A DNA stretch of 64,000 nt from Isoetes taiwanensis. Taxonomy: Eukaryota; Streptophyta; Lycopodiopsida; Isoetales; Isoetaceae. The stretch covers positions 1-64,000 of the forward strand of contig JAJEKV010000541.1 of the NCBI GenBank assembly GCA_021234155.1, read 5' to 3'. The notes below the pieces were generated by a model. The model saw only the letters and a list, made by a program, of their open reading frames with translations, had not been told where the DNA came from and ran no database searches. A program made the position numbers and the translations under genes. This document shows positions 1 to 64,000 of this stretch, in pieces; position 1 is the stretch's first letter; the number at the start of each line of letters is the position of its first letter.

Positions 1-1874
1 ATAGAATTAGTTAAATGGGTGAATTAAAATGCATGGGCGATTACTAACACGTCTATTGAATAGCGAGCGTGAATGAAGGCCTTCCCATTAAGCCCCGGAA
101 ACTCAATAGAGTGCACCCATTTTGCAAGGCGGGTGACGAGGGAAAGATGCATCAAACTACGTAACCATATTGATCTAGAGCACTTTTTGCTAAGATAATG
201 GGGAGTCTATTAGAAAGAAACTTAGCTCTTGGGCGTAATGTAACAATAAGCTGGGTCATGTTTCCAGCAGATTTCATGAGGAACATAACACTCTAGATCA
301 AGTGCTCTTTCCGTGAGTGCTTATCGAAAAAGCTAAAGACTCCTAAACATGCCCCAGAGGTTGCTTTTTATTGACTTTTCCAAAGCATTTGATTAAGGTT
401 TCGTGAAAGAACTAGGTGAGTTTAATGGCACGCGATTGAGTTCCTTATGAGATAAGAGGCGCTAGCTTCCTCATTTTGTATTCAGAGGTACTCATTAAAT
501 TGGGGTACAGGATATGAAAGATTTTGGTCAGAACAACCATTTGGGGTACGCCAAGGGTGTCCGCTATCTCCTACCTTGTTTGGTCTATTCATGAGCGAAT
601 CGAGGAATGGCTTAGAAGAGGATCCATAGCGGTGCAATAATCAGCTTGGTTCATACATAGTTCAAATTTTACTCATGTATGCGGATGACGCTGCCTTGAT
701 GGCGCATAAGGAGAAGGATTACGCGAATGCCACTTGGATAGCTTGAAGCATTTAGTATCACAAAGCAAATGAAAAGTAAACCTTTCAAAAATCAAAGATT
801 ATGATCTTTGGGACCGAGATCGCCAAGATTCACGTATGGTGAAGTGAATCGCATGTAAGAGATTGCTGGGCGTATATTTGGGAATAGATTTTTCCTCCAA
901 ATATAATTGGAAGGAATGCATCAAAAATGTGAGTCACAGAGGCAAATCAAGACTATACAGTATGCTTTCCAAGTGCTTTCTAAGGCAAAGATCGCGACAA
1001 TTGGGGTTTTGAAGAAGATCTTGTTCAAAACCTTAGTGCAAGCAGATCCACCTTATATGGATCACCTATATGGGGGGGGTATCTCCAAAATCTATGGAAT
1101 CGGATTGAAAACGTGCAAAAAAACTTTCATCCAAGATGAACTTGGCAACATATCACCAAATCCTATATGCTATTCTCCTTTAGAGATGGACTACTCCCTT
1201 TAGAAGTGGAGGCTTTATTCCAAGCCATTAATTTTGTTAACAGACTGAAAGAGCAAGCACCGGACAGATTATCTCATACAGCAATGGTAAATTCAGAACA
1301 ACAAGGATGGTATCGAGATATGATGAATTGGGGCCGCGTGATGGAATGTAGAAACTAATTGGCGGAGAACAAATCGAGCGCGCACTCTTTTGGTCCAGCT
1401 AGCCAACACAAGCATGTGGTCCCTCCTGAGTAGCGAATGCAACACTACAAAGCATATATTAATCAAATTTGGGCGGGGCAGCCAAGGGTACACAATTCGA
1501 GGATATCCAGAAATTCGCTAAAGCAGGTAATCGCGACGCCTTCTCTGAGAACCCAGTTCTGCCAAATTAGCTATTAATTTGGTAGATGGTATAAAATCCC
1601 AATTGAGGAAAGGGTTTGTAAGGCTTGTGATATGAACTCCATAGAAAGTGAAGACCATGTATTTGCCCGGTACCTAACATATTCGAGGAGATCAGAGAGA
1701 AGTTTAGAATTCAAGTCACGAGGATTTGATCCTTATTTTCATTATCATTTTGACTTGGGTTTTGTATTTAAGGGCGGTGGATGCACACCGTTCCTTACTC
1801 TTGAAAAACCGTGAATCGTAAAAAGATTTGCAGGCTCCATGGCTCTCTTCAGGGTCCAAGTGAGCTAGTTAAAT
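1..1874 (+). pseudogene. Decayed LINE (non-LTR retrotransposon) reverse transcriptase
   Basis: This is the remnant of a LINE ORF2, the protein that copies the element RNA into a nicked chromosome. Reading plus-strand frames, I see reverse transcriptase pieces in order: FIDFSKAFD at 367-393, a GVRQGCPLSPTLF-like stretch at about 543-581, and the catalytic MYADD at 675-689. Downstream, 1,176-1,220 reads SFRDGLLPLEVEAL and 1,617-1,670 reads a Cys-rich CKACDMNSIESEDHVF, both typical of the C-terminal region of microsatellite-tailed LINEs. Many stops and frameshifts separate these pieces, so it is dead. The 5' end lies outside the window. The copy ends in an (AAAT)n tail, not poly(A). It resembles the 43.9-45.1 kb copy in organisation but has a different 3' tip. 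Confidence 0.85.
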
Positions 1875-1903
1875 AAATAAATAAATAAAATAAATAAATA
1901 ATG
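1875..1903 (+). repeat. (AAAT)n microsatellite tail of the LINE
   Basis: About seven AAAT units follow directly after the LINE 3' end (GTGAGCTAGTT). A short tandem repeat in place of poly(A) is the usual 3' end for several non-LTR clades and marks the insertion boundary. Confidence 0.85.
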
Positions 1904-2199
1904 TTTTAGTGCAAGTAATGGACCACGCCTTAATCTGGACGGCTTGGATTTCATTCGGTACAATCGGAGGGCTGAGATTTGAGAAATGGCTACGGTGTTT
2001 TTCCTGCTATGGCATAACTAGGTTTTGTTCCATCGGCCCTGTTCCACATCAGAGTGCTTCATTGATTTCGAGTTTAGGCTGAGATCTGCCAGTCGATCCT
2101 ATTGTTCTTGGTTCAACTTCAGCAATGGGAGGCATCGAGACTTTTCCAGACATTCCAAGCTATCGTTCCTGCGGCCAGCTTGATTTCCTTTCCATTAAA

Positions 2200-2525
2200 G
2201 CGTGAAACACTGCCATGGCGGGTACTCGCCATTCAGTTTCAACAAGATTGGTTGCATTAGGTAGTCGTTCCCCAAAATCAAACCCAGCAAATGGTGGATT
2301 GACTGTTACTTTTGAGAAGCTTCCTGCTTTTAGGGATGTCCCTAATTTGGAAAGACATAATCTTTTCGTGAAGAACTGCAATACCAAGGGTTTTGATCCT
2401 CAAGAGGAAGAACCGGTTATGGATTCTGCTTGGCCATATCTGCAGTTTGTATATGAATTTCCTCTTTGATATGTTGTCGCAATACAGGCAGTAAAGGTTC
2501 TTGTTTCTTTGATTTAAATATGGCT
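2200..2525 (+). pseudogene. PP2A regulatory subunit B' (B56) pseudogene, internally deleted
   Basis: The open frame from 2,215 contains two blocks diagnostic of the plant B56 (B') regulatory subunit of protein phosphatase 2A, which targets the phosphatase to substrates. The first is LPAFRDVPNLERHNLFVK (about residues 36-53). The second is FDPQEEEPVMDSAWPYLQFVYEF (about 59-81, split here as FDPQEEEPVMDSAWPY plus LQFVYEF). In intact B56 proteins, by my recollection, these blocks lie about 70 residues apart; here only a few residues separate them. The frame meets a TGA at 2,467 where the family has Arg (CGA to TGA is a typical C-to-T decay), then YVVA continues recognisably for about 15 codons. 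No intron is visible. It is probably a retrocopy or gene fragment carrying a deletion, lying just after the LINE tail. The family call is firm; the origin is inferred. Confidence 0.8.
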
Positions 2526-4800
2526 TGTTTTGAAATAGACCAAACCCTTCTCTAACTGGGCACGGCAGAGCTCTGCAATCTCTCAACCTCTTGCTGCAAG
2601 AACTTAAAAGAGTATAATATGGCCAGAAACAGAAATCAACTAAAAATGCATGGCTATCGCTTAGTCGTGCAGCTTTAGGTTTAATTTTGAGCCCTGTCCT
2701 GTACCCATTCAGAATTATCAGAGCAAGGAGGAGAAAAGGACCATGGCTGGGGCATATCTGGGGCCTCAGGCATAACATCAACTCAGGTATTCTTACTCTC
2801 AATCTTTTCTTTCTTTCAGTTTCTACTCAGGTTCATTCTCAAGGATCTACAAATTCTGGAGAGTTAGCCTTTAGCTTGATGCAAAGATGCAAAGAACAGT
2901 AAGATATCAATCTGGCTAGGCAACTGTAAATGCCTTTCTCTGTGTGCTTTTCTATAAATCTGTGCACTTTCTTATCACAAATATATATTTTGTTTGCCAT
3001 GTCAGTACGTGAATTTCCATTGCTCATCTTTTGTGGTTGAATTGTCACAGGTTGCAGCAGGTGTAAATGGCGGCGTTACAAATTTATTTTGTAAGCTTAA
3101 TCATTGAGTAGCCAAAAAAAATATAAGTTATGTTGGTTTGGCTATGCCGTTTTTTTGTTTATCACATTGTTTGTTTTGAAAGATTTTGACATTTTGTTCC
3201 CTTGCAGTAACCATTGCCATTTTCCTCAACTGGAAGTAACTCAAATAATGACATTAATGATTAATGCTGTAAGGTAAGATTCCATTTTGCTCCTTATTTG
3301 CTGATTGAGCTAAAACCATGTTGATCATTGCCATCTTATTCAAATCCATCATTTGTGATTGCAGCCTTCCCTATACATGCAGCACCATAGGCATTGATGT
3401 TCAAACTGAGGCCCAGAAGGAAGTCATAACATTTGGTTGTCTTGGCCAGTTATTTTGCTCGGAATTGCGTAAAGAACTAATGCAGCTCTTTAGATTCAGG
3501 TATGGTGTAATGTTGCTCTGGTTTAACCTTCAAAATGCATGCTGCTGTGCAAGCATTGGATATAATATTAAATTATAGTTGTTCTTAGCTCATAGGAGCA
3601 CCTTCAATAGTTAAAATACTCCATCTTAAGCATTTAATTTAAGTTTCATGGGAATTCAAGATAAAGGTGTTCATGGGATCCTACATTTTGACTGTCTTGT
3701 AGATGGATCATGTGGTTGCTTTGCAGCTAGACCTGAATTGGTACATGCGACTCTAAAAATTTAGTGAGTTTTCTTGCTGGCCTAAGTTGGAGTGATGGAA
3801 TCTGATCCTTTTGTTGAAATGATGGAATGTGCGTAACAAGTTATGTATGACATTTACAAAATGAAATCACTGGAAGCTCAATGGCTAGATCTAGGTGCAA
3901 ATGTCTTTCTTTAGTAATAGCCAGATTCTAGAAAAACCTGTACTCATGGCATGTACTTCTTTGCATTGGATCAATACAGATGAATGATGCCTAAGCGAGA
4001 GAGATGCCAGTGGATGCAGTGACAATAAGAAGCCTGAAAATATGTTCATGCTGGTTCAAAGGCTCCGCAACAGTATGTCACGAGCTGCCTAAGATAAATA
4101 GATCAAAGAATGGTTGGCAGATTTGCGAGCTTTGCAATTGTATGTCCTTGACAAGGGTGGGCAGACTGCAAAAATAGCGAGAGCCTGGTCATGGAATTTG
4201 TTCAAACAACATGAATCTATTTTTAAGTAAAGACAGTATTTTGCCACAAAGAATGATAAATTAATTTACTATTTTTTTTTTCCATAGTCCCACTTAGTGC
4301 AGAAAGAAACGTATCTATCTAGACTTGCAAGATGTTGCTTGATAATAATGTATATCAATATTCATGTTAGATCTTTCTTCGTTGATAAATTGTTAGTCTA
4401 TAGGAGTAAAATGAAAGAAAGGACCTACATTATTTGCAAGGTGTAATTGACAATTTTGGATAAGCAAGTCGGCATTCAACGATTTATTAAATGTGTGATG
4501 TGGCATGAATGTATTGCCATTGATATGATTTGATGTCTTTGCCATGAATGGACATCAATGCTATTCTTAATCATCAAATAGAAGACAATATTTTGGAATA
4601 AATTAGCCCATGAAATAGCAAACAATATTTTGACAATCCAACTTATTTTAACAATCCAGCTTATGCCCAACAATAGTTTGGTCTTCTATTGAGATTTGAA
4701 TTACTTCAGTTATCAAATGTCACCAGGTGCATTGGATGTTTCAAGTATACACAATGGATGCCACAAAATAGAGACATCTTTTATATTATAATGTTTTACG
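2526..4800. other. Unassigned stretch with one exon-like segment
   Basis: I recognise no gene here. The segment 3,363-3,499 looks exon-like: it follows a pyrimidine-containing ...TTGCAG, is open (IGIDVQTEAQKEVITFGC... in one frame) and is followed by GTATGG, a good donor. Another small candidate ends near 2,785 (CTCAGgtattc). The rest is AT-rich with no repeat that I can match elsewhere in the window. It could be the 3' part of a decayed gene or a non-coding transcript. Confidence 0.2.
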
Positions 4801-4806
4801 TTGTGT

Positions 4807-4892
4807 CTTCAGTCGCGGCCGAGATCAGACGATACAGATAGTTTGACATCTTCAATCGTGGCCAAAATCAGACGATACAGATAGTTTGACAT
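4807..4892 (+). repeat. Tandem duplication of a 43-bp unit
   Basis: Two adjacent 43-bp copies (4,807-4,849 and 4,850-4,892) share AATCAGACGATACAGATAG-type sequence and differ at only about four positions. They sit just upstream of the coding-like locus that begins at 4,996. Confidence 0.85.
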
Positions 4893-4995
4893 AGATCTGA
4901 GGGGTGAAATGTCACTTTTTAATAGTTAATCCTAGCTTGCCCCAAAATCTTGGAGGCATTGCCTAATAATTCGGCTTCCATACCTCGGGTCTTGA

Positions 4996-5577
4996 TTGGA
5001 ATCAATAAGCTTGCTAAAGAAAAGGCCCACATCCAGAAATATCTTAGTACTGCCAATGAAGAAGATGTCTTTAACATTACAAGGCCATGTGCCAGTATGT
5101 CCTAATTGGTCCCTTAACAATAAGAAACCATTCAAGGGCATGCATGATCAAAACATTTTCAGGCTCCCAACTTATGCCCAGCAACGCTGGGCATCATTAC
5201 TAGTTGGATCTAACGACTATATTCATCAGTATCTGCGAAATGTTAGTGGGATCCGCAATGCCCTTTCGCCCGAAAAGTTCGCCAGGCATATTGCATCACA
5301 ACTTCTGGAGCAAGTGGAGGTGGAAATCAGAGGGAAAACAACGAGTGCACTCCTACCTAGCACCTCTACAGTAGCACCAGTCGGACAAGAAAGAGGGGGT
5401 ATCAACTTGACCTCTTCCAGGTCCATGTTCGGTGACTACCGAGAGATGATAGCGGTACCGGTGGACGAGTACTCCGGAAGACACAGGCTGCAATCAGAAC
5501 CGGAGAAGAGGCAGGGGAGGCAGGGCACGACAAAGCCCTCAGGTTTTATTTACCACTGTTCACCGATGGAAGAATAG
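4996..5577 (+). CDS. Unrecognised 193-codon open frame, first part of a two-frame locus
   Basis: This is the longest clean frame in the first 30 kb. It encodes a basic N-terminus, then a mixed soluble sequence (for example LTLQGHVPVCPNW near residue 27 and HIASQLLEQVEVEIRGK near residue 95) and a Gly/Ser/Arg-rich C-terminus. I see no signal peptide, membrane segment or family motif. Composition is protein-like and less AT-rich than the flanking DNA. Another frame opens at 5,436 and runs on to 5,927, so the two may once have been a single reading frame broken by a frameshift. A viral or transposon origin is possible but I could not match it to a family. Confidence 0.35.
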   Translation: MESISLLKKRPTSRNILVLPMKKMSLTLQGHVPVCPNWSLNNKKPFKGMHDQNIFRLPTYAQQRWASLLVGSNDYIHQYLRNVSGIRNALSPEKFARHIASQLLEQVEVEIRGKTTSALLPSTSTVAPVGQERGGINLTSSRSMFGDYREMIAVPVDEYSGRHRLQSEPEKRQGRQGTTKPSGFIYHCSPMEE

Positions 5578-5927
5578 CGGTCGTACACCGCCAGTTTAGC
5601 CCACGGGGTGAAGAAGGAGTTTTTATGCTGATTGTCCTCTCAGGATTCGGAAGACATGCTCGGATGCCTCCAAACATCGACCATGTCATCCTGGTCAAGA
5701 GGACAATAGCTTTAAGTGTCTTTGATTTTGGGGTCCCATACAGGCGACAGGGCATGTTGGCCGTCACTGCAGCCTACACATCGGATAGGAGGATCGAAAA
5801 CTTGGTCACAGCACTCCAAGGTGGCACGACCACCAACATCCTTAGAAACTTGGGGCGAACAGTTGACACAACCCAAGTGAAGAAGTTCTTGGAAGACAAC
5901 CCAACATACAGAAGATTCCAAGAATAG
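5436..5927 (+). CDS. Unrecognised open frame, second part of the locus (Met at 5,625)
   Basis: The frame is open from 5,436, after a TGA at 5,433-5,435, to a TAG at 5,925. The first Met is at 5,625, but the upstream codons read just as protein-like (ALRFYLPLFTDGRIAVVHRQ precedes it). It contains a hydrophobic core (GVFMLIVLSGFG) and ends in a charged tail (VKKFLEDNPTYRRFQE). It overlaps the preceding frame by about 140 bp in a different phase, which suggests either a frameshifted pseudogene or programmed overlap. An AT-rich non-coding segment follows. Function and family are unknown. The beta-rich-looking sequence would suit a capsid- or movement-type protein, but that is only an impression. 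Confidence 0.35.
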   Translation, partial: LPRDDSGTGGRVLRKTQAAIRTGEEAGEAGHDKALRFYLPLFTDGRIAVVHRQFSPRGEEGVFMLIVLSGFGRHARMPPNIDHVILVKRTIALSVFDFGVPYRRQGMLAVTAAYTSDRRIENLVTALQGGTTTNILRNLGRTVDTTQVKKFLEDNPTYRRFQE

Positions 5928-6028
5928 GATTAAAATTTCTAATTCTCTCTCTTTTTATTTATTGAATGTAAAAATATTATATCTTATGAATATAAGTGAT
6001 GGCGTTATATATGTTCTTTTGATATATT

Positions 6029-6328
6029 TTGTCCCCACAACTATATCATCAAACAAACCAATGCAATAACAAACAAAAAAAACTAATCATCAGAGTGCAA
6101 TCTAATGTGTATACAGCTAGAGCGCCTAGGAATGTGGAAGAAGATGGACAACATCAGGAAGACCAAACACCCGCAAGGCAATTCCAGCCAAGGAACCTGT
6201 TCCAAGAGTTCGAGGCACCAACCCCAGAAGAAGAATTATTCTTCGCACTTTTTGGTTTGATTTTAATCTTCAACTTATCTGGCCAGATTATGCATAGACA
6301 GTGCGTAAGAAAGGCATCGGTCCTCTAG
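6029..6328 (+). CDS. Small acidic open frame, unrecognised
   Basis: The middle of this 99-codon frame is rich in Gln, Glu and Pro (EEDGQHQEDQTPARQF, then FEAPTPEEELFFALFG) and ends in a short hydrophobic helix. The first 25 codons are AT-rich and may not be coding. It lies 100 bp after the previous locus on the same strand and just before the satellite array, so it may be another piece of the same decayed gene or element. No family recognised. Confidence 0.25.
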   Translation: MSPQLYHQTNQCNNKQKKLIIRVQSNVYTARAPRNVEEDGQHQEDQTPARQFQPRNLFQEFEAPTPEEELFFALFGLILIFNLSGQIMHRQCVRKASVL

Positions 6329-6530
6329 ACTGCGTTCCCCACAATTTATTTGAGTATAATAGTACCACAGGCTCTTGCATTAAAGAGATCAACTCCATGG
6401 TTAAGGATTTTTAACTCTGCTGTGAGATCAGAGATCGGAAAGTTTTCTAGATCGCATAAAGTGGTTAATATAATAAACTGCGACCTCTTCTCTTCCCTTA
6501 TTATTGAACAACCAAGCAGATATGGTAAAT

Positions 6531-7655
6531 GACATATTTAATAAAATTTGGACTTATTCTAATCTAATAAATGTACTTCAAGGATGCCATGATAATATTA
6601 TATGTATTTTTAGCTTTTATTGATTTTAATAATTTGTTCTGTTTATCTTTAGATAAAAAATATGATACTTATTAAAATTTAAAGTTGCTTTCTAAACTAA
6701 TTCTCGGTTTCATCTATTTAGAATTAAATTTTCATCTAAGATAACTCTGTATAATTAAAATGCTATTCTTTTTAAAATATTTAAAGAAAGTTTTAGATTG
6801 AAATTAATTAAATGATTACGTTTATGTTTAATAAAAATTGAATAGTTTATTTGATTAAATGTCAATATATTTTATTTCATCAATAATAAATTATTCAATA
6901 GTTATTATTAAAACAATAAATTTATATCATTTAATTAATTTCAACTTAAAACTTTTCTTAAAGTTTTAAAAGTGTAAAAGTTTGTAAATTGTTAAAATCT
7001 AATAATAGTTTTAAGTCAATCACTTATGAAACCATCAGATTTTCATTTAATTATCATGATTGTTAAATTTGAATCTGTTAAATCACTACAAATTGAAATT
7101 GTTATATTCTTGAAATGTCCAATTCTAAATAGATTCAAATAAGTTTGGAAATCAAGTTTATTCTTTGATAACCATTATAATTTTAATTGAAAGATAAACT
7201 TATATAATTAAAACTTATAAAAATTATCACAATAAAGAAGAATAAAAAAATACATTTATAATGGCGTTCTTGAAGTGCTATATGTTAAATCTGAATAAGT
7301 CCAAATATAATTAAAACTTATAAAATTATAACAATAAAGAAGAATAAAAAAATGCATTTATAATGGCATTCTTGAAGTGCTATCTATTAAATGTGAATAA
7401 GTCCAAATTTTGTTGAATATGTCATGTAAGCATTTTCAGAACATACTGATGTATTTAGTTTGCTAATTAGAGTGGGCGTTGGGGTCAAAATGCAGACACC
7501 ACATCGACCTTGGGGTCAAAATGCAGACACCACATTATATGATGTTGGCTGAGTGCAATGTGATGCAATTAGAGTATGAAGCCCAATGTCACTTTCTAAC
7601 ATACCTTATGGAAGAAGGTAGTTATCCTAGATTGGCACCGAAGGCGACAAATTAT
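6531..7655 (+). repeat. AT-rich tandem repeat, unit 1 (1,125 bp)
   Basis: First copy of a unit that recurs at 7,656 and 14,757 and, in part, at 41,180. All copies are read from GACATATTTAATAAAATTTGG. The unit is strongly AT-rich except for a GC-richer 200-bp end. Inside each unit are three structures: a long inverted repeat (here 6,787-6,816 with 6,926-6,955, 30-bp arms differing by about 1-2 bp), a roughly 115-bp internal tandem duplication (7,200-7,420) and a doubled 26-bp motif GGGGTCAAAATGCAGACACC (7,480-7,535). A short frame with NVMQLEYEAQCHFLTYLMEE near its end looks coding-like but is broken. Confidence 0.9.
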
Positions 7656-8179
7656 GACATATTTAATAAAATTTGGACTTATTCTAATCTAATAAATGTA
7701 CTTCAAGGATGCCATGATAATATTATATGTATTTTTAGCTCTTATTAATTTTAATAATTTGTCTGTTTATCTTTAGATAAAAAATATGATGCTTATTAAA
7801 ATTTAAAGTTGCTTTCTAAACTAATTCTCGGTTTCATCTATTTAGAATTAAATTTTCATCTAAGATAACTCTGTATAATTAAAATGCTATTCTTTTCAAA
7901 ATATTTAAAGAAAGTTTTAGATTGAAATTAATTAAATGATTACGTTTATGTTTAATAAAAATTGAATAGTTTATTTGATTAAATGTCAATATATTTTATT
8001 TCATCAATAATAAATTATTCAATAGTTATTATTAAAACAATAAATTTATATCATTTAATTAATTTCAACTTAAAACTTTTCTTAAAGTTTTTAAAAGTGT
8101 AAAAGTTTGTAAATTGTTAAAATCTAATAATAGTTTTAAGTCAATCACTTATGAAACCATCAGATTTTCATTTAATTAT
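7656..8179 (+). repeat. AT-rich tandem repeat, unit 2, left part
   Basis: Starts exactly one period after unit 1 and is nearly identical to 6,531-7,050. It is interrupted at 8,179 by a CACTA-like insertion; its right part continues at 14,157. Subtracting the insertion and its 3-bp duplication gives a net unit length of about 1,124 bp, which confirms the tandem arrangement. Confidence 0.92.
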
Positions 8180-8194
8180 CACAAGGCACCCAAA

Positions 8195-8970
8195 AATTTA
8201 ACCACTACCATAAACCACTGAAAAACCACTATAGATGTGGTTTTTAATGCTAAAAATTTCATTCTTAATAAAAACCACGTAGCATAGTGGTTTTCATAAC
8301 TAGTACATGGTTATTCATGTTGATTTTCTCTTATAGTGTGGTTTATTAAAACCGATATTAGTTTACTACATGGTTTTCTAGCATTAATGTTGGTCATTCA
8401 TGTTGGTTTCTAAGATAGCATGGTTTATTAAATCGATATTGGTTTGTAGCATGGTTTTTCAACACCACTATAAGTATGGCAGTGGTTATTTATGTTGGTT
8501 TCTATTGTTCTATTGCTTAGAGAAGTTGAAATAATTTATGGTGTGGTGTTTTATACCAATTTAATTGCCATGGTGGTTATTCATGCTAGTTTTTTATTAT
8601 CGCAATGTATTTTATAGACTAGTTGTGGTTTTATGCCATGGTTTTTAATACTGAGTTAATTATCATGGTAATGACTCATAGATATTACCGAAAAAGATGT
8701 GGTTATCCATAGTGGTTACTCATAAGGAACCCAAAAACCAATTGCCGTAATTAACTGCTATCAAACCACTATAGATATGGTTCAGACTTTATTTAAATAT
8801 CAAGCAAATGAGTAAATGTCCAAATACAAAGGCATCTTTTTTAATTTGTCATTCTTTAGTTTTTTGTAATTTGTTTTGAAAACCAGCATGCAATAGTGGT
8901 TTTCAACTCTTCTCCATTTCATGTGGTTCCCCCTCCTATCTTTCATGACAATGTGGTGGTTAAAGTAAAG
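8195..8970. repeat. Subterminal repeat region of the CACTA-like element
   Basis: Many short direct and inverted copies of ACCACTATA, TAGTGGTTTT, CATGGTTTT and ATTCATGTTGGTT lie between the left terminus and about 8,970. The density drops sharply beyond. In the CACTA superfamily such arrays bind an element-encoded protein and are required for transposition. Confidence 0.7.
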
Positions 8971-11900
8971 TTGTTGATAAACTCAGGAGAGGGAAAATCC
9001 CGATAATGAGATATGAAATCCCTTTTTTAGGCAATTTAAAATAATTTTAATCATGTATATAATTGGGAGGAGTCGGTACCCTAGGGGTGGTGTGGTTATG
9101 AACACCCCCATGCACCATTAGAGTCAAACAAAACATTCATAGATGTTACATGTGGCAACTTCTAGTTATTCAATTTTGTTCTATTGCAATAGTATAGTAT
9201 TTTTCTAAAACTGAGTACGCATATAAAAGTGCAAACATTGGCATGGCTCTATCATGTGCCAGATATTGGTTGACTATGCTTAGATGCATCAATTCACATT
9301 TTTTATCAAGCCCATATGGAAATTTGCCTCAGGAAAGAGCAAACTTAGATGCACTAATGAAGTTAAACGATGAAGACTTCTTGCCTCATTTAATTACTTA
9401 AACTCCATTTGTTGGTGGTTCCTTTTGCCAGAATAGATCTTTGTTTTGTTTATTCAAAGCTAATCAGCAGGATGTTGCCAACGAATATGCCCCTTGCTTT
9501 ACTTGACAAAATATTATATAGTTTGAGGTTTGTTTTATAAAGTGAGACATTTATGGACATATTCTCTAAGTTTGCACATGATCTAGAGCTTTTACAAGGT
9601 TCAAACCCTTGGAGTTCAATTTTGCTATAGAATGTCTAGGTGGAAATCTATTTACATGCGAAATTGGCATTGGGATAGGACTCTAGGAGATGCAACCAGG
9701 AAGAGAGATATAAGGAGGATTCTTGACATTGTTCCTTTTGTTGTGATATCCAAGTAGTGCCTTCAAAGCTCTTATGAATGAATAATCTCTTCAAACAAAA
9801 AGATCTCATATTCAACATTTTATTTCATACGAATGTACATTTAGAGGTTGAAATGTAGAGGCGCAAATGATGTGCATATTCCAACTATACTTGAAGATGC
9901 TTCCGTAATGACATCGAGTCAACTTATGGCATATCCTTAATAGAAATTTTTAATTACAAAAATTGAAAGCTGGATGGTTGATATATCTAACAACACCATA
10001 GAAATTGTTTCTAGGAATGCTTTATTATGGTTTTAAACAAGGGAGTTTAGATTTTCGTATCACGTTTTTCATGAAATGAGCATGAATTTGGGGAACACAA
10101 ATTTGGTCCAAATGTTTTCTTTCTTGATTGTTTTTTGGATCAACTTCATTCATAACATGGCTGCTCCTGGTCATAGTAAGCATCTTCATTGTTGTTTTAT
10201 TTATAGATGGTATCCCTCGCATATTTTTTCAAACCCCCATGAATGGCTTCCATATGCCTGTCAATTCATAATCTTTGCATCTGTACTAGGTGTGCTTTTG
10301 ATGAGTAAATTTCTGATCTAGCTCAACCTTCTGAAGAACCTCCATAGACTGAGCTTTGGTTGGGCATTAAGGGTGCCTTCCGGATGGGGCTTTTATGATG
10401 TAGGCCATTGTTAAGACAAAATTCACAAATGTAGCTTTGCTTCACACACCAAATCATCTTTCAATTTTTGAGCAACACAACAGAGCTTAACTCTTGAAAG
10501 CAACAGCCATAAAAACTATCATGCAAGAATAACTCATGGAAAACAATGTTTATATGGCTTTAGACAGGAAATCCTAGGTCTAACATGCTTCATGAGCAAA
10601 AAATGCTTATGATGTCACAATTGGAAGAAAAATGGCAAGAACAAAAAGCATGAGCGAGGGAGGTACGTTTAAAAAGATCAGGGGCCAGCCTAGAAAACAA
10701 CAGGAATGATGCGCATGACATGGTAGATAGATGAGAGGATCCGGCGATGTTTCTGCTGGCTGCTAAATGTTATATTGACAGGTTCCAGAAGATGGATGGC
10801 CTTAAGTCAAGCTTGATACAGATCATCACCAAGGTTGGAGGCTGCTTACATGCATGCGGCTGTACGGTGGATTTTTTATTTGCAGCAAATATGTCAAGTC
10901 TTGTTTTCATCAGGATTAGACTGGAGCAGGGATTTCGTTTCAATAAGGCAATGTTATCTAGGTTTTATTGTCCTTTGGCTATGATTTAGAATTAGAACAA
11001 GTTTTCTCCTCAGCTTTGGCAGTGGCAATTTTAATTTAAAATAGAAGCCAATAGGAAATCCCCACGTCACATTTTGTCGTTCATCCCTCTTTAGTTGTGG
11101 TAGCTGCATTGCATAACTGGTATTATTTTTGTTGTTGCCGTGGAATTTTCATGCTTTCGGCCAATATTGCTTGGTAGAATAAAATTTCGACGACAATAGG
11201 AAGAATGCACGGTTAAAAATAGCTAATTAGTGGTTTTGTGGTTGGCTTATTGGAAGTTTTTAAAGTAGAAGATGCAGCAATTTCAAACAAATTTATGTTA
11301 GTGCCTTGAAACTATGAGGCCACATCATTTTGAAATCCGAGCTTAGGTAAAATACTGACTAGTGGAAATCGTTAGTGGAATTCGAGCTTAAGTAAATCTG
11401 ACTAGGTTACCACTCAAACAACTACTGCGCTTAAATTTTGAAAAATGCGTGAAAACAAATTCAACTAGTCTAAAATCCAAATATGGAAGTCATCAGCGGC
11501 TCACGATTGTGATCTCTTGCTCTCTATGAAAAAGGGGAAGCGACTTCAAAGGGAATGAGGCGACAAACCCTCATTGAGGGGCGCCTCAACGATCGGGGCA
11601 AGTAAAAAACCTTGAGCTCCTGCGGGCGTCTTGAGCAAGCAAAAGGCGGAACCTTGGGGTAGTTTCATTGCAAGCTTCACCTTTAAAATGGATTTCATTG
11701 CCGCCTCAAAGCGAGAGATGGATTATTTTGTTTCGTTTGTTCTTCTTTGTTTTTGTTTCTTTCGGTGTCGCACTGAGAGAGGTATGTTTTGCTTGCCCCT
11801 CTTTATTTTATTACATTCTTTTGTTTCGTTTCACGGCTCATTCGTTTTTTTTCGTTGAACTGAAATGAAATAGCAGATAGTAAGTGGATTAAAATATCCC

Positions 11901-13440
11901 TTTCACGGAGTTGAGTTTTTGATTTACGGTTTGGGCGCTTAAACGGATCGAGGGAAAGGAAAGGCTGCTTGTTTGGTTGTCGAGGTATGGGAATAATATC
12001 AAGCACGAGATATCATCCCGATCTTTCTCATATGTATTATTCTCTCACCTTTCCATACTTCGCATAACCCATCTCATCGAAGGCTTCAAAACCTTTTCTT
12101 TTGACTCAAGCTTTGATCGTGAATATCTCCACCGTGAGCCGTATGTCGGAAGAAGGCTAGCAACTGTATCGAGAAGAAGGTTAGGGAAAAATTCATGTTA
12201 GCCCATCCTATCTAGGACATATTTTTTCTGAAATGAGAATGCTTTATAGCCTTGGTTTCTAATACTTCTTTAACTACATGCATTCAATGCACGACCGGTT
12301 TTGCGATCATCAATAGGTTATCAAGAACATTCATTTTGCAATGATTATGTGCATTATCTTTGGATAGAAGTGTTCATTCTCATTTGGCTTGCATCTTATT
12401 CATGTTTGATAATCCAACTGTAAATGGGCCTCATTTTGTGATGCAACTACTTTGGGCTTGCTAAATCGATCTGCAACTTTACCTTGAGGTTATCCTTACT
12501 GCTCTTGCGGCATGGTTCTTCCCTTTTATTTCCCTTTTACTGGCTCTTTTATATTGCAGAGGTATAAGAAGGAAATCCAGCACCAACTTGTGAAACTACA
12601 GTTTTGGCGAATGGAAGCTCATGCTGATTGAGGCAGGTAGGACCTTCCAAGTCTAGCTCTATTTGTTATGCCATTTATTTAGCTAATGCTTTTAAGCATG
12701 GTTACTTTGTTTGTTACGCAGGAGATCTTGGTCGGCATCTGGAGACAGACTACGAATAATGCTTAGTAGCTTGTGGTTAGAGTGGAATGCTTCAAATGCC
12801 ATTGTCTACCAATAGGAGCACATACATCTAAAGTCAGCAGGTCTGGTAAAGTTTCATTGACGCCCTATTTTGCTACTTCAACGCTAAGCCAGACCCTTGT
12901 TTTTTGACACACTATTTTCTCTCTTTTCTACTCTTCCAGCTATGGCAATAGGCAAACACCGTCTGCATCAAGGGTAGTTCAAAGCTAGGAATATGCTTGG
13001 AATGTAATTTTTGAATCTCCACGTTGAATACAGTAGGTGCAATCTGCGGGGCCTTGTCGCATCGCCACAGGGAATTAGAGGTGATCCAAATAGGGGTGAT
13101 CTGTTTAAGTTGGATTAATATGTGATCCATTTGAGCTGTATTAATATATGTTTGATGTTTGAGTACTTAAATACAAATGCAAGGTCATTACTTTCTTCCT
13201 ATGCTGGATGTTTGCTATTTGATATAAATTTACATTGTACATATTTCTTTTTAAAAATAGATTTGTCATTGTTTTGTTTATATGAGTTTTGGAATGGGGG
13301 TTCAAATCCCCTTGCTCTCTGATTTGTGTTGCTATTAAGGAGCAGTTGAGGAAAGCAAATATAGTGACATAGTTGGAATACGTCCTACAATATATAAAAG
13401 AAACCATTCATAGTCTTTAATAGTTTCAGTTTACAAAACC
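8971..13440. other. Interior of the CACTA-like element, no recognised gene
   Basis: Only short frames occur. Two exon-like stretches around 12,561-12,627 (preceded by ATTGCAG; reads RYKKEIQHQLVKLQFW, then a stop) and 12,721-12,767 (preceded by TTACGCAG) might be captured host exons, but I cannot name a source gene. A CT-rich segment at 11,720-11,870 and AT-rich filler make up the rest. A lone tRNA-type B box (GGTTCAAATCCCC, about 13,300) has no A box upstream. Confidence 0.3.
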
Positions 13441-13650
13441 TGAAATGCTTCAAACAACAAAACGTTGTTAGCTATCATTATTAAACATGAAATGCTTCAA
13501 ACAACAGAACATTATTAAACATGAAATGCTTCAAACAACAAAACATTGTTGGCTATCATCTTTTGGTTTATTAATGATAAACATACACATTTAGGACAAA
13601 CAATTACTATAAATACATAACAAAATCATACACATTTAGGACAAACAATT
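13441..13650 (+). repeat. Short direct repeats near the right end of the CACTA-like element
   Basis: ATGAAATGCTTCAAACAACA occurs three times between 13,441 and 13,545, and a segment containing GGACAAACAATTACTATAAA occurs twice (about 13,590 and 13,640). They probably belong to the right subterminal region. Confidence 0.7.
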
Positions 13651-13656
13651 ACTATA

Positions 13657-13912
13657 AATAGATAGATAGATAGTAGTTTTAACGTCACGCCACTAGGCAG
13701 CATCCAACTGGACATGTGACCACACACCACACTACATTGCTTGGTTGGGCCCTGCCCCCAACCACCTTACATTGCGCGTAAGATGGGGGGATTTGACCCC
13801 CAGCGAAGCATGTCGGGGAGATCTTCAGCGGACAGGAAGCACATGGTCTCGAACTCGAGACCACATTGCTAAGGAACTAGTGTGTTACCACTAGACCAAA
13901 CGCCCAGACCCT
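13657..13912 (-). mobile_element. tRNA-derived SINE inside the CACTA-like element
   Basis: Read on the minus strand, the element begins near 13,912 with GGGTCTGGGCGTTTGG. It has a pol III A box (TGGTCTAGTGGTAAC) about 15 bp in and a B box (GAGTTCGAGACC) about 36 bp further, spaced as in a tRNA. An unrelated body of about 150 bp follows. The 3' end is GTGACGTTAAAACTA followed by an (ATCT)n tail at 13,657-13,675. That end matches the 3' end of the LINEs at 17.6, 19.7, 23.1 and 45.1 kb (GTGGACGTTAAAA plus a microsatellite), so those LINEs are the probable source of its reverse transcriptase. No clear target duplication was found. Confidence 0.75.
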
Positions 13913-14156
13913 TACATGAAGCCATACCCTTAAACATGAAGCCATATCCTTAAACACTATAATGTACCACATCAACTTACCAACATGTAATACCACTTTG
14001 ACAAACTCTACAAAGAAACTATTTGCAATTACCATGTCATAATACCATCATAACAAACCTTACAAGAGAACCCATTAGTTTAGTCACATATGGTTTTTAA
14101 TGATATCAACCCACAAACATGCATTGGTTTTCTATAATTTTGGGTGTCTTGTGTAT

Positions 14157-14756
14157 CATGATTGTTAAATTTGAATATGTTAAATCACTACAAATTGAAA
14201 TTGTTATATTCTTGAAATGTCCAATTCTAAATAGATTCAAATAAGTTTGGAAATCAAGTTTATTCTTTGATAACCATTATAATTTTAATTGAAAGATAAA
14301 CTTATATAATTAAAACTTATAAAAATTATCACAATAAAGAAGAATAAAAAAATACATTTATAATGGCGTTCTTGAAGTGCTATATGTTAAATCTGAATAA
14401 GTCCAAATATAATTAAAACTTATAAAATTATAACAATAAAGAAGAATAAAAAAATGCATTTATAATGGCATTCTTGAAGTGCTATCTATTAAATGTGAAT
14501 AAGTCCAAATTTTGTTGAATATGTCATAAGCATTTTCAGAACATACTGATGTATTTAGTTTGCTGATTAGAGTGGGCGTTGGGGTCAAAATGCAGACACC
14601 ACATCGACCTTGGGGTCAAAATGTAGACACCACATTATATGATGTTGGCTGAGTGCAATGTGATGCAATTAGAGTATGAAGCCCAATGTCACTTTCTAAC
14701 ATACCTTATGGAAGAAGGTAGTTATCCTAGATTTAGCCTTAGAATCGACAAATTAT
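14157..14756 (+). repeat. AT-rich tandem repeat, unit 2, right part
   Basis: Continuation of unit 2 after the transposon. It is collinear with 7,053-7,655 of unit 1 and includes the internal 115-bp duplication and the doubled GGGGTCAAAATG motif. Point differences and small indels only. Confidence 0.92.
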
Positions 14757-15650
14757 GACATTTTTAATAAAATTTGGACTTATTCTAATCTAATAAATGT
14801 ACTTCAAGGATGCCATGATAATATTATATGTATTTTTAGCTCTTATTAATTTTAATAATTTGTTCTGTTTATCTTTAGATAAAAAATATGATGCTTATTA
14901 AAATTTAAAGTTGCTTTCTAAACTAATTCTCGGTTTCATCTATTTAGAATTAAATTTTCATCTAAGATAACTCTGTATAATTAAAATGCTATTCTTTTCA
15001 AAATATTTAAAGAAACTTTTAGATTGAAATTAATTAAATGATTACGTTTATGTTTAATAAAAATTGAATAGTTTATTTGATTAAATGTCAATATATTTTA
15101 TTTCATCAGTAATAAATTATTCAATAGTTATTATTAAAACAATAAATTTATATCATTTAATTAATTTCAACTTAAAACTTTTCTTAAAGTTTTTAAAAGT
15201 GTAAAAGTTTGTAAATTGTTAAAATCTAATAATAGTTTTAAGTTAATCACTTATGAAACCATCAGATTTTCATTTAATTATCATGATTGTTAAATTTAAA
15301 TCTGTTAAATCACTACAAATTGAAATTATTATATTCTTGAAATGTCCAATTCTAAATAAATTCAAATAAGTTTGGAAATCAAGTTTATTCTTTGATAACC
15401 ATTATAATCTTAATTGAAAGATAAACTTATATAATTAAAACTTACAAAAATTATAACAATAAAGAAGAAAAAAAATACATTTATAATGGCGTTCTTGAAG
15501 TGCTATATGTTAAATCTGAATAAGTCCAAATATAATTAAAACTTATAAAATTATAACAATAAAGAAGAATAAAAAAATGCATTTATAATGGCGTTCTTGA
15601 AGTGCAATCTATTAAATGTGAATAAGTCCAAATTTTGTTGAATATGTCAT
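14757..15650 (+). repeat. AT-rich tandem repeat, unit 3, truncated
   Basis: Third copy, collinear with 6,531-7,425 of unit 1. It breaks off after ...TTGAATATGTCAT, 230 bp short of a full unit. The array ends here in the window. Confidence 0.9.
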
Positions 15651-16015
15651 CTGAATAGATAAAAGGTGGTATGCAGATGGAATGATTTGATTATAAAAAT
15701 GGGATATCCAGATCAAGGGTTAGCATGCAATAAGAGAGGGATCAAAGAATGGATAAGGGATAATGTCTGCGAAAGAATTTGGCATGCCTCTAGTATCAGA
15801 ATGTCACACTATAGGGAGAAGATGAACCTGGCACTCCAGGGAATGAAATATTTGGATGGGAACATCCAAGAAAAGTAAAATAGCAACAAGATGCATTGGC
15901 AACCGAAAAAATTGTGAGGCAAGAGAATCAGTCCTTAAAGGACAACCTTATGGTGATGCCTGCAAAAATAGATAATGTAAGCAATGACCTCGACACATTG
16001 CAAACCCAACTTGTA
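15651..16015 (+). other. Coding-like fragment between satellite and LTR element
   Basis: The frame at 15,666-15,878 gives a protein-like sequence (for example CNKRGIKEWIRDNVCERIW). In another frame, 15,890-16,015 reads a Lys/Glu/Gln-rich helix (ATEKIVRQENQSLKDN...) that would suit a coiled coil. It ends where the LTR element begins, so it is probably the target into which that element inserted. Family not recognised. Confidence 0.3.
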
Positions 16016-16660
16016 TGTAATGAGCTTGGCGGGTCGTGAGACATGTAATTTATGTTTCATTATTCATGCTTATGGAGAATATTCAAACCGATCATTATAT
16101 GAGAAATACATACTATGTATGAGGAGTTTATACTAAATTCATGTGATAAAAGCGAAAGGGCATCGGTTTCTATGAGGGTTTTGGAAGGAAGGAAAGAGCA
16201 ATTTTTGGGCGAGTTTTTTGGCCGAAATTTGGAGCATCATATCTCAACAACCCGAGATTCAATTCAGGTAATTCTTACTTTATTGGAAAGGTTTTGAATC
16301 AGCTTTCGGATTGGGTCCGATAGAAATTCATCGTATGAAGGAGATATGATGAGAAAAGAGTGAAGCTGTATTAGAATTGAGTGCACCATTGTATCTCTTT
16401 GTGCAGCTTCCTTCCTGGAGCTAGGAGCTGAAAGGAGGGGATATTTTGAGAAGAAAACAGGTACAAGGACTCAAAGGATCGTCATTGAAGTGGTTCTCAG
16501 GTGGGTGGTTTTCCGCTTACACCAGGGGAAGCTTAGATTGCTTAGATTGTTCTTGTTGTTGAAAGAGAATCATGATATAATGATTTGAATTAAGAGTATA
16601 AAAAAATCTGGGTGATCTTGAATGTGATAATGTGGGATTGAATGTCTTTTGCCACATTGA

Positions 16661-16668
16661 TATATAAG
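16661..16668 (+). promoter_or_regulatory. TATA box of the 5' LTR
   Basis: TATATAAG follows GCCACATTGA and precedes a purine-rich GAGGAAGTAAGAAC. The same context is conserved in the 3' LTR, which supports a pol II promoter. The LTR fragment at 41.7 kb begins just downstream of this position. Confidence 0.6.
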
Positions 16669-17587
16669 AGGAAGTAAGAACTAAGCTAAGCTTATTGTAA
16701 GAAGTCTGAGAATGGTCCTTCGAATTGTAGATAGTAGGCCAGACCTTGTATATAGTAAACGGATCCTGGCAACAACAATATAGAGATTGTTATGCTTGGA
16801 GAAGCTAGAACTCAATTGGAACCTTGAGACCATGTAGCTCATGGGGGCTGAATGGAGGTTCTAACAAAGGCACGAAAGACGCCATCAGCTCCATGAGACA
16901 AGAAGCTAATTTAGAAGATAGACAAAGATGTATATATACTTTTGGTGATTAGATTGAAGTTAAGATGCTAAAATAAACTATGATAGAGAATTGCACTCCT
17001 AAGAAACAACTGTGGAGGTTATGTGAGATACGTTAATCTTTCACTTAGATAGTAAGAGAATGTATGCCAAAGCGGTCTAAAGAAGCTTATGGGGGCTTCT
17101 GCAGTATGGCAATGGCATGGAGTATTATTGGCCAAATAAAATGGTAAGTTATGTAATTAATTTATTAGTAAGAAAAATAAGCTAACATATTGAATTGCAT
17201 ATGAGTATTCTGTAAAATGTTCGCTCCTTATGAAGGGAGTGATTTTGGGGAAGCATGCCGGTAGAAGTATGTTGTAGTTGCTAGGTGATCCTTATAACTT
17301 ATATGGACGTAAATTATATAGGGATATCAAACATTATGACATCCTAGGATAAGCTTTTCCTATGGGGAGGAAAATGCTAGATCTTTTATGTGTTCTTGTA
17401 TAATATATCTAGACATGTTAAATGCTTGGATACCATGGTGATGTGTCAAGGTTGCATTATATTAGCATGTACTTGTTGAATATTTGACATCATGTGGTAG
17501 AACATGAATGTCATATGTCTATGATATCATTGCAAATGTTGGCATTGTTCTATGTTGTTCCTGGTAAATGCATAGGAAATGCATGTG

Positions 17588-17965
17588 AGAATAGAATAGA
17601 ATAGAATAGTTTTTTTAACGTCCACGGAGACCAATAGGTCATGGGACTCTTGATTCTTGGATCATATGATGATAAACATGGTCTAAACTCTAACATGTGG
17701 GGCATATTAAGTTCTTGGCTGATACATGAGTGCATATTCTCCGGGGCTGGAGTCCATTTGCAGTGGCTTGGACTCGCAGTTGTTCTTGTTCTTGACATCG
17801 AGGCGTTGTTACCCAAGCAAGGGTGCTTGCCGCGGCTACATGGCTTGGAAGTGGTCCCCTAGTGCTGGGCCAGGCTGGGAGGGTGTGTACACATGAGGCT
17901 TACCCGCCAGTATTTCTGCTTGGGGGCTGATCGGCCGGGTGGCCTTCATAGAACCCGGAGTAGGC
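17588..17965 (-). mobile_element. 5'-truncated LINE 3' end inserted in the 5' LTR
   Basis: On the minus strand the insertion ends GGTCTCCGTGGACGTTAAAAAA followed by (TATTC)n (17,588-17,610), the family 3' tip also found at 19.7, 23.1 and 45.1 kb (tip quoted without its last two bases elsewhere). The body is GC-richer than the LTR. The inner limit is uncertain; a GCATGT present at 17,581 and again near 17,968 may be a short target duplication. The matching LTR region is missing from the 3' copy, so the boundary cannot be confirmed by comparison. Confidence 0.6.
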
Positions 17966-18254
17966 CTTGCATGTTTATGGATATCTCATGGTTATTTCAT
18001 GGTTCTTCATGGTCTCGTGATTATCTCTTGATTATTGCAAGGTTATGGCATGTGCATTTACACCTTATTTGGATGGCTTGATGATGTTTTAATTCTTATT
18101 ATCATTGTTCATGTTATATGCTAATAATGCATTCTGGTTTCTAGCATAGAGGATTCTTAGGTGAGGCATCTAAGTCGAGAATTACTCTTGTGATTGGTAC
18201 ATCGTACATGTTTCTTGTTGATTATGCCATCTTTTTTCTAAATGCCTCAAACCC

Positions 18255-18285
18255 CACTTAGTCTTTAAGACTAACCCCCGTGTTC
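18255..18285 (+). repeat. Palindromic LTR motif CCCACTTAGTC...GACTAACCCC
   Basis: TTAGTCTT/AAGACTAA forms a small hairpin flanked by C-rich sequence. A closely similar motif, CCCCACTTAGTCC-TTTT-GGACTAACACCC, occurs at 45,168-45,196. Both look like the conserved distal part of plant LTRs. Confidence 0.55.
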
Positions 18286-18645
18286 ATGGTGTATGCTTGA
18301 GTTTGAAATGTGAGAATGTAGCGGGGGCAAGCAACTGAAGGGCACAATTGAGTGCAGTCTTCACTTGTGGGGAAACTGTATGCCTTTAGAAAGGCCTTAT
18401 CATTTCTGGAGCTTATGTATATATGGAGCTCATTTGTATATGCCACAAGAGTGCTATACAATTATGCTTGAAATGAATATGTACTAACTACTATGGATTT
18501 GAAGACAAAGATTCAATTCTTTACCAAGATTTCTTCAGTAGCATTGCATCATTCAATCCGTACATACCAATTTGGCATTCACTCATGCAAAGTTAGATGG
18601 GATTTTGGGTTACCTGGTGGGTTAACCTAGCAGGCCCGTTACAGT

Positions 18646-18657
18646 TGGTATCAGAGC
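18646..18657 (+). promoter_or_regulatory. Primer binding site (initiator Met-tRNA)
   Basis: TGGTATCAGAGC is complementary to the 3' end of plant initiator methionine tRNA, the commonest primer of plant LTR retrotransposons. It lies 2 bp after the 5' LTR end (18,643), the normal spacing, and so fixes the LTR boundary. Confidence 0.9.
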
Positions 18658-18660
18658 ATA

Positions 18661-21592
18661 GTTGGATCATTGATGTTGATATGGTTGATTAGAAATTTTA
18701 TTTGAGGTATTGGTTGTTGGATGGTGCTAATGATAATATTTCAGATCATGTAGGGACGATGATCTAGGATGTGCGATGGATCTGTCAAGTATGGAAATGT
18801 AATGACATGATATCCTAGTATTGATTTCTTTAATTATATTTTCTGTGGTAGATAACTCTGGTGGGATGCATGTGATCAAGGAACTAATCTTAGTTCAATC
18901 TTGTACAAAACATGAAGAATGCTAATAGAAACGTCTTCATGTGGAGCATGAAAAGTGAGGCTGGATGATGTGAAGGTATGGTTTTTACGTTTGCTTATGT
19001 TCTCTACAATTGATAGATGATCGAGTATAGATCCTATTGGCAAATGCATTTTCGAATAAAGTGCGAAAGAATATCAAAGCAGAATATAATTATGTATGAA
19101 GGTGAGCTTTCCTTATCAAATCAGGTGAGATATTTCTACATTAAGGAGACATTAAGTGGCTTGCTAGTAATGAGTTGATGCTTCTGAATCTTTGAGTATG
19201 AGGTGTTAATATATCTTCGCCTGTTGTTGCTGAGTCAATTTGAGACAGGTTATAATTGAGTTCACAGTAACGAGAATGCAGCTAAAATAAGATATAAGCT
19301 GTCAAGATGGCTAGTTTGGAAATCTTATTTTGATAGTTATGGAATTGACATAGAAGAAAATGCCATTACCCTATACAATGACTCTATTTGGAGATTAAAG
19401 TTTTGTGCATGTTCTTGTAAGCAGTCTTTTGTGCATGTTTCCATCCAAGGTTAAAGCTGAAGTAAAATTTGGAGGATTTGAAAGATTCTTGTATTTGTCG
19501 AGGATAAAAGTAAGTGCTTTTCAGAACACACAGATCTGATCGAAGGATTGAATAAATAGAGAATAATCCTAAATATTTGGTCAAGATATATTGAGAAATA
19601 ACTTGAGCTATGTTGGATGTATAATAGGATATATCCACATTGCAAATGCTGATTGGAATAGCCATATCCTTGGTGGTAGGGAACAATCGTGCCAGACATA
19701 ATAGTGGAACCCAAAAATAGAATAGAATAGAATAGATTTTTTAACGTCCACAGGGAAAAGTATAAGGACATACTTGAGCTGAGGTGGAAGGAAATGTTAC
19801 AGCAAGATGAAATGCCACATTTGGAATTATTTAATTTGATAGGAAAGTACCATAGCAATATGCCCAAGAAGTTGGGGTTACTGTCTACATACTTGTGCTC
19901 TCTTATCGAGTCTTTTGAGGGATATATTAAAAGGATGTTAATTTCATCACGATCTATCAAAAAAGTAAGCATCTATTGGGGATTGCATCATTGGATTCTT
20001 ACTAGTGATGGAAGGAAACTTGATGGTTTGAATAGTTTGGATTGGTTCGACGTATTCTAGCTCGGGTTAGTAAAGAAGCTAATTGGATTATGCGTGAGAA
20101 CATGCTAGCAATTTTATAGTGTAGGAATAGAGGTTTTGTTTGATATATAAGATAAAGTTTTTTATAGCTTGACTGATGTCTGGGAAAAGTTAGCGCTGTA
20201 GAATAGAAATTAACCAATGTAATGGGTATGGATTTAGAGAGCGGGTGAGCAATGTCTATCGAAATTACTTTTATAGCTTAAGATATTTGATAAGTATTCC
20301 CGATATGTTAAATAGGCTTCTTTGAGAGATTCTATATTGTAGACTATGATTGTAATCATTATAGGCTCTCTTATATTGATTATCTGTGCTTTATAGCCTT
20401 GAGATACTCAGACAGGGGGACTTAACTATGTATTCTACTTGTCATTTTTTGGATTTAGCCACCGAAGAAGTTTCGTGTGAGTACATATTGAGTTCGATCT
20501 GAGCATCTATGTTGCCATGGTGTGCTTAGTATTTTAATGTATAGAACCCTCTATAAAAAAATGGTAGATTCATTCTGTGCGTGAAGTTGCATTAGGCTTG
20601 GTTGGGTTATACTTAAGTTTGCCCGCATTATATGCATAAGCATAGACATAGTTAGTAACAATTGAGTTTGATTCTAAACTATGTGTGTGCCAAATTCGTC
20701 ATTGATGGTCAATACACTTAACTTATGTAACATACATCTTTAACTTTATTTATTATATATGTCAAGCTAGGCAAGTTTGGAAAGATATGAGGTGGTTTGT
20801 GTGCGATAAAGCATTTGGCGCTTGAAGATTGTGGCAGTTTGTGCTTGTTAAGGCCATAGCAGTGTCATGGAAGGATCTTCATTTCATGTTAAGTGTTCTT
20901 TTTTTTGTATGATTAAGATGCCACATATAAAGAAGCTTATTTATAAATGAAAAGTATTTATTGGTGAGATATCTCTACGGGTATGCCGGAATCGTAAGAC
21001 GAGTTGGTTGCCTCTTGGAATTATTTTGAGCTGCATTTTCTTATCTAATTCAAGTAAAGCTTTCCATGCATGTTATAGATCATGGAACATATAATTTTAA
21101 AGAAGCACCATAATGGATTCTATTTAGTGAGATAAATGGCATCTGGGTAATGTTCAGAGGAGGCATAAGTAGCCAAGATTAATTATCATGAGCATGAGCT
21201 ATTTACGGTCAAGTGTTTAATTGATGTTGTCAAGGACTTCAAGACATATATGGTTTACTGGCATAAGTGCTTCACAATGATATGTTGAGAAGAAGAAGAA
21301 GATCAGTTCCTTGCAGATTGGTTTCAAGCGTGTAATTTGATTTGTTATAATGCATGTATGCTTTTCATTCAACTAAGGAAGTGTGGTGCTTCAATGGAGG
21401 CAGTATAAGCAAGCCCGGTCAACTCATTGATTATGTAGGAAGAAATTATTATATTCATGACAGCTAGCAAGGGAAGAAAGAATAATTATGGTGATAAGTT
21501 GGCGTTATTATATAGTTGGTCATGAAGATTTAATTCTATGATTTATTGGATACTCCGCTATTTTGGAACGACCCATGAGGACATGGGTTAAA
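18661..21592 (+). other. Internal region of the LTR element, non-coding
   Basis: About 2.9 kb between primer site and purine tract. The longest frames are under 175 codons, lie mostly on the antisense strand and show no gag-pol motif. The region contains the short LINE tail insertion at 19,717-19,757. The absence of any decayed RT or integrase fragment argues for an original non-coding interior, as in LARD elements, and not for recent decay of a coding one. Confidence 0.65.
19717..19757 (-). mobile_element. Very short LINE tail insertion
   Basis: Only about 40 bp are recognisable: on the minus strand CCCTGTGGACGTTAAAAAA followed by (TATTC)n. The sequence on both sides looks like ordinary interior of the LTR element. 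It may be an extremely 5'-truncated retrotransposition event of the family seen at 23.1 kb. Confidence 0.6.
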
Positions 21593-21608
21593 TTTTAGAA
21601 GAGGAGAA
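21593..21608 (+). promoter_or_regulatory. Polypurine tract
   Basis: TTTTAGAAGAGGAGAA ends directly at the TGTAACG tip of the 3' LTR. In LTR elements this purine run primes plus-strand synthesis. Confidence 0.8.
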
Positions 21609-23089
21609 TGTAACGAGCTTGGCCTGTCAACAGGCATGTAATTTATGTTTCATTATTCATGCTTATGGAGAATATTCGAAACTGATCATTATATGAGAAT
21701 GACATACTATGTATGAGGAGTTTATATTAAATTCATGTGATAAAACCAAAGGGCATCAGTTTCTATGAGGGTTTTTGGAAGGAGGCAGAAGGAGCAAATT
21801 TTGGGCAGTTTTGCTGGCCGAAATTTGGAGCATCATATCTCGGCAACCCGAGATCCAATTCAGGTAATTCTTACTTTATTGGAAAGGTTTTCGAATCAGC
21901 TTTCCCGATTGGGTCTGATAAGGCCGAAATTCATCTGTAATGAAGGAGATATGATAGAAAGAGTGAAGCTGTATCAGAATTGAGTGCACCATTGTATCTC
22001 TTTGTGCAGCTTGCTTCCTGGAGCTAGGAGCTGAAAGCAGGGGATATTTTGAGAAGAAAACAGGTACAAGGACTCAAAGGATCGTCATTGAAGTGATTCT
22101 CAGGTGGGTGGTTTTCCGCTTACACCAGGGAAAGCTTGGATTGCTTAGATTGTTCTTGTTGTTGAAAGAGAATCATGATTTAATGATTTGAATTAAGAGT
22201 ATAAAAGAATCTGGGTGATCCTGAATGTGATAATGTGGGATTGAATGTCTTTTGCCACATTGGTATATAAGAGGAAGTAAGAACTAAGCTAAGCTTATTG
22301 TAAATAGTCTGGGAATAGTCCTTCGAATTGTAGATAGTAGGGCAGACCTTGTATATAGTAAACGGGATCCTGGCAACAGCAATATAGAGATTGTTATGCT
22401 TGGAGAAGCTAGAACTCAATTGGAACCTTGAGACCATGTAGCTCATGGGGGCTGAATGGAGGTTCTAACAAAGGCACGAAAGGCGCCATCAGCTCCATGA
22501 GACAAGAAGCTAATTTAGAAGATAGACAAAGATGTATATATACTTTTGGTGATTAGATTGAAGTTAATTGCTAAAATAAACTACGATAGGGAATTGCACT
22601 CCTAAGAAACAACCATGGAGGTTTTGTGAGATACGTTAATATTCCACTTAGATAGTAAGAGAATGTATGCCAAATTGGCCTAAAGAAGCTTATGGGGGCT
22701 TCTGCAGTATGGCAATGGCATGGAGTATTATTGGCCAAATAAAATGGTAAGTTATGTAATTAATTTATTAGTAAGAAAAATAAGCTAACATATTGAATTG
22801 CATATGAGTATTCTGTAAAATGTTCGCTCCTTATGAAGGGAGTGACTTTGGGGAAGCATGCCGGTAGAAGTATGTTGTAGTTGCTAGGTGATCCTTATAA
22901 CTTATATGGATGTAAATTGTAGGGATATCATGATTGATGGGAATAAACATTATGACATCCTAGAATAAGCTTTTCCTATGGGGAGGAAAATGCTAGACCT
23001 TTTATGTGTTCTTGTATAATATATCTAGACATGTTAAATGCTTGGATACCATGGTGATGTGTCAAGGTTGCATTATATTAGCATGTACT
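21609..23089 (+). repeat. 3' LTR, truncated
   Basis: Starts TGTAACGAGCTTGGCC and is collinear with 16,016-17,470 of the 5' LTR, with scattered substitutions and small indels; its TATATAA is at 22,264-22,270. It ends at ...TTAGCATGTACT, where the minus-strand LINE tail begins. In the 5' LTR the next bases are TGTTGAATATTTGAC; I do not find them after the LINE. Confidence 0.88.
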
Positions 23090-23559
23090 AGAATAGAATA
23101 GAATAGAATAGAATAGACATTAACGTCCCTTGTGCCCTGAGGCCCCTGGACTTGTGTAGCATGGGCGAGCTCCCTAGAAGGGCAGCTACTAGCACATCCT
23201 TATTTGTTATGATGTAGCCTTTTAGAAGGTGACTTTTTTCTATTATTACCCGGCATCCCGCTTCACCGGCTTCATGGCGTGCGGTGATCGTCGTTATCAA
23301 TCAGCTTTTAAGCGAACAATTTGTATGGGGTTTATGATCCGCTTTTGTGCGGTTCATATTACAAACCCTCTCTATATACATTCATCATTCCCGAATCAGC
23401 GTCTGCCAAATCTCGAAGTGATTACATTTATTGTCATTAGAGTATATACGGTTCCCCCATCTTATATTTACGTACTTATTTGATGTCTCGTATATATGGA
23501 ACAAAGCGTTAATCATGTGGTTCTCATCCTCTACTCTTCCATTGTCACCAGATTACGCA

Positions 23560-26500
23560 TATCCGGTCCTCCTTGTCTATTCCCCTCCACTGTCTTTTTC
23601 GATTCTCGGATCATGACTCCCCATCACGAACCTAGCCAAGATATATCTCTTACGGTTTTCCCAATTATGTTATCCGATACATCGATGTCCTATTTCTTGA
23701 TCTGGGTTAAAAACTGTCATGAGCCATGTTGTCTTGGGTCCTGTGTGTTTTTGCAGCCATGCTCTTGTGGCTCTGTCTGCCCACTCCTCATTCCACTGCC
23801 CTTCTTTTATTAGGTCGCTCGGGTTTAATCCCCATCTCTACGGTCCAATTTGCCACATCTTTAAACCATCCATTTGCCTATGAGAATGTGTGATTTTTTT
23901 TGATTTCGGTGATTGCAATACTAGACAATTTACCCTGGAGGTCTCCTGCATTGTCCCTAATCAGGTACCTTATGGTCCTCTCCCATGCTCTCACCTCCAT
24001 TGGTTTTTGCCCTGTTTCGAGGACCATGATTGTCAGTGGCATATTTGTCAGGTACTACGAATTCAATGCATTGCCATTGCCTAAGGATACCTTCCTTTTT
24101 TCCCATTTTAAATGCGGTAGGGCACGGCCCCAAGCACGCCCCATATAATTGGGTAGTAGCTACTCTTTGCGACCGAATAAGTAGCATTTGATGTCCCAAT
24201 CAATTATTCTGCTTTTGCTGCAGAAATTCTTCATATTGAAATAACTCCCTATAGCTGATTGGAACCTGGTGTCTGCACCCTTAGCCCATTTTCCTATGCC
24301 ATGTGCGTCGTACCCTAGATATCTGTATTCCGTAGTTTTCTCTATTTCTGTTTCTTTATATCTGAAGGGTCTATGCCTGTTCTTATGGCCAAAGATGACT
24401 ATCTTAGTTTTTGCTAGATTCTGGATTCTTGGATTTTTTCCGCAAATTGTTCTAGAATTTTTAGCAGTCTGTGCATCTCCTTATTTTTTGTGGCCATCAT
24501 ACTCAGATCATCAGCGTATAGCATAATCGGTACCTTCGTGTCTCCTAACGTAGGGGCGTATTCTTCCCCTTGCTTTTTTACGCTATGTAGCCACCGAAAG
24601 CATCTATGTATATCCCAAATAGAGTTGGGGATAGCGGGGCAACCATTTAGCGCTTTGTGTCCGCGGTTTATTGGGCTGTCCTTCTTGCTCTATCTTGGCA
24701 TATACCCTATGGTATAGTCTTGCAATCGATCCTACCATGTTTCTTGGGGCTTGCATGTCCATAAACCTTTGTAATATCTTCTCCCTCGGGACTGTGTCGA
24801 ATGCTTTCCTGAAATCTACAAAACAGCAGATGATCTTTCTTCTCTGTGCTTTGTTCTGTTCTATTAATATCCGAAGGGTTACTAGATGGTCTGTGGTTGA
24901 GTGTTCCGGCCTGAATCCTGCTTGCCCTTGTGCTCTCATGTTTCCCTTTTCTGCCCATTTCTTTACTTGTTGTCCAGTGCCTTTCTGAACCACTTTGCGA
25001 AAATGGAACTCACCATTATTGTTCTATAGTTTCCTGGATCTTGCCTGCTTCCTGCCTTATGTAGAGGTATGACTCTATTGTATGTCCACATGTCTGGGAG
25101 CCCTGTATGTATTATGCCATTGAAAATGTCCGTGACCTGTCTGCCAATTTCTGTCTCAGCACATTTCAGTAATTCCACGGTCAGACCGTATAGATCCAGG
25201 GCTTTGTGGTTAGCCATCCTGTTTAGGGCTATCATTACCTCTTGCATGCTGAAGCATGGTTTATCCGAATCCTGCAGCATTGGTATTGATACAGGTGGTG
25301 TCCCTGTCTTATACAATTTCTCCAGGTATTTCTCCCATCTGACTGTTCCAATACTGTCCTGCTCATTCCCTATTTTCATATTCTCCCCTCCCTTCCTTTT
25401 GAATCCCCTTCAAAATCTTCGGGGTTGTTTCTTCAACAATTTTGCCATACCCCATTGATGTTGCAGCAGGTTCTTATTCCATTTTATCTTCAGTAGTCTT
25501 ATGTATGCTGCTTTTTCTGTTCTGGTATGTCTCCTTCCCTATGTGCTCTTTGGTTTTTCTCTTTTGTTCTCTGCACTCGCCATCGTACCATACTGATGCC
25601 TTGAAGGCCCTATTCTTTCTGGCTCTGTTCTTTTTCCTGAATACCTCTGTTGCTACTCTCACCATGATGTCATTGAGTGTATTACCATTGTCATTCGCAT
25701 TGTGTTTTCCCCATTCCCATTTTTCCATTTCCTCCCTGACCGTTTGTATGAATGTATCTGTGTATTTTTCTTGAAATTGGATCCTCATCCTCGATTTCTC
25801 TTCCTCCTTTTCCCCTGTGTTATTTATCTGTGTCGTCTCACCCCCTTTGAGTGTTAATTTGATCGGTCTATGACTTTCCCTTTTTCCAGTCGGCCAGTCC
25901 TGTAGCATTAGTCCTACTACTCTTTCTACCGCTCAATCGTTCAAAATTACATAATCTAACCATGTGCATTCTGACTCGTAAAGCTCCCTGATCCCCTCCA
26001 TTTTTTCACTCCATTAGCTATGATTACCCCTGTTGCCGTGCAGACTTCCAGCAGCAATTCGCCTTTAGCGTTGACCTCTGCCTTATCCTATGTATCTCTT
26101 TGCCATTCCTGTATTCTTGCTGCGTATATTATCTGACCATCCGTTTCATCAATGTTCGTGCTTTGTGCCTGTTCTTGTCTGGTTCTGGCATTTAAATCCC
26201 CTACTAGTATTATTGGCCCCTGTTCTTTCCATTTCATCATACTTTCCCCTAGGTCTAGCAACTCTAGCTTGTCACTGTTTGGCGGATAGTATGCTATTAT
26301 CAGAAATATGTCTTGTTTGTTTTGCAATTGAACATTCAACACCATGTATCTTTTATTGATATCTGAATGCAAAATACATGCGCTGCTAGCTATACTATTC
26401 TTTACATAACAGGCCAGGCCTGCACTTCCCCTCCCTATCTTGAAATCCTTATCTTTCCAACATGTGAACAGCTGATATCCTTCTTCCTCTGGCAGCCTCT

Positions 26501-26590
26501 TGATGTTATGCTCCCATGTCTCTACTAGACATACTATGTCGCAGCTGTGGGCTCCAATTAGCCTAACATCATATTTAATTTTACTCTGCT
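23560..26590 (-). pseudogene. LINE ORF2: endonuclease and reverse transcriptase, frameshifted
   Basis: ORF2 nicks the target and copies the element RNA. The endonuclease part (about 26,560-25,930) shows CLVETW, a GxGSAGLACYV strand, IILVGDLNAR (about 26,215-26,184) and a final CTWLDYVILN. A basic linker frame (25,908-25,474) follows. The reverse transcriptase shows NRMANHKALDLYGL, YNRVIPLHKAGSRQDPGNYR, QAGFRPEHSTTDH, CFVDFRKAFDTVPRE (about 24,824-24,783) and the catalytic YADD (24,518-24,507), so the key aspartates remain. After YADD the frame runs through IVIFGHKNRHRP and YRYLGYDAHG. Several frameshifts and stops, for example near 25,470, 24,990 and 24,600, make it inactive as it stands, but decay is modest. 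Confidence 0.85.
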
Positions 26591-26592
26591 CT

Positions 26593-26940
26593 TCATATTA
26601 TCCTATCAAATGACTCCCATGCATTTAACTCAACATTTGATTTCTCTAATTCAACCAACCTTTGCAGAATTTTTGCTTTCTCCTCTTCAATCTCGTCCAT
26701 TCTGCGCTGCATTTCCTCGTTCGTCCTCTCCACCCCTCCTATCCTCACGTCCATACTGGAGATAGCTAATTTGTTACGATTGCATGTTTCCGCCAGTGCG
26801 TTGAGTGCATCCATGCTCGGAATTTTCGATTCTAACTGCTTGTCCATCTGTGCCAGAAAATCCCTAAGGTCCTGTTGGCTCACTGGCGCTCTCGCTGCAT
26901 CTGCTCTCCTCTGCTGGCTGCTGTTGGTATTGTCGGCCAT
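26593..26940 (-). CDS. LINE ORF1-like coiled-coil protein
   Basis: An intact 115-codon frame. The N-terminus (MADNTNSSQQRRADAARAP) is polar. From about residue 25 to 108 there is a continuous heptad-rich, charged helix (QDLRDFLAQMDKQLESK, then EEMQRRMDEIEEEKAKILQ), which predicts a coiled coil. In LINEs the ORF1 protein multimerises through such a coil and binds the element RNA. The usual RNA-binding part is absent or lost. It stops at 26,593 immediately before ORF2 sequence. The Met at 26,940 is preceded by the 5' untranslated region. Confidence 0.6.
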   Translation of the reverse strand: MADNTNSSQQRRADAARAPVSQQDLRDFLAQMDKQLESKIPSMDALNALAETCNRNKLAISSMDVRIGGVERTNEEMQRRMDEIEEEKAKILQRLVELEKSNVELNAWESFDRII

Positions 26941-27950
26941 AGTTTCTGTTTGCGAAAAAAGAAACTCTGCGGTGGCTCTGGGCAGTGCTACCGTGCTAGA
27001 CTCTCTCTGGTAAGGTAGCCGTGATTTCTCCTTAAGGGGTATATATTACCTCCTTATAAACGGTCTTTTATTTGAAATTACCGTTTTAATTTGAATTTCG
27101 AAATGTCCATAATTATTCTGCCCGTCTCTTTTTATTATTCGATCCTCTCTTCGGAAATCTTTGTCATATTGCCTCTTAGATTCGGTTGGCGGCGATCCTC
27201 TCTGAGCCGATTAGTTCGGTAGTTGCCTACCGCATTAGTTATGCATTTATGCGGTTAAACATTCCATCCTTTACGCATTTACGCATTTACGTCATTTTGG
27301 TGATCGACGAGAACCGGTTGAGGGCGAGCCACGCTATCTGGCCTATGGCGGGGTTATACCCTCGATCCATAATTTGCCCCATTCTCCTTTTTGACAATTG
27401 GGGTATTCTTCATACCCATTAAAAGTCATATTTTGCTCTTACGGTATTAGCGAGTTTTTAGTGGTCGGTTACCCGGTGGTGGGTCTAGCCCTTGCTATCT
27501 TTGTTGTCGCGGTGGGCTTAGCCTCTCTGTCCCGTATCTTGTCCCGTCCACCTTTTACTCTGAGGATCCTGTAGTCTTTTTGTGTTCTGTACTTCCAATG
27601 ATCCAGTTTTTACCTTTACGAAGTGTGTTCCCTCGATATTTGTCGTTTTGTCATCCGCATATCATCCACTCTCCTTCAACTTATCTGTCTTTTCTGTCCG
27701 TTTGTCTGTCCAACATGGCACCGTTTTATTATCTATTTGCTTACCTGTCACCCTTGTCCTGTGTTTCTCCCGGGTCTCCCCTCTTCGCCATCCTTTCTGC
27801 GTCCAAATTTGGTTTCTACCGTGATATGGTCCATCTTCCTTTGATTTGTCTGCTATCATCTTCCTTTGTTGTTGAATTGATCCTGTTATTGTTTAGCATG
27901 CCGACCTACCCTGTATATGTCCATGGGTGATATCGGTCGAAGTGTACCTC

Positions 27951-28189
27951 CTGAGATTATTCCTCCTGTTATCATATTCCATCCGAGGTGCTTTTTTGCA
28001 TGGCCATAACATAAATGTGTGAAGGTATCCGCAGTTCCATAAATAATTGTTCATATTCATTATAGAATCTAATACTTTAGATCAGAAACGATTCACACCA
28101 GAAGCAGACGATTTAAACTACACAATAAGGTTGTTTTACCAGTAACATCCAGCATTTTAATTTTATATTCAAAAATTCTCTTTCCATAG
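27951..28189. other. Unassigned AT-rich spacer
   Basis: Sequence between the LINE 5' end and the MITE. I see no gene and no continuation of the LTR interrupted at 23,089. Confidence 0.4.
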
Positions 28190-28198
28190 ATAACATTA

Positions 28199-28375
28199 GG
28201 GAAAAACTACAATATACCCCTAACTTTTTGCAAAATTCACAACATACCCCTAACTTTTAGAAAATTCATGAAATGCCCCTAACGTATAGGTTTTGAGGGG
28301 GCATTTTGTGAATTTTAGAAAGATTAATTATCTGTGAATTTTGCAAAAAAATAAAGTATTTTTATAGTTTTCCCC
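28199..28375. mobile_element. 177-bp MITE, Mutator-like
   Basis: A 177-bp element with terminal inverted repeats (GGGAAAAACTAC at the left; GGGGAAAACTAT when the right end is reversed) and a second inverted match, TTTTTGCAAAATTCACA, inside. It is flanked by a 9-bp direct duplication ATAACATTA (28,190-28,198 and 28,376-28,384). A 9-bp duplication fits Mutator-like elements. The interior folds again (AATGCCCC with GGGGGCATT), and runs of CCCCTAAC give it the look of common plant MITEs. Confidence 0.85.
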
Positions 28376-28384
28376 ATAACATTA

Positions 28385-29325
28385 TATATATTGGGCATGC
28401 TTAAAGCATGGTATTTCCTCAAGAAAACCGCAGTTCTATATTACGCAAAGTTTCATCCACGGTTAAACAATTATATTCACCAAATCGCTACGGATTACTC
28501 ATCTTGGTAATTGACAGAGACCACCTATGAAACATGAGCGAAAAAGGATTGATTCAAAACAAAAGAAAATTAAAGAAAAGAAGAATGTAAGGTTATATCC
28601 TATCCACTTCAAACTCCTCCACTTTTGCCCTTCCTTCCGTCCCTTCCTTGTTGCTTTCTTCCATGGATTCACTTCTTCTGCTTCTTTCCTGTCGAAGGTT
28701 CTCCTATCTTCTTGACCTTTTCCAGATTTCTATGCATGTAAGCCTGGCATATAAAATCCACTGGATTTTTCTCCAAAGCAGAATATGCATACCTTACCGT
28801 AGTCGCCTATCATAAGATTATGTTGGTAGCTGGAAGACTTCTGGATTGCTGCATGCATCTGGAGCCTGTTAAAGCATTGCATCACTCTGTCCATGTCTTG
28901 GCACCGGTTGTATCGTGGTGCGCTAAAACTCCAAAGCAACTCCTAGAAGACCAAAGGTTATAACTTTTGCATCCCTCATCATTGCGCATGGTGGATACGA
29001 TCACAAAACAAGCAATGGGCCAGCCTACGGCTTATGCATGGCCTTGGGACCTTTACATAAACATACGCATCCCGGCTCATAAATGCACCATGGGTTAAGA
29101 TCTTCAAGATCTGGGTTCCATGGCACGATGAGATTGCCCGGAACCCCCGTTCTTGAGCGCTTCCTAACTGACTGCTTATCCCCATCGCCCTCGCTGATGA
29201 CCTTCTTCCCCTTATCCATTCTAATTCTGGGTTCTTCTGGAGCCGGTCGAGGTACGACTGCTTTGTAGCGGGGAGCTTTCGAAGAATACAGAAAAATTGG
29301 AAACTTGAAAACTTGAAAACTTCCA
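28385..29325 (-). other. Unassigned, with open minus-strand frames
   Basis: Minus-strand frames continue beyond the L1 homology that ends at 29,326 (for example LEDLNPWCIYEPGCVCLC near 29,060-29,110), but I recognise no domain. Cys residues in ISRRLAHCLFCDRIHH (about 28,985-29,030) resemble a degenerate zinc knuckle at best. It may be an L1-associated or flanking host fragment. Confidence 0.25.
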
Positions 29326-30500
29326 ATTGTGCACAAGCCCTTATCCATCCACTCCTTGTATTTTCTTGGATGTTTAAGAGCTAGGCATCCATCATCTTCA
29401 CTAACCAGCCCTTGATGCCAGAAAAAGTTGAAGTTTTCTGAGACTTGTTCTATTGGATTTGCTTTAAAGCACCACACGGATACTGGTTCCAAGCTTGAAT
29501 AATCCTTCTCATTATGGTGGAGGTGCGACCTGGATTAAGTTGATAAAAGGTCGAGTCAGGGAAGATGGTGAGTGTGTAGATGTAGTCTTCCCAACCCAAT
29601 ATTTAGTGAAAATAAGGCGGGAGATTTAGTATTTGGGTCGGGGCTCTCGGACCAGCTTAGCTGCCAGAGCTTGGGCCTGCAAGAAAAGATCTTTGCATCC
29701 CAATCCTCCTTTCTTTCTAGGTAGAGTCAAGTATTTCCATCCTACCATGTGTGTGCCCCTGCCAAATGAATTCCTTCATTATGACCTCTAGCTCTGGTAG
29801 GTCTTCACATCTGCAATTATTGCTGATGAGAAATAAACATGAGAAGCTGGCAATAACTCTTGTTGATTATCTCTATTCTCCCGGCTAAGGGCCAGTTTAG
29901 ACTTGGGATACATTTGAAGTTTCTTCTTTATCTTGGTCACAATGGGTTCCCAAAGGCCATGTAGACTCATGTTGAGAAGCTAATGGAAGACCTAATAATT
30001 TGGTAGCTTTAAAGAAGACCACAAACACTTATCCCTCAATATGATCCTCAAAAAGTTTCAGAAATGAAGGCACACTTTTCCTTGTTCGGGACCACCCGAA
30101 GCATTCAAAAAAAGCTCCATGGCGAGAAAGGAAATTTGAATCTTGTCCCTTGTCTTTTAAGAACACAAAAGGTGTCGTCGACATCTTGCATTCTTGATAG
30201 AGTGTCTTACGTGCACGGAAGATTTAAGCAACTAATTCTCTTATCTTGTTGCATCTTCATGATAAATCTAGTAACCATTTACGCTACTATTAAGATAGGG
30301 GGCTAAAGGACACCCCTGCCTCACTCCTCTTTTGCACTAAAAAAAGGAAGAGGGAGAGCCATTAACCAAAACTGTTGAGCAGCAAGTTACATTGAAGCCA
30401 ACTATTTTCCCAATAACCTGATCTGAGAATCCAAGCTGTGCCATGGCCTGTCATAGGCTCTTTTAAAATCCAATTTTAAGAGCACAGGCAGAATAAGAAT
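29326..30500 (-). pseudogene. L1-like ORF2 fragment, minus strand (left arm of inverted pair)
   Basis: On the minus strand the fragment begins at about 30,500 with the reverse transcriptase motif LLKLDFKRAYD. It runs through the thumb region (about 29,970-29,788: SLHGLWEPIVTKIKKKLQMYPKS in two pieces, SHVYFSSAI) to FFWHQGLVSEDDGCLAL near 29,400. It is closely similar to the plus-strand stretch 33,175-34,343, with homology ending at 29,326 and 34,343. Stops and frameshifts are frequent. It meets the start of the plus-strand L1 near 30,490, giving a head-to-head arrangement. Confidence 0.8.
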
Positions 30501-31345
30501 GGGAGTGAAAAAAGAAAAAGAAGGAGGCAAAAAATCAGAGAAGAAAAGAAAAAAGGGAGAACTAAAATGGAGGCGGGGAAAGAGTTTGGAAAGGAAATTG
30601 AGAACTGAATGGAAAAGAAAGGTGCAGTTCATGGAGGACTCTTCTAAAGTAAAGGTCCTTAACAATCCTGATGCTAAAGGGAAAGGGGTTATGGAGGAAG
30701 AAAAATCCTATCAAAAGAATAAATCCATGGCCCTCACAATAAGGGAGCCTCAGGAGAATGGGAGCTACTCTTCTTCTGAGGAGTCAACTGGATGCCAGGA
30801 GAAAGGAGAACCGAGCTCACCTAAAACTACTCTCGTAGTCAACATTAACAATGAATCTCCCCTCCCGGTCATGGAATTATTTCCCAAAGGATCAGAGGTC
30901 TTTGACCCGGTTTGAGCAATGAAGATACAACAATAGAGAACTCCATTCTTTGTGGAACATGTAAAAGATACATCGACCACGAGGGGATTTGGAAAATGAT
31001 CCAAATCCGGGGTTTCAACTCGAAGGCGGGGGAATTGATCTTTGAAACCTTTGCAATAGGCACGTAAGTCCATCGGCCAAGGATTGGGGAACCAGCCCCA
31101 AAGACTTGTAACTCGGTGGGGGGGAATTGGCGGTGTCGAGATCAATAGACCTATAAGCCCCTTTGATCAAGAATTGGAGAAAGACACTCCACGAAAACGG
31201 TAACCTTGGAAAGGGAAGAGTTCAAGACTCCGGCAGACTAAGCTAAGGGGAACGAAAGACCCTTCTTCGGACTTTATGGTAAATTGCGGGAGGATGAGGA
31301 TGAAGATGTACGTGAAGAGGAGTTGGGGAGTGAATTAAAGGAGCA
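30499..31345 (+). pseudogene. L1-like ORF1 remnant
   Basis: The frame from 30,499 (139 codons) begins with a very basic Lys/Glu/Arg helix and then a Ser/Glu-rich linker with SSSEESTGCQEKGEPSSP. Broken frames follow to the endonuclease start. Its position immediately upstream of an L1 endonuclease suggests ORF1 or a linker region, but the canonical ORF1 RNA-binding domain and zinc knuckle are not visible. The assignment rests on context. Confidence 0.4.
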
Positions 31346-31350
31346 AAACT

Positions 31351-32253
31351 ATGTTACTCCTACGCCCACGGATCAAAAAAAAGCGAGAAAAAGGTCTATA
31401 CCCCCAGGGAGAATGGGCCTGTCACCAGAAATTCCAAAACCCAATGAAGATAGTCACATGGAACTTAAGAGGAATTAAGGGCTCCCTGAAAAGGAAAAGG
31501 GCTCTAATAGCTCTCAAAGAGCTCAAAGCAGATATTATTCTTCTACAGGAGCACAGGCTGCCAGCCTTTGAAGCCTCAAACTTGGGAAATTGGATTTTCC
31601 CCAATGGTGAATCCATTTGGTCCCCTGCAGATGGCACAAAAGGAGGCATCTGCATTGCTTGGAATGGGTATAGAATGTTGAATTCCTTCATACACCCCTC
31701 AGGTAGATGGCAGGTGGCATTCTTGAAGATTGGGCAAGAGCAAGTAGGCATCATAAATGTCTATGCCTCTACCTCTCCTGAAGAAAGAGAAGAGCAATGG
31801 AAAACTATGGCAAAGCTGGTTTGCAAAGTCGAGAATACCGATGCTTGGATTCTTAGTGGTGACTTTAATAATACTCCATCTTGGGAGCAAAAAAGCGGGA
31901 AAGAAGATCAACATGTCGAGGAGGAGAGAGAACTCAATGGGATAAATTGGCTCATAGTTTCATATACCATGCTCCTTCTTCCTCTAATGCATACTCTTGG
32001 TGCAATAAGAGAAAAGGAAATATGCCGAGTTTATTGTCTTTTAGGCGGATATTATACCGATATTTCCACTTTGGATGGCTGGGATAATTTGATTATCAAC
32101 AATGATTGTAGCAACTCAATCTCAGATCATTACCCACAGATCCTGGACACTGGTATTTTTCCTCAAAACAGGTGTGCTGACACTCCCTTCAAATTTAATG
32201 TCAGTCTCCTGAATAACAAAGCATTTTGTGAGGAGTTCACCAGATTTTTATAG
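31351..32253 (+). CDS. L1-like endonuclease domain (N-terminus of ORF2)
   Basis: A 300-codon open frame holding most of an apurinic-type L1 endonuclease, which makes the target nick. The true start is probably the Met at 31,444 (MKIVTWNLRGIKGS), since the first 31 codons are atypical. Visible motifs are WNLRG, IILLQEHRLP (the catalytic Glu), KGGICIAWNG, WILSGDFNNTP (about 31,850-31,880) and ISDHYPQIL (about 32,116-32,142), which retains the catalytic Asp-His. A frameshifted middle (about 31,890-32,000) replaces part of the usual fold. The frame closes at 32,253 before the reverse transcriptase, so ORF2 is broken. Confidence 0.85.
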   Translation: MLLLRPRIKKKREKGLYPQGEWACHQKFQNPMKIVTWNLRGIKGSLKRKRALIALKELKADIILLQEHRLPAFEASNLGNWIFPNGESIWSPADGTKGGICIAWNGYRMLNSFIHPSGRWQVAFLKIGQEQVGIINVYASTSPEEREEQWKTMAKLVCKVENTDAWILSGDFNNTPSWEQKSGKEDQHVEEERELNGINWLIVSYTMLLLPLMHTLGAIREKEICRVYCLLGGYYTDISTLDGWDNLIINNDCSNSISDHYPQILDTGIFPQNRCADTPFKFNVSLLNNKAFCEEFTRFL

Positions 32254-35025
32254 GTCATTAGAGCACTTGAATGCAAGTGGCTCTATGAAGGAGTTTATAT
32301 CACGAGAAACAAACAAATCAAAAGCTGGGTTAAAAGGCGTGAGGCAAAGGAATGGAGCAGGAAAAAAAGGCTAGAAAAAAATGGAGGTCTACTAGGAAAT
32401 AAGAGATGTTAAGCGAGAGTCTCTTTTTGGACAAAGCTAATGTGCAAGCGCAGCGAGAGAAGAGGAGTCCACGGAAAGGAAGGTCAAGTTGATTGAAGAA
32501 TATGAAGCTAAAAAGTCTGGCCATAAAAAGGAAGTCTATATGTGAATTTCATGGATGATTGCGGTTCAAAATTCTTTTTTTTGAGCTGCTAAAAGCGAGA
32601 ATTATGAACAATGGGATAGTCTCGATTCGAGATGACAATCAGCAAAGTTGTCTAAACAAGAGGACATCAAAAGCTGTTTTACACTAAATACAAGGAAATA
32701 TTTCTGCCAAGGATAATGGCGGTGCTAAAATAGATGAATTCTTTGAGTACCTTGGTCCAAAGGATGATCACATTCGGGATGTGACTTTTGGCGGTTCAAT
32801 GGAAGCTGAGATTTTAAGTACATTAAGGAGTATGGCTCATGGGAAAAGCCCGGACCTGATGGGCTACCTCACGAATTCTATGATCACTTACGGGATGTAA
32901 TGAACAAGGACATAGTTACATTTTATGCGGGGTGCTTGGCGGCTGAAAAATTACATCCGACAATCAATGCGGGCCTAATTGCCCTAATCCCAAAGGTAGA
33001 TATGCCCATCAATTTTTTGGATTGGAGGCCTATCTCATTAACAAATGTGACATATAAAGTTTTGGCTAAGATCTTTGCCAGCAGGAATAAAAAGATTCTT
33101 GAATAAGATCATCGGTACAATCTGGATTTCTTCGAGGGGAGGTGCATCTTGGACAATTTCATTGGAGCCTATGGAAAAGAGCCTATGACACCATCATTGG
33201 GAAATTTCTTTACAAGGCCATGGCACGCCTTGGATTCTCGGATCGGGTTATTGGGAAAATAGTTGGCTTCAATGTGGCTTGGCTGCTCAGCGGTTTTGGT
33301 TAATGGCTCTCCCTCTTCCTTTTTTGAGTGCAAAAGAGTTTGAGGGGTGTCCTTTAGCCCCCTATCTCTTCTTAATAGTAGCGAGAAATGGTTACTAGAT
33401 TTATCATGAAGATGCAACAAGATAAGAGAATTAGTTGCTTAAATCTTCCGGGCACAAAAGACACTCTATCGAGTGTCGCATATATCTTGTGACACCTTTG
33501 TGTTCTTAAAAGACAAGGGGCGGTATTGAAATTTCCTTTACGCCATGGAGCTTTTTGGGAATGCTTACGGGGGTGGTCCTGAACAATCATTTCTGAAACT
33601 TTTGAGGATCATATTGAGGGGATAAGTGTTTGTGGTCTTCAGAAAGCTACCAAATTATTAGGTCTTCCATTAGCTCTCAACATGAGTCTACATGGCCTTT
33701 GGGAACCCATTGTGACCAAGATAAAGAAAAACTTCAAATGTATCCCAAGTCTACGTCCTTATTTGGGAGAATAGAGATAATCAAGCAGTGTTATTGCGAG
33801 TTCTCATGTTTATTTCTCATCGGCAATAATTGCGACGAGGAAGACCTACCGGGGAGCTAGAGGTCATAATGAAGGAATTCATTTGGCGGGGCACACACAT
33901 GGTAGGATGGAAATACTTGACTCTACCTAGAAAGAAAGGAGGATTGGGATGCAAAGATCTTTTCTTGCGGGCCCAAGCTCTGGCGACTAAGGCTGATGCA
34001 GGAGAGCCACGGACCCAACTGCTAAATCTCACGCCCTTATTTTCACTAAATATTGGGTTGGGAAGACTACATTAGTGGGAAGCCCATCTACACCTCACCA
34101 TCTTCTAACTCGGCCTTTTATCAACTTAATCCGGTCGGGGCACCTCCACCATAATGAGAAGGATTATTCAAGCTTGGAACCCGGTATCACGTGTGCTTTA
34201 AAAGCAAATCAATAGAACAAGTCTCAGAAAACTTCAACTTTTACGGCATCAAGGGCTGGTTAGTGAAGATGATGGATGCCTAGCTCTTAAACATCAAGAA
34301 AATACAAAGGAGTGGATGGATAAGGGCTTGTGCACAATTGGTAACATGGCGGATGGTGAAGCTGGGAAAACATGGCGAGAAATTTCTAGTCTCCTACAAG
34401 ATACCACTTCAATAGAAATATTTACAAAGCCCTAACAAGGCACAATAGAGGGAGGGGAACACGACAGGTGGTGGGCTTGGGCTGGACCATGGATGGCGAA
34501 AGGGTATAGTGTGGCTAAAGCTTATTCCCTGCTTTGTTGGGGGACGAGCACTAAAGTTGCCAATCAATGGGGTTGTGTCTGAGCAGGGAAGCCCACTCGG
34601 GTTGTAAGAAAAGGTTGGAAACTTCAATGTGCAAAGAAGGTTGTTCTTTTCGGGTGGCTTTTTCTGAACAAAAGCTTGAAGTCTAATGCTCCACGGGGCT
34701 AAGTATAATAATCAAAACTTCGGCGGATGTCCTTTAGGTGTGGCCAAGCGGAGTCCTCTACACACATATTTATTTGCCCTTGGCTGACCCCTTTTGGACT
34801 GGGTATGCAATCATATTGGTGCAATTCAGTTCTTTGAACATGATCTTTTTGACTTCCTTGCAAGTACTTCCTCCTTTGTGGATACAATTAGATCATTATG
34901 CCTGTGGGTAATTTGGAAACATAGGAACAATGTAGCCATTAATCACCATACTCCAGACTTGAACTTTCTTAAGACTACCCTCCAATTGGAGTTAGCGAGG
35001 AAGCGACCATGGCACATAGAATGAA
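32254..35025 (+). pseudogene. L1-like ORF2: reverse transcriptase and zinc-binding C-terminus, broken
   Basis: Continuation of the same L1. At 32,900-33,106 the start of the reverse transcriptase reads INAGLIALIPKVDMP and FLDWRPISLTNVTYKVLAK. At 33,175-34,343 it matches the minus-strand copy and shows the thumb and FIWRGTHMVGWKYLTLPRKK-type region (about 33,870-33,960). Near 34,736-34,783 a zinc-binding motif CGQAESSTHIFICPW precedes LCLWVIWKHRNNVAI (about 34,890-34,940), the usual plant L1 ORF2 C-terminus. The YADD region is not readable. Stops throughout. Confidence 0.8.
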
Positions 35026-35029
35026 AAGG

Positions 35030-36600
35030 GGTGCAACTATGACAAAAGATGGGATGCCTTGGGCTCTTTTCAAGGGTTCTATGCTTTCTTTTCGTCTTAC
35101 TTCAATAACATTTCTAATGTCTCTGACAGATTATCTAGTCAACAAGCATCATGAAGGCGGACATGCCAGAGAGGTCCCGGAAGATACCCGCCCTATGTCT
35201 CATCAGGAGGTGCTGGCAGCTCTGCAATGGGTCAAAACAAAAACGATTATGATTCGAACCTTACAGCAGGTACTGAAGGATGAAGATATCTGGGTTTTCA
35301 AACAGGAAATCAAGCCTTATTTCGATGTATAGGGGCCCGGGAATCATGGATCCTCTACATTCTGGATTCCTCCCCATATGGAGCACTGGAGCTCGATGAC
35401 CTGCTGTTCAGATTTACCATACATGCCTCGGTAGTTATTTCCTTGGATGGAGTCACAGAAAACTGAAGATTCAGTACACTAGCAGGAATGCCACGGTTCT
35501 ATTGCGACAGCAATAGAACCGACATTCCTTGGATGGGGACGTCCCTTTGCCACTCCTCCTATTTATTCAACCTCTCTTCATTGTTCTATCATCGGCGTTC
35601 TCTTGAGCTAGATTTCTTCTTCTTCTCTATCCTATCAGTTTATTGAGCTGCTGGTGCTCTACTGCATCTCATCTTAGTTCTTCATCCCTGACTCTGAAGA
35701 GACTCACTCTGCATATTTTCGCAATCGTGGCCTTAGGCCTTTATACGAATTGATTCCATGGAAATCATTTATCCTGCCGTCGTGTTTTGAATCGAGGGAG
35801 AAAACTACGATGTCTTCTTGCTTGGGAAGGCCCTTTGGCCGGTGGTCATCAGAACCTCAGATGGAGATTATCATCTCCAAAGGCATGGGGCGATCTGTTG
35901 TGAGGTAGTATCGTCTACAGAGCCCACTCTATCCAGATAAGTTGCTATCATAGAACAATGTTTTTTCTTCTATTTTTTTCGGTGGCTCTGTTCTAGATTT
36001 GGAGCTTTATGTCTTCTGTTCTTTTGCTGGCTTTCCACGATTTGGTGGTTTTAGTATGATCATTTGGTAAAGGGGCTTTGGCACTTCTTTCTTGGTCGAT
36101 TTAGAGCTATGCTTGCATCGTTTGCTTCAAGCTTTGGTTCTTGATATTTTGGTGCGGGGTTTCTAATGCGGGCAATTTAATCGATTGAGATCTTGTGCTT
36201 TAGTAGAGGATGGCAAGGGGTTTGAGGTGTATATTCTTTACGTCGATTCATTTGTTTTCTTTACATTTGGTACCTAGATAAGTCTAGGATTGTTGCCCTT
36301 TGTAATAGAACTTCAATTGCTTACATTTTTTGTGATGCTTGATGTGATCCTCTTAGTCCAAGGGATCGATTCTGATTAGGGGCCATACACCACGCCTCTA
36401 TAATGGCCTCAATCCCTCCTTTTTGGCTTGAGGGGCTTCTCTGAGGCTCCATCTTCACGGCCTCTCCGGCTCGAATCTTGGATCGTTCGGGTTAAGCAAT
36501 TCCGGATAGTGTTCGTAGAAAAGCTTCGAATCTTGCCGGCCATGTTCTGTTTTAAATTGATTAAACCACAGATTGATGATCTATTAAACTCGGTGGGCAC
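35030..36600 (+). other. Unassigned, possibly L1 3' region
   Basis: The frame 35,009-35,332 (107 codons) overlaps the L1 C-terminus at its start and then reads a soluble sequence (EVPEDTRPMSHQEVLAALQ) without known motif. The remainder, to about 36,600, has no frame or repeat that I can assign, apart from the hairpin at 35,484. Confidence 0.25.
35484..35528. repeat. Strong hairpin
   Basis: AGGAATG...GGTTCTATTGC, GACA loop, GCAATAGAACC...CATTCCT. An 11-bp perfect inner stem is followed, after a small bulge, by a 7-bp outer stem. It could be a miniature inverted element or an RNA structure. Confidence 0.8.
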
Positions 36601-36614
36601 ATGTATAACAATTA

Positions 36615-36720
36615 CTTTGGTGGCGCATTGGTAACGTTGCTCCTTTGTTTGAATGGGGGCTTGGGTTCGAATCTTCATAAGCACACAATGTAATGTGGTT
36701 ATTTTTCGTTATATTTTTCT
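36615..36720 (+). mobile_element. tRNA-like SINE head
   Basis: TGGCGCATTGG (36,621-36,631) matches a pol III A box. GGTTCGAATC (36,664-36,673) matches a B box at tRNA-like distance (about 33 bp between boxes). No tRNA cloverleaf or CCA-end pairing can be drawn, so a tRNA-derived SINE is likelier than a tRNA gene. A tandemly duplicated T-rich body follows. The 3' end is not defined. Confidence 0.5.
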
Positions 36721-36952
36721 CTTCATGATGTTAAAAGTAATGGGGTTATTTTTTCGCTATATCTTTTGTTATACATGAACGATACATTTTCCTAGCATTG
36801 TTTTGCAGAAATCTCTCAGAGGGTCCCTTATCCCTTCATGATGTTAAAGGGGTCGATGGGGTTATTCTTTGCTATATTTTTTGTTATATATGAACGATAT
36901 ACATTTTCTTAGCATTGTTTTGAAGAAATCTTTCACAGGATCCCTTATCCCT
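36721..36952 (+). repeat. Tandem duplication of about 115 bp
   Basis: The segment starting CTTCATGATGTTAAA at about 36,721 is repeated from about 36,834. The shared sequence includes ATGAACGATA, TAGCATTGTTTTG and a closing CCCTTATCC. The two copies differ by about 12 percent. Confidence 0.8.
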
Positions 36953-36959
36953 TTGTGAT

Positions 36960-39900
36960 GCTAAACAAGTCGTTAGTACAAATCGAGTCGGCCAGTTTGG
37001 GCCTTTCTTGCTGGCAATCAACGCGCCCTTCAATCTTGTGTCTTATTTTCTGCTGGACCCTCTGAAGCGCATCAAGAAGGTCTCATTTCATCATTTGGTG
37101 GATCTGCCTCCCATTAGAAACATATAAATGGAGGTATGTCTCGATTTTGGCTATTTGGTTATTGTTTTGGATATTTACAAGTACGTTGCGGTCGATTAGT
37201 ATTCTTTGCATGTTTGCAACCTTTTTGCTCCTCAATATCCTTTGGCATTTTCACATGATTGTATAATTTGATGCGTACATCTTTTTGGCCCATGTGGGTT
37301 TCTTTAGGTCATTTAAACTATACTGTTTTTTCACTTAATGTATACTTTTGTCATGTAGATTAATTCCTGGTTGATGATTCTTTTTGCAAGTTGTATCTTT
37401 GGTGGGTGGCTTTCGACGGATGTTTGGTTTGGTCTAGTGATATGATGGTCTTGTTCCTTTTTGTTGCTTTCGTGATATATTAATAGTATGTCTTATTAGG
37501 TTGCCTCTTTCTACTCTATTCCATTCGATGATCTTTTTTTTTGCTCTAGTTCATTTTTTTTCCAATTGCAATCTATTATGTTTAGCACCTCCGGATAGTC
37601 AGTTTGTCCTTTCATTGGTTTCGTTTCTCTCGTTCATATCGCCTTGTTGGCTATAATATTGTTGTTCCTTTACATGTGGCTAGCTTGGTGGAGGTTCTTC
37701 TTCTTATTATTGTTATTATTATTATTTTGTTGTTATTCTACCCTTTTTTTTTTTTTTTTTTTCTTTGCATTGTCCAATTATTTCCTATAATATTGGCTCC
37801 TTAGTAACTTATCTGGTCTTATTTGGCCCATTTGTTCGGTTAATTTTTTTGTGTTCTCTTTTCTTTTATATGATCCATCTGCTTTATCTAACCTTTGCCT
37901 TCTCTTTATTTTTATTTAATGCATTAGATCCATTGGCTTCCTTTTGACTTTTAAGTGATATGCTCCTTCTATTCGATTTCTCTGTCACTTTGTTCGTTTT
38001 TCTTACGGCTTCCTTTTTCTCTATCTCTCTGTCATATGTGTCTCATCCGTCCAATCTTGTTTGTGTCAATTATTTCATTTGCGTTGTTGGTTCCTTTTCA
38101 CCTCATCCATTCCATTATATCCTTTTTGTTGGCGTTAACTCTAATATTTCTTCCATTTGTACTATGTTCCTCTTATTCTGATCCCATTTTTCTGTCGGTT
38201 TCACTTTGTTTTCTTGTTCGATGGGTCCCTTTGGTTTTATATTAACACATTCGCTATTGACATTGACACCACTGTTGACCCTTGCAGATTCATTGTTCCA
38301 TTTTGCTTCCATATTTCGTGTTCATTTGGTTTTGCATGTCGGTTATTCGCCATGTTAAACTCATCCTTTGATTCTTCCCACTCTTTCTACCATTGACTCG
38401 TAATCCTCTTGAGATTCATTATACTCTTTTTTCCATTGTTGGGTGAAATCTATTTACATACTATGTTGTCATTTAGATGATGGCGGGGATAGCTATCTTG
38501 ACTTGAGGAAGGGGTGTAAGGATTCTTGATTGTATATTTGGTGAGTAAGGTTCACATTAAATATTTTCACTTCATCGATTCTTATATAGTTTTATTCATA
38601 TAGTTTCCTTTCACCTTGATTCTCTTATGCGGTTTGTTTAATCACGAGGGAATTTGGTTATATGCATCTAGTAGATAATGTGTGTAGTGCATGGTTTTGG
38701 TTGTGCCGTAGGATTTGTACATGTGCCTATCTGGTTTCATCTGGCACATTAAGTATTCTTCTCCATAGATCCATTCTTAGCATTGATTTCTTTTATAACT
38801 CATTTGTTTTATTTGACCACTTGATCCCCGTTAGGGATGTCTTGTATATTGTTTCCAGTGGATTTTTGTTGTTTCCAATCTTCGTTCCTCTTTATGGTCA
38901 TCTGGGTTACCTCCATCATTGCTCAAGCAAGGTTTGGATATTGATGGACCATATTCCATTTTTCTTCTCTGTTTACGATACTCTCTTATAGTTGTTCCAT
39001 ACTTAGGTTTCTCATCTCAGTGCCAACAATGCAGTTAGTCTAGTAGGCCATATATGTTCCATTTTTTCCAATTGCTTGGTTAGTTCCATTGTTTACCCCA
39101 CTGACTTCGTTAAACCATTGGCCCTTTGGCTTTTTGCTCTGTATTTTCTCCATGGGTTTCATGAGTTCCTTTGACCCCTTTATATGTATTGGCTCCAATG
39201 ATACATTTAGTCCTTTGATTCAGTTGGGCTTTTGCTTCGAATAGATGTTACCCCTTCGTGCCATTTTCCCGTTTTGGTCCCTCTATCTTCTTTTTGTGCC
39301 TTTGTCCCGATTGGTTTCACTCATTATCTTTTGCATCCCTTGATATGCTTAGTTCATTTATCACATTTGTCGTTTTATGCTAGGTTATTTCAGGTTTGTT
39401 GCTTGATGTCATTATTCCAGTTACTTGTTTTCCTGTGGACTTGTTTGGCTAGGTGATCCATCCACTCGCCATTGCTTCATTATCTCAATTTATTTTTTAG
39501 CATCATTTGCTCATTTATTTCCATTTAATCAGTTTTTAAGTACTTTATGCCTTTAAGTTTTGTAATACTTTATGCCTTTATTCTTTCTAGGAGTGTTACA
39601 TTTGTCACTTGGGTATTCGTTGCTCCCTTTAACTGTTTCTCTGGTTTTTGCTTTGTTTTTGTGTTATCTTCGTTTTTAGATTCGTTGTGCTTTTTCCATC
39701 AGCCTCATCTGTGCATTCTCTTTCATTTTAGTCCAGTAACCCTTGTAGATTCGTTTCTTATTTTCTTTGAAGCATATTTTCAATTGTTTTCTTAACTCTG
39801 CGGTACACATGACATTCTTATTTAAACTTATGGTAGCTTTTAGGGGCTAATCCATCCATTTGCCATTGCTTCATTATCTAAATGTGCTTTTTTCCTTCCT

Positions 39901-40960
39901 TTGCTCATCTTTGTTCCATATTTTCCCTTTTTCCCAAGTACTTGGTGCCTTTATCTCCATTTGTTCCAGTCTATCAGTCGATTTGTTTGTTTCTAGGTGT
40001 TTTATATTGGGTCACTTGGGTTTTTTGTTTCTATGTCTTTCGCATTGATCCTTTGTTGTCTCTGTTTGTGAATTCACTCCACTTGTTCCATGTGTCCCAT
40101 CAGCTTCATTTTGTGCATTCTATTTTGTTGCAGTGACCTTTGTAGACTCGTTCCTCCCTTTCTTTATTCCATTTTTCAATCGTTGTATTAAGATTCTACA
40201 TGCTTCATTATGGGTTTGGTGCGCTCCATTTGCTATACATTCCTCATTATCTCGGTAGCTCCATTTGATATCATTTCTCTATTTTGGTTGTGTTTGCATT
40301 GTTTCCTTAATTTATTTTCTTGAGCTTATTGTTTCATTTAGCTCTAGTAATATTATTACTATAGTAGTCACATTGGTTCCTTCTTTGGTTTCTTTGTCTT
40401 CTTGCTCCTTTTTTCTATTGCTAGTTAGGATCGTTTGCTTTTATGGTATCTTTGTTAGTGTAGTATTCATTGGACATTAGTCATTTGAGATTGTTACTCT
40501 GATGATGACATCATGTTCATGGCTCTGTCTGCTGTCGTCCCATAAGTTCCTTCCCTCATCTCTTACTGCACTATTCCATTGTCTTCTTCATTCTTATGTT
40601 CTCGTTTCCATCTCTCATAACATTCCTCCATCGTGTTCTCCTTCATTTTTATTCATTCCATTGTTTGCATTCCAGCATTACTTGCTCTTTCTGCTTCTTC
40701 ATTGTTCCTTTGTCTCTTTCTTCTTCTTATCCCCTTTTTCCTCCATTTTTTCTTGGTTTCCTCTTCCTTCGTTACTCTGATTGCCATCAGCCTTATCTAT
40801 GCATTCTTTTCCAGTGACCTTGTAGACTCGTTTCTCCCTTTCTTTATACTATATTTCTCGCTAGCTTCCCTTTCTTTCAGTTTCCATGCTGAGTAGTTTT
40901 TTAGTTTGTTCCTCTTCTATCGGCCAGTATATGCCTATCATAGGACCCATCCTAGGAATT
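36960..40960 (+). repeat. T-rich, A-poor tract with degenerate repeats of about 0.4 kb
   Basis: Over about 4 kb the plus strand is strongly T-rich and pyrimidine-biased, including poly(T) at 37,741-37,763. Frames on this strand give only Phe/Leu/Ser/Cys-rich translations and are not genes. Toward the right, repeats become clear. CATCAGCnTCATnTnTGCATTC with a following GTAGAnTCGTT appears near 39,698, 40,098 and 40,787. GCCATTGCTTCATTATCT appears near 39,467 and 39,860. It could be a long untranslated part of the L1 whose poly(A) end lies at 41,164, or an independent satellite. Confidence 0.6.
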
Positions 40961-41059
40961 ACCAGAACAAGAGAAACTTAATGCTTTTATAAATTTTTAT
41001 TCTGATATTCCTTAAAAACTTTAATCAGTGTTTTAATCTAGGTAATTATCCTCCTTGGG

Positions 41060-41179
41060 AGTGTCAAGGCCATTTTTCAATTTGGCCTTTATAACAGGGT
41101 TTCCCCCTGTCTTTTTGTATTACTATGTATCTACATGTAATATAATACTACTGTCGTTTCCACAAAAAAAAAAAAAAAA
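41060..41179 (+). mobile_element. L1-type 3' end with poly(A) tail
   Basis: A short 3' untranslated sequence (GGCCTTTATAACAGGG, TCTTTTTGTATTACTATG, ATAATACTACTG) is followed by 16 A at 41,164-41,179. The tail joins directly to the AT-rich satellite unit at its own A-run, as expected for target-primed insertion. Which upstream L1 body it belongs to is uncertain. Confidence 0.6.
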
Positions 41180-41720
41180 TATGATACTTATTAAAATTTA
41201 AAGTTGCTTTCTAAACTAATTCTCAGTTTCATCTATTTAGAATTAAATTTTCATCTAAGATAACTCAGTATAATTAAAATGCTATTCTTTTTAAAATATT
41301 TAAAGAAAGTTTTAGATTGAAATTAATTAAATGATTACGTTTATGTTTAATAAAAATTGAATAGTTTATTTGATTAAATGTCAATATATTTTATTTCATC
41401 AATAATAAATTATTCAATAGTTATTATTAAAACAATAAATTTATATCATTCAATTAATTTCAACTTAAAACTTTTCTTAAAGTTTTTAAAAGTGTAAAAG
41501 TTTGTAAATTGTTAAAATCTAATAATAGTTTTATGTCAATCACTTATGAAACCATCAGATTTACATTTAATTATCATGATTGTTAAATTTGAATCTGTTA
41601 AATCACTACAAATTGAAATTGTTATATTCTTGAAATGTCCAATTCTAAATAGATTCAAATAAGTTTGGAAATCAAGTTTATTCTTTGATAACCATTATAA
41701 TTTTAATTGAAAGATAAACT
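41180..41720 (+). repeat. Isolated fragment of the AT-rich satellite unit
   Basis: Collinear with 6,661-7,201 of unit 1, including the long inverted repeat. It starts within the unit's A-run (L1 tail junction) and stops abruptly at GATAAACTTA, where LTR sequence takes over. It lies 26 kb from the array. Confidence 0.9.
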
Positions 41721-42032
41721 TAGCTTAGCTTATTGTAAGAACTAAGCTAAGCTTATTGTAAGAAGTCTGGGAATAGTCCTTCGTATTGTAGATAGTAGGG
41801 CAGACCTTGTATATAGTAAACGGGATCCTGGCAACAACAATATAGAGATTGTTATGCTTGGAGAAGCTAGAACTCAATTGGAACCTTGAGACCATGTAGC
41901 CTCATGGGGGCTGAATGGAGGTTCTAACAAAGGCACGAAAGACGCCATCAGCTCCATGAGACAAGAAGCTAATTTAGAAGATAGACAAAGATGTATATAT
42001 ACTTTTGGTGATTAGATTGAAGTTAAGATGCT
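41721..42032 (+). repeat. LTR fragment, left part
   Basis: Matches the LTR from just downstream of its TATA box (about 16,676; 22,277) to 16,970. The sequence AAGCTTATTGTAAGAA is partly doubled at the junction with the satellite. It continues after the L1 insertion at 43,418. Confidence 0.88.
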
Positions 42033-43415
42033 CCTTCCAAAATGGGCAGGTGGTCTGGATATGATGGACTTCTTACTGCAGATCAAAGTGCTTATTTCAA
42101 AGTTCATTTGGAGACTCCTGAATAGTGAGGACGACTCTCCTGGTTCATGCCTTCTTAGACAAGCTCTTGGTCCTTTGTATCTCTCTAGGCAAGAAGAATT
42201 TGTCAAACCCAGTCCTACCTTAGGATTTATTTGAGTGCTGACCTTTTTCAAGTGCTTCTCCATTTTTGCGTGGCTTGTTGGCGGCATGGGAGGCGGTCGA
42301 GACATCTTTTACGGCCATGCCTCTCTATCCCACATCCTATTGGAGACTCCATGGTGGTGGGCACCCTTTGCCTCCGGATCCCTCGGCACCTCCATTGGCG
42401 ACCTCACTTCATCCCCTTACACATAGGCGATGGGTTCTTGCGGTGTTGTCTCTATTCAAGCATGGTATGGGCGGGTAAGCCCTCTTGTCTTGGTCTGAAT
42501 TTCGGGCAAAGTTCTGCTCTCTCATTGGGGCGTATCTCTATGGGAGAAGGTCATGAGAAAACTTGCCTCTTATAGTCAAGTTGATGTTCTTTGAAAAGGG
42601 TGCCATGGGGCTGTCATGAAAATCTTCACAAAAGGCAAGCAATTTGTCGGATCGGTATATATCGCCTTCTTTTAGCACCACAACCCCTCCGGTTGCGGAT
42701 GGGTGGCACCTACATGTTCCCTGACCCACTTTGTGTCATTACATGGCGATGGCTTTGGGATAAGTTGCTCCACCCTAAAGTCTACATCTTGTGGTGGCGG
42801 GTTATCCACGAGGTGCACTGCGGGTTAATGCCTTTCGACGACGCTAGCTATGATCCTCGCATATCTGCGGTATGCCGCTATGTCTTCCGGACGTTGAGAC
42901 TCTTGAGCATTGTCTCTTTGATTGTCTGAGGTTCAACCCGCGTGGTCACGGCTACAAGGTTTGTTTAACAATACATTGTTTGCCGATGCATCCTTTTTGG
43001 CGTCCTATCCCCAGCGCATGGCCTCGGCTAAGCGAAGGGCATTTCATCTTGGTTGGGTTGGCTCCTATGGTGCGATATGGGGCGTCGCGGAACAAACATC
43101 TTCGGGGCATTTATTCATGCGTATCACGGTGTTATTACGGTGGCCGAGAAAAAGATATTGACGACCCTCGAGTGTTCCTCCCTTATTTCGAGGCTGGTGG
43201 AGGCATGCGGATTGATATCTTGAATTGATTCTTATCATTAGTCTCCTAAATTGATTCTTATCATTAGTCTCCTATTCGGGTAAGTACATTTGTGCTCCAG
43301 GGCTCGTGCTCTGTGGCATCTTTGTGTGCTTACGGTTAGATGAGACATATAAATTTTGTACTTTTTCTCGATTAATAAACTTTTTGGGTTTAGTCCTTCA
43401 AAAAAAAAAAAAAAA
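42033..43415 (+). pseudogene. 5'-truncated L1-like element with poly(A), inserted in the LTR fragment
   Basis: A 1.4-kb L1 tail flanked by an 8-bp duplication AAGATGCT (42,025-42,032 and 43,416-43,423). It begins LPKWAGGLDMMDF and FIWRLLNSEDD, the region after the L1 reverse transcriptase. It includes the plant zinc-binding stretch (about 42,760-42,930: KLLHPKVYILWWRVIHE) and ends in a 3' UTR with AATAAACTTTTTGGG and poly(A) at 43,400-43,417. Frames are broken by several stops. LTR sequence resumes exactly at GATGCTAAAATAAAC. Confidence 0.88.
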
Positions 43416-43417
43416 AA

Positions 43418-43520
43418 GATGCTAAAATAAACTATGATAGAAATGCACTCCTAAGAAACAACAGAGTGGAGGTTATGTGAGATCGTTAATCTTTCCTTAG
43501 ATAGTAAGAGAATGTATGCA
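43418..43520 (+). repeat. LTR fragment, right part
   Basis: Matches 16,964-17,068 of the 5' LTR (CTAAAATAAACTATGATAG to AGAGAATGTATGC) with several small deletions. It ends at about 43,520, far short of a complete LTR. Confidence 0.85.
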
Positions 43521-43880
43521 ATGCAAGCTACTTGTAGATGAATCACGATGCCAAAATGCAAGCTTGGTTGCGGTGATTCCCAGTCTACTTTTTTGGGCGG
43601 GGAGCATTATCGAACACAAGCTACCTGACAAAAGGCATTCAAAGTAGGCGGCACCATCTGCTCCAACCATGGCGAAGATGATTGCCCTAGTCTAATCTAC
43701 ATCCATTGACCCATTCTCTTAGCCGATGGGTGGCAAAATCTTAAGCGAAGAAAGATACTTGAAATTAAAACCCTAAACTCCACACTTGGTAGAAGAAGGA
43801 AGCGCCTGTTTCTTTTTAACACGGCCAGTCGGATCTGCGGCTCTAGATGAGCCGTTGGATCTAGGGCTGGGTCAACACCT
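43521..43880. other. Unassigned short stretch
   Basis: No gene or repeat recognised between the LTR fragment and the LINE end. Confidence 0.4.
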
Positions 43881-45078
43881 ACTCTTATGTTCTCACTTTC
43901 GATTGGCGAGGGCTTACAAGGGCAACTAGATGTGTTGTATGAATTTTGCTCACAATTTGAGCTTTTAGTTATCTGGGAAAGACTAAGGTTGGGCTTTGGG
44001 GCCTTGAGACAAATGCTTTGAATTACCATGGGCATGTGGTAGAACAAGCCCAATCCTACAAATATCTGGGTCATGAAGTGTTTCACGGGCGTGCCATGGA
44101 CAAAAGGAGTAGATATCAGAATTGCAGCGGCCTTGAAAGCGTTTTTCGCAATGGCAAATATGTGTCGTCGGGCTCACATCACTTATTGGCCGCTGCGGAA
44201 GAAACTCTTTGAGGCACTGGTCATGCCAGTTATTCTATATGCTAGTGAAATCTGGGGTCCATCTCTATGTTGTTCTAAATGGCAAGAAATTGAAGCAATT
44301 CAAAAACATGGCTGCACATGACTCACGAAGGTGAAAAGAGGGTTCCATGAGAGATAATGTTATAGAATTGTGGTTCTTATCCATTGGAAATACAATCCAT
44401 GTGTAACACTCTCGGATATCTTGATCGGAAGCGGCAAGCAAAGGATGGCTCTCTTGTAAGGCTAGCACTTAACGCTGCTGCGAAGCTTGAAACAGATGGC
44501 AAAAATTCTTTGGTATAAGGATTTACAAAAGGCTGGTTTACTCGATGGGGGCTCACTATTTGTTCTTATACAAAAGAGTTCAAGGCTGCGCCTTCTTGGC
44601 ATCTTGTGAGGTGTCTTCAAAAAAAAACTCAATATTACATCAGGGATTTCAATCCGGACGTGCCATAACATACAACCATATTTGTCCCTTCATAGCATGT
44701 TTAGGAACAAATCGGATCGATTCTTGGCGCATGCGCATGAGCTCTTGTTTAATGATTGAAAAGGGAAGGTGGTTGAAAATTGCGGAAAAACGGAGAGGAT
44801 ATAATGCGTAAGGAGGATGTGGAGACTAAGAAGCATGCTATATATTTTTGCGCAGCCATGACACTCTTCGTGCCAAGTATCACATGATTGATTGGAGCAT
44901 GCCTTTGGATGAATTATTTCAACATATTCCTTAGCTTCCACAATTAGGAAATTTCCTCAGGAAGCTTACGGTTTACATTGAGCATCGTTGAGAGGCTTGA
45001 TTCTCTCATTTTATGATGATTGTACTAGATCTTGATTTCTTTGTCCCATAGCCTACGGGCTCCCGTGGACGTTAATAA
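43881..45078 (+). pseudogene. 5'-truncated microsatellite-tailed LINE
   Basis: The remains of the reverse transcriptase thumb and C-terminus of a LINE. Readable pieces are GLQGQLDVLYEFCSQFEL (about 43,905), GKTKV, QAQSYKYLGHEVFHG (about 44,048-44,090), AAALKAFFAMANMCRRAH (about 44,115-44,180), then LFEALVMPVILYASEIWGPS (about 44,205-44,265). The last blocks are conserved after the reverse transcriptase in this LINE group. Downstream frames are heavily broken. The 3' tip is CTCCCGTGGACGTTAATAAAA, the same as that of the 23.1-kb LINE (first bases), so they are one family. Confidence 0.82.
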
Positions 45079-45104
45079 AATTTATTATTATTATTATTAA
45101 TATA
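45079..45104 (+). repeat. (TTA)n tail of the LINE
   Basis: About seven TTA units directly follow the GGACGTTAATAAAA tip. This copy uses TTA where sister copies use TATTC. Confidence 0.85.
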
Positions 45105-45159
45105 AGATGTTATATGCTAGATTGCTTTGTGGTTGATGTTGTGAATGCTTCCGAAATGT

Positions 45160-45200
45160 TTCCTCCCCACTTAGTCCTTTTGGACTAACACCCTTGCATT
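45160..45200 (+). repeat. LTR-like hairpin motif
   Basis: CCCCACTTAGTCC, TTTT, GGACTAACACCC forms a 7-bp stem and resembles the motif in the 5' LTR at 18,255. It may mark a decayed LTR fragment in 45,105-45,260. Confidence 0.45.
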
Positions 45201-45690
45201 GTTTGTCTATGTTTAAGAGGGTACGTCCTGGGCTGGGAATGCGGTATTGATCAGATGGATAGTCCATGGATGAGGTTGCTATGGAGGGACGTTTTCTGAG
45301 GCCCTGATGAAGTTGGAGTAGAAGACATAGGAGCGGCCTATGGGGCTAGTGGAAGTTATTGGAGTACCAAGAATTTGACGAGCAACAAGATTGCGTATTA
45401 AACGGGAGCAAATCATCGAAACGAGAGCAAAAGGAATATTCCTTAAACATTCCCCTTTTTTACAGAAAAGGGGGTAAAACGAGGTAAAAAAAAGAAAAAG
45501 ATGCATGAAATTCTATTTTGACTCCTCCCAAACGACTAGTTTTTTGGTGCAACGAAAGAATTGACTTTTTTAAAGTGACACTTTTCTTAGCAAATGCAAT
45601 GTTCTTGAAGTATGTTTTAAGAGAGAAACTCTAATTTCAGAGGATAAAATATTTAACAAAAAATTGAAGTAAAGTCTGTAACTGAAACTG
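45201..45690. other. Unassigned
   Basis: One minus-strand frame (45,279-45,506) includes VARQILGTPITSTSPIG but has no recognisable domain. The rest is AT-rich. Confidence 0.3.
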
Positions 45691-45698
45691 TAGTATTC

Positions 45699-46640
45699 TC
45701 AAAATTTGAAGATAAAATCTTCATATTCACATGCAAAATTTACAGTTTTTTTTCTAAGACTCAGTGATGTACAAAAGTGTGAGGAGTGATGGAGGAAGAC
45801 ATCATCATATTCATTTATGCCTTCCTCATCACCTTCACTTTTTTCAGTGTCACTCGAGGAAGTGCTTGAGTTGTCTTCCTCATCACTATCAACAGATGAT
45901 GAAGCATTGCCACCACCACTCCCTTCTTCATCCTCTTCCTCGTAATTACAAGCCTTTTTAAGTAAATTGATAGTCCTCTGGCGTAGACGATTGTTAGATT
46001 TCAATTTAAAATCATAGCACAATATAGTCACGTCATTAAAGTTCAACTCATCCCTACAATCCACTTTCTTGAACTTTCTTCCTTTTCCTTGGCTTCTCAT
46101 TTCTAACTCATATCTACCTTCTGAGCGTGTTGCAAGCCGATGAATCTTGAGTTTAGTGACTAAGCCTTCCTCCTTGACTGTATCAAGTACTTTTGCTATC
46201 CAGAAAGGTCGACCTTTGTCATCCTCCTCAGTTGGAAGAGCAATCAGCATACCTTTAACAATTTCTGTGATATTACCTTGAGGCTCATTCCTGCGTCTTG
46301 GTCCGAGGTACATGACTCGATCCTCGTCTTCTTCTACTGCAGGTGCTAATGTAGCATTGCTTGGACCTGCTTGGTGCTGGGGTTGATGGAAGGTGTTAGG
46401 TCATTGAAATGGTTCTTGCAACTATCTTAGAGCTATATTTTGTACAACAATTTTCTGTTCGAGAAAGAAATTACTCTACCACATCCGATCTTCTTCTAAG
46501 AAGTACTTAAAACCCGAGGAAATTCTATTTTCAATGGCTTTTAAGGATGACACTGGGGTACTTTTCTTCTGCTTCGACTCCTTAGGATTTTTGAGAGGAA
46601 GTTGCTTTCGTACGTTCTATGAAGCAAGTGTCGGAATATA
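45699..46640 (-). pseudogene. C-terminal part of a DUF7869-like protein, with stops
   Basis: The 204-codon frame 46,313-45,699 reads IVKGMLIALPTEEDDKGRP, FWIAKVLDTVKEEG, then KLKIHRLATRSEGRYELE, FNDVTILCYDFKLKSNNRL and RQRTINLLKKAC, followed by an acidic Ser/Glu tail. The WIAKVLD...KIHRL...ILCYDF pattern suggests a small beta-barrel (chromo- or Tudor-like). The frame can be followed upstream to about 46,620 (KAIENRISSGFKYFLEEDR) through a few in-frame stops. I infer that it is the C-terminal portion of the minus-strand DUF7869-type pseudogene whose centre lies at 61.1-62.6 kb, separated by the 46.66-61.04 kb block. The two halves share no overlap, so this is not proven. Confidence 0.5.
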
Positions 46641-46699
46641 TTTAAGAAAGCGTAATCCTGCACAGTGCGGGGATAGGTTCTATCACGTACAAAATTAAA

Positions 46700-47060
46700 A
46701 TTCTGGCGTATAAAGTCAAAAAACGTATTTTTTAATAAAATCGTATTTAGCGTATAAAAAACCCCGCCGTAGGAAAAAATTTTGGCGTCTAGCGAAAGCT
46801 TTTAAAAGCGTCTGTGAAAAAACTTCAGCGTCGAAATCTAATTCTCGCCGCCAAAAGTCTGGTCGACTTTTCGTGCAGACGAAAACCGGTTCAGCGTCTG
46901 CGAAAGTGTTTCCTGCACGCTTTCGAAACTATTTGGCGTCGCAGCGAAAAAAGGCGATGTTAGCGTCTGTTGCTTTTTTCCACGTTTCGGCGTCTGCGAA
47001 ATTTTTTTATATATTCGCGGCGCGCGGATTCAGTTTTTGCGCCGCAAACAAGGTATTTCC
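46700..47060 (+). repeat. GCGTCTGCGAAA-rich block, left
   Basis: Variants of GGCGTCT(n)GCGAAA occur about seven times in 250 bp (for example TTTTGGCGTCTAGCGAAAGC and CAGCGTCTGCGAAAG). The composition is CpG-rich in otherwise AT-rich DNA. A counterpart is at 60,540-60,960. Confidence 0.75.
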
Positions 47061-47244
47061 TGCGCCCAACCTTGCAATTTGCCACCCAAAACCTTTTTTT
47101 TTTGTTTTCTTAGTTTTTAGGGTTTTTGTTGTTTTTTTTGATAGGTAGGCCAGGTTAGGTCATGATTAGGCCCTCGCTTTTTGCCCCCACAATGTAAGGC
47201 GTAACGATGGTGAGTGCCTTGATTACGTGGCTGAGCAGCCTATT

Positions 47245-47335
47245 TTAAAAAAAAAAATAATAATAATAATTTAAGCAAATAATAATTTAAGAGTAAAGTA
47301 AAAAAAAAAAAAAAAAAAAAAGAAAAGAAATTGGT
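47245..47335 (+). repeat. A-rich low-complexity tract
   Basis: Poly(A), (TAA)n and a second poly(A) of about 22 bases. It may be a retrotransposon tail, but no element body is recognisable to its left. Confidence 0.6.
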
Positions 47336-47770
47336 TGCCTTCCTTAAACAACAACCGAGAGGGCTTTTTAGGGTTGCGTGTTGCCAAAACATAGGCATGC
47401 CCTTGCACGGTATTGCCGCATTTATTTGCGCCATATGCCGAGGGTGGGTGTAAACTTGGGTCTAAGTTAGATATTGGGGTACAAAAAGCGCGACAAGCGA
47501 GCGGAGAAAGCCGCATAAAACACGAACATAGCGTATCTCGGCTTCCGCATGCCTCTAAAACTATCCTTCTCCTACCAAATTTATAATTTGTTCATACTTA
47601 TTTGAAGGTACCAAATGTCATATTGGGAAATTTTGCTCATTGCGCTTCTCGGTTTGTATTTGTGTTTTCAGCGGTGTTTGATGCCGTTAATCTCAGTCGA
47701 GTTCTTTTTACTGCGGATGACTAATAACTTTTGTATTGGGTTTCCAAATGGCGTTGAAAAAGTTATTAAA

Positions 47771-47948
47771 AGAGCCCCATGTTACTTGGTTATTTGTCAA
47801 GTAAACTTTGTATTGAGATTCATCGTCAAATATTTGTTGCATTCTTTTTTGCACATCGAAAGAGCTCCATATTTCTTGTTATTTGTCAAGTAACCTTGTG
47901 TTGAGTTTCATCGTCAAAAGGCCATTGCTTTCTTTTTGCACATAGACA
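47771..47948 (+). repeat. Tandem duplication of about 90 bp
   Basis: Copies at 47,771-47,860 and 47,861-47,948 share AGAGCnCCAT, TTATTTGTCAAGTAA and CATCGTCAAA, with about 80 percent identity. An unassigned stretch follows. Confidence 0.8.
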
Positions 47949-47949
47949 A

Positions 47950-50900
47950 AATCTATCGTAATTTGGTGGAACTTCGGATCGAATCCTCTAAATAGCAACA
48001 TTATTTTCTCGTTGGTTTGGAATTGCTCTATTTTCATCTATAGTTCTATAATTTGAAGGCGGTCATCTTGCGGATCGGAAGATTCTTGATCCTACGGCAT
48101 GGGTCGTTTGCATGATTTGCACCTTGTAGTACAATTCAGACAATCCTGATGATTTGCATGATCTAATGCCTTCGAGACGTGAGTCAAGGATTGTAAAGCA
48201 AGATCAATATGAGCGAATAAATCCACGAGCCCTCTAAGTCAAACAAATATTGGTAAAGAATGGTAGTTAATGGATCGACATTGCCAAGTTGAGATTAGAT
48301 GTTTATATTCTTATCTCCAAACGACTAATTTATTAAGTATACCCAGCATCTTAGTGTGGTGTGATACAATGTTTCACATATGAAACATATGTATTTCCAC
48401 AAAAATGTCGTTGTAGGTTTCATGCCATATCCCTTGTTGAAACTCTTGCTAATTTGCATATCATATCTCATGCCAAACACGGTTGTAAATTCTTGAGTGT
48501 TGTGTTTCACCAAGCTTGGAAAAGAAATCATCGTTTCCATTTAACCAAAGCTCAAGAATAGTCTCAATTTGGTTGTTTGCGGATCCATAAGTTGCCATCT
48601 TATATACCAAATTGGAGTGCTTAAATTCCAATCCTTTCACATTTGCTTCTAGTATGCGATAAATTCTAGAAAAAGCTGGCTATACTAACGGTTCCATTCA
48701 GCAATAGCTTGATTTGTGCAGAAATTTGTTAATGCCAACACAAAGGCTGCCGAAATGGGATCATGTATTTCAAGGCATATTTTCATGAAGAAGCACATTA
48801 CGATTGTAACATCTATTTTTGAGTGCGATAAGAATACCAACAAACAAATCCTTGGCTATTTATCTCGGTGATAAATGCACCAAATTAGATCAGTATTCCA
48901 AGGCATATTTTCATGGAGAAGCACACTACCATGTAACATCTATGCCTATGCAATAGAATACCTACATAGAGTTGGCCTATTAGCTAAATTTACTTTCGAT
49001 ATGATATCTACAAGTCTATGAGCATTTGCCATTGCTAGAATGCATGAAATATAAAAGGCAAGCCGGTGAAAAGGCCTCTCATAATCTTCTCCATATTATC
49101 AATTGTGCACATTTCCTTGCCACGGGCATGCTTATACAATGCTTCCTATTCCAATCCTTTTCTATTCCTCCTCCATGTCATACGCCATGTGTTCTTTCAA
49201 TATGCAATGAGTTCTATCTTATACGAGAAGTTGTACTCTAGCAGCAAATTTTACATGTCTCTTTAAATCTTGTTTACTGTGTAGAGGACCACACATCTCT
49301 TTAAATGTTGTTACGCTCTAGAGAACCGGATGATATAGCAATTCTCCATCGTCATCAACCTCCATGCGTCACCAACCTCCATGCGTCATCAACAAATCTT
49401 CCGGTCTTTGGGAGTATCATATAACTTCTTTTCAATAATTATTTGGAACTTCTCATCTTGATTCACGACTGTTTTCACAAGATATAAGATGTGAAGATAA
49501 TTGTATAATATCCAAAGGAATATAAATACGGGATGTCTACTTGGAATACTTGAGACCACAATCCCTGAATTTGCTTTCGAGTTACGTAAGTGAGAGACCT
49601 TCAATCCTGGTTGCTTTCGACCTATAATTATAAGCATGATATTGCACAGGTAGCATCATGCCTATAGATGACGAAAAATTAGCTAAACCAAATATTACTT
49701 GCATGAATGTGCTGAAAATGGTGTCATTGCCCCAAGAAGATACAATGTGCGAGTATAAAACAAATTTTCCATTTCATTCAAAGATATACACTAAGCGGGG
49801 AGAGTTGTATCTTTGCCGAAGTTGTATCTTGCCAAAATGCCATACATATTCTGAGACATTAATGCTTGTAAGTCGGCCAAGCTAACTTACAATGTGCCTT
49901 TAGATGCCTCGTAGAGTTTTTCAAATTTCTTAATAAAGTGTTCTGTAAAGAATAGAAACGGTAAAGGGATCATCATTGCTGCATCAAGCCTACGGACTAT
50001 AATTTTCTAATTGTTGATCAAAATGTACAAGCAAAACATTCCTCACTTTTTGGCCAAGATCGGAAAACTTGGGACATAATCTCAAAGCGACTTACATTTT
50101 AAAGCGGTTGGAACCAATGTCCGTTATTGACTCTATCATTACCACGCCAACACAATCTTATCATATCAATCATCGTTGCTTTCAGCCTATAATTGAAAGC
50201 ATGACATTGTCGAGTCCATGATTGCCTAGATGGGCTAGGCATAAAGATTTTAAATGCCAAGCTATATGCATGCATGTAATCCCAGTTATATGACTTGATT
50301 GAAATGCCGCTATAGATGTGACATAACAACCTAGCTAAGAGTGAAGGCATTTACGGATCTTTTTAACTTTGGCAAATCGCCACTAAGTTACTATATACGA
50401 GGAAACATACCTATAGAAAACATACGAGAATTCTTTAGAACAATTCTATCGCTCATCGAGGTAGAACAATGAAATTGAAAATTGCATCACCACGGTTTCA
50501 AAAAGTGTTGGGTGGGCACACAAGAAACCAAACCTATCCTTCACAATTTGCCGGAAAACACACTTTGTCGAAGCCTTCATTATATGATATAAACATGAAA
50601 AGCTTTTTCCGCATCATGGCTCAATTGCATTATCGGATAGGTAGTGCCCACAAGTTCACACGCCGATCTTTCCACATACAAGACTCTTATATCGATTGAA
50701 GGCCTTCTACTTCCTCTGCGCAACAAGATTTCTCTGACCCATAATGCTCGGCATATATGAATATGCATATAAAGCCTTCTGTTGGAGAATAAGATACACT
50801 TGTAGGAGCTCCACTACGACTTCATGACACATGCATCTTTGGCTAGTGACCTGCTAACTTTCTACCATACTTACGGATCTGCGGCATTGATTGTACCTTA

Positions 50901-51300
50901 ATGCAAGAAGCTCTAGCGGCGAGCTTCTACAAAGAAGAAATACATGGGCGATGGTGGAAAGCCGGAATAAACTACCTAATGGAGTCCTACCACTACTTAC
51001 ATCCCACTACGCAAGTACGTGGTCAATGGGGGATATTGTAGGATCTCCGGTGCTTGCAAACCTAAATGCATTGAGGTATCATTGTTCTTTATCCATTGAT
51101 CAATTCTCTCACCAAATGCTTCATCAACAAGCATTCTGGAGATACTCCATGAGGCATTCATCCGCCATGGCGGGATCAAGAAAATCCTCTGCGCACTTAA
51201 AAATCAGCCCGCAAATTATCTCTGAGCCATTTACTGCTGAATTTGAAATTACGGATGTCCATGTCATCGATCCGGCACCAATTTGCTAAGAGCAAAATGG
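47950..51300. other. Unassigned; interior of the candidate insertion
   Basis: Only short frames on both strands. A GGCATATTTTCATG segment recurs at 48,773 and 48,905 within imperfect copies of about 130 bp. The plus frame 50,891-51,289 (132 codons) is the longest but shows no motif; its minus-strand shadow is equally open. I cannot assign a family. Confidence 0.25.
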
Positions 51301-54300
51301 TTTTCCTTTCGAAAGCACCCAAAGCGGATCCGGCTTTAAAAGCGAGGCGTCGGGACCAGTGCTTTTGTACTAATATCTAACCCAGCCCCCCTTTGCTGAA
51401 GCTTAAGGCAACTAGGGTCTCCCTTTAGTAAGAGTATAACCCTCGCTGACGCCGTTGTTGGCCTTGGTCAGGTGTCGAAAGGTGTCGCGTTATTACTTTT
51501 ATTAAAAGTTAGGAGAATGTTTTATCAATTCACACCCTAGTTCTGATGGTGTTGTTGATGAAAGTCCGAAGCACTAATATAGGCTGGCGTATGTTTTGAT
51601 AAGCATTCGATTGGTCTCGTCTTTGAAAAAAAGCGTGACCTAGGACAAGTGCAATGCATTTAAAACTTGCTAGCCTTGCATTTTGGAAGTGATTTGGGCT
51701 ATAGATCATAAATCGTGTTTTGGTCCTTTTATTTGTTACCCTATCCTTGGCCTTGCACATACATACTCATGTTAGGGTCTTAGTGTAGGAAGCATAAAAA
51801 TTAGTGTTTTGTTTTGGTTAAAGTGAGTTGATTTACCCTCATGTGCTAAGCACTAAATTGAAAGTTTTATCTTTGCTTGACTTGTAGGTGTTCTTGTTGT
51901 CGGGTTCGTATTATCAGCGAATTAAGCATTTTGCTAGCCTGCTAGACAATCCCTTAAAACAAGTATGACTTGAGGAAGAGAGGCGGAAGTTAACTTGCAA
52001 CCAAATGTGGCATTAGTGTCTCAGAGGAGAGCCGCAACCAGTTAGAGCATTGGCGTCTCAAACCCTGAACTCTGAGCCGCAGCACAGGTCATCTTACTGC
52101 ACGCCAGCAAAAAAAAAGTAGACCACAACAAGCATGGTCTACTTTGAGACCCAATTTCATGGTATTTGGATTTTAGCGTGTCGGTTTGTGCAATGCCTGG
52201 CTCAGGATTTGGAATTGATTACTAGCGTTGAGGAAGGATGGCTAGACTACCATGCGGGGCTAAAAGATGCCGAGAGGGCTTTTAAGCAGAATGATGGAGC
52301 TAGAGCCTGAAAAGAGTGAGCAAGAGAGGTATACATGGATGGTGGGTAATATTAAGCACTACGGCAATATGATCACAGAAGTTGCAAATTTGAGTAGTCA
52401 TCGGCAGGGAGGCTAGAGTTGAAAGAAAAAGCCCAGCACATGGAATGCTTGGCGTGGACCAAATGAAAATTGAAGAAAGAGGCCCATCAACCCCATCTTG
52501 TTAAGAAAGTGTTGGCGCCAAACCATAAAAGCCAAGCGTCCTGGTGAAGACAGATAGGGAATTAGGGAGGCTAAATGAAAAAGCAGATGCCAAGACTACT
52601 TGGTTTGCCATGGTAGATTCATCACAAATAATAAGCGGGACATGAATTGGTTCTCGTTCATATGGCGCAGGTGTATAAGTGCAATATTTTAGGGTCTAGT
52701 TTTATTAAGGATGAACCTTATTGTAAAACTTCAACATAATAATTTTCAGCATAGTACGTAACCCAATAAGTTAGTGGGAAGCTATCTTTGAAGAACATGA
52801 GGGAGTCGGGAATGCAAGTTAGGCGCGGGTGTATAATGTGCATTGGTAGCTGTGGCCTAGAAAGACAAGGCTTAATTTTCCCTTTTGGAATGGAGGTTCG
52901 TTGGCAACCTTCTTTTACAAGTCATGGGTCCAATGCCTTTGCGAGCTTGCATTTAAGTTGGGAGCTGTCCCCAGAGTTGGGGCGGACTTGAGGCGCTTGA
53001 GGCCTTGAGAAAGAAAAAATTATTTGTTGCCTCTAGGGTTGGGGACTTAGCAATGTCATTCTGTGGCAGACTCAAAGCTCCATCAAGAAAGATATTTGCA
53101 TATGGACTTGCATCGGGCAATATATTGCTCCATTTTGATTATGGAAAGGAGAAGGGATGTATTAATCCTCATTTTGTATACATTGGCATTTGTGATTAGG
53201 GTGAATCCAGGTTGATCCACCGAGGCAAGGTGGAGGTAAAGCGATGGCATTACAAGGGTATGGATGGCGAAGGTAAGAAAAGAATTGAGATGGAAAGGGC
53301 CGGGCATCCATATATGCATGATGATCTTTTTTGGTAGTGGCTGAAGCCCGGATTACGCAAGGGTTGACTTTTGATTTACGGAACTGGCGTGCATTGTCTA
53401 CTACTTAGTACGACTTTGCTGGTAAGCACTCCTACATGGGTCAATAGAACTTGGGGAGCAGCAAGGCAAGCATGAGGGAATGCGACTATTTGAAACATTA
53501 CGTTGAGTGCTTGATGAGGACAAAAACGAAAATTTGATATGGCCCGGCTTCTTGACACAATTTGGGCCAGTTCATTGCTCTCAATTCCGTGCGGGGCCAC
53601 AATTGGAATCAATTGGATTCTTCAACTTGGCGGGTGGCGGCGATGCATTAGACCAAGCTGGTCTAGTCCATGGCGTGCATATTCCTTACATTCAAACATC
53701 CTTGTATTACATAATATTCCAACTAAATTCATTAAACACTTGCTCGATGCTACATGAATTGTTGTCTATGTGTGTTGTGTAGCTTAGTTTTTTCCTTTTA
53801 GATGTATTTTTTTTTTGTTATTTATTCTATGCTTTTTATATGTATGCTCTTGAACATTATAAAGACAAACAAAGTCAAAACACACCTATACAAGTCGGTC
53901 CGATTGCACCTATAGAAATTAGGTGAGTCAAATTATGTCCCACGAACAAGGCGAAAGTGAATCTGACACAGCGGAATGTGGGTCATTCGAGCGGCGGGAT
54001 CAGCATGGATTTTTGGTTCCCTCTAATTTGAGGACCCCCTCTACTCGATCTCCCTTGGCATGAAGGGTTGGAAGCGAGCTTGAGATGTCATTTTGCTTTC
54101 GGCAAATGGAAGGCGGCGGCACATGCAAGAGGCGAATGAGTTTCGCTGCAGCCCGAGTTAAGAAGGTTCGCGTCGCGATGGATGAAGTTTCAAGAGGATA
54201 ATTGCACCATCACGGAGGTGCATAATGTAGTGGCGAAGCGAGGGGCAGCTATTGTCAAGTGGAGGCCGGACTAGCGATGTAATCACAAATTTGGACAAGA

Positions 54301-55450
54301 ATGAGTTTGAAAGTGGAGTGGCCTAGTAGGCCAGAGTGCAGTATGAGCTCTCCACGAGGTGCAAGAATCGCGTGGATTTGAGCAAAAAGCTTTCGGCGTC
54401 ATGTCGAAGGGACATTTACCCCTAGCAGTGAGTTTGAAGTAAGAGTTTTGCTGCGGCAAGTATACCTCTGTGAGCTTGTAGAAGGTAAAAAATGATGAAT
54501 TATGGAGTAGGAAATGGAGGCAAGAGGCGGTAGTGGCATACGAGGGTCAGAAGCTAGCCGGAGGAGATGGCGAGAGAGTGTAGACCACATGGTGAGCCCA
54601 TCACCATTACATGCAACTTATTTAGCGGCGGCTATCCAGCACCTGGAGTGTGAGGGGTAGCGGCCAGGCAGGCGTGAACCGGCCTTGTGGACCGGGCCCA
54701 ACTAGAGAATGAGAGAAGTGAACGCGACGCTGGGAGGAATATTGCGGCAGAAGGGTAGTGCCGATGGGTATGATAAGATGGCCCTTGAATTAGAGGGCGG
54801 CTAAAAAGCGGCAACTAAGCGGCATTAAGCAGGAAGTACGCGGTCCTTAGAAAACAAGACACTTTGCTTGATTTGACCGTCGTTAGACTCGACCCTTTTA
54901 GGGTGACTTGAACGGATGATATCCTATCTCCCTCGCAGTATTTGTATGAGTCAGTGGGAAGAGCTAAAGGATTTGTTGATTCGGACATTGCCAATTTTGT
55001 GGTGACAACGACACGCAAGTGTTTGAGTACACTCTAGAATTGTGGCATCATTATTATGCACATCACGATGTGTTCTTGATTGGATGTTACCAAAGCGCTT
55101 CTGTCCAACCTTGCAAGGCGGATGGATTTTTCCTGAGTTACAATATGCCATGGCCCCCAATATGCAAGGTGGCATACCCGGTGTTACCACATTTGACCCT
55201 TCGCGCGGAGGAGGGATGATCACACTTTCCAAACCTTTCGCCCGAGATGGAATTGTGGAGGGTGGAGGGGCAGCGTGAAGGAGAGCCGGTGCGGACATTA
55301 ACAGTTCTTACCACCACCTCGGGCCAGGGGTGATTATATTGATCAAATGACCAATGAAAATGAGATATTACATTTTTTAGACATGCCAAATTTTGACTGT
55401 ATCATTTTGTGAATGGCGGGTATAATGGCGTTATTTCAAACAAGGTGTAA
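51301..55450. other. Unassigned; interior of the candidate insertion
   Basis: GC content rises and short plus-strand frames become frequent (for example 53,507-53,782 and 54,996-55,278), but none carries a motif I know. One perfect hairpin lies at 52,115-52,145. It looks like decayed coding sequence of an element. Confidence 0.25.
52115..52145. repeat. Perfect 11-bp hairpin
   Basis: AAAGTAGACCA and TGGTCTACTTT are separated by 9 bases. The left arm is preceded by a run of A. Confidence 0.85.
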
Positions 55451-55459
55451 TGATGTTAT

Positions 55460-57310
55460 CAAAGGATGAGTAGTGCTCATAGTAAAGCATCGAGACTTCC
55501 AAATCGCTCTTTAGTTTTCTGTTTGTGAGAGTAAAGGCATTGAGACTTCCCAATCTCTTTTATCTGGCTTAGTCTCTTTTGTTTGTCTAGTGGTCACCTG
55601 GCTCACCCACAGTGAGTCTCCTTAGTTTTACGTTTATCGTATCAATTTGCCCCCTAGGATGACGCCGGCTCACTTCGGTGGCGAATTAGATCGTTCTGCG
55701 AAAACTTCGAAAAGGAGTAAGCCAAGGCGCGACTCCTCTTGGATGGTCATGGTTGGATGGTGAGTGGTCAAAACATACGCACCGCATAACCCTCTTGAAT
55801 GGTTGTTGAGGGTCACCGGGCCTTATATTCTGATGGCAAACAATATAGACTTCTCGAAATTCTTGTTACCTCCTTTAGAAGGGCGAGCTTTGCTCTCACT
55901 CTCTTTACGTGTCTACGTGTCCAATGTATCTTAGATACTTTGCTAGGTTATATTACACAAAGGCCAAAATGAAAATGGGAACGAAATCGTTGGTTCTAGA
56001 GGGAGGTTACAGAATTTTAGTACTCTATTTTATTGTGGCGGGGATATAAGGCCTAGTGGTTGCTAACGATTACAATGTGTTCATTAGATGTTAGTGATTG
56101 AAGCAAGCTTTGACTCACGAATTCAAGCATCGAAGCTTCCACGGTTTTTCTTTCCCAGGCTCTTTGGGCAATGTAGCTTAGTTTACATGCTAGTTCCATT
56201 GTCCAAGGAGCTCTAAGGCCAAGGGCGTCTCGATGCACAGACCAGTCTCGGTCGAGGAGGTGAGGCGCACTCTAATTTCAAGCCAAAGTGGTGCACGGCG
56301 TTGTCCATCTATCTACGGTGGCTGTTAGGCACCAAATCATGGAACACATGGAGAACCTTGACATCACTATATGACTTGAAATTGGATGCGTCCGTTATTT
56401 GGATGCCATTTGGATGCCATCTGGATAATTTGTACCTCCATTCCTTTGGGTGGCACATGCCATACAAACCCATTTGGGTATTCGTGCATGTGCCACCGGA
56501 GAATAAATAGCAATTATAGATGCGGATCTGGATAACATTCAAAGCATAATGGAAGTATCTTTAACTTCGCTCACCCTGGCTTAGTCTCTTTACGTTTTTT
56601 TTTGTGTATCTAATTTTGCCCCTAGGATGACGCCGGCTCCATTCGGTGGCGATTAGATCCAGCGGGGAAACTTCGAAAAGGAGTAAGCCAAGCGCAACCC
56701 TCTTGAATGGTTGTCGGGTCACCGGGCTTTATATTCCATGGCAAACCAATATAGACTTAAATGTAGAAGGAGCTTGCGATTACGTGGGTTCATTAGATGT
56801 TGATTGATTGATGAGTTCAAGCATCGAGACTTCCCAATCTTTCTTTCCCCTCCTCTTTGGGCAATGTAGCTTGGTTTACATGCTAAGTTCCATTGTTCAA
56901 GGAGTTAACAGAGGTTAGGAAGTCTCGATATTCTCGATCTCTTTCATCATTTTGGGCGTGATCGCCGGGTTAGTGGATGTTAGTGATTGATGAGTTCAAG
57001 CAGCCGAGACTTCCCAATCTTTCTTTCCCCCTCTTTGGGCAATGTAGCTTAGTTTACATGCTTAAGTTCCATTGTTCAAGGGAAGTGCTGGGTTTGGGAA
57101 GTCTCGATCTCTTCTTCAGTCTCTTCATCGGCACAGGGGCGTGATCCTCTTGAATGGTTGCCAAATCGCCATTTTGGATGCCATCACGGACCTAATTTGT
57201 ACCTCCATTCCTTTGGGTGGTACATGCCATGCAAACCCATTTTGGGTATTGAGCATGTGCCACCCGATAAGAATGCAATTATAGAGTCGAATAAGCAAAA
57301 ACCTTAATTC
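55460..57310 (+). repeat. Higher-order direct repeats
   Basis: Several modules recur in shuffled order. GATGACGCCGGCTC...AAGGAGTAAGCCAAG occurs at about 55,659 and 56,625. GGGTCACCGGGC...AATATAGACTT occurs at about 55,810 and 56,715. TTTGGGCAATGTAGCTT with GTTCCATTGTtCAAGG occurs at about 56,160, 56,865 and 57,040. TTTGTACCTCCATTCCTTTG with its hairpin occurs at about 56,430 and 57,195. Identity is roughly 85-95 percent. This is a mosaic tandem array, about 0.9 kb per period. Confidence 0.8.
56449..56497. repeat. Hairpin, 12-bp stem (second copy at 57,216-57,264)
   Basis: GGTGGCACATGC and GCATGTGCCACC are separated by 25 bases. The second copy has one mismatch (GGTGGTACATGC) and keeps the right arm. 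The structure is part of the duplicated module. Confidence 0.85.
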
Positions 57311-57689
57311 ATGCGAAGTTATTCCGACTTGTAGAAATTGCACCTTGTGAGACAACCGATGGATCGGAGTTAATTAAGACTGGTAGAGAACATTTGGCCC
57401 CCCAGCATCATTGGATTACTTCTCATCGGCAAGATTAGTGGCGTGCGAAGAGGCAAGCAACAACGAGGAGGTCGAGGCGATTCTGATCCAGCGAAGGTTT
57501 TCGAAGTTACTGGCGGTTACATGAAAGAAACATAGAAGAAACATAGAAAGAACTATCATACATTACTTAGTAAACGCTGGATAAAAATTATAACCAAAAA
57601 CTTCTTTTTTATTAATATGAGTGCGAGGGGCCGGTTACAATAGTATGAAAATCCTCAAGACCCAATTATGGGCCCAGAAGATACTCATA

Positions 57690-60013
57690 TCACAGCATCA
57701 TTTTTTCTAACTGCTTCATGAGTTTCATCGACACGGTTCCATCCTCTTTAACTATACTTTGGGAACCTAGAGTTTCAGCCTCCGATGACCCTTTCCTTTG
57801 GTGACGTCCTCGAGACGTGTTTTTCCTAGCCGTTCTCGTGTCAAGGTAAAAGCAAAGGTCCGGGTTGGATCCACGTAAGCGATCCGTCATCAAGGCGCAT
57901 TCTCGAACACGGCCTTTGCGTATGGAACTCCTCGGTATCCTCATTTTGTCGGCTGATCCAGATGCGAGGTATGGCTTGGTCTATATCATCTTAGCATCAG
58001 CGAAGTGGAGTGCGGTCAGATGTCTTCATCCAGCATAGCTTGCGGCATTTGTGCAGCATCTCGTCCCTCAACTTTGTCTTGATTTGTCCTCTTCCACGCC
58101 GGAATGCATCCATGAAGGCGTAGCTTATGGATTCGCGGATGTACCGCTGATACGATTCAATAGCGCTGATTTGAGAGTTTGTATACAAGTTTATGCCGCC
58201 TTCTTATGTAGCAAGCGATTCTGCGGGTGACATGTATGTGCTTATAAACTCCAGTTTCTCTCACGCTTGCCACTGTGGAAGACACCAAGAGGATAGTCAT
58301 TGCAACTACTTGCAAAGGTATGTATTAACTTGCCCATGGAAGGCACCACCATGCATATGATTCCATATTTGGTTTCGCTTCTTATGACTCTCCGGTCGCG
58401 TGGCGACTCTTCATCGCCCACCTTCCACCGAGTGCGGGTATTGATTAACTTCGGCAATGAAAACACCAGTCAGAACATTTGGGATGGTACATTTTGCAAC
58501 CTTCTTCCTTGAGCCCATCGCTAGCACATCACGTATGCTGGTCATATACCATTGGTTGTGTGTGGGTTCTACCAAAGGCATGGCGCCATGAGGAATCAGC
58601 TGTATGACTTCTTCATACGTTCGTAGAGTCTAGGTAGTCTTTGCTTGGCGGCTTAGCATTGTGTCAAGTAATGACATTGGGACCATCACGTTCTAGGAAA
58701 GGTTGGGCCAGATTACCAGCACCTCGATTTTCGATTGCGCAGCCAGAGAATCCATAGGGTTTGATGGCATGACAAGCGGTTGCATGCACCTCACAACTTA
58801 TTTTACACCTTTCCAAAATGTCTCATGACATTTCGAAGGGCAATGACTTCTTTGGCGTCGGTGGCGGCATTTTACTGCCTTCTTTCCCAATCAAAAACTA
58901 CGTATGATTAAGGTTGAGATAATCCAATCGACACTTCAACACTCTTTCAAGGCGGATATAATTGGAACCAAACGGTTGCCGGATTCATAGTGCTAGGCTC
59001 CCGGCGCAATGACTTGTAAATGGCATAAATTACGGCTTCTTTGTGATGAATTTTACAATGGCTGTGGCGCTTTTACGGAATGGGATCTTTGAACCCCGTG
59101 TCTTTGTGAAACGGTCCTTCAGCAATAGGTTTGAGGCAATAGCATTGGCAACTAGTATAAAAACCACAAATTACGGCCTCCGGTAATTGACCCGCTAGAA
59201 AAAGCACAGGCGAGCGTTATCCATTACAACTTGAAATATTCTCTTGATTCAAAACTCTATCCGGCCTTTGTTTCTGAAAAATCCAATCTCCGGTCCTTTG
59301 GTCAGTTTGGTTTCTACGGTTTTCAAAATACTTCACCTGGATACGATCTGGAAATTAATAAGATGGTCCCATTTTACATTGCTCAACCATCGGGTCACTA
59401 TTAAGTAGCGGCGGTCACCGCGTACAACTTCATCTCCACCCTCCTCAACCATTTTTCCATGTATTTCATCAACCATCTTATTGTTGGCATGCTTGTATAG
59501 GCCAATAAAAGCCGGTCTGGCACGGCAGCGCTTCTTGGAAGCTTCTTTCATTTGCTTTATGCTCGAATATGTGAAACTGACCCGGCATATAAAATGCCTC
59601 TACAACCTTGATTGTGTCTTCTTCAATGCTCTGATGTTAAGCGTGATCAACCCCTCTGTTGGCAAATACGTCTTTCCACTATTTCAATTGTCTCATATCA
59701 TTCTGTTCTCAGGTAAGCTTACCTATTGACCCTAATTCAGTCGCCCTCGATGGTGGTATGCTGTCCCAGCTGGTGGTATGGTTATCTTAAATACATACGC
59801 TGGCCTGCTCTTGGTATTCGTACAACTTCGTCTTTTTCTCATATTATTCTTACGTTTCGTATCCCATTCGAGACAATCTCGTAGCATCCTTTCCGCCGTC
59901 GTGAGATCACGATTACAAGTTCGCGACAGAAGCGTCGTTCCGTAAGATGTGAGCTCGAATTCTTGTTGCAAAACCATTTTACAGATGTGTATCCACAAAA
60001 CACACATTCCCAC
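57690..60013 (-). pseudogene. Decayed minus-strand coding region, unrecognised
   Basis: Successive minus-strand frames read as protein. From 5' to 3': RDLTTAERMLRDCLEWDT (near 59,900), then RARPAFIGLYKHANNKMVDE and DRRYLIVTRWLSNVKWDH (59,500-59,360), GKLIHTFASSCNDYPLGVF (58,320), YIRESISYAFMDAFRRGRG (58,130) and a basic C-terminus ending near 57,690. Frames are separated by stops. The composition is charged and soluble. It lies just inside the right GCGTCTGCGAAA block, so it may be the protein of the candidate 14-kb element. I cannot identify the family. Confidence 0.4.
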
Positions 60014-60539
60014 TCATTTGCTTAAAACTCTTTCACAAACTCCATTACGGGCCTCTTTTCGACCACATAACTCGGTTACCCGCGACCATGTGCAGAGTTC
60101 GGTCCGGAAATCGGACACGCCACGGGCTGCGCGTCTCGCACCTCTAGAGGTAGATGCATGACGACCACCTCCGGTGGATGCATGACCATAGCCACCATTT
60201 ATAGGACGGTGACAATATCTCTCTTAATCGACTCCTTGATTACACGAACTAAGGAAGGCGTGCGCCTGCTACAGGGAGCAAGCTCCTGATGCATATATTT
60301 AAAACCGGCGTTCCGACATCTTGATCAAAGGGGTTAGGCAAGGACCCTACTGCGGATATTCTATAACAGGCGGTTGGCAAATTTGGAAACCAGCAGGACC
60401 CGGAGTAAACTCCGCGTTCCGATTATCCAACTTATCGGTGGCCCATTTCGAAAGCACGACACCTCAAAGGCAAGCCGTTTCCAGAAGTGTTATTTTGACT
60501 CAACTGGCGGTCAGCGTTGAGGTGAATTCTAGGGCTAAT

Positions 60540-60960
60540 CCGTTTTTTCGCCTTATATACTAATGCCAGTGCCGCAAAGCGAGGCCAAGCGATGGCGCCA
60601 AATATTTTTGCTTGGCAAATCGGGCAAAAACTGACTAGAAAATTTTGGCGTCTTGGCGAAAACAGCATATAAAACCGCGTCGCGAAAATATTTCAGCGTC
60701 TGAAGTCAATGTTTGGCGTCTTGGCGAAGTTCAAGTATTCGGCGTCTGCGAAAACTCTGCTTGCGTATGCGAAAAATTCTAGCGTGCGGTGAAATTACCG
60801 TTTTGATGCGAAAAATTAGTTCAGCGTCTGCGAAGCTGCTTAATCTTCGCGATGCTTAGCGAAATATTTTCAGCGTCACCCAGCGGTTTGTTCACTTTTC
60901 GTGCGAATTTTTACGGCCAGCGAGATTGTTTTCCTTGTAGGTATTTTTCGTTTTATCTGG
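60540..60960 (+). repeat. GCGTCTGCGAAA-rich block, right
   Basis: About eight variants of GGCGTCTnGGCGAAA and CAGCGTCTGCGAA in about 250 bp, plus a shared ACTTTTCGTGC element (60,894; 46,867 in the left block). Same orientation as the left block. CpG-rich. Confidence 0.75.
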
Positions 60961-61049
60961 CAAATTTATGCCGTGTCAATTTCAATTCATCGTATTCGGT
61001 ATAAAGCGTCGTGATATTGAACCTATCCGCTTTCTGGTAGGACTCCGGT

Positions 61050-62617
61050 CGCCGTTGTAGTATACTTCTTCCCTTATGAAGCATGTCCATCCTTCAAGTA
61101 GAACTTGATGTGATGTTGAAAGGTGCGAGATCATTCAACTTATTTCTACAACTTGTTCTCACAATACGGCGTTGAGAAAGGAAACAAACTCCACACAAAG
61201 AGTAAGCGGTCTCTTTAAAACTCGATCCTTTGGAGTGGGGAGTGTAAATCTTCAATAATTGAACTAAAGTAGGAAGAAAAAGCCTTCTTCCTTTTTAAAG
61301 TATACGAAGAAAATCTCTTGAACATTTGGTCAATCGATCATGAGTGTGGCCTACAAGTAAAAACGAGCTTCACTTTTCTAAAGATCCCTAGCTCCACTAA
61401 CATGGCATAGTAAGCAAAGAGTGTTTGATTCTTGTTCTCCCTTGTAGTATTGTCAAGTTGCAGGTAGAGCACTGGTGATAATTGCTCTTGCTCATACAGG
61501 ACCTTGTTAAGAATTGTAAGGTTCGGGTGTCACCATGCAAGTTTGGATACGTCAAAAATACTTTGCACTTTAGACTTCCTTTGAAGACCATAGCTCCTAC
61601 AAGGCGGACCTTAACAAAACATTCCTCTGGCACATCAGAAGGTGTTAAGGTCTGGTCTTACATGATAGGCCAAGTATGGTCTGCCAATGTCATTGAATTG
61701 TAGTTGTCTCTAATTGCTCGTAATTTAGACATGTTAAATTTGTTGATGCAACCCAATGAGCAGCATTTAGTTCTTAAAAGTCTTCTAATTTTGTGCTCGT
61801 CCATAAGGTTTCTTCTTCTTACAGAGGAGCATGCGCTCAAACCATAATCCACCTTGAATTTCTTGGTGGAGTGGCTAGAGAATGTGTAATCTCGTTGCAC
61901 CTCGTTGGTGTCTTCATCTTGAAGAGAGTTCTACTCACGCCCTAAGTGGTGTGCTTGTAGAGGAGAACAAACCACGTGAAAGTCGCAATGCGAATAAAGG
62001 CGGAGGTACATTGTTGAATGGAGATGGGCCACCATATCTTGTGCCGGCAAATGTTATTGCGGCTTCTTCACAAGGAGTTAGGATTCAACCATGTCTTTAG
62101 AGCCGGTGAAATTACGCAAACCCATGTGTGTCACCACGTTTTGTGAAGAGGAGTAGATCTTTGCAAGGTCGTCTTCATTTGTAGTGACGTCTTGGTGGGA
62201 GAAGCGATGGAGAATCTCCAGATCTTGGAGCGTCTTTGTATTCCTCGTTTGTGTAAGTAAAGAAGGAGAAACCTACAAATAGGCGAGGTAGTGCATTGCG
62301 AAAAATTTGCCGGTCGAGCCTCTGTAGTGTAGGGGATGGTACAAAAGGTGGTGGAAGATTGCTACGATTACCAAGTGTGAGGCTATGAAAGGAGGTAGCA
62401 GCCGGTTTCCTACTAGACTTGGAGAGGGTTGGAAAGGTGGTGGCAGTCTACTAGTTACTGGACTCGGAGTGTCTTCGAGAAGCAACAAAGACCTTGTCGA
62501 GGTAGAAGTTGAAGAAGCATCTGCTTTATGTGTTCCATCTGAAGTAGCGGTACTTGGGGAAACAAATGGTGGTGGAAGTTTGTTCACGAAGCGGTTAACC
62601 ATCTTAAAGAACTGCAA
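61050..62617 (-). pseudogene. DUF7869-like protein pseudogene, N-terminal and central part
   Basis: Read on the minus strand, the N-terminus (62,617-62,380) is a Pro/Ser-rich leader with LPPPF three times. Then 61,830-61,770 reads RTKCCSLGCINKFNMSKLRA, a Cys-rich block. About 61,475-61,370 reads YLQLDNTTRENKNQ and then AMLVELGIFRKVKL, and 61,361-61,330, in another frame, LLVGHTHD. LQLDN...ENKN followed by (L)VGHTHD is the signature I associate with DUF7869-type proteins, common in seed-free plants, some protists and animals, and often suspected to be transposase-related; their function is not established. At least three frameshifts and several stops break it, so it is a pseudogene. Coding similarity fades at 61,050, where the GCG-rich block begins. 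Confidence 0.75.
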
Positions 62618-62989
62618 AAAATTATGGACTTGTTAGTAACTCACAAGGCGGTTGGACTAATGATATACGAGAATACAAATGCTATTCCGGAATACTGTTT
62701 TGTGTACAACATTTTCCGTTTGTGTGCATGAATCCTATTCTAGAATACACTTGTCCAGACTGTCTGGACATGAAGTATTCCACTTTACATAGAAAAAGAC
62801 AACTGACAATAGCCTACCTTTAAAAAGGAAAATTGAGCGCCTCTGTTGCGTATTCCGCTTTTAGAGATTTAGTCGCCAACCCGAGCGCCTTCCAATCTAT
62901 ATTGATTTGCTGTATTCCATTTTACATAGCAAAAATTATGGACAGGTAAGCATGTAAAGCACATAGTACGTCTTTTATCCCCATGTTAG

Positions 62990-63370
62990 TTTAATTTTGT
63001 GGGCAAAGTGTATTCCGGAATACACTTTGCCTTCAGTCAGAAGGGCAAAGTGTATTCCGGAATACACTTTGCCTTCAGTCATAAGGGCAAAGTGTATTCC
63101 AGTGTATTCCGGAATACACTTTGCCCTAATACACTTTGCCCTTATGACTGAAGGCAAAGTGAGGTAAAGTGTATTCCGGAATACACTTTACCTCACTTTG
63201 CCTTCAGTCAAAAGAGCAAAGTGTATTCCAGAATACACTTTGCCCTTCAGGTCAAAGGCAAGTGTATTCCGGAATACACTTTGCCCTTCAGGTCAAAGGC
63301 AAGTGTATTCCGGAATACACTTTGCCCTTTTGACTGAAGGCAAAGTGTATTCCGGAATAAGAATCTTGGA
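62990..63370. repeat. Array of eight 30-bp palindromes
   Basis: GTGTATTCCGGAATACAC-centred palindromes (outer arms GGCAAA/TTTGCC) occur with centres near 63,016, 63,058, 63,110, 63,177, 63,230, 63,270, 63,311 and 63,353. Spacing is mostly 40-42 bp, 52-67 in the middle. Linkers are TTCAGTCAnAAGG or its inverse CCTTnTGACTGAA, so the whole array is itself folded: about 50-bp arms meet at 63,177/63,178. Single TATTCC half-sites also occur at 62,687-62,790 and 62,910. Confidence 0.95.
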
Positions 63371-63591
63371 TTTTTGGGAAATAATGCCCTTTTTTTTGTT
63401 GTTTTTAGCTTACGAAAACCACTTTTTAGTTAATTAAGAACATGAAAAAGCATGTTTGTGCGTCTATTTTCTAGCTGTTTTTTCTTCTTTTTGCTTGCAT
63501 TTAACACACAAATTTTCAATTCTTATTATGGAATACAGTTTTCATCCCTTTTCAACTCTTAACAGTGTTGTCTTAAACATTTCTGTGGCAG

Positions 63592-63745
63592 GCAAGAAGG
63601 AAGCAAGAGGGCACCAAAGAAAGTGCTGAAGATAGTCAAGCGGCCACATCCAATGAAGCGGGCCCGACACTGGGGCGAGCCTGCGATTTATGAAAATTTT
63701 CAAACGCAGATGGTTCGTAACCGGGTGCAGCGGCAAGTATAGCAC
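63592..63745 (+). other. Exon-like coding fragment at the right edge
   Basis: Follows a pyrimidine-containing TTCTGTGGCAG acceptor. The frame reads KKVLKIVKRPHPMKRARHW, then GEPAIYENFQTQMVRNRVQ before a stop at about 63,739. A further open frame in another phase runs to the window edge. No family recognised. Confidence 0.3.
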
Positions 63746-64000
63746 CGACATTTCTACACGCTTGCAAGAGCCCCACGGGAACAAACGATCACGCCGACTC
63801 GAGTTTGTCAACCTTGGGACAATAAAAATGTCTCCGAGATTGCCTGGACAAGGAGGTCAAGCTGGGAGGCTATCCTTCAAAACCTCCTGGGCTGCATTGT
63901 TGCGAGACCTTGCAAGCTTTAGAATTGGGTTGCAAACCACGGGCACTATACAAATACATTTCACATTACCGGAGCAAACGGCTTTGGCTACAATTAATAT

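What the first reader, a model, noticed from the sequence alone, without database searches (positions are those of the whole stretch)
45699..62617. One DUF7869-type gene apparently split by about 14.4 kb
A minus-strand pseudogene with LQLDN...ENKN and VGHTHD motifs stops at 61,050. A minus-strand piece with a plausible C-terminal WIAKVLD...ILCYDF domain begins at 46,640. Between them is a block bounded by inverted GGATAGGTTC sequences and GCGTCTGCGAAA-rich ends. If the two parts are one gene, the block is a large, possibly undescribed element.
Basis: inference. Interest (0 to 1): 0.75.

Follow-up and report, generated by a model that had tools for sequence, protein, structure and literature searches.

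The report
Kinase-carrying jumping gene splits another
A 14.4-kb block that cuts a DUF7869 gene in two is a cut-and-paste transposon of the hAT kind whose relatives carry a protein-kinase gene, and the gene it broke belongs to a second, abundant transposon that carries a DNA methyltransferase.

Summary
The two "halves" are one DUF7869 gene: eight other copies run straight through the junction, and one copy's protein aligns to both halves with no gap or overlap there.

The block (window 46,671-61,028) is a hAT DNA transposon. Evidence: DUF659 transposase, CAGGGATAGGTTC...GAACCTATCCCTG ends (478 exact 5' ends in the genome, 0 for the reversed control), and perfect 8-bp duplications in 16 of 20 sampled elements. 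About 3.9 kb of it is a later nested insertion, leaving about 10.4 kb.

Unusually, many copies carry a convergent protein-kinase gene. Of 133 scored kinase hits, 46 lie within 30 kb of a DUF659 hit (0.7 expected); 41 of these are convergent, none divergent. Diverged kinase lineages show dN/dS about 0.1 or saturated dS, though many copies, the window's included, are decayed.

The interrupted gene belongs to a second transposon of about 8 kb (4-bp duplications in two copies). It encodes DUF7869, the likely transposase, and divergently a ParB-like ORF and N6/N4 DNA methyltransferase, with palindromes between. The genome fits Isoetes taiwanensis. The kinase's role is inferred.

The parts
46671..61028 (-). 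hAT transposon copy inserted in the DUF7869 gene (with three further terminal bases the ends are about 46,668 and 61,031); includes a nested insertion
   Evidence: Ends GGATAGGTTC...GAACCTATCC; empty site in 8 of 8 other host copies read; same ends in C1026, C1051, C950
58163..60364 (-). decayed hAT transposase (DUF659 core, hAT C-terminal region)
   Evidence: tblastn with transposase pieces of other copies; Pfam on those copies: DUF659 1.1e-28, Dimer_Tnp_hAT 6.2e-4, under its cut-off
52362..53674 (+). decayed protein-kinase gene of the hAT element, convergent to the transposase
   Evidence: tblastn with the C923 kinase, best E 2.9e-55; Pfam on C923: PK_Tyr_Ser-Thr 1.2e-11, Pkinase 5.5e-11
54182..54719 (+). 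remnant of a coiled-coil-like region downstream of the kinase on the same strand
   Evidence: tblastn with C1007 7168-7902; coiled coil judged by eye; no Pfam match above cut-off
47458..51391 (.). nested insertion of about 3.9 kb inside the hAT element; imperfect inverted ends, longest ORF 132 aa
   Evidence: absent from C1026, C1051 and C950 at this point; parts of it at 84-93% identity elsewhere
61592..62632 (-). N-terminal part of the interrupted DUF7869 gene
   Evidence: tblastn with C1033 residues 1-361
61029..61642 (-). DUF7869 domain, broken, up to the insertion; deletion at 61636/61637
45795..46658 (-). C-terminal part of the DUF7869 gene beyond the insertion
   Evidence: tblastn: C1033 271-353 at 46658-46404; C946 C-terminus at 46511-45795, 91%
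45384..45395 (-). 3' terminal repeat of the host transposon (CGCAATCTTGTT)
   Evidence: common end of host copies
62682..63360 (.). array of GTATTCCGGAATAC palindromes between the divergent DUF7869 and ParB-like genes of the host transposon
   Evidence: 9 sites (one mismatch allowed) in the window copy; palindromes in 9 of 9 copies examined; repeats
63563..64000 (+). ParB-like gene of the host transposon, decayed; continues past the window to about contig position 64,768
   Evidence: tblastn with the C946 ORF

Best explanation
A hAT-superfamily DNA transposon of about 10.4 kb inserted into the DUF7869 gene of a second DNA transposon and cut it in two. Later a third, apparently non-coding element of about 3.9 kb inserted into the hAT copy. 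The hAT element moves by cut and paste: its DUF659-type transposase recognises CAGGGATAGGTTC ends, excises the element and inserts it at an 8-bp staggered cut. Many longer members carry a second gene in convergent orientation, a protein kinase with a glycine loop, VK lysine, HMDLHPGN catalytic loop and DWG in place of DFG. I infer that intact source elements make the kinase and that it helps them, most likely by phosphorylating the transposase or a host factor that controls transposition or silencing (about 0.3 for this role; that it is a selected gene of the element, about 0.8). The interrupted host unit is a separate transposon in which DUF7869 is the likely transposase. Shown: gene split, ends, target duplications, gene content, linkage, dN/dS pattern. 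Inferred: transposition chemistry, expression, the kinase's target.
For: Empty site in 8 of 8 host copies read. Three other copies of the block with the same ends. Perfect 8-bp duplications in 16 of 20 sampled elements, and by eye at C923, C1047, C1051 and C950 outer. 478 exact 5' and 351 exact 3' ends, reversed control 0 and 0. Pfam DUF659 1.1e-28, Pkinase 5.5e-11 on C923. Kinase linked to transposase: 46 of 133 scored hits, 0.7 expected, 41 convergent. Between-lineage kinase dN 0.25-0.32 with dS 2.6 or more or saturated in 10 of 10 pairs. Kinase region in 4 of 10 long elements chosen by their ends alone. By my hand count 63 of 133 scored kinase matches have no stop inside.
Against: The window copy's own 8-bp duplication can no longer be read, and C1026's is imperfect. 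Of ten copies scanned for ends, both ends were found in six. Dimer_Tnp_hAT is under its cut-off and no BED match was found, although the N-terminus looks BED-like by eye. Of 10 long elements chosen by ends, 6 lack the kinase region (one keeps 32 residues) and 2 lack the transposase; in none of the four with a kinase is its frame shown intact: C390 and C908 have stops, and C404 and C907 have no ORF of 230 aa or more. Of the 133 kinase hits, 87 have no scored DUF659 hit within 30 kb (only 150 of 1,456 DUF659 candidates were scored). Within a kinase lineage dN/dS is 0.34-0.56.
Confidence: 0.88

Rival explanations
1. The kinase is a passenger: host kinase genes captured more than once by a hAT family, with no role for the element.
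For: Gene capture by plant DNA transposons is well known (recalled). The transposase core of C1047 is about 89% identical to C923 while the kinase region is about 69%, so modules have different histories. In the four end-chosen elements with a kinase, no intact frame was shown.
Against: Orientation, and where read the position, is the same across diverged lineages. Regions beside the kinase ORF align at a similar 66-70%, as if the unit had been inherited whole. Between-lineage dN/dS is about 0.1 or dS is saturated.
Confidence: 0.2
2. The block is not one element but a chance collection of repeats between two diverged DUF7869 copies.
For: The block holds a nested insertion and internal repeats.
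Against: The flanks join in 8 of 8 copies read, the two ends recur together in three other copies, and sampled elements have 8-bp duplications.
Confidence: 0.02
3. The block is a large virus-like element such as a Maverick/Polinton.
For: Length and inverted ends.
Against: DUF659 transposase and 8-bp duplications. The proteins scanned gave no capsid or polymerase match.
Confidence: 0.01

Closest known systems
hAT superfamily DNA transposons (Ac/Tam3/hobo and relatives; features recalled)
   Same: DUF659 transposase with a weak hAT dimerisation match, CAGGG ends, 8-bp duplications, GCGTCTGCGAAA-type repeats near both ends (three copies), short non-autonomous-sized members of 0.5-0.8 kb
   Different: About 10 kb long, with a convergent protein-kinase gene in many longer members
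Gene-capturing plant transposons such as Pack-MULEs and gene-carrying CACTA elements (recalled)
   Same: A DNA transposon carrying a gene not needed for catalysis
   Different: The kinase is a recurrent component in one orientation with low between-lineage dN/dS, not a sporadic fragment
DNA transposons with their own DNA-modification genes, such as KDZ elements with TET/JBP (recalled)
   Same: The host element pairs a putative transposase with a DNA-modifying enzyme
   Different: Here DUF7869 with a ParB-like ORF and N6/N4 methyltransferase, 4-bp duplications and a palindrome array

Membership tests
hAT superfamily | hAT-type transposase (DUF659 core) | tested here: met
   PF04937 1.1e-28 on C923; 6.4e-15 on C950
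hAT superfamily | C-terminal hAT dimerisation region | tested here: inconclusive
   PF05699 6.2e-4, 19.9 bits against cut-off 21.4
hAT superfamily | 8-bp target-site duplication | tested here: met
   16 of 20 perfect, 1 with one mismatch, 1 with two, 2 not (one of these shares 6 bp); window copy decayed
hAT superfamily | short terminal inverted repeats beginning CAG | tested here: met
   CAGGGATAGGTTC at both ends of sampled elements, which were chosen by these ends; both ends found in 6 of 10 copies scanned, some with changed outer bases
hAT superfamily | conserved catalytic acidic residues | not tested
   No alignment to solved hAT transposases was made
Protein kinase superfamily | kinase domain above curated cut-off | tested here: met
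   Pkinase 42.8 bits (cut-off 31.7) and PK_Tyr_Ser-Thr 44.9 (cut-off 23.1) on C923; C1047 under both cut-offs
Protein kinase superfamily | catalytic motifs (glycine loop, lysine, HxD...N, DFG) | tested here: inconclusive
   By eye: GSGSYG, VK, HMDLHPGN, DWG in place of DFG; activity not testable
DUF7869 (PF25273) | match to the Pfam model | tested here: met
   3.9e-51 on C1033
DDE/RNase H-like transposase (for DUF7869) | RNase H-like fold with acidic triad | tested here: inconclusive
   Invariant acids in VVIDGMD, LQLDN and GHTHDQID in four aligned proteins, but no solved structure matched and no fold was predicted

The most novel reading that the evidence does not exclude
Two enzyme-armed transposons meet here. 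The broken host unit represents an undescribed, very abundant superfamily of DNA transposons in a lycophyte: DUF7869 is the transposase, 4-bp targets are duplicated, and a ParB-like/N6-N4 DNA methyltransferase of bacterial type acts at an array of palindromes between its two genes to mark or segregate its own DNA. The element that broke it is a hAT lineage that has kept its own protein kinase to control its transposition.
Probability: 0.35. Interest if true: 0.78.

Novelty: new variant of a known kind. Interest (0 to 1): 0.58.

Why it matters
DUF7869 has no assigned function in Pfam, and no paper in the library used here names it. Finding it as the conserved putative enzyme of a bounded mobile element gives a direct hypothesis (a transposase) and a test. 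A hAT lineage that has kept a protein kinase for a long time would be a rare case of a cut-and-paste element carrying a signalling enzyme, and it makes the question whether transposons control their own transposition by phosphorylation testable. The DUF7869/methyltransferase unit would also be a source of bacterial-type DNA methyltransferases in a plant genome.

Tried and rejected
Rfam over the window: no match. Viral contigs for DUF7869 and for the kinase: no relatives. PDB profile search for DUF7869: three hits, best E 0.2, unrelated. PDB search with the kinase: only weak CLK3 hits, E about 0.008. Literature; I saw only listings, and none of the listed titles or abstract starts describes a hAT with a kinase or a DUF7869 transposon. 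One search asked for 4 of 5 terms, and only 10 of its 1,469 papers were listed. The library lacks most subscription journals, and Repbase could not be searched. Structure prediction was not used, because its stated rule does not name loci from the fetch from genomes and the window copies are broken. The Maverick/Polinton idea and a chance assembly of repeats were rejected. The superfamily of the nested 3.9-kb insertion was not settled. The kinases of C1026 and C950, broken, were left out of the dN/dS count.
Full report
The genome. The window is contig C265 of an assembly of 1,658,258,908 bases in 1,110 contigs. It is a plant: two long open rbcL frames are present. Size and contig number are close to the Isoetes taiwanensis assembly (1,658.30 Mb, 204 scaffolds plus 909 contigs; PMC8566536, passages read). 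The species is an inference.

One gene, split. DNA searches with the two halves hit the same repeat family, and at nine listed loci the two matches lie next to each other (each scored 40 candidates). I fetched eight of them. All eight run through the junction with no insertion: the site reads like GGAGTCCACCAGAGGGATTACGC, while in the window the left part stops near GGAGTCCTACCAGAAAGC and the right part resumes at AGGATTACGC. A DUF7869 protein of copy C1033 aligns as residues 105-271 to 61526-61029 and as residues 271-353 to 46658-46404. Pfam identity is confirmed on that copy (PF25273, E 3.9e-51); the two window ORFs of this gene tested alone matched nothing. The window gene is also broken by a deletion of about 0.6 kb at 61636/61637 relative to other copies and by smaller lesions.

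The block is an element with exact ends. In a search that straddled the left junction, 23 of 41 listed rows begin at query base 266-273, that is at or within a few bases of window 61028, the first base of GGATAGGTTC. Three other loci carry a related block between the same two ends: C1026 (about 9.7 kb), C1051 (about 6.9 kb) and C950 (about 12.7 kb, itself nested). Of ten copies scanned, window included, both ends were found in six; C1007 and C920 showed one, C1097 and C33 none. Exact matches to the 5' end (19 bases) number 478 and to the 3' end (22 bases) 351; the same patterns read backwards give 0 and 0. Among the first 100 listed 5' ends, 39 have a 3' end of the same strand within 30 kb: 26 at 0.52-0.81 kb, 10 at 5.3-10.7 kb, 3 at 15-25 kb. 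The family thus has long members and many short ones that look non-autonomous by size.

It is a hAT transposon (defining features recalled). I read the flanks of all 10 pairs of 5.3-10.7 kb and of 10 of the 26 short pairs. Sixteen of 20 have a perfect 8-bp duplication, one has one mismatch, one has two, and two (both on C919) do not, though one of these shares 6 bp. C923 (TCACACAC), C1047 (GTATGGAC), C1051 (GCTTCATG) and C950 outer (CAAGCAGC) also show perfect duplications, read by eye. The transposase has a DUF659 match of 1.1e-28 and a dimerisation match of 6.2e-4 that is under Pfam's cut-off. In the window the transposase is at 60364-58163, decayed. The window's own duplication can no longer be read with confidence.

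A nested insertion. Between about 47,458 and 51,391 the window copy has about 3.9 kb that C1026, C1051 and C950 lack at that point. Its ends resemble each other inversely by eye, its longest ORF is 132 aa, and parts of it occur elsewhere at 84-93% identity. I did not settle its superfamily.

The kinase. Copies of the hAT element carry, on the strand opposite to the transposase, an ORF with protein-kinase matches (C923: PK_Tyr_Ser-Thr 1.2e-11, Pkinase 5.5e-11). A protein search scored 133 of 2,030 first-look candidates; by my hand count 63 of the 133 matches have no stop inside. A DUF659 search scored 150 of 1,456. Of the 133 kinase hits, 46 have a scored DUF659 hit within 30 kb where 0.7 is expected; 41 of these are convergent, 5 on the same strand, none divergent. 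The other 87 have none in the scored list. As a sample not chosen by the kinase, I took the 10 end-paired elements of 5.3-10.7 kb. Eight were fetched and scanned: transposase in 6, kinase in 2 (C404, C907, about 10.65 kb each) and a 32-residue remnant in one. The other two, C390 and C908 at 16.3 Mb, contain both by position. That makes kinase in 4 of 10 and transposase in 8 of 10. None of these four kinases is shown to be intact: C390 and C908 have stops, and C404 and C907 have no ORF of 230 aa or more. Long open kinase frames inside elements with perfect duplications are known from copies picked for the kinase, such as C923 (446 aa). In C404 and C907 the order is transposase, a stretch without these genes, a coiled-coil-like region and the kinase, the last two on the opposite strand. 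The window has the same order.

Selection. Seven kinase ORFs from fetched copies (C1026 and C950, broken, left out) fall into two lineages. In all 10 between-lineage pairs dN is 0.25-0.32, while dS is 2.6-2.9 (4 pairs, dN/dS 0.09-0.10) or saturated (6 pairs). In the 11 within-lineage pairs dN/dS is 0.34-0.56. Some ORFs end in non-homologous tails, which inflates dN, and dS this high is only roughly estimated. The pattern fits a gene kept over a long time in source elements with decaying copies. Against a simple history, the transposase core of C1047 is about 89% identical to C923 while the kinase region and its neighbours are 66-70%, which points to recombination between lineages. Repeated capture of related host kinases is the main rival.

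The interrupted gene is itself part of a transposon. In C974 and C946 the DUF7869 gene lies in units of about 7.9 and 8.1 kb with 5' ends AACATGATTGC and AGCATGATTGT and 3' end CGCAATCTTGTT, flanked by 4-bp duplications (CACT; TGTT). Two copies is a small sample, and other copies' 5' ends were not read. The other half of the unit holds, divergently, a ParB-like ORF (called from its sequence by eye; the best Pfam match, DUF6551, is under cut-off at 0.012) and a DNA methylase (N6_N4_Mtase, 6e-17). Whether these two are one gene was not shown. Of 150 scored DUF7869 hits (9,908 first-look candidates), 24 have a scored methylase hit (150 of 1,444) within 30 kb where 0.8 is expected; 22 are divergent, and 17 of the 24 lie at 4.9-6.2 kb. 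DUF7869 is itself conserved: in 8 of 10 pairs dS is saturated with dN 0.16-0.33, and the two closer pairs have dN/dS 0.09 and 0.18. Its invariant acids sit in VVIDGMD, LQLDN and GHTHDQID, which looks like an RNase H-type active site, but no solved structure matched. All nine copies examined have GTATTCCGGAATAC palindromes (2 to 14 per copy, one mismatch allowed). In the seven where both genes were placed they lie between the two divergent genes, and C974 and C946 have a further array in the ParB-methylase half.

How it works, as inferred. The hAT transposase cuts at CAGGG ends and inserts into 8-bp staggered sites. One such event disabled a DUF7869 transposon. The kinase most likely serves the hAT element, perhaps by phosphorylating its transposase or a host regulator. 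No expression or activity was tested.

Standing. The block is a member of the hAT superfamily by the features tested. It differs from ordinary hATs (recalled) by length and by the kinase. My paper searches (listings only) showed no description of either the hAT-kinase unit or a DUF7869 transposon, but they cover open papers only and not Repbase.

Noticed in passing
window 45384 to beyond 64000; L028+L005, L006+L029: The interrupted gene belongs to a DNA transposon of about 8 kb (AACA(A/T)GATTG-like ends, 4-bp duplications in two copies) with divergent DUF7869 and ParB-like/N6-N4 methyltransferase genes; DUF7869 has 9,908 first-look candidates in the genome.
   Followed up: partly
window 62682-63360 and the matching place in other copies: An array of GTATTCCGGAATAC palindromes lies between the divergent DUF7869 and ParB-like genes, like an operator or parS-type site; 9 of 9 copies have such palindromes, and 7 of 7 with both genes placed have them in between.
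   Followed up: partly
L026 (C1047) against L019 (C923): Mosaic hAT copies: transposase core about 89% identical while kinase region and flanks are 66-70%, suggesting recombination between element lineages.
   Followed up: partly
C1047 5081-5257 against C1051 4761-4937, C950 and C1026: A stretch of about 177 bp in the middle of the hAT element is 97.7-99.4% identical between otherwise diverged copies.
   Followed up: no
L017/L018 (C950): One hAT copy appears to sit inside another of the same family: two 5' ends and two 3' ends, nested.
   Followed up: no
C919:1173709-1183046 and C919:1347102-1354971: Two long end-paired elements on one contig lack full 8-bp duplications but share right-flank sequence, as if by duplication or recombination; the first holds ORFs of 303 and 691 aa not matching the hAT genes.
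   Followed up: no
window about 47458-51391: A nested element of about 3.9 kb with imperfect inverted ends (GGG-CT--GTTAGATATT) and no ORF over 132 aa, parts of it at 84-93% elsewhere; superfamily not assigned.
   Followed up: partly
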